Of a DNA stretch of 41,142 nt, positions 1-41,142 are shown one piece after another. Origin of the DNA: Hyphomicrobiales bacterium (GTDB taxonomy: Bacteria > Pseudomonadota > Alphaproteobacteria > Rhizobiales > Rhizobiaceae); NCBI GenBank assembly GCA_900466575.1, contig UBMP01000030.1, forward strand, positions 1 to 41,142, given 5' to 3'. Every line of letters begins with the position of its first letter. The first letter of the stretch is position 1. The notes under the pieces are model-generated. The model searched no databases and was not told the origin of the DNA. It saw only the letters and a list, made by a program, of their open reading frames with translations. A program made the position numbers and the translations under genes.

Positions 1-139
1 GGGGGGGGGAGAGGAGACCGCGGCGCCCCCCCCCCCCCCGCATTCCATTCTTCCCCTTGAGGGGGAGGTGCCCGGCAATACAGAGGGGTATTTCCCTCGG
101 CTATGAATTCGAACCAACAACACAGGAGGAAACACCCCA
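1..139. other. Window edge upstream of xylA
   Basis: This stretch opens with nine G and contains a run of 14 C at 26-39, which is unusual for real rhizobial DNA and may be a contig-end or low-quality artefact. From about 45 it looks normal. GAGGG (83-87) and CCCTC (94-98) could form a small hairpin. A strong ribosome-binding site, AGGAGGA at 124-130, serves xylA. No complete gene or clear promoter is seen. Confidence 0.5.
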
Positions 140-1447
140 ATGAGCACAGGCTTTTTCGGCGACATTTCGAAGATCAAATATGAAGGCCCGGACAGCACCA
201 ATCCGCTGGCCTTCCGCCATTACAATCCCGACGACATCGTCATGGGCAAGCGGATGGAAGACCATCTGCGCTTTGCCGTGGCCTATTGGCATACTTTCGC
301 CTGGGAGGGCGGCGATCCCTTCGGCGGGCGCACCTTTGATCGTCCGTGGTTTGACGGCGCGATGGACAAGGCGAAGCTGAAGGCGGATGTGGCGTTCGAA
401 TTCTTCCAGCTGCTCGGCGTGCCGTTCTACTGCTTCCACGATGCCGATGTGCGTCCGGAGGGCAAGAACTTCGCCGAGAACACGAAGAACCTCAACGAGA
501 TCGTCGATTACTTCGCCGAAAAGCAGGCCGCGACCGGCGTCAAGCTGCTCTGGGGCACGGCGAACCTCTTCTCCAACCGCCGCTTCATGTCGGGCGCGTC
601 GACCAATCCGGATCCGGATGTGTTTGCCTATTCGGCGGCGACCATCAAGACCTGCATGGACGCCACGATGAAGCTCGGCGGCGAGAACTATGTCCTGTGG
701 GGCGGCCGCGAGGGTTACGAAACGCTGCTCAATACCGACCTGAAGCGCGAACTCGACCAGATGGCGCGCATGCTGCACATGGTTGTTGAGTACAAGCACA
801 AGATCGGCTTCAAGGGCACGATCCTCGTCGAGCCGAAGCCGCAGGAACCGTCGAAGCACCAATATGACTATGACGTCGCCACCGTCTACGGCTTCCTCAA
901 GACCTATGGTCTCGAAAACGAAGTGAAGCTCAATATCGAACAGGGCCATGCGATCCTGGCTGGCCACAGCTTCGAGCATGAACTGGCACTGGCGAACGCG
1001 CTCGGCGTCTTCGGCTCCATCGACATGAACCGCAACGACTATCAGTCCGGCTGGGATACCGACCAGTTCCCCAACAACGTTCCGGAAATGGCGCTGGCCT
1101 ATTACCACGTTCTCGCCGGTGGTGGCTTCAAGACAGGCGGCACCAATTTCGACGCCAAGCTGCGCCGCCAGTCGCTCGACCCGGAAGACCTGCTCATCGG
1201 CCATATCGGCGGCATGGATTGCTGCGCGCGCGGCCTGAAGGCAGCCGCGAAGATGATCGAGGACAAGGCGCTCTCCGGCCCGCTCGCCGCCCGCTATGCC
1301 GGCTGGGACAAGCCGGATAACAAGGCGATGCTTTCGGGCGGAAGCCTGGAGTCGATTGCCGAACGCGTGTTGGCTGAGGACATCAATCCGCAGCCGAAGT
1401 CCGGCAAGCAGGAACTGCTGGAGAATATCGTCAACCGGTATGTTTGA
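140..1447 (+). CDS. xylA: Xylose isomerase
   Basis: This gene encodes xylose isomerase, the cytoplasmic metal-dependent TIM-barrel enzyme that interconverts D-xylose and D-xylulose. The protein is 435 residues, the normal length of the long (class II) form. Family signatures include the N-terminal [13 protein letters not shown], the [13 protein letters not shown] segment near residue 50, the YCFHDADV strand near 100 that carries a catalytic histidine, and the metal-binding stretches LVEPKPQEP and NIEQGHA. The ATG at 140 sits nine bases after AGGAGGA. The gene runs toward the lacI-type gene and is separated from it by mosaic repeats. Xylulokinase, often adjacent in rhizobia, is not in view and may lie before the window. 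The identification is firm. Confidence 0.97.
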
Positions 1448-1460
1448 GGCGGATGATGCG

Positions 1461-1690
1461 CTCCTCCTCTCCCCTTGTGGGAGAGGATAGCGAGCCCCAA
1501 GAGGCGAAGCCGATTGGCCTGGCGAGCTTGGTGAGGGGTGCATTGCGGGTTTGGCTCCCCCTCATCTGCCTGCCGGCATCTTCTCCCCGATGGGGAGAAG
1601 CGGGCTGGGCGTGCCGTCTCCGCTCCTCCTCGCCCCTTGGGGAGAGGGTGGCCGAGCGGAGCGGAGGCCGGGTGAGGGGGCGCTCCGGGC
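1461..1690. repeat. Mosaic palindromic intergenic repeats (RIME-like)
   Basis: Three palindromic modules fill the gap between the convergent xylA and lacI-type genes. The first (1461-1538) contains the hairpin CTCTCCC/GGGAGAG (1467-1485). The second (about 1556-1606) contains CTTCTCCCC/GGGGAGAAG. The third (about 1623-1682) contains a CCCC/GGGG hairpin and ends in GGTGAGGGGG. Such modules, beginning or ending in CCCCTCA/TGAGGGG, are typical of the abundant intergenic elements of rhizobia. The first module matches 40968-41045 at 71 of 78 positions. They may also serve as bidirectional transcription stops. Confidence 0.8.
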
Positions 1691-1707
1691 TCTGCCCTAC
1701 CGATAGT

Positions 1708-2730
1708 CTACCGCATCCCCTTCGGCGGGCCGACCGAATTCCTCACCACCAGATCCGGCATCAGCAGGATCTCTCCCTCCGGCGTGACACCGTCGCCCAG
1801 TAGATCCAGCAGCAGCGCCATGGCCCGCTTGCCGATGGCGGTGCGTGGCTGGCGGATGGTGGTGAGGGGGGGCGACATGAAACCTGAGAGCGGCACGTCG
1901 TCGAAGCCGGTGACGGAGAAGTCGCGCGGGATATTGTAGCCGCGGGCTGTCAAGCCCAGCATGACGCCGATGGCGGTCTGGTCATTGACGCACATGAAGG
2001 CGGTGGGCAGGCGGTCCTGCATGAAGAGCTGTTCGAGCGCGAGGCGGCCGCTTTCGATCGTGCCGTCGCCATCGACGACGATGCGGTTTTCCGGCCGCAT
2101 GTTGGCGGCGTCCATGCCTTCCTCGAAGCCCTGCCGGCGGCGGCTATAGGCGAGGCGCGTGCGGCTGTCGCCGATGAAGGCGATCTTGCGATGGCCTTCG
2201 GCGAGCAGCAGGTCGATAAGCTTGCGGGCGCCGGCCACGTCGTCGACGCCGACATAAGGCAGGCCGCCATTGTAGATGGGCTCGAAGACGCCGACGGTGG
2301 CCGGCAGGCGCGCCGTCATCGTCTGGTGGCCGAAGGGCAGGATGCCGGTGAAGAGGATCAGCCCCGCCGCCTGGTTGGAATTGAGGAACTTCAAGTATTC
2401 GAGCCCGCGCTGGGCGTCGTTCTGTGTGTGGCCGATCAGGATACCGTAGCCGTGGGCGCGGGCTTCGTTCTCGAGGCCGACAAGGATATTGGAGAAGTTC
2501 GGATCACCGATATCGGGCGCGACAACGAGGATCATGTTGGAGCGGCCAAGGCGGAGGCTGCGCGCCATCGCATTCGTCGTATAGCCGGTGATGGCGATCG
2601 CCTGATGGACCTTCAGCCGCGTCGAGTTGGCCACTTTCTCCGGCGTGTGGATGGCGCGCGAGACCGTGGCAATGGAAACCTCGGCAATGCGGGCGACATC
2701 TTCTATGGTTGCGGGCGTGGAATTCGACAC
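1708..2730 (-). CDS. LacI-family transcriptional regulator
   Basis: This is a 340-residue LacI/GalR-type repressor. The N-terminal helix-turn-helix (residues about 8-28, TIEDVARIAEVSIATVSRAI) is followed by the hinge helix and a periplasmic-binding-protein-like sugar domain with typical segments such as GFDDVPLSGFMSPPLTTIRQP near the C-terminus. The start is GTG at 2730, with AAGG shortly upstream. It is divergent from the ABC importer at 2907, and a paired operator lies between them, so it probably controls the importer operon and perhaps itself. Whether it also controls xylA, which converges on it, cannot be read from the sequence. The effector sugar is unknown. Confidence 0.92.
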   Translation of the reverse strand: MSNSTPATIEDVARIAEVSIATVSRAIHTPEKVANSTRLKVHQAIAITGYTTNAMARSLRLGRSNMILVVAPDIGDPNFSNILVGLENEARAHGYGILIGHTQNDAQRGLEYLKFLNSNQAAGLILFTGILPFGHQTMTARLPATVGVFEPIYNGGLPYVGVDDVAGARKLIDLLLAEGHRKIAFIGDSRTRLAYSRRRQGFEEGMDAANMRPENRIVVDGDGTIESGRLALEQLFMQDRLPTAFMCVNDQTAIGVMLGLTARGYNIPRDFSVTGFDDVPLSGFMSPPLTTIRQPRTAIGKRAMALLLDLLGDGVTPEGEILLMPDLVVRNSVGPPKGMR

Positions 2731-2821
2731 GGAATAACCTTGGGTCTCATGCTCGCCGGGACACTACACAGAACCTGCCGAAGGTCAAACGAGACCGGCG
2801 GAAATCGGTGAGTTGCGCTCA

Positions 2822-2858
2822 ATGTAAACCTTTACATAGGTCATGTAAAGGTTTACAT
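2822..2858. promoter_or_regulatory. Double LacI-type operator
   Basis: Two 16-bp sites, ATGTAAACCTTTACAT (2822-2837) and ATGTAAAGGTTTACAT (2843-2858), are exact reverse complements of each other. Each is itself a palindrome except at the central two bases. They are five bases apart, and their centres are 21 bp apart, about two helical turns. They lie 49 bp before the ATPase start and about 90 bp before the regulator start. This fits cooperative binding of two LacI-family dimers on one face of the helix. Confidence 0.85.
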
Positions 2859-2906
2859 CATGATTCAAAGAGGCGCTTTCGGGAGAAGGGCGCCGGGAGG
2901 ACGGTC

Positions 2907-4430
2907 ATGGAGACGAGCGCTGAGAGTGGACGCGCGCCCGTGCTTGCGGCACGGCGGATCAGCAAATCCTTCAACGGCGTGCAGGTGCTGTTCAGCGTCA
3001 ATTTTGATCTGCTGCCCGGCGAAATCCATGCGCTGGTCGGCGAAAACGGCGCCGGAAAATCCACCTTCGTCAAGATCATGTCGGGCTTCGAGCAGCCGAG
3101 CTCGGGCGAGATCCTGCTTGACGGCAAGCCCGTGCGGCTGCCGGCCAACGGGCAGGCCGAACATCTCGGCATCGTCATCATCCACCAGGAATTCAACCTC
3201 GCCGAACATCTGACCGTCACCGAGAGCCTGTTTCTCGGCCGTGAGATCACCCGCTTTGGCGTGCTCGATCGCAAGCGGATGCGCGCCGAGACGCGTCGGG
3301 CGCTCGATCTGCTGGGTTCGAAGATCGACGAGAATGCAATGATCAGTTCGCTCCCCGTCGCCGACCGGCAGATGGTCGAGATTGCCAAGGCGATCAGCAA
3401 GGATGCGCGCGTCATCTTCATGGACGAGCCGACGGCGGTTCTGTCGAAGGAGGAGAGCGGCGTGCTGTTCGAGCAGGTGAGGAAGCTGCGCGATACGGGC
3501 ACGAGCTTCGTCTTCGTCTCGCACAAGCTGGACGAGGTGCTGGAGCTGACGGACCGGGTGACGGTGCTGCGCGACGGTCAATGGGTGAAAACCGCGCCGA
3601 CCTCGATGCTGGATGGCGAGTCCATCGCCCAGCTGATGGTCGGGCGCGAGCTGTCGAGCCTCTATCCGGCCAAGCGCGAGCCGGATGTGGACGAGGAGAT
3701 CGTGCTTGTCGCGCGCGGCATCACGACTGGGTTTGTTCGGGACGCCAGTTTCGAGGTCCGAAAGGGCGAGATCATAGGCTTTTCAGGGCTGATCGGTTCC
3801 GGGCGCACGGAACTGATGGAAGCTGTGGCGGGGTTGCGGCCGCGTCATTCGGGCGAGGTAACGATCAAGGGCGTTGCCATGTCCTCCGGCGATGCGCATG
3901 CGGCCAACCGGGCGGGCCTTGCCTATATGACCAAGGATCGCAAGTCGAAGGGGCTGCTGCTCGGCTCGCGCATGGCGGTGAACCTGACGCTGCAGTCGCT
4001 CGATCAGCATGGCAAGCTTGGCTACCTGAGCCCCAAAAGCGAGGCGAATGCGCTGGCGCGGGCCATGCGCCGCTTCGATATCCGTGTGCGCGACGGGCGC
4101 GTCGTGGCGGGGCGCATGTCGGGCGGCAACCAGCAGAAGCTGATGCTTGCCAAGGTCATGGAGACCGAGCCGGAGATCATCATCATCGACGAGCCGACGC
4201 GCGGCATCGATGTCGGCACCAAGCAGCAGATCTATCATTTCATCTCGGCGCTTGCGCGGGCCGGCAAGTCCATCGTCGTCGTCTCCTCGGAATTGCAGGA
4301 GGTGATCGGGCTCTGCACCCGCGTCGCCGTGATGCGCGAGGGCCGCATCGTTGGCTGGCTCGAGGGTGAAGAGATCAACGAACAGGAAATCATGCGCTAT
4401 TCGGCCGGTCTGAAGAAGATGGCCGGCTGA
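2907..4430 (+). CDS. Sugar ABC transporter ATPase (RbsA/XylG/MglA type)
   Basis: This is the duplicated ATPase of a monosaccharide-type (CUT2) importer, 507 residues from the ATG at 2907, which has GGGAGGA six bases upstream; an upstream in-frame extension lacks such a site. Domain 1 has Walker A GENGAGKST (residues 45-53) and Walker B VIFMDEPTAVLS. Domain 2 has the usual degenerate Walker A (GLIGSGRTE), a signature MSGGNQQK and Walker B IIIIDEPTRGIDVG. It energises uptake with the permease and binding protein that follow. The double operator lies just upstream. The sugar is not determined; family members carry ribose, xylose, galactose and related sugars. Confidence 0.93.
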   Translation: METSAESGRAPVLAARRISKSFNGVQVLFSVNFDLLPGEIHALVGENGAGKSTFVKIMSGFEQPSSGEILLDGKPVRLPANGQAEHLGIVIIHQEFNLAEHLTVTESLFLGREITRFGVLDRKRMRAETRRALDLLGSKIDENAMISSLPVADRQMVEIAKAISKDARVIFMDEPTAVLSKEESGVLFEQVRKLRDTGTSFVFVSHKLDEVLELTDRVTVLRDGQWVKTAPTSMLDGESIAQLMVGRELSSLYPAKREPDVDEEIVLVARGITTGFVRDASFEVRKGEIIGFSGLIGSGRTELMEAVAGLRPRHSGEVTIKGVAMSSGDAHAANRAGLAYMTKDRKSKGLLLGSRMAVNLTLQSLDQHGKLGYLSPKSEANALARAMRRFDIRVRDGRVVAGRMSGGNQQKLMLAKVMETEPEIIIIDEPTRGIDVGTKQQIYHFISALARAGKSIVVVSSELQEVIGLCTRVAVMREGRIVGWLEGEEINEQEIMRYSAGLKKMAG

Positions 4431-4494
4431 GCGCGGACAGGTAACACAGAGGGGCCGCAAGAGCCTCGGCATGCATCGGGAGGATGTCTTGGAC

Positions 4495-5505
4495 ATGAGT
4501 GTGGACGGTAAGGGGCAGGCAGCGGAAAAGCCCCGGTCATTCCTCAAGGAAATTGATCTGCGCGCCGTTGCGCCCTTCTTTGCATTGGCGCTGCTGCTGA
4601 TTGTCGGGGCGTTCACCAATCCGAATTTCATCGGCATCGACAATCTGGCCAATGTTGCGACCCGCAGCGCCTTCGTGGCGATCATTGCCGTGGGCGCGAC
4701 CTTCGTCATCTCCTCGGGCGATCTCGATCTGTCGGTCGGCTCCATGCTCGCGTTTGTCGCGAGCCTGATGATCCTGTTCATGAATTCCGGCGCGATTGCC
4801 GATCCGCATCTGATGCTGGCGGCGGCCGTTGTCTTCGCCATCTTTGCAGGTGCTGCCTGCGGGCTGCTCAACGGGCTTGTCACGACGCTCGGGCGCATCG
4901 AGCCGTTCATCGCCACGCTCGGCACGATGGGCATCTATCGCGGGTTGACGACATGGCTGTCGCAGGGCGGGGCGATCACGCTGCGCTCGTCGGAAATCCA
5001 GAATATCTACCGCCCGGTCTATTTCGGCTCCATCCTTGGACTGCCGATCCCGATTGTCTGCATTCTCGTCGTCACGCTGATTGCCGCCTTCGTGCTCTAT
5101 CGCACGCGCTATGGCCGGCATGTCGTCGCCGTCGGGTCCAATCGCGATGTGGCGCGCTATTCGGGCATTGCGGTGGATCGTGTCCGCACCATCGCCTTCA
5201 TCATCCAAGGGCTTTGCGTGGCCATTGCCGTGCTTCTCTATGTGCCGCGTCTCGGTTCCACGTCGGCCACGACGGGCATTCTCTGGGAATTGCAGGCGAT
5301 CACTGCCGTCGTCGTTGGCGGCACGGCCCTTAAAGGCGGGGCAGGGCGTGTCTGGGGCACGATCTGCGGGGCCTTCATCCTCGAACTGGTCGGCAACATC
5401 ATGCTGCTCTCCAATTTCATCAGCGAATATCTGATCGGCACCATCCAGGGCTCGATCATCATCATTGCGATGCTCGTCCAGCGCTCGCTGACGCGCAAAT
5501 CGTGA
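4495..5505 (+). CDS. Sugar ABC transporter permease (RbsC/XylH type)
   Basis: This is the inner-membrane permease of the CUT2 importer, about 336 residues with eight to ten hydrophobic segments. The family hallmark for coupling to the ATPase is seen as VGSNRDVARYSGI near residue 220, and the region SSGDLDLSVGSMLAF near residue 75 is typical of this class. The ATG at 4495 follows GGGAGGA (4478-4484). An ATG at 4471 is in frame but lies before that site, and a TTG at 4489 is also possible. It lies 64 bp after the ATPase gene and 68 bp before the binding-protein gene, in one operon. Confidence 0.92.
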   Translation: MSVDGKGQAAEKPRSFLKEIDLRAVAPFFALALLLIVGAFTNPNFIGIDNLANVATRSAFVAIIAVGATFVISSGDLDLSVGSMLAFVASLMILFMNSGAIADPHLMLAAAVVFAIFAGAACGLLNGLVTTLGRIEPFIATLGTMGIYRGLTTWLSQGGAITLRSSEIQNIYRPVYFGSILGLPIPIVCILVVTLIAAFVLYRTRYGRHVVAVGSNRDVARYSGIAVDRVRTIAFIIQGLCVAIAVLLYVPRLGSTSATTGILWELQAITAVVVGGTALKGGAGRVWGTICGAFILELVGNIMLLSNFISEYLIGTIQGSIIIIAMLVQRSLTRKS

Positions 5506-5573
5506 AAGACGGGTCCGGATATCAGGGGCGTCCGGGCCTTGGGAGGAAAGACCCCTTCGACAGGGAGTGAGAC

Positions 5574-6521
5574 ATGTTGAAGAAAATGATCGGAACGGCG
5601 TTTCTTGCCGTTGCCATGGCCAGTGCCGCTTACGCAGCGGACGTCAAGAAGACGATCGGCGTTTCCATTCCGGCCGCCGACCACGGCTGGACGGCGGGCG
5701 TCGTCTATCACGCCGAGCGCGTAGCGAAGCAGATCGAGAAGGAATATCCGGGCGCCAAGGTCATCGTGAAGACCTCGCCGGATGCGGCAAGCCAGGCCAA
5801 TGCCATCCAGGATCTCGCGGTGCAGGGGCTCGATGCGCTCGTCATCCTGCCGACCGATCCGGATCCGCTGGTCAACGCCATCAAGCAGGTGAAGGACAAG
5901 GGCACGTTCGTCTCCATCGTTGACCGCGCCCCGAGCGTGAACGACGGCACCGTGCGTGACCTCTATGTCGCCGGCAACAACCCGGCGCTGGGCGAAGTCG
6001 CCGGCGAGTATATCAAGAAGAACACGCCGGATGCGGAAGTCGTGGTCATTCGCGGCTTGCCGATCCCGATCGATCAGCAGCGCCAGGACGGGTTCGACAA
6101 GGGCATTGCCGGTTCCAAGGTCAAGGTTCTCGACCGCCAGTTCGGCAACTGGAGCCGCGACGACGCGTTCAAGGTGATGCAGGACTTCCTGACCAAGTAC
6201 AAGAAGATCGACGTTGTATGGTGCCAGGATGACGACATGACTGTCGGCGTTCTTCAGGCCATCGAACAGGCCAAGCGCACCGACATCAAGTATGTCATCG
6301 GCGGCGCCGGCTCCAAGGACATGATCAAGAAGGTCATGGACGGCGACAAGATGATCCCGGTCGACGTGCTCTATCCGCCGGCAATGGTCGGTACTGCCCT
6401 GCAGCTGACGGCCTCTGCGCTCTACAGCCAGGTTCCGGTCAAGGGCACCTATACGCTCGACGCCACGCTCGTCACCAAGGACAACGCGAAGAACTTCTAC
6501 TTCCCGGATTCTCCTTACTAA
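5574..6521 (+). CDS. Sugar ABC transporter periplasmic binding protein
   Basis: This is a 315-residue periplasmic sugar-binding protein of the ribose/galactose-binding type (Peripla_BP_4-like). A signal peptide covers roughly residues 1-22, ending in AAYAA. The mature protein shows the fold's usual landmarks: KTIGVSIPAADHGWTAGV at the first strand, GLDALVILPTDPDPL, the hinge region VIRGLPIPIDQQRQDGF, and VVWCQDDDMTVGVLQAI. It is the third gene of the importer operon, and a strong terminator follows it. Its ligand should define the pathway. The name xylF would be tempting because of xylA nearby, but the sequence alone does not justify it. Confidence 0.92.
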   Translation: MLKKMIGTAFLAVAMASAAYAADVKKTIGVSIPAADHGWTAGVVYHAERVAKQIEKEYPGAKVIVKTSPDAASQANAIQDLAVQGLDALVILPTDPDPLVNAIKQVKDKGTFVSIVDRAPSVNDGTVRDLYVAGNNPALGEVAGEYIKKNTPDAEVVVIRGLPIPIDQQRQDGFDKGIAGSKVKVLDRQFGNWSRDDAFKVMQDFLTKYKKIDVVWCQDDDMTVGVLQAIEQAKRTDIKYVIGGAGSKDMIKKVMDGDKMIPVDVLYPPAMVGTALQLTASALYSQVPVKGTYTLDATLVTKDNAKNFYFPDSPY

Positions 6522-6564
6522 GGGTTCGCCTTATTGAGGCCGGGGTTACCCCTTCAATATCCCC

Positions 6565-6595
6565 GTCTGCCCGGTTTTGCCGGGCAGACTTTTTT
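6565..6595 (+). terminator. Rho-independent terminator after importer operon
   Basis: A perfect 10-bp stem, GTCTGCCCGG (6565-6574) with CCGGGCAGAC (6580-6589), has a five-base loop and is followed by six T. It ends the ABC operon, so the isomerase gene downstream is expected to have its own promoter or to rely on read-through. Confidence 0.9.
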
Positions 6596-6613
6596 CAACA
6601 GGCACGTTGCGGC

Positions 6614-6658
6614 TCAACGGTTGAAATTCGCCGCGATCTGCTTACTGTAACGTTGCAG
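6614..6658. promoter_or_regulatory. Candidate operator region before isomerase gene
   Basis: Two small palindromes lie between the terminator and the next gene: TCAACGGTTGA (6614-6624), and CTGTAACGTTGCAG (6645-6658), which is symmetric except for one base pair and has the central CG common in LacI-family operators. The second lies 16 bp before the start codon. The sequence differs from the TGTAAA sites upstream, so a different or relaxed regulator would be implied. This is inference only. Confidence 0.3.
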
Positions 6659-6674
6659 TTCCTGTCGGGAGGAC

Positions 6675-7733
6675 ATGATGAAGACGATTAAGGGGCCGGG
6701 GCTGTTCCTGGCGCAATTTGCTGGCGACGCAGCGCCGTTCAATTCCTGGAAATCCATCACGAAATGGGCGGCCGATTGCGGCTACAAGGGCGTGCAGGTT
6801 CCAACCTGGGACGGGCGGCTTTTCGATCTGGAAAAGGCGGCAACGTCGCGGACCTATTGCGACGAGATCGTCGGCGTTGCGAAGGAGAACGGCGTCGTCA
6901 TCACGGAACTCTCGACCCATCTTCAGGGACAGCTTGTTGCCGTGCATCCCGCCTATGACGAGGCCTTCGATGGCTTTGCCGCCGACAAGGTGAAGGGCAA
7001 TCCCAAGGCCCGGCAGGAATGGGCCGTCGATCAGGTCAAGAAGGCGCTGACCGCGTCGAAGAATCTCGGGCTGACCGAAATGGCGTCCTTCTCCGGTGCG
7101 CTGTGCTGGCCCTATGTCTATCCGTGGCCGCAGCGTCCGGCGGGTCTGGCAGAGACCGCTTTCGATGAACTGGCGCGCCGCTGGCTGCCGATCCTCGACC
7201 ATGCGGCCGAATGCGGCGTCGATGTCTGCTATGAGATCCATCCTGGCGAAGACCTCCATGATGGCGTCACATTCGAGATGTTCCTTGAGCGCGTGAAGAA
7301 CCATACGCGCGCCAACATGCTCTACGACCCGTCGCATTATGTCCTGCAATGCCTGGACTATATCGACCACATCGACATCTATCACGAGCGGATCAAGATG
7401 TTCCACGTCAAGGATGCCGAGTTCAACCCGACCGGACGTCAAGGCGTCTATGGCGGCTATCAGTCCTGGGTCAACCGGGCCGGGCGCTTCCGCTCGCCGG
7501 GCGACGGACAGGTGGATTTCGGCGCGATCTTTTCGAAACTGACGGCTTACGATTTCTCCGGCTGGGCGGTCGTCGAATGGGAATGCTGCCTCAAGCATCC
7601 GGAAGACGGCGCCCGCGAGGGAGCTGAATTCGTCAAGAACCACATCATCCGCGTCACCGAGAAGGCCTTTGACGATTTCGCCGGCGGCGGAACCGATGAG
7701 GCGGCCAACCGGCGCATGCTCGGCATCGCGTAA
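6675..7733 (+). CDS. Sugar phosphate isomerase/epimerase (AP endonuclease 2-like TIM barrel)
   Basis: This 352-residue protein has the xylose-isomerase-like TIM-barrel fold. Conserved barrel segments include CGYKGVQVPTWD near residue 36, ELSTHLQGQLVAVHPAYD near 78, CYEIHPGEDLHDG near 190, YDPSHYVLQ and MFHVKDAEF; the Glu, Asp and His residues in these are expected to bind a divalent metal. GGGAGGA lies directly before two adjacent ATG codons (6675 and 6678), and either could start translation. The oxidoreductase gene follows after 22 bp, and paired genes of these two families are common in sugar, inositol and 3-keto-glycoside pathways. The exact reaction is unknown. Confidence 0.88.
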   Translation: MMKTIKGPGLFLAQFAGDAAPFNSWKSITKWAADCGYKGVQVPTWDGRLFDLEKAATSRTYCDEIVGVAKENGVVITELSTHLQGQLVAVHPAYDEAFDGFAADKVKGNPKARQEWAVDQVKKALTASKNLGLTEMASFSGALCWPYVYPWPQRPAGLAETAFDELARRWLPILDHAAECGVDVCYEIHPGEDLHDGVTFEMFLERVKNHTRANMLYDPSHYVLQCLDYIDHIDIYHERIKMFHVKDAEFNPTGRQGVYGGYQSWVNRAGRFRSPGDGQVDFGAIFSKLTAYDFSGWAVVEWECCLKHPEDGAREGAEFVKNHIIRVTEKAFDDFAGGGTDEAANRRMLGIA

Positions 7734-7755
7734 TCGAGACAACGAGGAGAGAAAC

Positions 7756-8925
7756 ATGGCCATCGAAGGCACGACGGAAACCCGTGCGCCGCGCATCCGG
7801 CTCGGCATGGTAGGCGGCGGCTCGGGCGCATTCATCGGCGCGGTGCATCGCATTGCAGCCCGCATCGACGATCATTACGACCTGGTGGCGGGGGCTCTGT
7901 CCTCTACGCCGGAAAAGTCCCGTCAGTCGGGCGCGGAACTGGGGCTCAACCCGTCCCGCGTCTATGACGACTTCAAGTCCATGGCGATCCGCGAGGCGCG
8001 GCTGAAGGACGGGATCGAGGCGGTCGCCATCGTCACGCCCAACCACATGCACTATCCGGCGGCGATCGAGTTTTTAAAGCGCGGCATCCACGTCATCTGC
8101 GACAAGCCGCTGACCTCGAACCTTGCCGATGCGAAGAAGCTCGTGAAGGCGGCGGAATCGTCCGATGCGCTCTTCATCCTGACGCATAACTATTCGGGTT
8201 ATCCGATGGTGCGGCAGGCGCGCGAAATGGTGGCGCGGGGCGATCTGGGCGAAATCCGTCTGGTGCAGATGGAGTATCCGCAGGATTGGCTGGCCGAACC
8301 TATCGAGCAGTCCGGTCAGAAGCAGGCCGAATGGCGCACCGACCCGGCGCGCTCGGGCGTCGGCGGCTCGACGGGCGATATCGGCACGCATGCCTATCAG
8401 CTCGGCTGCTTCATCTCCGGGCTGGAACTCGATGAACTGGCGGCGGATGTGCATACCTTCGTTCCGGGCCGTCAGCTCGACGACAACGCGCATGTCATGC
8501 TCCGCTTTAAAGGCGGCGCGAAGGGCATGCTCTGGTGCAGCCAGGTGGCGTCCGGCAACGAGAATGCTTTGAAGGTTCGCGTCTATGGCACTAAAGGCGG
8601 GCTCGAATGGGAGCAGGAGAACCCGAACTATCTCTGGTACACGCCGCTTGGCGAACCGAAGCGTCTGCTGACCCGGGGCGGCGCGGGTGCGATGGATGTC
8701 GCGGCGCGCGTGTCGCGCACGCCGGGCGGTCATCCTGAAGGCTATCTCGAAGGGTTTGCGACCATCTATTCGGAAGCCGCACGCGCCATTCAAGCGAAAC
8801 GGGATGGTAAGAAGATCGATCCGGCGGTGCTTTATCCCACTGTCGAGGACGGGCTGAAGGGCGTCACCTTCGTCACCGCCTGCATCAATTCGTCCAAGCG
8901 CAATGGCGCGTGGGTGAAAGTCTGA
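7756..8925 (+). CDS. Gfo/Idh/MocA-family oxidoreductase
   Basis: This is a 389-residue NAD(P)-dependent sugar dehydrogenase-type protein. The Rossmann fold begins with RLGMVGGGSGAFIGAVHR (residues about 14-31). The motif CDKPLTSNLADAKK (EKP-type) carries the conserved lysine, and GDIGTHAYQL holds the conserved Asp and His of the active site in this family. The ATG at 7756 follows GAGGAGA; an upstream in-frame extension is less likely. It forms an operon with the isomerase gene. Family members oxidise sugar hydroxyls, for example inositol, levoglucosan or disaccharides at C3. The substrate here is unknown. Confidence 0.88.
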   Translation: MAIEGTTETRAPRIRLGMVGGGSGAFIGAVHRIAARIDDHYDLVAGALSSTPEKSRQSGAELGLNPSRVYDDFKSMAIREARLKDGIEAVAIVTPNHMHYPAAIEFLKRGIHVICDKPLTSNLADAKKLVKAAESSDALFILTHNYSGYPMVRQAREMVARGDLGEIRLVQMEYPQDWLAEPIEQSGQKQAEWRTDPARSGVGGSTGDIGTHAYQLGCFISGLELDELAADVHTFVPGRQLDDNAHVMLRFKGGAKGMLWCSQVASGNENALKVRVYGTKGGLEWEQENPNYLWYTPLGEPKRLLTRGGAGAMDVAARVSRTPGGHPEGYLEGFATIYSEAARAIQAKRDGKKIDPAVLYPTVEDGLKGVTFVTACINSSKRNGAWVKV

Positions 8926-8934
8926 TATTGATCC

Positions 8935-8963
8935 CCCGCCGTTCGCTTCCGGGCGGCGGGTTT
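8935..8963 (+). terminator. Probable terminator after oxidoreductase gene
   Basis: CCCGCCG (8935-8941) and CGGCGGG (8954-8960) form a stem with a 12-base loop, followed by only three T. It may be a weak terminator or attenuator before the beta-glucosidase gene. Confidence 0.5.
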
Positions 8964-8998
8964 CCACCTTGAATACGACATTCTGAAAGAGCATTCCC

Positions 8999-10369
8999 AT
9001 GGACCCCAAGGCCCTTGCCTCCCGCTTCCCCGGCGACTTCATCTTCGGCGTCGCCACCGCCTCCTATCAGATCGAGGGCGCAACGAAGGAAGATGGGCGC
9101 AAACCCTGCATCTGGGATGCCTTCTCCAATATGCCGGGCCGGGTCTATGAGCGGCATAATGGCGATATCGCTTGCGACCACTATCACCGCTGGGAAGAGG
9201 ACCTCGATCTCATCAAGGAGATGGGTGTCTCGGCCTATCGCTTTTCCATCGCCTGGCCGCGTATCGTGCCGGATGGCGTAGGACCGATCAACGAGAAGGG
9301 GCTCGATTTCTACGACAAGCTGGTCGACGGCTTGCAGGCGCGCGGCATCAAGGCCTTTGCGACGCTCTATCACTGGGATCTGCCGCTGGCGCTGATGGGC
9401 GATGGCGGCTGGACGGCGCGCTCGACCGCGCATGCCTTCCAGCGCTATACGCAGACCGTCATCCGCCGGCTGGGTGACCGTCTCGATGCTGTGGCAACCT
9501 TCAACGAGCCGTGGTGCTCGGTGATCCTGTCGCATCTTCTCGGCATTCATGCGCCCGGTGAGCGCAACATGCAGGCCACGCTCTATGCTGCCCACTATAC
9601 CAACCTCGCCCATGGTCTTGGCGTGGAGGCCGTGCGGGCGGAAGCGCCGAAGCTGCCGGTGGGCATCGTCTGCAACGCCATGTCGATTGTGCCGGCCAGC
9701 GATAGTGCGGCCGACAAGGCTGCCGCTGCCCGCGCCGAAGACTTCCATAACGGCATCTTCTTCGGGCCGATCTTCAAGGGCGAATATCCGGCCGGTGTCA
9801 TCGAGGCGCTGGGGCCGCTGATGCCGAAGATCGAAGAGGGCGACATGAAGACGATCTCGCAGAAGATCGACTGGTGGGGCCTGAATTACTATACCCCGAC
9901 CCGCATCACGGATGCGCCGGACGAGCCCTATCCGTCGCACGGCTCCGGTGCGTTCGTGAAGCCCGACAAGACGGATATCGGCTGGGAGGTTGACAGTTCC
10001 GGCTTCATCGGCGTGGTGCGGACGCTCTACAAGACCTACGACCTGCCGGAATTCTACATCACGGAAAACGGCGCCTGCTACAATATGGGCGTCGGCGAGG
10101 ATGGCACAGTCGATGACCAGCCGCGCCTCGACTACTATGCCGACCACATCTCGGTTGCGGCCGATATGATCGCCGAGGGGTACCCGTTGCGCGGCTATTT
10201 TGCCTGGTCGCTGATGGATAACTTCGAATGGGCTGAGGGCTACAGGATGCGTTTCGGTCTCGTGCATGTGGATTACGACACACAGGTAAGAACTGTTAAG
10301 AAAAGCGGACATTGGTATCGAGAGCTCGCGGCCTCCTTCCCGAAGGGGAATCACCTGACAAGTAATTGA
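8999..10369 (+). CDS. GH1 beta-glucosidase
   Basis: This is a cytoplasmic glycoside hydrolase family 1 enzyme of 456 residues, the usual length, with no signal peptide. The N-terminal FIFGVATASYQIEGA signature is present. The acid/base glutamate lies in TFNEPW (about E170) and the nucleophile in YITENG (about E356). The aglycone region SLMDNFEWAEGY is also typical. It is expected to hydrolyse beta-linked disaccharides or aryl glucosides. It follows the oxidoreductase gene by 73 bp and probably belongs to the same regulon, suggesting that a beta-glucoside enters through the importer. The specificity (glucoside, galactoside or other) cannot be fixed from sequence. Confidence 0.94.
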   Translation: MDPKALASRFPGDFIFGVATASYQIEGATKEDGRKPCIWDAFSNMPGRVYERHNGDIACDHYHRWEEDLDLIKEMGVSAYRFSIAWPRIVPDGVGPINEKGLDFYDKLVDGLQARGIKAFATLYHWDLPLALMGDGGWTARSTAHAFQRYTQTVIRRLGDRLDAVATFNEPWCSVILSHLLGIHAPGERNMQATLYAAHYTNLAHGLGVEAVRAEAPKLPVGIVCNAMSIVPASDSAADKAAAARAEDFHNGIFFGPIFKGEYPAGVIEALGPLMPKIEEGDMKTISQKIDWWGLNYYTPTRITDAPDEPYPSHGSGAFVKPDKTDIGWEVDSSGFIGVVRTLYKTYDLPEFYITENGACYNMGVGEDGTVDDQPRLDYYADHISVAADMIAEGYPLRGYFAWSLMDNFEWAEGYRMRFGLVHVDYDTQVRTVKKSGHWYRELAASFPKGNHLTSN

Positions 10370-10531
10370 TATAGATCGATATTTCTATTATTTTAGAGGT
10401 GGCGATGCCTATGATCCGGCGGTGCCGGCAACTGTCGCAATATGAAAATTCACAGGTGTTTTATCAGTCGCTGCTTTAAACCATTTCTGAACAGTCGGCA
10501 GGTTACAAGGCTCCCTTAGTTGGAGTTCTGA

Positions 10532-12724
10532 ATGGTAGTGTCGGGCGAAAGCAAGATCGGGAGCAAGACGCTTCGCGCTCCCTTGATGGTATCGTTGGTG
10601 CTTATTGTTTTCGCTGCTGTTGTTGCGGGCGGAACGGTGCTCATTCTGACTGCCATGAACAACATGGCCTTCCACGCCAACAGCCTCGACACCCAGCGCG
10701 CCCAGCAGACCGCCTCTGGCGCGCTCGCCTCGTTTGAACAGCAGATAGCGTCCGCGACCAGTGACTACAGCGCCTGGGACGACGCTGCCAAGGCGGTCTA
10801 TGTGGATCACGACCGCGACTGGATGGAGAAAAACTATGGCGTCTTCACGGGCGCCGGCACGCTGTTCGACACCTATTTCCTCGTGACGCCCGGTGGCGAG
10901 ACCGCCATGGCCTACAAGGATGGCGTGGCCCTCGCGATGGGCTTCAGCGACTACTTCGGCAAGTCCTTTGCCACACTGCGCGCAGGACTGGAAAACGACA
11001 TGGCGCGGGGAATCTATCAGAGGACCGGCTTTGTCGAAACGATCGACGGTCCGGCAGTTGTCGGCATTGCAGCCGTCCGCTCCAGCCAGGGAAGCCTGAC
11101 GGTTGCGAAGGACAAGGCGACGTTCGTTATTTTCGCGCGGCATCTGAGCGATGCGGTCATCAAGCAACTGGCGCATAATTACATCATCGACGGCCTGCGG
11201 CTTGTCCCCGAGGTTCCTGCAAACAAGCCCTTCGCGGCCTTGCGCAACAGCAAGGGTGACATACTTGGGGCACTCGTCTGGGATCTGCGCGAACCCGGCA
11301 CGCGCAGCTATCGGCAGGTGCTTCCCATGGTGGGATGCGGCATCGCCGTCATCGGGCTGGTCCTGCTCGGGCTGCTGGCTTTCGGTATCATCATCGTACG
11401 CCGCCTGATGGCCGACGAGCGGGCGGCGCGCAAGTTGTCCAAGGAAGACCTGCTGAGCGGCCTCATCAATCGAGCGGGTCTGAATGATGCGCTTGTCGAA
11501 ATCGAGGCCCGGGCAGCCTTGAGCGGCCGCGACGCGGTGCTGATCTACCTCGACCTCGACCGGTTCAAGGATGTCAACGACGCCTATGGCCACACCGTTG
11601 GCGATCAACTCATCCGCGGGGTGACGGCCGGTCTCAAGCATTTGCTGCCGAAGGATGCAGCATTTGCGCGTATCGGCGGTGACGAGTTCGCCATTGCGCT
11701 TGTGTGCGACGACACAGAAGCCTGTTGTGCTGCGGTCGAACAGGCCGTCATCGCCTTTTTCAAGGAGCCGCTGATCATTGCCGGCCGGCTGGCCTCCGTG
11801 GGTGCCAGCATGGGCATCGCGGTATCGTCGCAGGGCGCGCTTGGCAGCGCTGAACTGCTGCGCCGCGCCGACATGGCCATGTATCGCGCCAAGGCGAGCC
11901 GCAGCGGTCGCGCAGTCTTCTACCACCCATCGATGGACGAGGACCGCGAAGCGCGGATGACGATGGCCAACGATCTACGCCAGGCGCTGGACCATGAGGC
12001 TCTGACGGTCGTGTACCAGCCTGTCTTCGACGCCCATACGCGCATCATCTGCGGTGTCGAGGCGCTGGTGCGCTGGAACCGGAACGGGCATGGGTTTGTC
12101 GCTCCCGATATCTTCATTCCGATTGCCGAAGACAACGGGCTGATCGGGCGCCTCGGGGAATTCGTCATGCGGCAGGCGCTGATGGATGCCGCGAAATGGC
12201 CACGCATCAGCGTGGCCATCAATATCTCGCCGCTGCAACTCCATGATGTGTCCTTCGTGAGCTCGACGGCAGCGATCATCGAAGAATGCCGATTCCCCGC
12301 CGAGCGGGTGATCCTGGAACTGACGGAAGGCTTCTTCGTCCGCAACCCGGATCTCGCAAAGCAATCCATGTCGCAGTTGCAGCGAAACGGTTTCCGGATC
12401 GCGCTTGACGATTTCGGCTCCGGCTTCTCGAGCGTGGGATATCTGCGCGAATTCGGTTTTGATCGTCTGAAGATCGACCGCTCGCTGATCAATGCGCTTG
12501 GCAAGACGCCGAAGGCCGGCGACCTGCTCAAGGCGACCGTAGCGCTCGCGTCATCGTTCGACATTCCGGTGACCGCCGAAGGTATCGAAACGCAATTGCA
12601 GGCGGATTATGTCTCGGATTGCGGTTGCGACGAATTGCAGGGCTTCTTCTTCTCGAAGCCTGTCCGAGCGCAGGACATTTCCTGCATGCTGGAAAAGACC
12701 GGGTGGACCACGTCCGCCGCCTGA
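10532..12724 (+). CDS. CHASE4-GGDEF-EAL cyclic-di-GMP signalling protein
   Basis: This is a 730-residue inner-membrane protein. Two transmembrane helices (about 18-42 and 265-289) flank a periplasmic domain whose segment TSDYSAWDDAAKAVYVDHD resembles CHASE4 sensors. The GGDEF domain has an intact IGGDEF motif (382-386), but the position of the inhibitory RxxD site reads PKDA, so product inhibition is not expected. The EAL domain keeps EALVRW (510-515), NISPLQL, ELTE, DDFGSGFSS, KIDRSL, AEGIE and QGFFFSKP, so phosphodiesterase activity is likely. Both activities, or GTP-modulated hydrolysis, are possible. It is converging on the HxlR gene, with seven bases between the stop codons. No neighbour indicates the process controlled. 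Confidence 0.93.
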   Translation: MVVSGESKIGSKTLRAPLMVSLVLIVFAAVVAGGTVLILTAMNNMAFHANSLDTQRAQQTASGALASFEQQIASATSDYSAWDDAAKAVYVDHDRDWMEKNYGVFTGAGTLFDTYFLVTPGGETAMAYKDGVALAMGFSDYFGKSFATLRAGLENDMARGIYQRTGFVETIDGPAVVGIAAVRSSQGSLTVAKDKATFVIFARHLSDAVIKQLAHNYIIDGLRLVPEVPANKPFAALRNSKGDILGALVWDLREPGTRSYRQVLPMVGCGIAVIGLVLLGLLAFGIIIVRRLMADERAARKLSKEDLLSGLINRAGLNDALVEIEARAALSGRDAVLIYLDLDRFKDVNDAYGHTVGDQLIRGVTAGLKHLLPKDAAFARIGGDEFAIALVCDDTEACCAAVEQAVIAFFKEPLIIAGRLASVGASMGIAVSSQGALGSAELLRRADMAMYRAKASRSGRAVFYHPSMDEDREARMTMANDLRQALDHEALTVVYQPVFDAHTRIICGVEALVRWNRNGHGFVAPDIFIPIAEDNGLIGRLGEFVMRQALMDAAKWPRISVAINISPLQLHDVSFVSSTAAIIEECRFPAERVILELTEGFFVRNPDLAKQSMSQLQRNGFRIALDDFGSGFSSVGYLREFGFDRLKIDRSLINALGKTPKAGDLLKATVALASSFDIPVTAEGIETQLQADYVSDCGCDELQGFFFSKPVRAQDISCMLEKTGWTTSAA

Positions 12725-12731
12725 ACGGCCG

Positions 12732-13160
12732 TCAGCCGATCTTCAACAGCTTCTGCCCGGCGCGGCCGTCCTGCTGGCGCGCATCAAACTCGGCGCGGGC
12801 CTTCTGAATGAGGGTGTGATTGCTGAACACCCAGCTGCCCAGCGCCACGATGGGTTCGGCGAACGACCGGCCGAGGTCGGTCAGACTGTACTCCACCGAC
12901 GGCGGGAGGGTGGTGAAGACCGTGCGGCGCACGACGCCGTCGCGCTCCAGTGCCCTGAGTGTCAGGGTCAGCATTCGCTGCGAGATGCCCACGACCTCGC
13001 GCTTCAGTTCGCTGAAGCGCCTGGGGCCTTCGCGAAGCATCATGATCACCAGCACGCTCCACTTGTCGCCGAGGCGCGCAAGCATTTCGCTGACCGTCGG
13101 ACACTTGGAAGGATCGTAGCTGGTGCAGGGGCTGTTCTCTTGATGTGACATGGTATTCAT
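12732..13160 (-). CDS. HxlR-family transcriptional regulator
   Basis: This 142-residue winged-helix regulator carries the family pattern CPTVSEMLARLGDKWSVLVIMML, with the near-invariant cysteine just before the DNA-binding domain, then GPRRFSELKREVVGISQRMLTLTLRALERDGVV. The ATG at 13160 is preferred, with GTAGG upstream; a second in-frame ATG at 13151 is possible. The gene is divergent from a nitroreductase, a frequent arrangement in which members such as YodB sense quinones, aldehydes or electrophiles through cysteine and derepress the reductase. The C-terminal tail is longer than the minimal domain. Confidence 0.92.
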   Translation of the reverse strand: MNTMSHQENSPCTSYDPSKCPTVSEMLARLGDKWSVLVIMMLREGPRRFSELKREVVGISQRMLTLTLRALERDGVVRRTVFTTLPPSVEYSLTDLGRSFAEPIVALGSWVFSNHTLIQKARAEFDARQQDGRAGQKLLKIG

Positions 13161-13164
13161 TTTG

Positions 13165-13203
13165 TGCCTACTTGCAGGATTTTCCAAGTTACATATGTAG
13201 GCA
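13165..13203. promoter_or_regulatory. Nested inverted repeats between HxlR and nitroreductase genes
   Basis: TGCCTAC (13165-13171) and GTAGGCA (13197-13203) form an inverted repeat. Inside it, ACTTG (13170-13174) and CAAGT (13185-13189) form a second one. They lie immediately upstream of the hxlR-type start and before the nitroreductase start, as expected for an operator controlling both. Confidence 0.5.
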
Positions 13204-13289
13204 TGGTTACGAATAATTACCAACCCTCCGACCGAAGCCGGCTCCCAAATGGCGCAAGCGGCGGAGAATTGCAACATGAAGGCACTGTT

Positions 13290-13922
13290 ATGCTGATCGA
13301 AAAATTGAACTGGCGCTATGCCACCAAGAAGATGGACCCCTCCAAGGCCGTTTCGGAAGACAAGGTAGAGCGCATTCTCGAAGCGGCGCATCTTGCTCCG
13401 ACCTCGAGCGGCCTGCAGCCTTACGAGATCATCGTCGTGACGAATCCTGAAGTGCGCGCGAAAATCCGCGACGCTGCCAATGGTCAGGCACAGATCACCG
13501 ATGGCTCGCATGTTCTGGTCTTCGCAGCCTGGGATACCTACACGGAAGAGCGCATCAACAAGGTCTTCGACCAGGTCAACGCGGAACGCGGTTTCACCAA
13601 CGAAGGCTGGGAAAACTATCGCAAGATGCTGCTGGGCGCCTATCCTCCCCGCGACGCGCAGGTGAATTTCGAGCATGCGGCCCGCCAGGCCTATATCGGC
13701 TTCGGTCTTGCCATTGCGGCTGCCGCCTTTGAAGGCGTCGATGCGACCCCGATGGAAGGTTTCGATCCGGCCAAGGTTGATGAGATCCTCGGTCTGAAGG
13801 CACGCGGCCTGCGTTCCGTCACGCTTCTGCCGCTCGGCTATCGCCAGGCCGATGCCGACTGGCTGGTCAACCTGAAGAAGGTTCGCCGTCCGAAGGGCGA
13901 GTTCATCTCCAAGGTCGCCTGA
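13290..13922 (+). CDS. NAD(P)H-dependent nitroreductase family protein (NfsB-like)
   Basis: This is a 210-residue flavin (FMN) reductase of the nitroreductase superfamily. Recognisable segments are WRYATKKMDPSKAV near residue 10 with the FMN-phosphate-binding arginine region, LAPTSSGLQPYEIIVV near 38, HAARQAYIGFGLAIAAAAFEGVDATPMEGFD, and LLPLGYRQADADW. Such enzymes reduce nitroaromatics, quinones or other electrophiles. The ATG at 13290 is chosen because homology begins there; an in-frame extension to 13164 would run through the candidate operator. It is divergent from the HxlR gene and is probably its target. Confidence 0.92.
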   Translation: MLIEKLNWRYATKKMDPSKAVSEDKVERILEAAHLAPTSSGLQPYEIIVVTNPEVRAKIRDAANGQAQITDGSHVLVFAAWDTYTEERINKVFDQVNAERGFTNEGWENYRKMLLGAYPPRDAQVNFEHAARQAYIGFGLAIAAAAFEGVDATPMEGFDPAKVDEILGLKARGLRSVTLLPLGYRQADADWLVNLKKVRRPKGEFISKVA

Positions 13923-13963
13923 TCTCAATCCGGTGATCTGGCATCCCACGACCCCGGGATGAC

Positions 13964-13995
13964 CCGCTCGCGTCGCAAGGCGCGGGCGGTTTTTT
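13964..13995 (+). terminator. Rho-independent terminator after nitroreductase gene
   Basis: CCGCTCGCG (13964-13972) pairs with CGCGGGCGG (13981-13989), with one G-U pair and an eight-base loop, followed by six T (13990-13995). It ends just before the convergent trhO stop codon. Confidence 0.8.
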
Positions 13996-14000
13996 ATGCT

Positions 14001-14948
14001 TTATCCCTGCGGGGCCAGATGCTTCTCGCCGCGTTTCTTCGCGAGCTTCATCTGAAGCTGGCGCTGGCGGAAGCGTTCGCGGTCTTCTTCCGTGCGGTCA
14101 TTGTAGCAATGGGGACAGGAGACGCCTTCCTCGAAGAGCGGTGACGTCGTGTCCTCGGCCTTGAGCGGGAAGCGGCAGGCGCGGCAGAGCTTGTATTCGC
14201 CTTCTTCCAGTCCATGGCCGACGCCGACGCGCTCGTCGAAGACGAAGCAATCGCCTTCCCAGAGGCTTTCCTCGGCCGGAACATTTTCGAGATATTTCAA
14301 AATGCCGCCCTTGAGGTGATAGACCTCGTCGAAGCCAAGCTGCTTCATGAAGGCGGTCGATTTTTCGCAGCGGATGCCGCCGGTGCAGTACATGGCGATC
14401 TTCGGCTTGTTGTGCAGGCCGGGATTGTTGCGCACCCAGTCCGGAAACTCGCGGAACGTCTTGATGTTCGGATCGATCGCGCCCTTGAAGATGCCGATTG
14501 CGGTCTCGTAGTCGTTGCGCGTGTCGATGACGATGGTCTCCGGATCGGAGATCAGCGAGTTCCAGTCTTTGGCATCGACATAGGTGCCGACGATCTGCGT
14601 GGGGTCGATATCCTCGACGCCCATCGTCACGATTTCCTTCTTCAGCCGCACCTTCATGCGCAGGAACGGCTTCTTCGAAGCGTGGCTTTCCTTGTGCTCG
14701 AGATTGCGGAACTCAGGGCGCGAGCGGATGAAGGCGAGGATATTGGCGATGCCTTCGGCAGGCCCCGCAATCGTGCCGTTGATGCCCTCGCGGGCGATCA
14801 GCAGCGAACCGCAGATGTCATTGGCGCGGCAGGCTTCGAGCAGCGGCTCCCGGAAGGATTTATAATCCGGGAAGGCGGCAAAGTGATAAAGGGCGGCAAC
14901 GGTAAAGGCGCCGTCGGCTTCGGCTTTATGGTCTGTGATGTCGGTCAT
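14001..14948 (-). CDS. trhO: tRNA uridine(34) hydroxylase, rhodanese family
   Basis: This 315-residue protein matches the YceA/TrhO family, which makes 5-hydroxyuridine at position 34 of tRNAs. An N-terminal acylphosphatase-like domain ([30 protein letters not shown]) precedes a rhodanese domain with IDTRNDYE and the active-site loop [10 protein letters not shown] (Cys188, Cys194). The C-terminal tail adds CRACR and CPHC, a likely zinc site. A basic segment of Arg, Gln and Lys ends the protein. The start ATG at 14948 is unambiguous. It appears monocistronic; the CHAD gene upstream on the same strand is 87 bp away. Confidence 0.95.
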
Positions 14949-15035
14949 GGCGCGGAAATACTCCCGTCTGCCGGAAAACTCAATTGTTTCGCGTGGCCGG
15001 ATTGTCCTCAGGGGCTGACAAACGTCAAGCGGACA

Positions 15036-15950
15036 TCACTTTTTTGCGGCCGCCAGTTTCCAAAGTGCTGCGAAGCGCCTGGCCTCTCGCTTGGCGCCAT
15101 CGGGATAGAGACGCGCGGCAATCGTCATCGCATCATGCCGAAGTGCCGCCCGGCGCTCCATGATGAGTTCTGCCAGCCGGTCGCGGTCAGCGATGGCGCC
15201 GAAGAGATGTGGCTCGGAATGGAGCAGAATGTTGAGCACTTCCAGATCGTGCTCGTGGCCGAGAATATCGGTGAGCGACTTCGCTTCGGCGGCTTCCGCT
15301 GCCAGGGCGAAGGGCCATGCCTCGGAAAGAAAGGCTGCCTGGAAAACGGTGGCCTGGGCGCATTTTCGCAGGTCGTGAAAGGCTTCCGGATGGCCACCGT
15401 GATGGCACACCTCCAGCGTGGACCGTGCCCTCCGGTGGTTGCGGCTGCGTCCTTCGGCCAGAGCTTCAGCCGCGTCGTCATGGCTGGCGAAGGCGGCCTT
15501 GGCGATCTCGTGCCTGGCTTTGCGGCAGGCCTTGATCACCGGGTCGGTCAGGCGCGCGAGGGAGGGGGCTTCGAGCGCCAGAAGATCGCGGCGTCTTTCG
15601 ACCGCCTCCTTCAAGGCCCGCGCCATGTCCCCGGCGCTGCGGCCTTCCAGATAAGGGCCAAGGCTTGTCGCGCATTCGACGAGAGCCGTTGCGTCGCGAA
15701 CTTCGCTCAGGCCGCGCGCAGCTTCGGACAAGGAGCGGCGGATCGGCTTCAGATGTTTCGGGTCGCAATGCTCGACCAGCCGGATCAGCGCACGGACGCG
15801 CTTCAAATGCTTGCGTGCCTGATGGACGGCAGTTTCGAGACCGTTGCGCTGCTCTTCAAGCTGTTGAGTTGCGGCTTCGAGATGAATGCGCGCAACCTCC
15901 GGTACGGAACGGGAGAGTGGCTCTGTGGGGTCAAGCTTCGGCATAAGCAT
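15036..15950 (-). CDS. CHAD domain-containing protein
   Basis: This 304-residue, all-helical, histidine- and arginine-rich protein belongs to the CHAD family, which binds inorganic polyphosphate through a basic groove. Conserved histidine-bearing helices are seen as VHQARKHLKRVRALIRLV near residue 42 and AFHDLRKCAQATVFQAAF near 205, with DILGHEHDLEVL later. It starts inside the 3' end of the CYTH gene, overlapping it by 20 bases (or 14 if the second ATG is used), so translation is probably coupled. The two proteins are likely to act together on polyphosphate or triphosphate. In other bacteria the domains are often fused. Confidence 0.9.
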   Translation of the reverse strand: MLMPKLDPTEPLSRSVPEVARIHLEAATQQLEEQRNGLETAVHQARKHLKRVRALIRLVEHCDPKHLKPIRRSLSEAARGLSEVRDATALVECATSLGPYLEGRSAGDMARALKEAVERRRDLLALEAPSLARLTDPVIKACRKARHEIAKAAFASHDDAAEALAEGRSRNHRRARSTLEVCHHGGHPEAFHDLRKCAQATVFQAAFLSEAWPFALAAEAAEAKSLTDILGHEHDLEVLNILLHSEPHLFGAIADRDRLAELIMERRAALRHDAMTIAARLYPDGAKREARRFAALWKLAAAKK

Positions 15951-16413
15951 CAGCCGGCAGGCCCGAAAGCGCCAGCGCCTGATTGGAATAGGCGGGATTG
16001 CCGGTCAGCTCCGTCCCGATCCATTCGGGGATTTCGGGTTTTTCCTTTTCGGATTTCATCTCGACTTCGGCGACAATCAATCCTTCGAGTGCGCCGGAAT
16101 AGACATCGATCTCCCAGACATGCCTGGCGACCTTGACCTTGTAGCGCGTCTTTTCGACGAGATTGCCGAGCTTGAGCTGGAAGAGCGGCAGCGCCTCGTC
16201 GACCGGCACGTCGAATTCGAATTCGTCGCGGGTCATGCCATGGCCGCCAGCCTTGATCGTCAACGTCGCCTTGCGATTGTCGCGCACCCGCACCCGCATG
16301 TTGCGGCCGTCCATGGCAAGGATATAGGCTTGACGGATACGAGACCCCTTGTCGGCCCCGGCCTTCCAGCGATCGTCGCGAACCAGAAACTTGCGCTCGA
16401 TTTCCTTGGCCAT
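15931..16413 (-). CDS. CYTH domain protein (triphosphate tunnel metalloenzyme)
   Basis: This 160-residue protein opens with MAKEIERKFLV, the ExExK-type metal-binding motif of CYTH enzymes. Other strands of the tunnel show RVRVRDNRKATLTIK and EFEFDVPVDEALPLF, supplying the alternating Arg/Lys and Glu residues that hold a triphosphate and metal ions. Many stand-alone bacterial members are inorganic triphosphatases. AAAAGGA lies about ten bases before the ATG at 16413. It is the first gene of a two-gene unit with the CHAD protein. An adenylate cyclase role is unlikely for this short form but cannot be excluded. Confidence 0.92.
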   Translation of the reverse strand: MAKEIERKFLVRDDRWKAGADKGSRIRQAYILAMDGRNMRVRVRDNRKATLTIKAGGHGMTRDEFEFDVPVDEALPLFQLKLGNLVEKTRYKVKVARHVWEIDVYSGALEGLIVAEVEMKSEKEKPEIPEWIGTELTGNPAYSNQALALSGLPADAYAEA

Positions 16414-16620
16414 ACGATCAGTATCCTTTTCACCTGTCGCGGTCGGCCCTGTTATAGGCTAACGCACTGGTGAAGCTCAAGCCTCGATCGATAATATCTG
16501 CCCGGCAGGCTATTTCAGTTGCAACGGAGGTGGGTTGATCCAGCGCAAGAGGGCTCGACAGGGCGCATCACATTCGCTAACTAGTCCAGAACTTCAATCG
16601 GTTTAAACGAGGCGATCATC

Positions 16621-17259
16621 ATGTCGGCGAAGACGGAAAAGCTGCTTTCGGTCCTGAAGCTCCAGCCGGTCGTTCCGGTGTTGATCATCGAGGATGTGGC
16701 GCATGCCGTGCCTCTGGCCCGCGCGCTCGTTGCCGGCGGCCTGAAGGCCATCGAGATCACCATGCGCACGGCCGCCGCGCTCGACGCCATCAAGGCGGTT
16801 GCCAACGAAGTCGAGGGTGCCGTCGCCGGTGCCGGCACGATCCTGAACGCCAAGCATTTCGAGCAGGCTGTGGCTGCCGGCTCGCAGTTCATCGTCAGCC
16901 CCGGTTCGACACGTGGTCTGCTGGATGCGGCGCGCGACAGCGATATTCCGCTTCTGCCCGGCGCCGTCACTTCCAGCGAGATCATGGCGCTGAAGGAAGA
17001 GGGCTATGATGTTCTGAAGTTCTTCCCGGCCGAACAGGCGGGTGGGGCCAATTACATCAAGTCGCTTGCTTCGCCCTTTGCCGGCACCTTCTTCTGCCCG
17101 ACCGGCGGCATTTCGCTGAAGAATGCCAAGGATTATCTCAGCCTGCCGAACATCGTCTGCGTCGGCGGATCATGGGTTGCGCCGAAGGAACTGGTCGCTG
17201 CCGGCGACTGGGCAGGCATCACCAAGCTGGCTGCGGAAGCCTGCGCGTTGCGCGGCTGA
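16621..17259 (+). CDS. eda: 2-dehydro-3-deoxyphosphogluconate (KDPG/KHG) aldolase
   Basis: This is the trimeric TIM-barrel class I aldolase of the Entner-Doudoroff pathway, which cleaves KDPG to pyruvate and glyceraldehyde 3-phosphate. It is 212 residues long. The catalytic glutamate lies in IEITMRT (E45) and the Schiff-base lysine in VLKFFPAE (K133). GAGTILN, SPGST, LPGAVTSSEI and CPTGGIS are standard for the family. The ATG at 16621 has a weak GAGG upstream. It stands alone here, rather than with edd and zwf, and could also serve sugar-acid pathways. A 207-bp gap upstream, divergent from the CYTH gene, should hold its promoter. Confidence 0.95.
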   Translation: MSAKTEKLLSVLKLQPVVPVLIIEDVAHAVPLARALVAGGLKAIEITMRTAAALDAIKAVANEVEGAVAGAGTILNAKHFEQAVAAGSQFIVSPGSTRGLLDAARDSDIPLLPGAVTSSEIMALKEEGYDVLKFFPAEQAGGANYIKSLASPFAGTFFCPTGGISLKNAKDYLSLPNIVCVGGSWVAPKELVAAGDWAGITKLAAEACALRG

Positions 17260-17328
17260 TTTTCGGCGAAATTTGAAAAGTGGTTTTGTTGCACCTATCT
17301 CCGTCTCGGAAAAGAGACGGAGAACGAC

Positions 17329-18033
17329 ATGTTTGACGCCAAGAAACTGCTGGAACAATTTCTCGGAAGCCAGGTACCGGGGACGGGCAAATCCGTGAGC
17401 GGCTCTGCCCAAAGCGCCCTCGACCTGGCGCGGCGCAATCCGCTTGCCGCAGGCGCCATTGCCGGATTGCTGCTGGGCACCAAGACCGGACGCTCACTCT
17501 CGACCTCCGCCCTGAAGGTGGGCGGACTCGCCGCGATTGCCGGGCTCGGCTATCAGGCCTACAAGAATTATCAGGCCGGCCAGTCGCCGGAGCAGGCGAC
17601 GCCGCAGGTGACGTCCGACAGCCCGCTCGCGCTGCCGCCGCCGCATTCGCCCTTTCATCCCGACTCCGAGGCGAATGACGAGGCCTTTGCGCTGGTTCTG
17701 GTCCGCGCGATGATTTCCGCCGCGCGGGCCGATGGCCATATCGACGACGTCGAGCGCGGCCGGATCATTGGCAAGATTTCGGCAGCCGGTTTGGACCCGG
17801 ATGCCGAGGCCTTCCTCGAAAGCGAGCTTTCGCGACCTGCCGATCTCGATAGCTTGGTTGCAGCCGCGCAAACCGAGGAACAGAAAGTGGAACTCTACAC
17901 CGCGTCGCGTCTGGCCATAGAGCCCGATACCCGCTCCGAGCGCGGCTATCTCGACCTGTTGGCCGGAAGGCTGGAATTGCCGGATGCGCTCGTTGACCAT
18001 ATCGACGTCGCCGTGACCGCGGCAAAGACCTGA
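17329..18033 (+). CDS. DUF533 (YebE-like) membrane-associated protein
   Basis: This 234-residue protein has an N-terminal segment LLEQFLG followed by a small-residue-rich hydrophobic stretch (about 38-78, with NPLAAGAIAGLLLGTKTGR and GGLAAIAGLGYQAYKNYQ), then a proline-rich linker and a C-terminal helical domain with DEAFALVLVRAMISAARADGHID. That pattern is DUF533, related to TerB-like helical domains. The biochemical role is unknown; some members respond to envelope or tellurite stress. GGAGAACGAC precedes the ATG at 17329. It lies 69 bp after eda but may be separately transcribed, and a terminator follows it. Confidence 0.88.
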   Translation: MFDAKKLLEQFLGSQVPGTGKSVSGSAQSALDLARRNPLAAGAIAGLLLGTKTGRSLSTSALKVGGLAAIAGLGYQAYKNYQAGQSPEQATPQVTSDSPLALPPPHSPFHPDSEANDEAFALVLVRAMISAARADGHIDDVERGRIIGKISAAGLDPDAEAFLESELSRPADLDSLVAAAQTEEQKVELYTASRLAIEPDTRSERGYLDLLAGRLELPDALVDHIDVAVTAAKT

Positions 18034-18041
18034 GGTTGCGG

Positions 18042-18075
18042 AGGCGCCGGGGCAGGAATGTCCGGGCGCCTTTTT
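18042..18075 (+). terminator. Rho-independent terminator after DUF533 gene
   Basis: AGGCGCC (18042-18048) pairs with GGCGCCT (18065-18071), followed by a T run (18071-18075). It begins eight bases after the stop codon. Confidence 0.8.
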
Positions 18076-18180
18076 CGTCGGGAGGCGGCTTGTCGCGGGC
18101 ACAAGAAATTCGTTGTGCGGTGCTTACCGTTATGCTCCACTGAAGGCCTGTTGATACCGCGTAGACTTATCGAGACGGAC

Positions 18181-18870
18181 ATGATCGCACTTGAAGACTG
18201 GACGCCGCGCCCCGCGCCCGCACCCGTGACGCTCAAGGGACGCTACGTCACCGTGCTTCCCTACGAGCGGTCCAAACATGGCGAGACGCTTTTTTCCGCG
18301 CTGGGTGGCAAGAGTGAGATCAACGGCTTGCTGGCCTATTTCGCGGCGCCCGACTTTCATTCGGCCGGCGAATTCATGGATTGGCTGGATGCGGTGGCGA
18401 AAGCCGGCTGGCTGACGGAAGTCTTCGTGGACAATGTCTCCGGCAAGGTCGTCGGCATGGCGAACTACATGCGCGCCGACCCGGCCAATGGCGTCGTCGA
18501 AGTGGGTGGCGTGGCGCATGGCAAGGCGATGGCCGGGACGCGGCTTTCGACCGAAGCGCATTACCTGATGGCCAAGCATGTCTTCGAAGACCTCGGCTAT
18601 CGGCGCTACGAATGGAAGTGTCACAACGGCAATGCCGCCAGCAAGCGGGCGGCGGAGCGCCTCGGCTTCCAGTTCGAGGGCGTCTTCCGCCAACATGTCA
18701 TCTCGCGTGGCAAGAACCGCGATACGGCCTGGTATTCGATGATCGACGCCGAATGGCCGGCGCTCAACGAAGCCTTCGAAACCTGGCTCGCCACCCACAA
18801 TTTCGACCCCCATGGCCAGCAGATCAGGTCGCTCCAGCAGATCCGCTCCGATCTCGCCGAGGACCTCTGA
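18181..18870 (+). CDS. GNAT-family N-acetyltransferase (RimJ/RimL-like)
   Basis: This 229-residue acetyl-CoA-dependent transferase resembles the RimJ/RimL group. It shows VTLKGRYVTVLPY at the N-terminus, a central sheet with GKVVGMANYMRADPANGVVEVG, and the C-terminal YRRYEWKCHNGNAASKRAAERLGFQFEG segment typical of this branch. The ATG at 18181 is chosen because homology starts with the following residues; an in-frame extension to 18058 would overlap the preceding terminator. The acceptor may be a protein N-terminus or a small amine. The next gene starts one base after its stop. Confidence 0.88.
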   Translation: MIALEDWTPRPAPAPVTLKGRYVTVLPYERSKHGETLFSALGGKSEINGLLAYFAAPDFHSAGEFMDWLDAVAKAGWLTEVFVDNVSGKVVGMANYMRADPANGVVEVGGVAHGKAMAGTRLSTEAHYLMAKHVFEDLGYRRYEWKCHNGNAASKRAAERLGFQFEGVFRQHVISRGKNRDTAWYSMIDAEWPALNEAFETWLATHNFDPHGQQIRSLQQIRSDLAEDL

Positions 18871-18871
18871 C

Positions 18872-19075
18872 GTGGCCGGCGAAAACGACAACCGCCAATC
18901 GGCCATCGCCGCCGCGATCTTTCTCGTGGTGGCGGGGCTGGCGCTCTATTTCATGCCCAATGTCGTGCTGTGGATCGGCGGGTTTTCGCCGGTGCTGGCG
19001 GTGATTGTGGGTGTGGCGGTGATCGCGGCGTTTTTTGGGGTATTCTGGGTGCGGTCGCGGTATCAGAAGAGGTGA
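18872..19075 (+). CDS. Small two-helix membrane protein
   Basis: This is a 67-residue protein with two hydrophobic segments (about residues 12-30 and 33-55) and a short basic C-terminus ending in RSRYQKR. The probable start is GTG at 18872, one base after the acetyltransferase stop, with GAGGA upstream inside that gene. An in-frame ATG at 18812 would overlap the acetyltransferase by about 60 bases and is less likely. No family is recognised. Coupling with the acetyltransferase is suggested by position only. Confidence 0.7.
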   Translation: MAGENDNRQSAIAAAIFLVVAGLALYFMPNVVLWIGGFSPVLAVIVGVAVIAAFFGVFWVRSRYQKR

Positions 19076-19155
19076 TGTCTCCCCATTTGGGTACGACCAA
19101 TCTCATCTCGTGAGCCTCGGTTGCAACCTTCTCCTCAGAATAGGAGAACAAACTG

Positions 19156-20031
19156 ATGTCTCAAATACGCGAATTCTTACTAAGTTGCGATTACTACCGC
19201 TCCGATCTTGGACCCTACTACGCGGATTTGGTAGAGCGCTTTGTCTCACTCGGTCTAGCAGACATTCATTACGACAAATCTGTCATTGAACGCGGTGAAG
19301 ACAGCTTCTGGGAGCGGATTTGGGAGGCCATCCTCGGTTGCCACTTGGCCGATCTCGGGTTCGCTCCGAAATCGGCCGATGAAGGGCCCGACTTTCTCTG
19401 CAATGTTGCAGGGCAACGCGTCTGGGTGGAGGCGATTTGTCCCAAACCGAAGGGATTTCCAGAGACCTGGTTAAACCGAGAAAAAGGGGTTGTCTATTCA
19501 ACGCCCGGAGAAGCTTTGACGTTAAACTGGACTGCCGCTCTCAAGGCGAAGCGGGATAAACTTGAGGGCGCAGATGGCAAGGATGGTTACGTTGCTAAAG
19601 GGATCGTTTCTCCAGATGACATCTATGTCATTGCGGTGAACTCGTCGCGACTTGGAGGTGGTATGCTTTCAGAATTCGGCTTTTCACAGTTTCCGTATTC
19701 AGCTGAGGTCGGTTTGGGGATCGGTCCGATAGCCATTCCGATCAGTCGCGACGGGGAATTCGGTGAAGCAAAGCATACGACGCGGTTCAGCATTAAAAAT
19801 TCGAATTCTGCTGATGTCGATACAGCGATCTTTCTCGGAGATGCCTATACAGGCGTCAGTGCCGTCCTCAGTACGGGGCACCTCTGTCCGCAGCCAGACA
19901 CATTCCCTTTTGTGCTAGTGCATAACCCCATGGCTCGTGCACCACTATCGACGGGTGGCATGGGCGATGTCGATGAGTTTGCGTCTTGGCGTGAAGGTGA
20001 CGAGATCGTCCTCGAACGGTTATCGTCTTGA
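19156..20031 (+). CDS. Hypothetical protein, possible PD-(D/E)XK-like fold
   Basis: I do not recognise a named family for this 291-residue protein. A segment FWERIWEAILGCHLADLGF (residues about 51-69) followed by DEGPDF (D79) and RVWVEA (E92) resembles the helix-strand-strand core of PD-(D/E)XK nucleases, with GPD supplying the aspartate and VEA the glutamate; the usual lysine is missing or moved. ALKAKRDKL (128-136) could supply a basic helix. There are no membrane segments or signal peptide. AGGAG precedes the ATG at 19156. The gene is visibly richer in A/T than its neighbours and ends 123 bases from the 3' end of tRNA-Thr, which suggests horizontal acquisition. No partner gene is present. 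Confidence 0.75.
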   Translation: MSQIREFLLSCDYYRSDLGPYYADLVERFVSLGLADIHYDKSVIERGEDSFWERIWEAILGCHLADLGFAPKSADEGPDFLCNVAGQRVWVEAICPKPKGFPETWLNREKGVVYSTPGEALTLNWTAALKAKRDKLEGADGKDGYVAKGIVSPDDIYVIAVNSSRLGGGMLSEFGFSQFPYSAEVGLGIGPIAIPISRDGEFGEAKHTTRFSIKNSNSADVDTAIFLGDAYTGVSAVLSTGHLCPQPDTFPFVLVHNPMARAPLSTGGMGDVDEFASWREGDEIVLERLSS

Positions 20032-20154
20032 TCGAAACATCGGAAAGACTGCGGGCCGCATTTTCTGAAAACGTCGCAAATTTCGAACCGTTAACCATAT
20101 GAGTCGCATCTCACGTGGCGAGAGTCTGAACTTATGTGGAGAACTACAAAAAAC

Positions 20155-20229
20155 TGGTGCTGCGAGAGAGGATTGAACTCTCGACCTCACCCTTACCAAG
20201 GGTGTGCTCTACCACTGAGCTACCGCAGC
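20155..20229 (-). tRNA. tRNA-Thr (GGT)
   Basis: On the minus strand a 75-base tRNA with encoded CCA folds from GCTGCGG (5' acceptor) to TCGCAGC-A-CCA. The D arm is GCTCAGTGGTAGAGC, and the T arm contains GTTCAATC. The anticodon loop TTGGTAA gives anticodon GGT, threonine. A run of T directly after CCA may terminate it. Its 3' end faces the A/T-rich gene at 19156-20031. Confidence 0.96.
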
Positions 20230-20411
20230 ATCCGATCCCGAGACGACGCGTTGGCGTGTCGGGTGAAGCGGGGTGCCTATTGCCACATGTTATCCGGCGG
20301 CGCAAGCGCTGGCACCGAAGTTTTTTCAGAAGTTCGGCGAGCTTCCTTGGCGGCGCGTTCTGCGCTATTGGCTTTCCTTCATTTTCAACGACGTGAGACG
20401 GGGGCGGGGCG

Positions 20412-20657
20412 ATGACGTCCGGCGCAGACGAGACGAACGATCAAGGCGATACACGAGACGATCTCCGCGACCGGGAATCGCGCAAGCGCGCCAAGGAGGC
20501 GCTGCGGCGCGAGAAGGAAGCGGAGAAGAAGCGGCTGGCCGGTGCGCTCCGGGCCAATCTCATGCGGCGAAAGGCGCAGTCGCGGGCGCGGCGCGAGGGC
20601 GAGGCGGACGAGCGGGACGAGGGGCTTCCGGGGGCGGGGCCGGTGGAGCGCGAATAG
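20412..20657 (+). CDS. Small charged protein upstream of murA
   Basis: This is an 81-residue, highly charged protein with an Arg/Lys/Glu-rich helical centre (RESRKRAKEALRREKEAEKK, about residues 22-41) followed by LAGALRANLMRRKAQSRARR. Small proteins of this pattern, with a LRANLxRRKAQ core, occur before murA in rhizobia. It is probably cytoplasmic and could bind nucleic acid, but nothing shows this directly. The ATG at 20412 has a G-rich sequence upstream. Overlapping frames are long because of base composition; this one is preferred for its family-like core and conserved position. Confidence 0.7.
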   Translation: MTSGADETNDQGDTRDDLRDRESRKRAKEALRREKEAEKKRLAGALRANLMRRKAQSRARREGEADERDEGLPGAGPVERE

Positions 20658-20952
20658 TGCCGGGAGGATGCAGACGCTACCGGCGGAAGGGCACCGAACC
20701 GGTATCGAGTGCCCGAATCACGGGGCTTTCTTCGGTGGTCTGTTCACTTGTCTCCGCAGCTCTCGCTTGATTGTCTATCAAAAGGCCAGCGAGCCTGCCC
20801 TAAATCATCCTCATTCGCGGTGGAAACCATGCGTCCGATCGGCCGAGGGGGCCTTATTTTCGGCCTTTCTTGAAGGCGCCGCGCCTTTGGGTTATGGGGA
20901 CCGTCACATCTGACACACCGGCGTCATCCGGACGCCTGAAAGAGATACATCC
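20658..20952. other. Intergenic region before murA
   Basis: There is no convincing gene in these 295 bases. GGCCGA (20841-20846) and TCGGCC (20860-20865), followed by TTTCTT, form a terminator-like hairpin that could end transcription of the small upstream gene. The murA promoter should lie in or after this stretch, but no strong -35/-10 pair stands out. Confidence 0.4.
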
Positions 20953-22245
20953 ATGGATCGCATTCGCATTGTCGGCGGCAAGCCGCTGAACGGCATCATT
21001 CCCATTTCCGGCGCGAAGAATGCCGCCCTGCCGCTGATGATCGCCTCGCTGCTCACCAGCGATACGCTGACGCTGGAAAACGTGCCGCATCTGGCGGACG
21101 TCGAGCAGCTGCTGCGCATTCTCGGCAATCACGGCGTCGATATCGCCGTCAACGGCCGCCGCGAGCACCAGGACGGGTCCTATTCCCGCACCATCCATTT
21201 CACCTGCCGCACAATTGCCGACACGACCGCGCCTTACGAACTCGTCTCCAAGATGCGTGCTTCCTTCTGGGTGATCGGGCCGTTGCTTGCGCGCGAAGGC
21301 CGCTGCCGTGTGTCTCTGCCGGGTGGCTGCGCCATCGGCACGCGTCCGGTCGATCTCTTCATCGAAGGTCTCACGGCCATGGGCGCGGAGATGGAAATCG
21401 ATGGCGGCTATATCAATGCCAAGGCGCCCAAGGGCGGCCTGATCGGCACGCGCTACACCTTCCCCAAGGTCTCGGTCGGCGCGACGCATGTGCTCCTCAT
21501 GGCGGCTTCGCTGGCCAACGGCACGACGGTCATCGGCAATGCCGCGCGCGAGCCGGAAATCGTCGATCTTGCCAATTGCCTCAACGCCATGGGCGCGAAG
21601 ATTTCGGGCGCCGGCACGTCCACGATCACCATCGAGGGCGTGAAGTCGCTTTCCGGCGCGCGGCATCGCGTGCTGCCCGACCGTATCGAAACCGGCACCT
21701 ATGCCATGGCCGCCGCCATGGCCGGTGGCGATGTGACGCTGGACGGCACGAGCGTCGATCTGCTCGACACGGCGCTGGAAGCCATCCGCCGCTCAGGTGC
21801 GGAAGTCATCGCGCTGCCCAACGGTATCCGCGTGATCGGTCATGGCGATGCGATCAAGCCGGTCGATGTCGTGACGGACCCATATCCGGGCTTCCCCACC
21901 GACCTGCAGGCGCAGTTCATGGGCCTGATGACCCGTTCCACCGGCATTTCGCACATCACCGAGACGATCTTCGAGAACCGCTTCATGCATGTGCAGGAAC
22001 TCGCCCGTCTCGGCGCCAAGATCTCGCTCAACGGCCAGACGGCGCGCGTCGAGGGCGTATCGAAGCTCAAGGGCGCGCCAGTCATGGCGACCGATCTTCG
22101 CGCGTCGGTGTCGCTGGTCATTGCCGGTCTGGCGGCGGAAGGCGAGACGATCGTCTCGCGTGTCTACCATCTCGACCGTGGTTTCGAGCGTCTTGAAGAA
22201 AAGCTGACCCGTTGCGGGGCCATTGTCGAACGCATCAGCGACTGA
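20953..22245 (+). CDS. murA: UDP-N-acetylglucosamine 1-carboxyvinyltransferase
   Basis: MurA transfers enolpyruvate from PEP to UDP-GlcNAc, the first committed step of peptidoglycan synthesis in the cytoplasm. The protein is 430 residues, a normal length. The substrate-binding Lys-Asn pair lies in SGAKNAALP (residues 19-27) and the catalytic, fosfomycin-reactive cysteine in [14 protein letters not shown] (Cys126). [14 protein letters not shown] and [11 protein letters not shown] are also typical. The ATG at 20953 fits the family N-terminus. It heads a conserved alphaproteobacterial block with the DUF2948 gene and hisD. The active-site cysteine indicates no intrinsic fosfomycin resistance by substitution. 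Confidence 0.98.
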
Positions 22246-22359
22246 TCCCAACTTGCTCGCGGTTGCGCGGCGGGCTATCGCTTCTTATCTGCGTATCAAA
22301 GAGCGCTGCCCGAGAGCAATCAAGCGTACGGGCGGCGCGCAAGACGCAAAGGTGAGACT

Positions 22360-22800
22360 ATGAGTGGTTTGAAACTGCTGGCGCTGGATGAAGAAGATCT
22401 CGACATCGTGTCGGCCCATATGCAGGATTCGGTTTTCAAGGTGGCGGAATGCGCCTTCGATGCGCGGACCCGGCAATTCTCCATGACGGCCAATCGCTTC
22501 GTCTGGGAAAGCGCGACCGACAAGGCGCGGCCCTTCGAGCGGCGCAAGGCGGCTTTGGTGTTCAAGCGGGTCAATGCGGTGAAATCCGCCGGCGTCGACC
22601 GCAAGAACAAGGATGCCGTGCTTGACTTGCTGGCCATCCGCTTCGAAAAGCAGGGCGAGGGGCCGGAAGGCGTGATCGAGTTGGTTCTGGCCGGCGGCGG
22701 CGTGGTTCGGCTGGATGTGGAATGTATCGAAGCGCAGCTTGCCGATGTCGGCGGCGCGTGGGAAACGAAGTCGAAGCCGCAGCATCGGGTGGATGCCTGA
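22360..22800 (+). CDS. DUF2948 family protein
   Basis: This 146-residue protein of unknown function matches the DUF2948 family, which in alphaproteobacteria is found beside hisD. Features include the opening GLKLLALDEEDLDIVSAHMQD, a central MTANRFVWE, and a C-terminal LDVECIEAQLADVGGAW. It has no signal peptide or membrane segment. AAAGGTGAG precedes the ATG at 22360. It lies between murA and hisD. Its constant neighbourhood, rather than its sequence, is the only clue to function. Confidence 0.88.
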   Translation: MSGLKLLALDEEDLDIVSAHMQDSVFKVAECAFDARTRQFSMTANRFVWESATDKARPFERRKAALVFKRVNAVKSAGVDRKNKDAVLDLLAIRFEKQGEGPEGVIELVLAGGGVVRLDVECIEAQLADVGGAWETKSKPQHRVDA

Positions 22801-22816
22801 TCGCTTTTTGTTTGAC

Positions 22817-22860
22817 GCAATTCCGGACGCGAAACCGGTTTCCACTTTCGCTGGAATTGC
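22817..22860. repeat. GCAATTCC/GGAATTGC palindromic intergenic element
   Basis: GCAATTCC (22817-22824) and GGAATTGC (22853-22860) are exact inverted repeats enclosing CGGACGCGAAACCGGTTTCC and a few more bases. Elements of this pattern recur between genes in Rhizobiaceae. It sits between the DUF2948 gene and hisD and could act as an mRNA-stabilising or terminating stem-loop. Confidence 0.7.
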
Positions 22861-22912
22861 TTTGATTTAAACCGTCCCGTTGAGGGGCGGGACGTCGGAA
22901 GGGAATGGGGCA

Positions 22913-24211
22913 TTGGCAATTTGGCTTGACTGGAGCGAGGCGGATTTCGAGGCGAAATTCGCCGCTTTCCTGACGACGAAGCGTGAAGTGTCGGAAGATG
23001 TCGGGCAGACCGCGCGCGAAATCATCGCCGATGTGCGTGCCCGTGGAGATGCGGCGCTGGCAGACTACACGCTGCGCTTCGACCAGCTCGATTTTGCCGA
23101 AACGCCGATGCGCGTGACGGCCGAGGAAATCGAGGATGCCTTTGCGCAGGTCGAGCCGGAAGTGCTGGATGCCCTGCATCTCGCCGCCGCGCGCATCGCC
23201 AAGCATCACAGCCGCCAGATGCCGAAGGACGATATCTATGAAGATGATATCGGTGTCGGTCTCGGCTCGCGCTGGACGGCCATCGAGGCGGTCGGGCTTT
23301 ATGTGCCCGGCGGTTCGGCGAGCTATCCGAGTTCGGTCCTGATGAATGCGCTGCCGGCCAAGGTTGCCGGCGTGCCGCGCGTCGTCATGGTCGTGCCGGC
23401 CATGCGCGGCAAGATCAACCCGACGGTGCTCGCCGCTGCCCGCATTGCCGGGGTGGATGAGATCTATCGCATCGGCGGCGCGCAGGCCGTGGCAGCGCTC
23501 GCCTATGGCACGGAAACGATCGCGCCGGTCGCCAAGATCGTCGGTCCCGGCAATGCCTATGTGGCCGCTGCGAAGCGCGAAGTGTTCGGCACGGTCGGCA
23601 TCGACATGATTGCCGGGCCATCCGAAGTGCTGGCGATTGCCGACAAGGACAACGATCCGGACTGGATCGCCGCCGATCTTCTCGCCCAGGCCGAGCATGA
23701 CCGCGCTGCCCAGGCGATCCTCATTTCCGACGATGCGGCTTTTGCCAAGTCTGTCAGCGATGCGGTGGAGCGCCAGCTTCGCCTGCTGCCGCGCGCCGAC
23801 ACGGCCGCCGCCAGCTGGCGCGACTATGGCGCGGTGATCATCGTGCCGACGCTCGACCGTTCGGTCTCGCTGGCGAACCGCATTGCCGCCGAGCATCTGG
23901 AACTGGCTGTTGCCGACCCGGAAGCGCTGATGGAAGGCATCCGCAATGCGGGCGCGATCTTCATCGGCCGCCATACGCCGGAAGTCATCGGCGATTATGT
24001 CGGCGGTTCGAACCATGTTCTGCCGACAGCGCGTTCGGCGCGCTTCTCGTCGGGCCTCTCGGTGCTGGAATTCGTCAAGCGCACCTCGATCCTGCGCCTT
24101 GGCCCGGACCAGCTGCGCGCGCTCGGGCCATCTGCGATTGCGCTCGCCAGGTCCGAAGGGCTGGATGCCCATGCCCGCTCGGTCGGCATCCGCCTCAATC
24201 TCGGGAGCTGA
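22913..24211 (+). CDS. hisD: Histidinol dehydrogenase
   Basis: HisD oxidises L-histidinol to L-histidine in two NAD-dependent steps and needs zinc. The probable start is TTG at 22913, with GGAAGGGA eight bases upstream, giving a 432-residue protein that begins [16 protein letters not shown], like rhizobial relatives. An in-frame TTG at 22880 would add 11 unlikely residues. Family motifs include [24 protein letters not shown], the signature [15 protein letters not shown] with catalytic Glu/His, AAEHLE and GGSNHVLPT. It overlaps no gene but lies one base before the UPF0262 start, so the pair is probably cotranslated. Confidence 0.96.
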
Positions 24212-24212
24212 T

Positions 24213-24689
24213 ATGGGGAGCAAGGCCACGCAAAGGCTCTGCGATGTCGTGCTGGACGAGACGATCGGCCGCTCGACGCCCGATGTGGAGCATGAGCGCG
24301 CGGTCGCCATCTTCGACCTCTTGGAGGACAATTCCTTCGCGCCCGAGGGGCATGAAGGCGGGCCCTACAAACTCTATCTCTCGCTGGTCGAGCAGCGCCT
24401 CGTCTTCACCATCAAGACGGAGGGCGACGAGCCGGTGGCGACGCATATCCTGTCGCTGACGCCGTTTCGCCGGATCATCAAGGATTACTTCATGATCTGC
24501 GACAGCTATTATCAGGCGATCCGCTCCTCGACGCCGAGCCAGATCGAAGCCATCGACATGGGCCGGCGCGGCATTCACAACGAGGGCTCGCAGACGCTGA
24601 TGGATCGGCTGTCGGGCAAGATCAGGATCGATTTCGATACGGCGCGGCGGCTCTTCACGCTGGTCTGCGTGCTCTACTGGCGCGGTTGA
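24213..24689 (+). CDS. UPF0262 family protein
   Basis: This 158-residue protein belongs to UPF0262, a small alphaproteobacterial family of unknown function. It opens with [28 protein letters not shown] and contains [20 protein letters not shown], followed by [11 protein letters not shown]. The ATG at 24213 comes one base after the hisD stop, with GGGAGCTG upstream, so it is translated from the same message. It precedes the phosphatase gene by four bases. Its conserved position suggests a housekeeping role, but no activity can be read from the sequence. Confidence 0.92.
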
Positions 24690-24693
24690 GCCC

Positions 24694-25143
24694 ATGGAGG
24701 AGGAGGCCGCCAGCGACAGCACGGAGAAACGGCCGGGCGCGATCCTGTTCATGTGCGGCATGAACGCCATCCGCTCGCCGATGGCCGAGGCGCTGGCAAA
24801 ATCCATGCTGCCCAAGGGCACCTATATTGCCTCTGCCGGTGTGCGCACGGGCGAGCGCGACCCCTTCGTCGATGTCGTGCTGGATGAGGTGGGCCTCTCC
24901 ATCGGCCGGCATCAGCCGCAGACGCTGGACGAGCTGGAGGACGACTATTTCGACCTCATCGTGACGCTGGCGCCCGAGGCGCATCACGCCGCCCTCGAAC
25001 TCACCCGCTCGCTCTCCGTCGATGTCAGCTACTGGCCGACGCCGGATCCGAGCGTGGCGCGTGGGACACGCGAGCAGATTCTTTCGGCTTATCGGGAGGT
25101 GCGCGATCACCTGAAGACGCTGATTGAGAAGCGGCTGGCCTGA
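24694..25143 (+). CDS. Low-molecular-weight phosphotyrosine phosphatase-like protein
   Basis: This 149-residue protein has the LMW-PTP fold. The P-loop is CGMNAIRSP, C-x5-R with Cys21 and Arg27, followed by MAEAL. The later YWPTPDPS supplies the DP aspartate used as general acid. Related families include arsenate reductases, but the full PTP-type loop and DP motif favour phosphatase activity. It is the third gene of the hisD unit, four bases after the UPF0262 stop, and lies before infA. The extended acidic N-terminus (MEEEAASDSTEK) is slightly unusual. The natural substrate is unknown. Confidence 0.88.
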   Translation: MEEEAASDSTEKRPGAILFMCGMNAIRSPMAEALAKSMLPKGTYIASAGVRTGERDPFVDVVLDEVGLSIGRHQPQTLDELEDDYFDLIVTLAPEAHHAALELTRSLSVDVSYWPTPDPSVARGTREQILSAYREVRDHLKTLIEKRLA

Positions 25144-25171
25144 CTTGCTTTGAATGTGAACGTTTTTTGCA

Positions 25172-25194
25172 ACATGCCGTCCTTTTCGGCATGT
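25172..25194. promoter_or_regulatory. Hairpin in the infA upstream region
   Basis: ACATGCCG (25172-25179) and CGGCATGT (25187-25194) form a perfect 8-bp stem with a seven-base loop. There is no downstream T run, so it is not a classic terminator. It may stabilise the 3' end of the phosphatase message or fold in the infA leader. Confidence 0.5.
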
Positions 25195-25293
25195 CAGAGG
25201 TTCACAAAGGCCCACGCATTGTGTAGTTTCCGCAAAATTTTCGCCCGTGCCTTCAGCGCGCGGCCCATAAACCTGCAAGAAAGACCTGTCTGA

Positions 25294-25512
25294 ATGGCAA
25301 AAGAAGAAGTTCTCGAATTCCCGGGAATCGTGACCGAACTCCTGCCCAACGCGACCTTCCGCGTGAAGCTGGAAAACGAACATGAAATCATCGCCCACAC
25401 CGCGGGCCGCATGCGCAAGAACCGCATCCGCGTTCTGGCCGGCGACAAGGTTCTCGTCGAAATGACCCCTTACGACCTGACCAAGGGCCGTATCACCTAC
25501 CGTTTCAGATAA
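25294..25512 (+). CDS. infA: Translation initiation factor IF-1
   Basis: IF-1 is the small OB-fold factor that occupies the ribosomal A site on the 30S subunit during initiation. At 72 residues it has the standard length and sequence: [28 protein letters not shown], then [19 protein letters not shown] and [10 protein letters not shown]. The ATG at 25294 is certain. It is followed by maf after 42 bp and precedes yacG, an arrangement conserved in alphaproteobacteria. A 150-bp gap upstream probably carries its own promoter. Confidence 0.98.
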
Positions 25513-25554
25513 TAGACTGGAGCCGCGTCGTTACCGGCGCATCGACCGAATCCC

Positions 25555-26175
25555 ATGGCGACCGAACAAGCCCTCATTCTTGCCTCTGGTTCGCCGCGCC
25601 GCGTCGAACTTCTCGCGCAAGCGCGCATCGAGCCTGCGCGTCTCCTGCCGATGGATATCGATGAGACGCCGAAGCGCTCGGAAAATCCGCGCACGCTGGC
25701 CCAGCGTCTCGCCCGTGAAAAGGCCGAGGCCGCCTTTGCCGTCGTGCGCGCGGATGAGGAGATCAAGGGCGGCTGGGTTTTGGCCGCCGATACGGTCGTG
25801 GCCGTCGGTCGCCGCATCCTGCCCAAGGCCGAATACGAGGCGGATGCCTTTTCCTGCCTCAACCTGCTCTCCGGCCGTGCCCACTGGGTCTATACGGGCG
25901 TGACTCTGATTGCGCCGTCGGGCCACACGCGCAGCCGCATCGTCGAGACCAAGGTGCGCTTCAAGCGCCTTTCCAATGCCGAAATCGATGCCTATGTGCA
26001 GAGTGGCGAATGGCGCGGCAAGGCGGGGGGCTATGGCATCCAGGGCATTGCAGGCTCCTTCGTGCAGAAGCTTGCCGGCTCCTATACCAGCGTCGTCGGG
26101 CTTCCGCTGACCGAAACGCTGCAGCTTCTGGATGGCGAAGGCTTCGACATCCGCAGGGGCTGGAAGGAAGGCTGA
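25555..26175 (+). CDS. maf: Maf-family nucleotide pyrophosphatase
   Basis: This 206-residue protein is a Maf nucleoside triphosphate pyrophosphatase, which hydrolyses canonical or modified nucleotides such as dTTP, UTP or m7GTP to the monophosphate. The N-terminal [10 protein letters not shown] motif, the LAREKAEAA helix, [18 protein letters not shown], and [20 protein letters not shown] are all family signatures. The subfamily (YhdE or YceF) is not certain from inspection. The ATG at 25555 follows weak sequence upstream. It belongs to the infA-maf-yacG block. Confidence 0.95.
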
Positions 26176-26183
26176 GCAGTCCC

Positions 26184-26384
26184 ATGGTTGCCAAGGTTGA
26201 ACCTTTGAGAAAGCCGCGCCCATGCCCCGAATGCGGGCAGCCGTCCGCGCGCGAACACTATCCCTTCTGCTCCGACCGCTGTCGCAACGTTGATCTCTCG
26301 CGCTGGCTCAACGGCTCCTATGCCATCCCGGTTACGGAAGACGAAGAGAAGGCGGACGGCTTCGAGCGCGACTTTGAGCGTTGA
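26184..26384 (+). CDS. yacG: DNA gyrase inhibitor YacG-type zinc protein
   Basis: This 66-residue protein carries the four-cysteine zinc site CPECGQPS and FCSDRCRNVDLSRWLNG typical of YacG, which binds GyrB and inhibits gyrase in E. coli. The acidic tail EDEEKADGFERDFER is also seen in relatives. The ATG at 26184 is eight bases after the maf stop. It precedes tRNA-Phe by about 160 bp. Its physiological role in rhizobia is not established. Confidence 0.93.
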   Translation: MVAKVEPLRKPRPCPECGQPSAREHYPFCSDRCRNVDLSRWLNGSYAIPVTEDEEKADGFERDFER

Positions 26385-26543
26385 TTTTGCTCGCGTTTTG
26401 GCTTCAGATAATTTTCTTCAAAAAACAGTCAAAAAACTTCTCCCTGGTGCTGGACACGCGCGAACAAGATGCTATAACCCCGCTCGCTTCCGGGGAAAAC
26501 CCGGCGGGTTCTACCAAGAAACCCGGTCAGACAAGCGACAAGT

Positions 26544-26619
26544 GCCCGGATAGCTCAGTTGGTAGAGCAGCGGATTGAAAATCCGCGTGTCGGTGGTTCA
26601 AATCCGCCTCCGGGCACCA
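26544..26619 (+). tRNA. tRNA-Phe (GAA)
   Basis: This 76-base tRNA with encoded CCA pairs GCCCGGA with TCCGGGC. The D arm is GCTCAGTTGGTAGAGC, the anticodon loop TTGAAAA gives GAA (phenylalanine), and the T arm is GGTGGTTCAAATCCGCC. Five T follow the CCA and may end transcription. The A/T-rich gene downstream begins about 125 bp after the 3' end. Confidence 0.97.
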
Positions 26620-26744
26620 TTTTTCTCGAATGCCTTAGTGATATTTAATCAGTCGCTTTCAACGGGATGAGCTGGTATCTCTCATTTTCGTGCTCGTCTC
26701 TCTGACTTTATTTTTTGCATCCGTATCAGAATATCAGGTGTAAA

Positions 26745-27458
26745 ATGCGCCCAGTTCGAGGTGGTATCGCCCTGTTGAGGGGCTTCTCAATATTTAATCC
26801 AGACGACAGAACGGTCCTTGAATTAAAAGAGCAATTAGGCTTCGGCTTCGATTTTATTGACGAACAAGAGAAAATTGGCTGGATAGGTGCGTCTGATCTA
26901 AGGTTTTTCATCGTGACTTTCGGGGCCTATTTCTTTCCGATACTGTACGTCGTTTTTTTCAACGCCGCCTACGTCAAATACCTTCAGACAAGACATTTAA
27001 TGAATGCTGCCTTGTGGATCGCCTTGGCTTCTTTCGTTTTGATGACAATATATCAAATTTATATCGCATCGCGTTTTTTTGGAGTCGTTTACGTCGTGAC
27101 GAATAGGCGAATTGCAGTTTCGGCTTGTAAAAAGTCTTCGCGAATAGCCACGTTATTTTCGCGAAGGATATTCAAGAAAGCTGGAGCGTCTGAGATTTAT
27201 TACGACATAAACAAAATTGCGATTGTCACTGTCGCCAAGATATTTGGAACTTCTTTTGGTTCTCTGAATCTTAAATCGTCGATCAGCGGACTCGGTGAGG
27301 TAGACGATCTTAGAGGGCGTGCCTTGCGTCCAGTTAAGGTTCGGAATCGTCTAACTCTTCAGGGCGTCACAGAGTCTTTAAGTCCTTTGAATATTTTTCC
27401 TGCGCTTCATGGGATCAGTCATCTCGCCCGCCTGATTGATTTAAATCGCGGCACATGA
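26745..27458 (+). CDS. Hypothetical membrane protein with bacterial-PH-like segment
   Basis: No named family is certain for this 237-residue protein. Two hydrophobic segments lie at about residues 53-77 and 88-112, followed directly by VVYVVTNRRIAVS, a pattern like the YxxTNRRI strand of bacterial PH (bPH) domains, and then by a cytoplasmic part with IYYDINKIAIVTV and GSLNLKSS. The ATG at 26745 has AGGTG four bases upstream; a TTG at 26715 is an in-frame alternative. The gene is visibly A/T-rich compared with its neighbours and stands directly after tRNA-Phe, suggesting acquired DNA. No partner gene is adjacent. Confidence 0.7.
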   Translation: MRPVRGGIALLRGFSIFNPDDRTVLELKEQLGFGFDFIDEQEKIGWIGASDLRFFIVTFGAYFFPILYVVFFNAAYVKYLQTRHLMNAALWIALASFVLMTIYQIYIASRFFGVVYVVTNRRIAVSACKKSSRIATLFSRRIFKKAGASEIYYDINKIAIVTVAKIFGTSFGSLNLKSSISGLGEVDDLRGRALRPVKVRNRLTLQGVTESLSPLNIFPALHGISHLARLIDLNRGT

Positions 27459-27528
27459 AGTGGCCTGCTTATAGCTACTCCGGGTTCAAGGTGCCGGGTC
27501 CGCTTTATCGCTTCTTACACAGTACCGA

Positions 27529-27843
27529 TCACGCCGCCCTCGGCTCAATCCCCGACAATTCCCCCGCAATCTCCCTGCGTCTTTCCATCAAATCATAATC
27601 CGCCTGCAATCCCAGAAAGAACCCTTCTGACATGCCGAAATAGCGCGCCAGCCGCAGGTCGGTGTCGGCCGTCACCGCGCGTTTGCCGAGCACGATTTCG
27701 TTGATGCGGCGAGGGGGGACGTGGACGGCGCGGGCGAGGGCGTTCTGGCTGAGGCCCATGGGCTTCAGGAAGTCTTCGGCGAGGATTTCGCCGGGGTGGG
27801 GGTTGGGCAAAAGATCAGTCATGGTAGTCGACGATTTCGACAT
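27529..27843 (-). CDS. higA: HigA-type antitoxin
   Basis: This 104-residue protein is an Xre-type helix-turn-helix antitoxin of the HigA family. The opening HPGEILAEDFLKPMGLSQNALARAV and VPPRRINEIVLGKRAVTADTDLRLARYFG match the family well. The ATG at 27843 has GGAGGA seven bases upstream and is preferred over the in-frame ATG at 27822, although it overlaps higB by 29 bases. In HigBA systems HigA neutralises HigB and represses the operon by binding its promoter. The toxin comes first, which is normal for this type. Confidence 0.94.
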   Translation of the reverse strand: MSKSSTTMTDLLPNPHPGEILAEDFLKPMGLSQNALARAVHVPPRRINEIVLGKRAVTADTDLRLARYFGMSEGFFLGLQADYDLMERRREIAGELSGIEPRAA

Positions 27844-28099
27844 GGCTTGGTCCTCCTTCCTGCCAGATGAAGCAGATGCGCCATTGGTCGTTGATCCGGA
27901 TGCTGTATTGGCCGGTGCGGTCGCCTTTCAGCGCCTCCAGCCGATTGCCGGGCGGAACACGCAAATCCTGCAAGACGCGCGCCTGATTCAGAAGACGCAG
28001 TTTGGGCAGCGCCGTCGCCTGGATATCCGGCGGAAACACGCGGCTTCGCCGGCCTGACCAGATCAGTTCGGTTTCCCGATCGGCAAAGCTTTGGATCAT
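27815..28099 (-). CDS. higB: HigB/RelE-family toxin
   Basis: This 94-residue protein belongs to the RelE/ParE superfamily, HigB (GraT-like) branch. Such toxins usually cleave mRNA at the ribosome. Characteristic segments are MIQSFADRETELIWSG, the middle LPKLRLLNQARVLQDLRVPPGNRLEALKGDRTGQYSIRI split over helix and strand, and the final ICFIW and VEIVDYHD. The ATG at 28099 lies 11 bases from the multi-site operator. It overlaps higA at its 3' end. The domain looks intact. Confidence 0.94.
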   Translation of the reverse strand: MIQSFADRETELIWSGRRSRVFPPDIQATALPKLRLLNQARVLQDLRVPPGNRLEALKGDRTGQYSIRINDQWRICFIWQEGGPSHVEIVDYHD

Positions 28100-28109
28100 G
28101 GAAGGATTG

Positions 28110-28141
28110 TAACGCAGTGCGTTATATAACGCAACTCGTTA
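28110..28141. promoter_or_regulatory. HigBA operator with repeated TAACGCA half-sites
   Basis: The half-site TAACGCA or its complement TGCGTTA appears at 28110-28116, 28118-28124 and 28127-28133, and a degenerate copy ends at 28141. The middle pair makes a perfect 16-bp palindrome, TGCGTTATATAACGCA (28118-28133). It lies just upstream of higB and within its likely promoter, so HigA autoregulation is the natural reading. Confidence 0.75.
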
Positions 28142-28152
28142 TGGATGGTGCC

Positions 28153-29301
28153 TCAATGCACAAACTGCAACGTCGCAAGAAACAAGATAATCCCTAGCGC
28201 CATCACAAACGCAGCCCCTGCAATCTCGACCGTCGTCCCGATCTTCTCGCCCACCGTTCCATCGCCCGCGAGCTTCACGGCCAGCCCCTTCGCTGACACG
28301 GCCATGATGGCCAGCAGAGAGACGGTGATGGCGGTGCCGACGGACATGGCGAAGACGGAGAGGATGCCGCCGAGATAGAGGCTGTTGAGGAGCGAGAAGG
28401 TCACGACGATGATTGCGCCGGAGCAGGGGCGTAGCCCCACGGCGACGACGGCGGAGAAGGCTTCCTTGAGGCTGAAGTTCTCGCCGCCCAGCGATTGCGG
28501 GGAGGGCATGTGGGCGTGGCCGCATTCTTCGCAGAAATCGGCGACGGCCGTCTTGTTCGTCTTGGCCGTGCCGAGGAGGCCGGTCGGCTGGGCGGGGTCG
28601 GGGCTCAGGTTGAAACCCTTGAGGCTTGATTTGGCGGGCGCGAGGCGCTGGACCGCCGTGTGGTCGCAGGCGCAGTAGGCGTCGTCGTCATGGGCGTGGA
28701 ACTGCATCCCTGCCGGCATGCCGGCCATGGCCGTGGTGCGGCGCGGCGCGGTCTTGAAGACGAGGCTGCGGACCTTGCGCACCAGCATCCAGAAGCCGAA
28801 GCCGGCGACCAGAAGATAGCTTGCCTGTTCGAGGAAGTCGGTGGCGTTGGTGAGCGAAATCGAGGTGCCGCGCAGGATGAGATAGGCCGCACCCACGACG
28901 AGCAGCGCGGTGAGGCCCTGCAGGAAGGATGAGATGATCGCGATGAGGATGCCGCGTTTCAGCTGGATCTCGTTGGCGATCATGTAGGAGGAGATGACGG
29001 CCTTGCCGTGTCCGGGGCCCGCGGCGTGGAAGACGCCGTAGAGGAAGGAGAGGCTGACCAGTGTCCAGAGCTTCCACGGGTCCTGGCGCATGGCGATGAG
29101 CGATTGCGTCAGCGCGCGATAAAAGGTCTGCTGCTGGACATTGACCCAGGCGAGGAAGGGTCCGCCGAAGCCGGATGTGTTGAAGGAGGGCTCGGCGGTG
29201 CCGATGCCGAGCGGCGAGCCGGCATGGGCTGCGAGCGGCGCAAGCAAGGCCGTGGCGGCAAGCGCCAGGGCGATGCGGCGAGCGGTCTTTGCGGTCAGCA
29301 T
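28153..29301 (-). CDS. NicO-family nickel/cobalt transporter
   Basis: This 382-residue membrane protein belongs to the NicO/RcnA-type family. A signal-like N-terminal segment (about 1-28, ending AAHAG) is followed by six or more membrane helices. Family motifs are VFHAAGPGHGKAVISSY near residue 90 and AVGLRPCSGAIIVVTF near 290. Between them is a long loop rich in Cys and His (FHAHDDDAYCACDH and FCEECGHAH), probably binding metal. It overlaps the DUF1007 gene by seven bases and is translated after it. Family members export Ni or Co; direction and metal here are inferred. Confidence 0.9.
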   Translation of the reverse strand: MLTAKTARRIALALAATALLAPLAAHAGSPLGIGTAEPSFNTSGFGGPFLAWVNVQQQTFYRALTQSLIAMRQDPWKLWTLVSLSFLYGVFHAAGPGHGKAVISSYMIANEIQLKRGILIAIISSFLQGLTALLVVGAAYLILRGTSISLTNATDFLEQASYLLVAGFGFWMLVRKVRSLVFKTAPRRTTAMAGMPAGMQFHAHDDDAYCACDHTAVQRLAPAKSSLKGFNLSPDPAQPTGLLGTAKTNKTAVADFCEECGHAHMPSPQSLGGENFSLKEAFSAVVAVGLRPCSGAIIVVTFSLLNSLYLGGILSVFAMSVGTAITVSLLAIMAVSAKGLAVKLAGDGTVGEKIGTTVEIAGAAFVMALGIILFLATLQFVH

Positions 29302-29939
29302 GTCACTTCGATCCGCGTTGCGAAGAGCTTGGACATGGTTGTTCCCATCGGGTCGTTGAAGAAGGCTTGCGTCAGCGTCTTCTGGTTCTGCGCGATGACT
29401 TCGTCGGGGTTCGGGCGGACCACCTTGTGCTGGCAGGCCTTGAAACCATTGCCGTCGACAACGATGTCCTTGTCGGTGGCGAAGTCAAGCGAGGTGTAGA
29501 GCGTCGGGTCCCAGACGCCGAAGGTCATGTCGCCTTTCAGCGGCATGGGGGTTGCCGGCTTGACGGCGAAGAACATGAGAAGCTGTCCGTCCTTGTAGTC
29601 GACATTGATGACATCGGGTGGCGCGATGTCGATCTTCTTCCCGTTCTGGGTGATGTTCGTATAGTAGTCGAAGTCGGCCAGCGACTCCTTCACCGTCTTG
29701 CCCACGGCCTTCAGCTCCTCGGGGTCCAGCTTCAGGTTCTTGTTCTTGTCGAAATCGAGAAGGACGGTCGAGGAGAAGACCTCGTCGAATCGCCAGACAT
29801 TGCGCAGTTCCTTCACATTGCCGTCGTCGCCGGCGACCACTTCCAGCCTCGCCTCCACGAAGATATGCGGATGGGCAAAGGCGGCCGCCGGGGCGAGAAG
29901 GCCCATCAGCGTCGTTAAAATGGCAAGCTTGCGGGTCAT
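29295..29939 (-). CDS. DUF1007 family periplasmic protein
   Basis: This 214-residue exported protein has a signal peptide of about 22 residues (ending AAAFA) and the mature start HPHIFVEARLEV, a hallmark of DUF1007 with possible metal-binding histidines. Later segments are VWRFDEVFSSTVLLDFD and LGDMTFG-type strands near VWDPTLY. Members sit with NicO transporters and are thought to deliver or hold metal in the periplasm. The ATG at 29939 is chosen because the signal peptide begins there; an in-frame extension upstream is unlikely. It is the first gene of the pair. Confidence 0.88.
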   Translation of the reverse strand: MTRKLAILTTLMGLLAPAAAFAHPHIFVEARLEVVAGDDGNVKELRNVWRFDEVFSSTVLLDFDKNKNLKLDPEELKAVGKTVKESLADFDYYTNITQNGKKIDIAPPDVINVDYKDGQLLMFFAVKPATPMPLKGDMTFGVWDPTLYTSLDFATDKDIVVDGNGFKACQHKVVRPNPDEVIAQNQKTLTQAFFNDPMGTTMSKLFATRIEVTC

Positions 29940-30071
29940 GGAACCATCGTCTGTCAAAAGGTCATGCGCGTGTTCAGGGCTCTGATTGGTCCTCAATCTG
30001 GACGAAAATGAGCCCGCGTACACGGTGCATGATGTCGCGGCACCATGTCACGACCGGCAGGAGCGGCAAAG

Positions 30072-30962
30072 TTACAATTTCTTAAACCACGACTGCAGGA
30101 AGTCGACGAAGGTGCGCACCTTGGCCGGCAGGTGGCGGCGATGCGGGTAGACGGCATAGATGCCGCGATCGCTCGGCAGGTACTCGTTGAACAGCACGAC
30201 AAGCTCGCCGCTCGCGATATGCTTGCGCGCGACGAAATCGGGCAGCAGCGCAACGCCGAGGCCGGCGAGCGCGCCGCGCAGCGTCGCCGTCGGGCTATTC
30301 ACCTCGATCGGACCGGAAACCTGCACGGAGAAGGAAGAGCCATCCGGCTCGAAGAAGCGCAGCACGCCCTTGCGGCGGCTGTTGGAGTCGATCAGGCAAG
30401 GGACCTGCGACAGGCCCGTCGGGTGATCAAGGTCCTTGTGGCGGGCCAGAAAATCCGGCGTCGCGCAGATATTGAGACCGAAGTCGGTGATCTTGCGGGC
30501 AATGAGGCCCGAATCCTCCAGCTTCGTCACGCGAATCGCGAGGTCGAATCCTTCCTCGACCAGATCGACGAAACGGTCCTCGGCCATGATCTCAAGTGAA
30601 AGGTCGGGATGCAGCTTGGCGAAGTCGATAAGGCAATGGCCGACATCGGCATCCACGAAGGTGCGCGGCACGGAAACCTTCAGCCGGCCCTTCAGATCCG
30701 CATTGTTTTCGCGCACGAGATCGGCGAGTTCGTCGATTTCCTTCAGGATTTCCGAGGCCGAGCGGTAATAGGTCTTGCCGGCTTCGGTGAGCGAAAATTG
30801 CCGGGTCGTACGGTTGAGGAGGAGGGCGCCAAGCTCGTCTTCCAGTTCGCGCACATATTTGGACAGCAGCGCCTTGGAACGTCCGAGCTTGCGGGCAGCG
30901 GCTGAGAAGCCCTCCGCGTCCACGACGTCGATGAAGGCCCTGATCCGCGTGAGAGTATCCAT
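30072..30962 (-). CDS. LysR-family transcriptional regulator
   Basis: This 296-residue regulator has an N-terminal winged helix (MDTLTRIRAFIDVVDAEGFS, then AARKLGRSKALLSKYVRELEDELG), a linker helix and a substrate-binding domain of the LysR type with GRLKVSVPRTF and DRGIYAVYPHRRHLPAKVRTFVDF near the end, as in the aminoacid/aldehyde-responsive (CrgA-like) branch. The ATG is at 30962. It is divergent from the ornithine decarboxylase leader, but the roughly 600-bp gap does not show whether it controls that gene. The usual T-N11-A site was not identified. Confidence 0.93.
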   Translation of the reverse strand: MDTLTRIRAFIDVVDAEGFSAAARKLGRSKALLSKYVRELEDELGALLLNRTTRQFSLTEAGKTYYRSASEILKEIDELADLVRENNADLKGRLKVSVPRTFVDADVGHCLIDFAKLHPDLSLEIMAEDRFVDLVEEGFDLAIRVTKLEDSGLIARKITDFGLNICATPDFLARHKDLDHPTGLSQVPCLIDSNSRRKGVLRFFEPDGSSFSVQVSGPIEVNSPTATLRGALAGLGVALLPDFVARKHIASGELVVLFNEYLPSDRGIYAVYPHRRHLPAKVRTFVDFLQSWFKKL

Positions 30963-31052
30963 TTTGCCTCGCTAAATTTTTCAAGGAATATAAGTGCACC
31001 GTACGACCCATTTCAATCGTTGCAAAAAAAATGGCACGGATCAAAAAAACTC

Positions 31053-31080
31053 TTGATTACGACAGCGAATGTTCTTATCT
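31053..31080 (+). promoter_or_regulatory. Candidate promoter of the odc leader
   Basis: TTGATT (31053-31058) and TTATCT (31075-31080), 16 bp apart, form a reasonable -35/-10 pair that would start the leader near 31087. The surrounding 30963-31060 segment is A/T-rich and shows no gene. Other promoters are possible. Confidence 0.35.
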
Positions 31081-31084
31081 CCGC

Positions 31085-31567
31085 GGTTGCCCAAAGTCGC
31101 ACGTGCCTGTGGGTGTCCGCCGACCCTCGAACTGGGATTTAATCCCTAAGGTGAGGTTATCGGTAAGGTACCTGGAACTAACCGCTCCAGTCGCTATTCC
31201 GGCCAACCGGGAAATGCGAGGACATCTTGAAGCAACGACGGTGCGGGCCTTTCTGGTGTCTGCCGGCTTTCCAACAGCCGGGGTTACTGAAGAGGCACAC
31301 CTTCATTGCCGGAAGTGCGGTCGGGTTCTCCCCTCCAATCCAAGGCAGACAAAGTGAATGATCGCTCGTCTACGAGCGTTTGTTCGTCATTTGCGTTTGC
31401 GTTTCGCTCAGGTTCCGGGGTCTCCACCGGCTGGTTCCTGCTCGGTTCGTCATCCGCGCTTTGTCCTTCGGGAATAGTTTGATTCTCGAAGCCATGCCGT
31501 TCCAACGCCCCGTTCGATGAACGTTCGGGTCGATGGGTAACTGACTCTGGATTTTTGGAGACCCGCC
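31085..31567 (+). ncRNA. speF-type leader RNA upstream of ornithine decarboxylase
   Basis: A roughly 480-base untranslated region precedes the decarboxylase. Its position and length match the speF RNA motif described for alphaproteobacteria. It contains many possible helices: GGGAT/ATCCC (31134-31146), GCGGTT (31083-31088) with AACCGC (31180-31185), CCGGCT/AGCCGG (31263-31281), CGCTCG/CGAGCG (31363-31378) followed by a T-rich stretch, and CGTTC/GAACG (31511-31523). Assignment rests on context and structure, not a covariance search. Open frames in this region are short or weakly supported. Confidence 0.75.
31418..31564 (+). promoter_or_regulatory. RBS-sequestering helix of the odc leader
   Basis: GGGTCTCCA (31418-31426) is exactly complementary to TGGAGACCC (31556-31564), which contains the ribosome-binding site GGAG three to four bases before the ATG at 31568. 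Pairing would block translation. Release by a change upstream, perhaps caused by a polyamine or by ribosome movement, would switch the gene on. Confidence 0.7.
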
Positions 31568-32701
31568 ATGACCTCGCAGCGCATCCTCGACTTCTTCAAG
31601 ACCCGCCAGCCGGAAGGTCCGTGCCTCGTCGTCGATCTCGATGTCGTCGCCGGCAATTTCAAGGCGTTTCGTCATGCCCTGCCGGACAGCCATATCTATT
31701 ACGCGGTCAAGGCGAACCCCGCACCGGAAGTCCTGCGCCTTCTCGCAGGTCTCGGCTCCAATTTCGATTGCGCGTCCGTCGCTGAAATCGAAATGGCGCT
31801 CGACGCCGGCGCGACTGCTGCCCGCATCTCCTATGGCAACACCATCAAGAAGGAGCGTGACATTGCCCGCGCTCATGCGTTGGGGGTCAGCCTCTTTGCC
31901 GTCGACAGCCATGAGGAAGTCGAGAAGATCGCTCGCGCCGCCCCCGGCGCCCGCGTCTTCTGCCGCGTGCTGACCAATGGCGAAGGTGCCGAATGGCCGC
32001 TCAGCCGCAAGTTTGGTTGCGTGCCGCAGATGGCCGTCGACGTGCTCGTCTATGCGCATCAGCTGGGTCTCGAGTCGTTTGGCGTCTCGTTCCATGTCGG
32101 TTCGCAGATGACCAAGGTCGATGCCTGGGATGCGGCGCTGTCCGACGCCAAGCGCGTTTTCGTCTCGCTCGCCAAGCAGGGCATCGAGCTGAAGATGGTC
32201 AACATGGGCGGCGGCTTCCCGACGAAGTACCTGAAGGACGTGCCGACCGCACAGGCCTACGGCCAGGCGATCTTCGCGTCGCTCTCCCGGCATTTCGGCA
32301 ACCGGATCCCGATGACCATCATCGAGCCGGGCCGCGGCATGGTCGGCAATGCAGGCGTGATCAAGGCGGAAGTCGTCCTGATTTCGAAGAAGTCGGACAA
32401 TGACGAACACCGATGGGTCTTCCTGGACATCGGCAAGTTCGGCGGCCTGGCCGAGACGATGGACGAAGCCATCCGCTACCCGATCCGCACGGAGCGCGAT
32501 GCCGACGACATGGGCCTCTGCGTGCTGGCCGGCCCGACCTGCGATTCGGCGGATGTTCTTTACGAGAAGAACATGTATCCGCTGCCGCTCTCGCTCACCA
32601 TCGGTGACGAGGTGCTGATCGAAGGCACGGGCGCCTACACGACGACCTATTCGGCCGTCGCCTTCAACGGCTTCGACCCGCTGAAGTCCTACTGCATCTG
32701 A
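31568..32701 (+). CDS. Ornithine (or lysine/ornithine) decarboxylase, alanine-racemase fold
   Basis: This PLP enzyme of 377 residues makes putrescine from ornithine and may also act on lysine. The PLP-lysine lies in YYAVKANP (K48), the glycine loop is NMGGGFPTKY, EPGRGMVGNAG binds the phosphate, and the second-subunit cysteine is in GPTCDSADVLY (C325). This is the eukaryotic-like fold III class, normal for rhizobia, and not the large inducible E. coli SpeF type, although the leader family bears that name. The ATG at 31568 follows GGAG closely and is subject to the predicted helix. A terminator follows. Confidence 0.95.
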   Translation: MTSQRILDFFKTRQPEGPCLVVDLDVVAGNFKAFRHALPDSHIYYAVKANPAPEVLRLLAGLGSNFDCASVAEIEMALDAGATAARISYGNTIKKERDIARAHALGVSLFAVDSHEEVEKIARAAPGARVFCRVLTNGEGAEWPLSRKFGCVPQMAVDVLVYAHQLGLESFGVSFHVGSQMTKVDAWDAALSDAKRVFVSLAKQGIELKMVNMGGGFPTKYLKDVPTAQAYGQAIFASLSRHFGNRIPMTIIEPGRGMVGNAGVIKAEVVLISKKSDNDEHRWVFLDIGKFGGLAETMDEAIRYPIRTERDADDMGLCVLAGPTCDSADVLYEKNMYPLPLSLTIGDEVLIEGTGAYTTTYSAVAFNGFDPLKSYCI

Positions 32702-32707
32702 TCGTTC

Positions 32708-32731
32708 CGCCCCGGATGAGCCGGGGCGTTT
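32708..32731 (+). terminator. Terminator after ornithine decarboxylase
   Basis: CGCCCCGG (32708-32715) and CCGGGGCG (32721-32728) form a perfect stem with a five-base loop and three T, a compact intrinsic terminator. Confidence 0.75.
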
Positions 32732-32929
32732 CATGCCGGCCCCGAAACCGTCACAAAGCCTTCATCTGCCGTTCAGGCAGGATCGGCTAGAACGGTTTCC
32801 AGGCTGAATTGAAACAGGTTGAGAAGCAGATCGGTCGATGTCGACCACCGCCGTCGCCCTCTCCGGGGCGCGGCATTCACCCAAAATATCCGGGCCGCAT
32901 TGAGCGGTATTGAAGTTCGGGAGGCCACG

Positions 32930-33517
32930 ATGGCCCTTGTTCTTGATGTCCTTCGCGCGCAAAACGCGCCTGAATTCACCGTCGAGCCGGAAGCTGCCGG
33001 CGATGTCGTCGCCCGCGAGCGCCTGCTCGATGCCGCCATGGGGCCGAACCGCCGCAAGAAGTCGTCCGAGAAGATTCGCCGTGGCCGCCTGCCCGCCGAA
33101 GGTCTGGCCTTCGTTGCCCGCGACCGCGCCGGCCACGTGATCGGCACGGTCCGCCTGTGGAACGTCCATGCCGGGATCACGCCGGGTGGCGCGCCGCTGC
33201 CCGCCCTGCTGCTCGGACCCCTGGCCGTCGATGCCGCCCATGAAGGCAAGGGCATTGGCGCGGCGCTGATGCGTGCGGCCATCTTCGAAGCCCGCCGCCT
33301 CGGTCATGGCGCCATCCTGCTCGTCGGCGATGCACCTTATTACGAGCGCTTTGGCTTTTTTGCCGACAAGACCGCCACGCTGATGATGCCCGGCCCGTTC
33401 GAACGGGCGCGCTTCCTCGCGCTGGAGCTGGAAGACGGCTGGTTGAAGGGCGCCGCCGGCGTCCTCGTGCCCTGCGGCCGCAAGCTTTCGGTCGCCCCGA
33501 TCAAGAAGGCGGCCTGA
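32930..33517 (+). CDS. GNAT-family N-acetyltransferase (YhbS-like)
   Basis: This 195-residue acetyltransferase shows the acetyl-CoA-binding segment LLLGPLAVDAAHEGKGIGAALMRAAI (about residues 94-119) and the C-terminal ILLVGDAPYYERFGF, as in the YhbS group. The ATG at 32930 follows GGGAGG, and an in-frame extension to 32819 is less likely. It lies 228 bp after the decarboxylase, past a terminator, so it probably has its own promoter. Its neighbour makes an acetylation of polyamines or related amines thinkable, but the sequence does not show it. Confidence 0.9.
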   Translation: MALVLDVLRAQNAPEFTVEPEAAGDVVARERLLDAAMGPNRRKKSSEKIRRGRLPAEGLAFVARDRAGHVIGTVRLWNVHAGITPGGAPLPALLLGPLAVDAAHEGKGIGAALMRAAIFEARRLGHGAILLVGDAPYYERFGFFADKTATLMMPGPFERARFLALELEDGWLKGAAGVLVPCGRKLSVAPIKKAA

Positions 33518-33543
33518 ACCGTCCGAGTTCATGCGTCTGATTA

Positions 33544-33572
33544 TGCCGGTTCCGAAAGGGGCCGGTATTTTT
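33544..33572 (+). terminator. Terminator with GAAA tetraloop
   Basis: TGCCGGTTCC (33544-33553) pairs with GGGGCCGGTA (33558-33567), using G-U pairs, around a GAAA tetraloop and before five T. It ends the acetyltransferase transcript. The remaining 33573-33749 has no gene; 33690-33725 is A/T-rich. Confidence 0.85.
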
Positions 33573-33749
33573 GCGTCCGGAGGCGTGCAGCGCGCAGGCC
33601 GGACGAGGACTCGCGGACATTGCAGCGGGTTTGTTACAAAGCCTGTCGCAAAAGGGGCTCGCGCGGGTCGCGCCGCCGCATCTGCGCAATTATGGTTAAT
33701 CTTTTGATAAGATTTGCTTTTCTGGATCGTCTCCATGCCCCGGATTGGG

Positions 33750-33782
33750 CTGTCATATATCCTTCATACAAGTGTCACATAA
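33750..33782 (+). promoter_or_regulatory. PHO box, three tandem 11-bp units
   Basis: CTGTCATATAT (33750-33760), CCTTCATACAA (33761-33771) and GTGTCACATAA (33772-33782) are successive 11-bp repeats of the PhoB-binding pattern. They lie about 100 bp before pstS. A CCTAAT around 33798 could be the -10. Phosphate-starvation induction by PhoB is expected. Confidence 0.85.
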
Positions 33783-33879
33783 GCGTAACTCCTGGAGCCT
33801 AATGAACCCCCGAAGCCGTGGTCCTTGAGAGAGAGGGGGCGGCCTGAAGGAAATACCATCACGTACAGGGAGAACTGCC

Positions 33880-34908
33880 GTGAACCTCATCCGCAAATTC
33901 GCAGTCGGCGCCGCCGCTGCCGCTCTCAGCCTCACGCTCGCCGGCGCATCTTTCGCAGCCGACATCACGGGCGCAGGCTCCAGCTTCATCAACCCGGTCC
34001 TGTCCAAGTGGGCTGAAGGCTACAAGGCCGCCACCAGCAACACCGTCAACTATCAGTCCGTTGGTTCGGGCGCCGGCATCAAGCAGCTTCTCGCCAAGAC
34101 GGTTGTCTTTGGCGCGACCGACAAGCCGATGAGCGATGGCGATCTCGAGAAGAACGGCCTTGCCCAGTTCCCGATGATCTCCGGCGGCATCGTCGTCACG
34201 TACAACATCGACGGCGTGAAGCCGGGTGAACTGGTCTTCGACGGCGAAACGCTTTCCGGCATCTTCCTTGGCAAGATCACCAAGTGGGACGACGCTGCTC
34301 TCAAGAAGCTGAACCCCGACGTCAAGCTGCCCTCCACGCCGATCTCCGTCGTCTACCGCGCTGACGGTTCGGGCACGACCTTCAACTTCACGAACTACCT
34401 CTCGAAGGTTTCGCCGGAGTGGAAGGAAAAGGTTGGTTCTGACACGGCCGTTCAGTGGCCGGTCGGCTTCGGCGCCAAGGGTTCTGAAGGCGTTTCCACG
34501 ACGGTTGCCCAGACCGCCGGTTCGATCTCCTATGTCGAGTACTCCTACGTTGTTGCCAACAAGATGGGCTTCTCGAAGATGAAGAACGCCGCTGGCAAGA
34601 TCGTTGAGCCGAAGCTCGACACCTTTGCCGCTGCCGCTGCCAACGCTGACTGGAAGGGCGCGAAGAACTTCAACGTCATCGTCACGAACCAGCCGGGCGA
34701 CAACACCTGGCCGATCGCCGCATCGACCTGGGTTGTTCTCTACAAGCAGCCGGCCGACAAGGCTCTGAACAAGGGCGCTCTCGACTTCTTCAAGTGGGCC
34801 TATGAAAAGGGCCAGAAGGACGCCACCACGCTCAACTACGTTGCTATCCCGGATGCCGTCGCCAAGGTGGTCATGGAATCCTGGGACAAGGACTTCGCAG
34901 CGAAGTAA
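33880..34908 (+). CDS. pstS: Phosphate ABC transporter substrate-binding protein
   Basis: PstS is the periplasmic phosphate-binding protein of the high-affinity importer. It is 342 residues with a signal peptide of about 26 residues (ending GASFA) and a GTG start at 33880 after GGGAGA. Ligand-site segments are [12 protein letters not shown] near residue 29, FGATDKPMS near 77 and [16 protein letters not shown] near 154, which includes the anion-binding loop. The PHO box lies upstream. A stem-loop follows before pstC, which could raise pstS expression over the rest. Confidence 0.97.
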
Positions 34909-34929
34909 TCGGCACATATCGCGAAATTG

Positions 34930-34958
34930 GCGGACAGGGATGATCTCTGTCCGCTTTT
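34930..34958 (+). terminator. Partial terminator between pstS and pstC
   Basis: GCGGACAG (34930-34937) and CTGTCCGC (34947-34954) make a perfect 8-bp stem with a nine-base loop and four T. As pstC lies just downstream, this is best read as a leaky terminator or mRNA stabiliser that keeps the binding protein in excess. Confidence 0.75.
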
Positions 34959-34982
34959 CATGACCGGGACAGGGGTTGCAGA

Positions 34983-35954
34983 ATGGTCGATGCGACAAAC
35001 GCGGCAGAGTTTTCGAGGGTGGACGTTTCTGCCATCACGAAGACCTTCAAGCTGCAGGACCGTATATTCTTCTTCATGACACTGGCATCGGCCGCACTGG
35101 TCGTCCTGATGCTGCTCGCCATTCTCGTCGTTCTCGTGATCGACGCTCTGCCGACCTTCCAGACATACGGCCTGTCCTTCCTCTGGGGCACGACATGGAG
35201 TGCCCCGACCGAGAAATTCGGTGCCGTGCCTGCCGTCATGGGCACGCTGATCAGTTCGCTGATCGCCATGCTGATCGCCGTGCCGCTTTCCTTCGGCATC
35301 GCCATTTTCCTGACGGAACTCTGCCCTGGCCCGCTGCGCCGCCCGATCGGCACCGCGATCGAACTTCTGGCAGGCGTTCCCTCCATCATCTACGGCATTG
35401 TCGGCCTCTTCGTGCTCGTGCCGCTGATGCAGCTCTACATCCTGCCCTTCCTGATCGCGACGGTCGGCCAGGTTCCGGTCATTGGCTACCTGTTCCAGCC
35501 GCCGGCACCGGGCGTGGGTCTTCTGACGGCCAGCTTCGTTCTCGCCATCATGGTTCTGCCCTTCATCACCGCGATCACCCGCGACGTGTTCCTGACCGTT
35601 CCGCCGATGCTGCGTGAATCCGCCTACGGCATGGGCATGACGACCTGGGAAGTCGCCCGCAACATCCTGATCCCCTATACGCGCCGCGGTCTCGTCGGCG
35701 GCGTCATGCTGGGTCTCGGCCGCGCGCTCGGCGAAACCATGGCCGTCACCTTCGTGGTCGGGTCTGTCACCCGCCTGCAGTCGTCGATCATCTCGCCTTC
35801 GACCACGATCTCGGCGCAGATCGCCAACACGTTCGGCGAGGCCGACGGGTTGCAGCTTTCGAGCCTCATCGCCCTTGGCCTCCTGCTCTTCATCCTGTCG
35901 TTCTGCGTGCTTGCGCTGGCGAAGTGGATGATCGGCCGCTCTGACTCATTCTGA
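34983..35954 (+). CDS. pstC: Phosphate ABC transporter permease PstC
   Basis: PstC is one of the two inner-membrane permeases of the phosphate importer, 323 residues with about six helices. The first helix is around residues 28-53. The coupling region reads ESAYGMGMTTWEVARNILIPYTRRGLVGGVMLGLGRALGE, and the earlier LAGVPSIIYGIVGLFVLVP is typical of PstC. The ATG at 34983 follows AGGGG. It lies 74 bp after pstS, past the stem-loop, and ten bases before pstA. Confidence 0.96.
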   Translation: MVDATNAAEFSRVDVSAITKTFKLQDRIFFFMTLASAALVVLMLLAILVVLVIDALPTFQTYGLSFLWGTTWSAPTEKFGAVPAVMGTLISSLIAMLIAVPLSFGIAIFLTELCPGPLRRPIGTAIELLAGVPSIIYGIVGLFVLVPLMQLYILPFLIATVGQVPVIGYLFQPPAPGVGLLTASFVLAIMVLPFITAITRDVFLTVPPMLRESAYGMGMTTWEVARNILIPYTRRGLVGGVMLGLGRALGETMAVTFVVGSVTRLQSSIISPSTTISAQIANTFGEADGLQLSSLIALGLLLFILSFCVLALAKWMIGRSDSF

Positions 35955-35964
35955 GGATCGACCC

Positions 35965-36816
35965 ATGGAAGATACCATTCGTCAGAACATCATGTCGCGG
36001 CGCTACGGGCGTAATCGCCTGATGATGACGCTTTCCGTCGTCGCCGCCGGTCTCGGCATGTTCTTCCTTGCCGTCATCCTCGGCACGCTGCTTTACCACG
36101 GGATTTCGTCGCTCAGCCTCGATGTTTTCACCATGACCATCCCGGCCGAAGGTTCGCGCGGCGGTCTGCTCAACGCGATCTACGGCACCGTCCTGGTGAC
36201 CTTCTTCGCGATCCTGATTGCCGCTCCGATCGGCATTCTCGCCGGCACTTACCTGATCGAATACGCCAACGGTTCGAAGTTGGCGGAAGTGGCGAAGTTC
36301 ATCAACGACATCCTGCTTTCGGCCCCCTCGATCATCATCGGCGTCTTCGTCTATGGTGCGATCGTCGTGCCGATGCGCGGTAACTCCGCCATTGCCGGCA
36401 TCGCGGCGCTGGCACTGATCGCGCTACCGGTGGTCAACCGCACGACGCAGGACATGCTGCTCCTGGTGCCGAACGCGCTGCGTGAAGCCACGGCCGCGCT
36501 CGGTGCACCGCGCTGGAAGGCGATGACGCACGTCATCTACCGTTCGGCCTGGACGGGCATTCTGACCGGGATCCTGCTCGCCGTTGCCCGCATCAGCGGC
36601 GAAACCGCCCCCTTGCTCTTCACCGCCGGTTATTCCAAGTTCATGAATGCTGGCTTCACGGGTCCGATTGCCACGCTGCCGGTCGCCATTAACACGCTTG
36701 CCGCCGATCCGGGTGAAGACCTGAAGCGTCTGGCCTGGGCTGGTGCGCTGATCATCACCGTCGCGATCCTCGCCATCAACATCCTTGCCCGCCTAATGGG
36801 CGGCCGCCGCCAGTGA
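35965..36816 (+). CDS. pstA: Phosphate ABC transporter permease PstA
   Basis: PstA is the second permease, 283 residues, forming a heterodimer with PstC. Helices include the one at about 21-45, and LSAPSIIIGVFVYGAIV and REATAALGAPRWKAMTHVIYRSA carry the family pattern and ATPase-contact site. ARISGETAPLLFTAG follows. The ATG at 35965 comes after GAGGATCGA, ten bases from the pstC stop, so translation of the two is closely linked. It precedes pstB by 27 bp. Confidence 0.96.
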   Translation: MEDTIRQNIMSRRYGRNRLMMTLSVVAAGLGMFFLAVILGTLLYHGISSLSLDVFTMTIPAEGSRGGLLNAIYGTVLVTFFAILIAAPIGILAGTYLIEYANGSKLAEVAKFINDILLSAPSIIIGVFVYGAIVVPMRGNSAIAGIAALALIALPVVNRTTQDMLLLVPNALREATAALGAPRWKAMTHVIYRSAWTGILTGILLAVARISGETAPLLFTAGYSKFMNAGFTGPIATLPVAINTLAADPGEDLKRLAWAGALIITVAILAINILARLMGGRRQ

Positions 36817-36843
36817 CGCGGACGCAACGATAGGAATGGAATT

Positions 36844-37677
36844 ATGAATATGACCGATATGAATTCCCAGAGCGTCATCCAGAACCGCGGCGGTTCCTTC
36901 GGCCCGGCCGATCTTGAAATGCCGGTGAAGGTCGAAGTCAAAAACCTCGACTTCACCTACCAGAACGGCCATCGCGTTCTGAAGAACGTCAACATGAAGA
37001 TCCGCGACAAGACGGTCACGGCCTTCATCGGTCCTTCGGGCTGCGGCAAGTCCACGCTGCTGCGCACCTTCAACCGCATGTACGATCTCTATCCGGGCCA
37101 GAAGGTCGAGGGCGAGATCCTGCTCGACGGCAAGAACATCCTGGCCAAGGACGTCGACCTGAACAACCTGCGCGCCAAGGTCGGCATGGTGTTCCAGAAG
37201 CCGACGCCGTTCCCGATGTCGATCTACGAAAACATCGCCTTTGGTATCCGTCTGTACGAGAAGATCTCGAAGTCGGAGATGAACGACCGCGTCGAGTCGG
37301 CACTGACGGAAGCGGCTCTGTGGAATGAAGTGAAGGACAAGATCAACCAGTCGGGTCTCGGTCTCTCGGGCGGTCAGCAGCAGCGCCTCTGCATCGCCCG
37401 CGCCATCGCCGTGAAGCCTTCGGTGCTGCTCCTCGACGAGCCGGCCTCGGCGCTCGACCCGATCTCGACGGCGAAGATCGAAGAGCTGATCGAATCGCTC
37501 CGTTCGCAGTACTGCATCGCCATCGTGACGCATAACATGCAGCAGGCGGCCCGTACGTCCCAGTACACCGCGTTCATGTATCTCGGCGAACTCGTCGAAT
37601 TCGACTCGACCGACAAGCTGTTCAGCGCGCCGAGCCAGCAGCGCACGAGCGACTACATTACCGGCCGCTTCGGCTGA
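36844..37677 (+). CDS. pstB: Phosphate ABC transporter ATPase
   Basis: PstB is the 277-residue ATPase of the phosphate importer. It has Walker [10 protein letters not shown] near residue 60, the Q-loop [16 protein letters not shown], the signature [15 protein letters not shown] and Walker [16 protein letters not shown], followed by the switch histidine in VTHNMQQA. The N-terminal leader of about 25 residues is somewhat variable in this family. In many rhizobia phoU and phoB follow, but here a double stem-loop and mosaic repeats follow instead. Confidence 0.97.
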
Positions 37678-37689
37678 GTGGACCAGTAC

Positions 37690-37744
37690 GGAACGTTTGA
37701 CGTTCCTGCCGGCGGGTTGTCTGGAGGCGACCCGCCGGTTTTTT
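37690..37744 (+). terminator. Double stem-loop terminator after pstB
   Basis: GGAACGT-TTG-ACGTTCC (37690-37706) is a perfect hairpin just past the stop codon. It is followed by CCGGCGGGT (37709-37717) and ACCCGCCGG (37730-37738) with six T, a strong intrinsic terminator. Confidence 0.9.
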
Positions 37745-37795
37745 GTTTTGAGCGTTTGATTACGGATGGGAGATCGGCTGAAGTTCTGCCGCGCC

Positions 37796-37923
37796 GCCCC
37801 CTCACCCGCCTCCGCTTCGCTCGGCGACCTCTCCCCGGAGGGGCGAGGGGAACGGCGAGGCTGCGGCAAACTCCCTCTTCTCCCCACCGGGGAGAAGGTG
37901 GCCCGAAGGGTCGGATGAGGGGG
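37796..37923. repeat. Mosaic palindromic intergenic repeat (RIME-like)
   Basis: Two modules lie head to tail between the pstB terminator and epmB: CCCCCTCACCCGCC to GGGGCGAGGGG, and CTCCCTCTTCTCCCC to GGATGAGGGGG, each with an inner CCCC/GGGG hairpin. They resemble the second and third modules at 1556-1682. Confidence 0.75.
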
Positions 37924-37959
37924 TAGCGTCTCGCGCGGATTTCGTTTCTTCTCGGATAG

Positions 37960-38997
37960 TCACGGATACCGATGCTGCCCGCCGCGGAAGTCGCTCACCG
38001 TCAGCGCGGCACCATCTGCCGCATGCTCCGCCGCATTCACATAGGCCTTGCCGTGACCGCCCGGAATGTCGAGCACGTAATGCGGCTGACAGAGGCCAGA
38101 GAGCCGGCCGCGCAGAGACGCCACCAGCGCCTGGCCTTCCTCGACCGCCAGGCGGAAGTGCGACGTTCCGGGCGCAAGGTCGGGATGGTGCAGGTAATAG
38201 GGCTTGATGCGGTTTTCGACGAAGGTCCGCATCAGCTCAGTCAGAACCTCGGCATCGTCGTTCACGCCCTTCAGCAGTACCGACTGGCTGACCATGGCAA
38301 TGCCGGCATCGGTCAGTCGTGCGCAGGCCCTGCGTCCAGCCTCGGTGAACTCGTCCGGATGGTTGGCGTGGAGCGCCACATAGACGGTCTTGCCGGTGGC
38401 GCGGAGCAGCGCGGTCAGTTCCTCCGAAATCCGTTCCGGATCGACCAGCGGCACGCGGGAATGGATACGGACGACCTTGACGTGGTCGATCCGGCTCAAG
38501 GGTTCCAGCAGCTTCTCCAGCCGGCGCGGCGAAAGCACCAGCGGGTCGCCGCCGGTGAGGATGACTTCCCAGATTTCCCGATGCTCGCGGATATAGGCGA
38601 GTGCCGCGCCTAGCTTTTCCGCCGCCAGCAGCCCGTCTCCGGCGGGGCCCACCATCTCGCGGCGGAAGCAGAAGCGGCAATAGACCGGGCAGACATGCAC
38701 GGCCTTCAGCAACACGCGATCCGGATAGCGATGCACGACGCCTTCGACGGGCGTGAAACGCCTGTCGGAAATCGGGTCTGCACTTTCTTCCGGCAGCGTG
38801 TCGAGTTCGCGCGCATCGGGGATGAACTGCCGCGCCATGGCGCTGTCGGGCCCCGCGCGCTCGATCAGCGCCGCCATTTCCGGCGTCACGGCGACGGCAT
38901 AGCGTGCGGCGACGGCCTCCAGGGCAGGGGAGGGCTCTGCGAGCCCCGCCATGGCGAGATCGTCCAGCGAGTTGAGCGAAACACCAGCCTTGATCAT
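37960..38997 (-). CDS. epmB: EF-P beta-lysylation protein, lysine 2,3-aminomutase type
   Basis: EpmB is a radical SAM/PLP enzyme that converts lysine to beta-lysine for elongation factor P. The protein is 345 residues. The radical SAM cluster motif is CPVYCRFCFRRE (Cys103, Cys107, Cys110), LTGGDPLVL follows, and PGGHGKAYV near the C-terminus holds the probable PLP lysine. The ATG at 38997 overlaps the epmA stop in ATGA, so the two are coupled. A longer in-frame extension within epmA is not real coding. It belongs to the EF-P modification module. Confidence 0.95.
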   Translation of the reverse strand: MIKAGVSLNSLDDLAMAGLAEPSPALEAVAARYAVAVTPEMAALIERAGPDSAMARQFIPDARELDTLPEESADPISDRRFTPVEGVVHRYPDRVLLKAVHVCPVYCRFCFRREMVGPAGDGLLAAEKLGAALAYIREHREIWEVILTGGDPLVLSPRRLEKLLEPLSRIDHVKVVRIHSRVPLVDPERISEELTALLRATGKTVYVALHANHPDEFTEAGRRACARLTDAGIAMVSQSVLLKGVNDDAEVLTELMRTFVENRIKPYYLHHPDLAPGTSHFRLAVEEGQALVASLRGRLSGLCQPHYVLDIPGGHGKAYVNAAEHAADGAALTVSDFRGGQHRYP

Positions 38998-40058
38998 GGC
39001 CCGAACTCCGCCACAAATTCCGCGACTGGCGTCCAGATCACATCCTCGATCCGACGCGCGCCGGTCGCCAGCATGGCCAGCCGATCGAAGCCGAGTGCGA
39101 TACCGCTGGCCTCGGGCATGATTTGGAGGGCGGCGAGAAAGTCCTCGTCCAGCGGATAGCGTTCGCCGTAAATGCGGGCCTTCTCGGCCATTTCCATCTC
39201 GAAGCGGCGGCGCTGTTCGGCGGCGTCGGTGAGTTCGCCGAAGGCGTTCGCCAGCTCCACCCCGCAGGCGTAGAGCTCGAAGCGCTCGGCGACGCGGGCG
39301 TCCCTCGGCGCGCGGCGGGCCAGTGCGGCCTCTGCCACCGGATATTCGCAAAGGATCGTGGCACGACCCTGTCCCAGATGCGGTTCGACCCTGCCGACGA
39401 TCACCTTGGAGAAGAGATCGGCCCAGGTGTCGTCATCGGAAACGGAGAGGTTTCTGGTGCGCATCTGCGCCGCCAGCGCCTCGCGGTCGGTCGTGCCGTC
39501 GGCATGGATGGTCGCCAGCAGGTCGATCCCGGCGTGACGCTCAAAGGCCTCCGCCACTGTCAGCCGTTCGGGCGCAGCAAAGGGGTCGCATTCATGACCG
39601 GCGAAGCGGAAGCGGTCGATGCCGGTGGTCCTTGCTGAGAGTTTCAGCAGGTCTGCGCAGTCGCTCATCAGCTGGTCATAGGTCTCGCCGGCGCGATACC
39701 ATTCCAGCATGGTGAATTCGGGGTGGTGGAGTGGTCCACGCTCGCGGTTGCGCCAGACATGGGCGAAGGTGCAGAGCCGTTTCTCGCCGGCGGCCAGCAG
39801 CTTCTTGGCGGCGAATTCCGGCGAGGTGTGGAGATAGAAGGGGAGCGCGCGGCCGTCGATGGTCAGCGCCTGCGTCTCAAAGGCATGCAGATGCGCCTCG
39901 TTGCCGGGCGAGACCTGCAGCGCCGCCGTCTCCACTTCCACGAAATCGCGCTCGGCAAACCACGCCCGAAAGGCCGCCATGAGCCTGTTCCGGCCCATCA
40001 GGAAAGGCCGCCGGTCGGCGTGGATATGCGGCTGCCACCAGGGGCTGGCGCTGGTCAT
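38994..40058 (-). CDS. epmA: EF-P lysine lysyltransferase (GenX/PoxA)
   Basis: EpmA is a class II lysyl-tRNA-synthetase-like enzyme without an anticodon domain that attaches (R)-beta-lysine to EF-P. It is 354 residues. Class II motifs are recognised in [20 protein letters not shown] near residue 48, [44 protein letters not shown] (motif 2) and the final [12 protein letters not shown] (motif 3). The ATG at 40058 follows AGGTGA; an upstream extension is not supported. It is divergent from efp, its substrate gene. Confidence 0.96.
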
Positions 40059-40212
40059 GGCTCGGTTCACCTGTCGCTCCGGGCGAATTCTTCGCGCCCG
40101 GACTGGCGTTTTCATCGAAATTGCGTTAGTGCGGCCCGCAACGGAATTTAAGAACGCGCGCGGGGCCTTCCGGTCCTTTAAGGTGCGTTTCATCGAGATA
40201 CAAGGACGTCTT
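40059..40212. promoter_or_regulatory. Divergent intergenic region of epmA and efp
   Basis: This 154-bp gap should hold promoters for both epmAB and efp. AAGGA at 40203-40207 serves efp. No clear operator is seen. Confidence 0.4.
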
Positions 40213-40782
40213 ATGGTCAAGATCATCGCCTCGTCGGTCCGCAAGGGCAATGTCCTCGAAGTCGAGGGCAAGCTTTATGTCGTTCTGACCGCCCAGAACT
40301 TCCACCCCGGCAAGGGCACGCCGGTCACGCAGGTCGACATGCGCCGCATCGTCGATGGCGTGAAGGTGTCGGAGCGCTGGAAGACGACGGAACAGGTCGA
40401 GCGCGCCTTCGTCGAAGATACGGCCCATTCCTACCTCTACAACGACGATGAAGGCTTCCACTTCATGAACCCGGAATCCTATGACCAGCTGGTCATGGAC
40501 AAGGAATCCGTTGGCGATGCCGCTGCCTATCTCGAAGAAGGCATGAGCGTCATCCTCTCGGTTCATGAAGGCCGCGCGCTGGCACTCGAACTGCCGCGCC
40601 ACGCGACGCTCGAAGTCATGGAAACCGAACCGGTCGTCAAGGGCCAGACCGCCTCTTCGTCCTACAAGCCGGCGATCCTGTCGAACGGCGTCCGCACGCT
40701 CGTCCCCGGCCACATCACCCCCGGCACGCGCGTCGTCATCCTCACGGAAGACGGCTCGTATGTGGAACGCGCCAAGGATTGA
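40213..40782 (+). CDS. efp: Elongation factor P
   Basis: EF-P relieves ribosome stalling at polyproline stretches. The protein is 189 residues with three beta-barrel domains. The modified lysine lies in HPGKGTP (K34), the target of EpmA/EpmB, which are encoded next to it. The C-terminal [26 protein letters not shown] region is standard. The ATG at 40213 is fixed by the family N-terminus; an in-frame extension upstream is not coding. A strong terminator follows. Confidence 0.98.
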
Positions 40783-40823
40783 TCCTTCGCGGCATCGTTT
40801 GCCGAACCATCGCTTTAAATGAC

Positions 40824-40864
40824 AAAGGGCGCTCAACCCGGATCGGGGAGCGCCCTTTGCTTTT
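40824..40864 (+). terminator. Rho-independent terminator after efp
   Basis: AAAGGGCGCTC (40824-40834) pairs with GAGCGCCCTTT (40848-40858), with an inner CCCG/CGGG extension, followed by GC and four T. It is a strong intrinsic terminator. Confidence 0.9.
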
Positions 40865-40967
40865 ACCCGGACAATCGCGAACGCGCAGCCGAACGGCGCA
40901 GCAGGCGATCTTCGATGACGGGTGGTGAGTGATAGATAAGAGGGCGGGCCGGGATTTCAAGGGTTGC

Positions 40968-41142
40968 CTCCTCCTCTCCCCTTGTGGGAGAGGATAGCTC
41001 GCCCCAAGAGCCGGAGGCGATTGGTTTGGCGAGCTTGGTGAGGGGGATTTGCGGCAGACGTCGTGGACAAATCTACCCCCTCACCTGGAAAATCTAGCAC
41101 TTACCGGTCCGCTAATATGCTGATTTTCCTTCCTCTCCCACA
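40968..41142. repeat. Mosaic intergenic repeat with long inverted repeat at window end
   Basis: The first module (40968-41045) matches 1461-1538 at 71 of 78 positions. After CCCCCTCACC comes an inverted repeat: GGAAAATC (41087-41094) with GATTTTCC (41122-41129), plus inner AGCA/TGCT. TTCCTCTCCCACA then begins another module cut by the window end. No gene lies in 40783-41142. Confidence 0.8.

Follow-up and report, generated by a model that had tools for sequence, protein, structure and literature searches.

Whether the long leader of a rhizobial ornithine decarboxylase gene controls that gene, and whether it does so by hiding the ribosome-binding site (RBS), is the question raised by a contig of a Hyphomicrobiales bacterium from the Rhizobiaceae (UBMP01000030.1, assembly GCA_900466575.1). 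The window, meaning the whole stretch of DNA that was analysed, is 41,142 nt long. Ornithine decarboxylase (ODC) catalyses the first step of the pathway from which rhizobia obtain the polyamines putrescine, homospermidine and spermidine, and its mRNA has a long leader of an already known type, speF. What the speF element does was an open question in a report of 2005 (PMC1273637) and was still described as unclear in one of 2020 (PMC7717549); a further paper gives its ligand as unknown (PMC3766115). A preliminary description of this locus proposed that a helix of 9 bp within the leader locks the RBS. The gene and the 5' part of its leader are laid out as follows.

31052–31080, plus strand: promoter-like pair (CTTGAT 31052–31057, 17 nt, TTATCT 31075–31080) just 5' of ar45, putative, picked out by eye
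31089–31252, plus strand: ar45 (RF02347; 160.3 bits, gathering score 40), which may form the 5' portion of a composite leader
31261–31407, plus strand: speF leader as in Rfam (RF00518; 100.7 bits, gathering score 37)
31263–31281, plus strand: first speF hairpin, stem CCGGCU/AGCCGG, 7-nt loop uuccaac with UCCA at 31270–31273
31568–32701, plus strand: ornithine (or lysine/ornithine) decarboxylase, 377 aa (PF02784, E 2e-56; PF00278, E 1.4e-12)

Its domains place the gene product among the decarboxylases of the ornithine/diaminopimelate/arginine group (COG0019-type), with its substrate assigned by homology. Its best solved relatives in the PDB are the lysine/ornithine decarboxylase 5gjm and ornithine decarboxylases, and no NCBIfam model matched it at that model's cut-off. 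The Rfam speF covariance model, suggested earlier as a check, matches the leader over its full length (model positions 1–153), and on this evidence the leader is a clear, ordinary member of the known speF family ahead of an ODC-like gene, as had been described. In score, downstream gene and position it belongs with the RF00518 speF element as presented in the relevant part of PMC1273637. At E ≤ 0.001 the model is found in all six genomes of the genus, in 171/199 of the family and in 145/297 of the order; the corresponding numbers above the family cut-off are 6, 167/199 and 118/297. None of the 14 well-known control genomes has a match at E ≤ 0.001. The folding energy of the whole leader is unremarkable (z −1.65; 5 of 100 shuffles were as good). 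Transcripts of this type are described in the portions of two studies that treat them: SmelC706 of S. meliloti, which overlaps RF00518 and C45 (PMC2873474), and MH_s23 of M. huakuii, with RF00518 (PMC5596092). In R. etli, according to the expression results given for odc (CH03629), the gene is repressed under both shocks studied, heat and salt (PMC4167512). We also note, by eye, that GGCA at 31294–31297, in the loop of a GAAG/CUUC hairpin, could pair with UUGCC at 31306–31310 directly 3' of it, which would make a small pseudoknot within the conserved core of speF.

The leader may begin well upstream of the speF element. The window copy of ar45 is a clear member of its family, known as Smr45C in S. 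meliloti and Bbar45 in Bartonella in the part of PMC7717549 that covers them, and lies directly upstream of speF with a gap of 8 nt. Among 61 loci searched with an ar45 3'-end pattern, 42 have a gap of 8 nt, 10 have 9 nt and one has 6 nt; the pattern is missing from the other 8, all of them distant. The two elements are also similarly common, ar45 occurring in 172/199 and RF00518 in 171/199 family genomes. This fixed position before speF suggests one leader, and we suspect that ar45 and speF form a composite leader, of about 480 nt in total if transcription begins at ar45, as we infer. A single sigma-70 scan of the plus strand from 30950 to 31600 predicted no promoter, neither in the gap between ar45 and speF nor at the pair picked out by eye, whereas the northern blots described in PMC7717549 have ar45 expressed independently of speF in Bartonella, and earlier work had found the same in S. 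meliloti. The same account has the Bartonella speF running into its gene in a transcript of over 700 bases. A shared leader and independent ar45 would be compatible if processing or termination releases ar45 as a 5' product. A divergent LysR-type regulator gene (PF00126, PF03466; 30072–30962, minus strand) starts about 90 nt from the promoter-like site ahead of ar45.

The helix proposed to lock the RBS has the following two arms.

31418–31426, plus strand: proposed 5' arm GGGTCTCCA, the last stem base and most of the loop of hairpin C (see below)
31556–31564, plus strand: proposed 3' arm TGGAGACCC, which contains the Shine–Dalgarno sequence (SD) GGAG

The complementarity is exact, as had been stated: the arms are 9 nt long, 100% complementary and 129 nt apart, with the ATG at 31568. 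In 3000 dinucleotide-preserving shuffles of the upstream stretch, with the 20-nt RBS held fixed, an exact complement to the RBS of at least 9 nt turned up in 1.3% of cases when the stretch was 150 nt long, in 2.7% at 240 nt and in 2.6% at 310 nt. The window has 23 ORFs of 150 aa or more with an SD, and two of them have a run of at least 9, namely ODC (9) and one other (10). The match is therefore real and moderately unlikely to arise by chance, and not extreme. Both arms are identical in five of the six genus genomes (L001, L031–L034), so that the genus itself is almost uninformative. The sixth (L035) has 8 contiguous pairs with one G-U, GGGTCTCC/GGAGATCC, over a loop-to-ATG distance of 98 nt as against 146–148 nt in the others. 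Elsewhere, long matches between block and RBS occur in L188 (10 nt) and in L010 and L011 (9 nt each).

Covariation of the two arms in relatives had been set beforehand as the refutation test, and neither an alignment nor a swap test detected it. We kept 241 of 242 loci (L161, with no ODC match, was left out) and aligned 225 after removing duplicates and rows that were too short or contained N. The conserved block that holds the 5' arm is present in 184 of these, giving 144 distinct block/RBS pairs. Alignment A1 consists of 109 rows thinned by similarity from 189 that match a pattern for the 5' strand of helix P1 (see below) and also have the block and a TTTGT; because its RBS end is gappy, the alignment-free swap test was added. 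Over the 144 pairs the mean length of the longest exact complement between block and RBS is 4.69 nt for a leader's own RBS, as against 4.78 nt after swapping and 3.63 nt after shuffling the RBS, and the swapped RBS does at least as well as the own one in 924 of 1000 swaps. The same holds on both sides of 84% ODC identity to the window: the 69 pairs below it average 5.54 (own) and 5.48 (swapped; 264/1000 swaps), and the 75 pairs at or above it 3.92 and 4.01 (941/1000 swaps). Runs that tolerate G-U and duplex energies agree that block and RBS are not coupled. UCUCC thus has general complementarity to SDs, with no coupling to its own RBS, and in the clade at or above 84% identity only one of 75 distinct RBSs has a run of at least 7 against the consensus block. 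In A1, 47.1% of the cells in the nine column pairs of the helix form a standard pair and 11 are changed on both sides; the shuffles give 47.5% and 18. Two seemingly compensatory cases, L176 and L196 (AUCUC/GAGAU), were considered and set aside: in L185, L202, L206, L212 and L215 the pairing stays at short runs of 5 or 6, so that no compensation is claimed. Cases were too few to compare the base that follows GAGA in the RBS between leaders with GUCUCC and AUCUCC loops.

Folding predictions depend strongly on the RNA chosen. The helix has a probability of about 1.0 in RNA 31418–31566 and 0.9 in 31410–31600, and in longer RNAs of 0.002 (31261–31566), 0.13 (31261–31600), 0.006 (31089–31600) and 0.74 (31261–31660). 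Forcing it costs 3.4, 1.8 and 4.2 kcal/mol in 31261–31566, 31261–31600 and 31089–31600, respectively. Competitors for the SD are 31323–31331 (about 0.7–0.98 in two constructs) and the first hairpin loop, 31268–31273 (about 0.9 in one construct). We conclude that the 9-bp helix is physically possible and, on comparative evidence, lacks support as a device conserved outside the genus. What stands of the earlier reading is the speF-type leader ahead of an ODC-like gene; the 5' arm, moreover, falls in a block that ranks among the best conserved in the leader tail.

That block belongs to a fold obtained with RNAalifold on A1, consisting of a long-range helix P1 and hairpins A and C. It extends 59 nt past the end of the Rfam speF match at 31407.

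31342–31466, plus strand: conserved tail domain, our model R1 (85.4 bits), overlapping the end of the Rfam model
31348–31354, plus strand: P1, 5' strand, GACAAAG
31363–31378, plus strand: hairpin A, CGCU/AGCG with a variable loop; 4 of 4 pairs changed on both sides in A1
31411–31438, plus strand: hairpin C, stem 31411–31418/31431–31438 (GGUUCCGG/CUGGUUCC) with two U-U mismatches
31459–31465, plus strand: P1, 3' strand, CUUUGUC

Taken together, P1 and hairpins A and C are paired in 95.3% of A1 cells. Shuffles reach 90.0%, and sliding the structure along the alignment never gives more than 53.9%, a control that leans towards the structure because the structure was derived from A1 itself. Changes on both sides number 81 cells, against 23 in shuffles, and are spread over 9 of 17 pairs. 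Hairpin C alone is paired in 94.5% of cells, with 4 of 6 pairs changed on both sides. Four of the seven P1 pairs are invariant in A1 and one is changed on both sides; the filter on block and TTTGT means that P1 in A1 is partly selected for. We therefore note a separate count over the 209 of 241 loci that match the P1 5'-strand pattern, their 3' strand being unfiltered: counting G-U as a pair, 193 of these tails keep an unbroken run of 7 and 16 fall short of it, whereas with the 5' strand shuffled only 15 of 209 reach it. Changed pairs are kept in L046, L055 and L163 (GACAAAA/TTTTGTC) and, over 6 pairs, in L123 and L158 (GACAAG/CTTGTC). P1 has a predicted probability of 0.83–0.99 in RNAs 31261–31566, 31261–31600 and 31089–31600, falling to 0.25 in 31261–31660, where the anti-RBS helix wins.

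R1, built from 55 of the 109 A1 rows with the window among these seed sequences, matches its own genome at E ≤ 0.001 at this site and nowhere else. It matches 139/199 family genomes and 7/199 order genomes, six of the latter within the family; the one order-wide match outside the family (G110) is weak, at 29.4 bits. The exact tail domain is thus a feature of the family, and RF00518 reaches further. The covariation shows that a further conserved domain, closed by the predicted helix P1, overlaps the end of the Rfam model and continues downstream of it. In their passage on this element, Corbino et al. (2005) noted further conserved blocks before the start codon, with no confident fold (PMC1273637); P1 and hairpins A and C give these unassigned blocks a predicted, covariation-supported fold. 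Among open-licence PMC titles and abstract beginnings, we found none on the tail domain of alphaproteobacterial speF or on RBS masking by it.

The apical loop of hairpin C (12 nt, 31419–31430, GGUCUCCACCGG) contains UCCA, which is invariant in all 109 A1 rows, rows that were chosen partly for that block. The first speF hairpin carries a similar loop, of 7 nt, for example UUCCAUC or UUCCAAC, closed by U-A. For comparison, leaders were divided into near, middle and distant clades by ODC identity to the window, cut at 84% and at 75% (motif counts) or 75.5% (hairpin counts). A strict pattern (7-nt loop U[YYCCANM]R, stem of at least 5) finds the 5' hairpin in 124/128 near, 8/82 middle and 11/31 distant leaders, and nothing in the rest of the window on both strands (80,884 bases) or in the flanks of the loci (534,783 bases). 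In most of the 30 middle-clade rows shown, the first loop is GUCCANA, so that the common loop core is UCCA. A pattern hairpin nearer the gene, 25–170 nt from the start codon, is present in 11 of the 31 distant leaders, with differing stems. In eight of these, from other families of the order, it lies 68–72 nt before the ATG on unrelated stems, with the loop CUCCACA, CUCCAAA, UUCCACC or UUCCAUC; in the other three it lies at 49 or 154 nt. Four distant leaders have both hairpins and 13 have neither. The strict pattern finds no 3' hairpin in the 128 near and 82 middle leaders, where the hairpin C loop is 12 nt long.

The RBSs were then compared with these loops, using non-redundant RBSs. UGGA occurs no more than 28 nt from the ODC start in 38/58 near and 41/69 middle leaders, against 25/179 other ORFs, and is not enriched in distant leaders (6/28); GGAGA is found in 3/58 near, 55/69 middle and 15/28 distant leaders and 20/179 other ORFs, counts that carry no correction for shared descent and in which any SD resembles a complement of CUCC. 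The near-clade RBS has UGGAA in 28/58, UGGAG in 1/58 and GGGA in 41/58, so that the near-clade loop, mainly CUCCA, is left with a C-A mismatch against the prevailing UGGAA. In every second A1 row (55 of 109), the predicted accessibility of the SD averages 0.243, compared with 0.299 with shuffled leaders, and is lower in 34 of the 55 (p 0.033).

The excess of UGGA close to ODC starts in two clades makes it possible that contact with a loop masks the SD. Our main reading, to which we assign a probability of roughly 0.4, is that the leader controls ODC translation by masking the SD with the UCCA loop of hairpin C. The apical loop, with UCUCCA, would pair with UGGA(G) at the RBS, and the like loop of the first hairpin possibly does so too. 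The loop-to-SD contact would form a pseudoknot across P1; the loop-RBS helix would cross P1 and could coexist with every pair of hairpin C but 31418/31431. Some signal would then rearrange the tail domain and free the SD. In the genus of the window the contact would be extended to 8–9 bp, which would be the complementarity that was first noticed. Pyrimidine-rich loops complementary to SDs are known from aSD-loop sRNAs of rhizobia, such as AbcR and NfeR1; those loops act in sRNAs, whereas the loop in the window lies in cis, in an mRNA leader.

Of these readings, masking by loop-to-SD contact is the simplest; its main rival is a partner of the loops, either protein or RNA, and the two disagree on whether loop and RBS should show compensation. 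Against masking, loop and RBS are not coupled and distant leaders show no UGGA enrichment. The same two observations, with a loop that stays invariant, fit the proposal that the conserved loops are where an RNA-binding protein or a second RNA docks, or else that they make a tertiary contact within a ligand-binding fold; their resemblance to an anti-SD would then be incidental. A dimeric protein would be well served by leaders in which both hairpins carry this type of loop (4/31 distant leaders), and S. meliloti ar45 co-precipitates with Hfq, according to the part of PMC7717549 that describes it. No partner is known, however, and UGGA is enriched at ODC starts in two clades; we regard this proposal as somewhat unlikely. 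A dedicated, genus-specific helix 31418–31426/31556–31564 that switches ODC translation draws on the exact complement, on 8–9 contiguous pairs kept in all six genus genomes, in L035 despite the shorter distance to the ATG, on the long matches in L188, L010 and L011, and on the high probabilities in RNAs 31418–31566, 31410–31600 and 31261–31660 (about 1.0, 0.9 and 0.74). The lack of covariation, an own RBS no better than a swapped one, and probabilities of 0.002, 0.13 and 0.006 in the three RNAs where P1 is favoured make it decidedly unlikely. That a GC-rich leader simply happens by chance to match an SD, the block not masking the RBS at all, would agree with the frequency of such complements in shuffles (1.3–2.7%) and with the lack of coupling, but the match is retained in six genus genomes and UGGA is enriched in two clades; we consider it improbable.

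The signal had been suggested to be ornithine, polyamines or translation of a short frame. E. coli SpeF has a different decarboxylase fold; it is likened to the window gene by name only, the window protein matching PF02784/PF00278. At the RNA level the enterobacterial speF leader with orf34/SpeFL is also a long ODC leader with an inhibitory structure that hides the RBS, and both it and the window have a CU-rich stretch opposite the RBS, as far as the structural account in PMC6386406 describes it; in contrast to that system, no conserved upstream frame was found here among those tested. An arginine-rich frame of 39 codons (31358–31477), which overlaps the proposed 5' arm, was considered as a SpeFL-type sensor and rejected: in a comparison of 59 leaders with an exact core, at a threshold of 20% arginine, such a frame at this place is listed for none of the other 58. 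A frame from the conserved ATGCGAGGAC in ar45 was likewise rejected, varying from 13 to 106 codons in 111 loci with frame shifts. A 7-codon frame (31517–31540) was seen by eye. A short translated frame as the signal is thus unlikely, and control of ODC by a translated upstream frame in the manner of orf34/SpeFL, for which the arginine-rich and 7-codon frames might be cited, is highly improbable, given that the former is listed only for the window among those leaders and the ATGCGAGGAC frame is so variable.

Direct sensing of ornithine, putrescine or spermidine is also unlikely. In-line probing of the leader of A. tumefaciens from −400 to +3, published in PMC1273637, gave no measurable binding for any of six compounds: ornithine, lysine, diaminopimelate, putrescine, cadaverine and spermidine. 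Homospermidine, a main polyamine of most rhizobia according to PMC13293326, was not among these six compounds. An extended scheme, which we think unlikely, is a two-hairpin switch, in which the UCCA loops of the 5' hairpin and of the P1 domain would compete for UGGA(G), or act jointly through one partner, with an untried molecule such as homospermidine, or a dedicated RNA-binding protein, as the signal. With a tail fold and an invariant loop able to touch the SD, the question of how speF works is reduced to a few point mutations and probing.

Finally, we note that long complements to an RBS are not confined to this gene: the ORF that starts at 17329 (in coordinates of its own strand) has a 10-nt exact complement to its RBS, TCTCCGTCTC, within 150 nt upstream.
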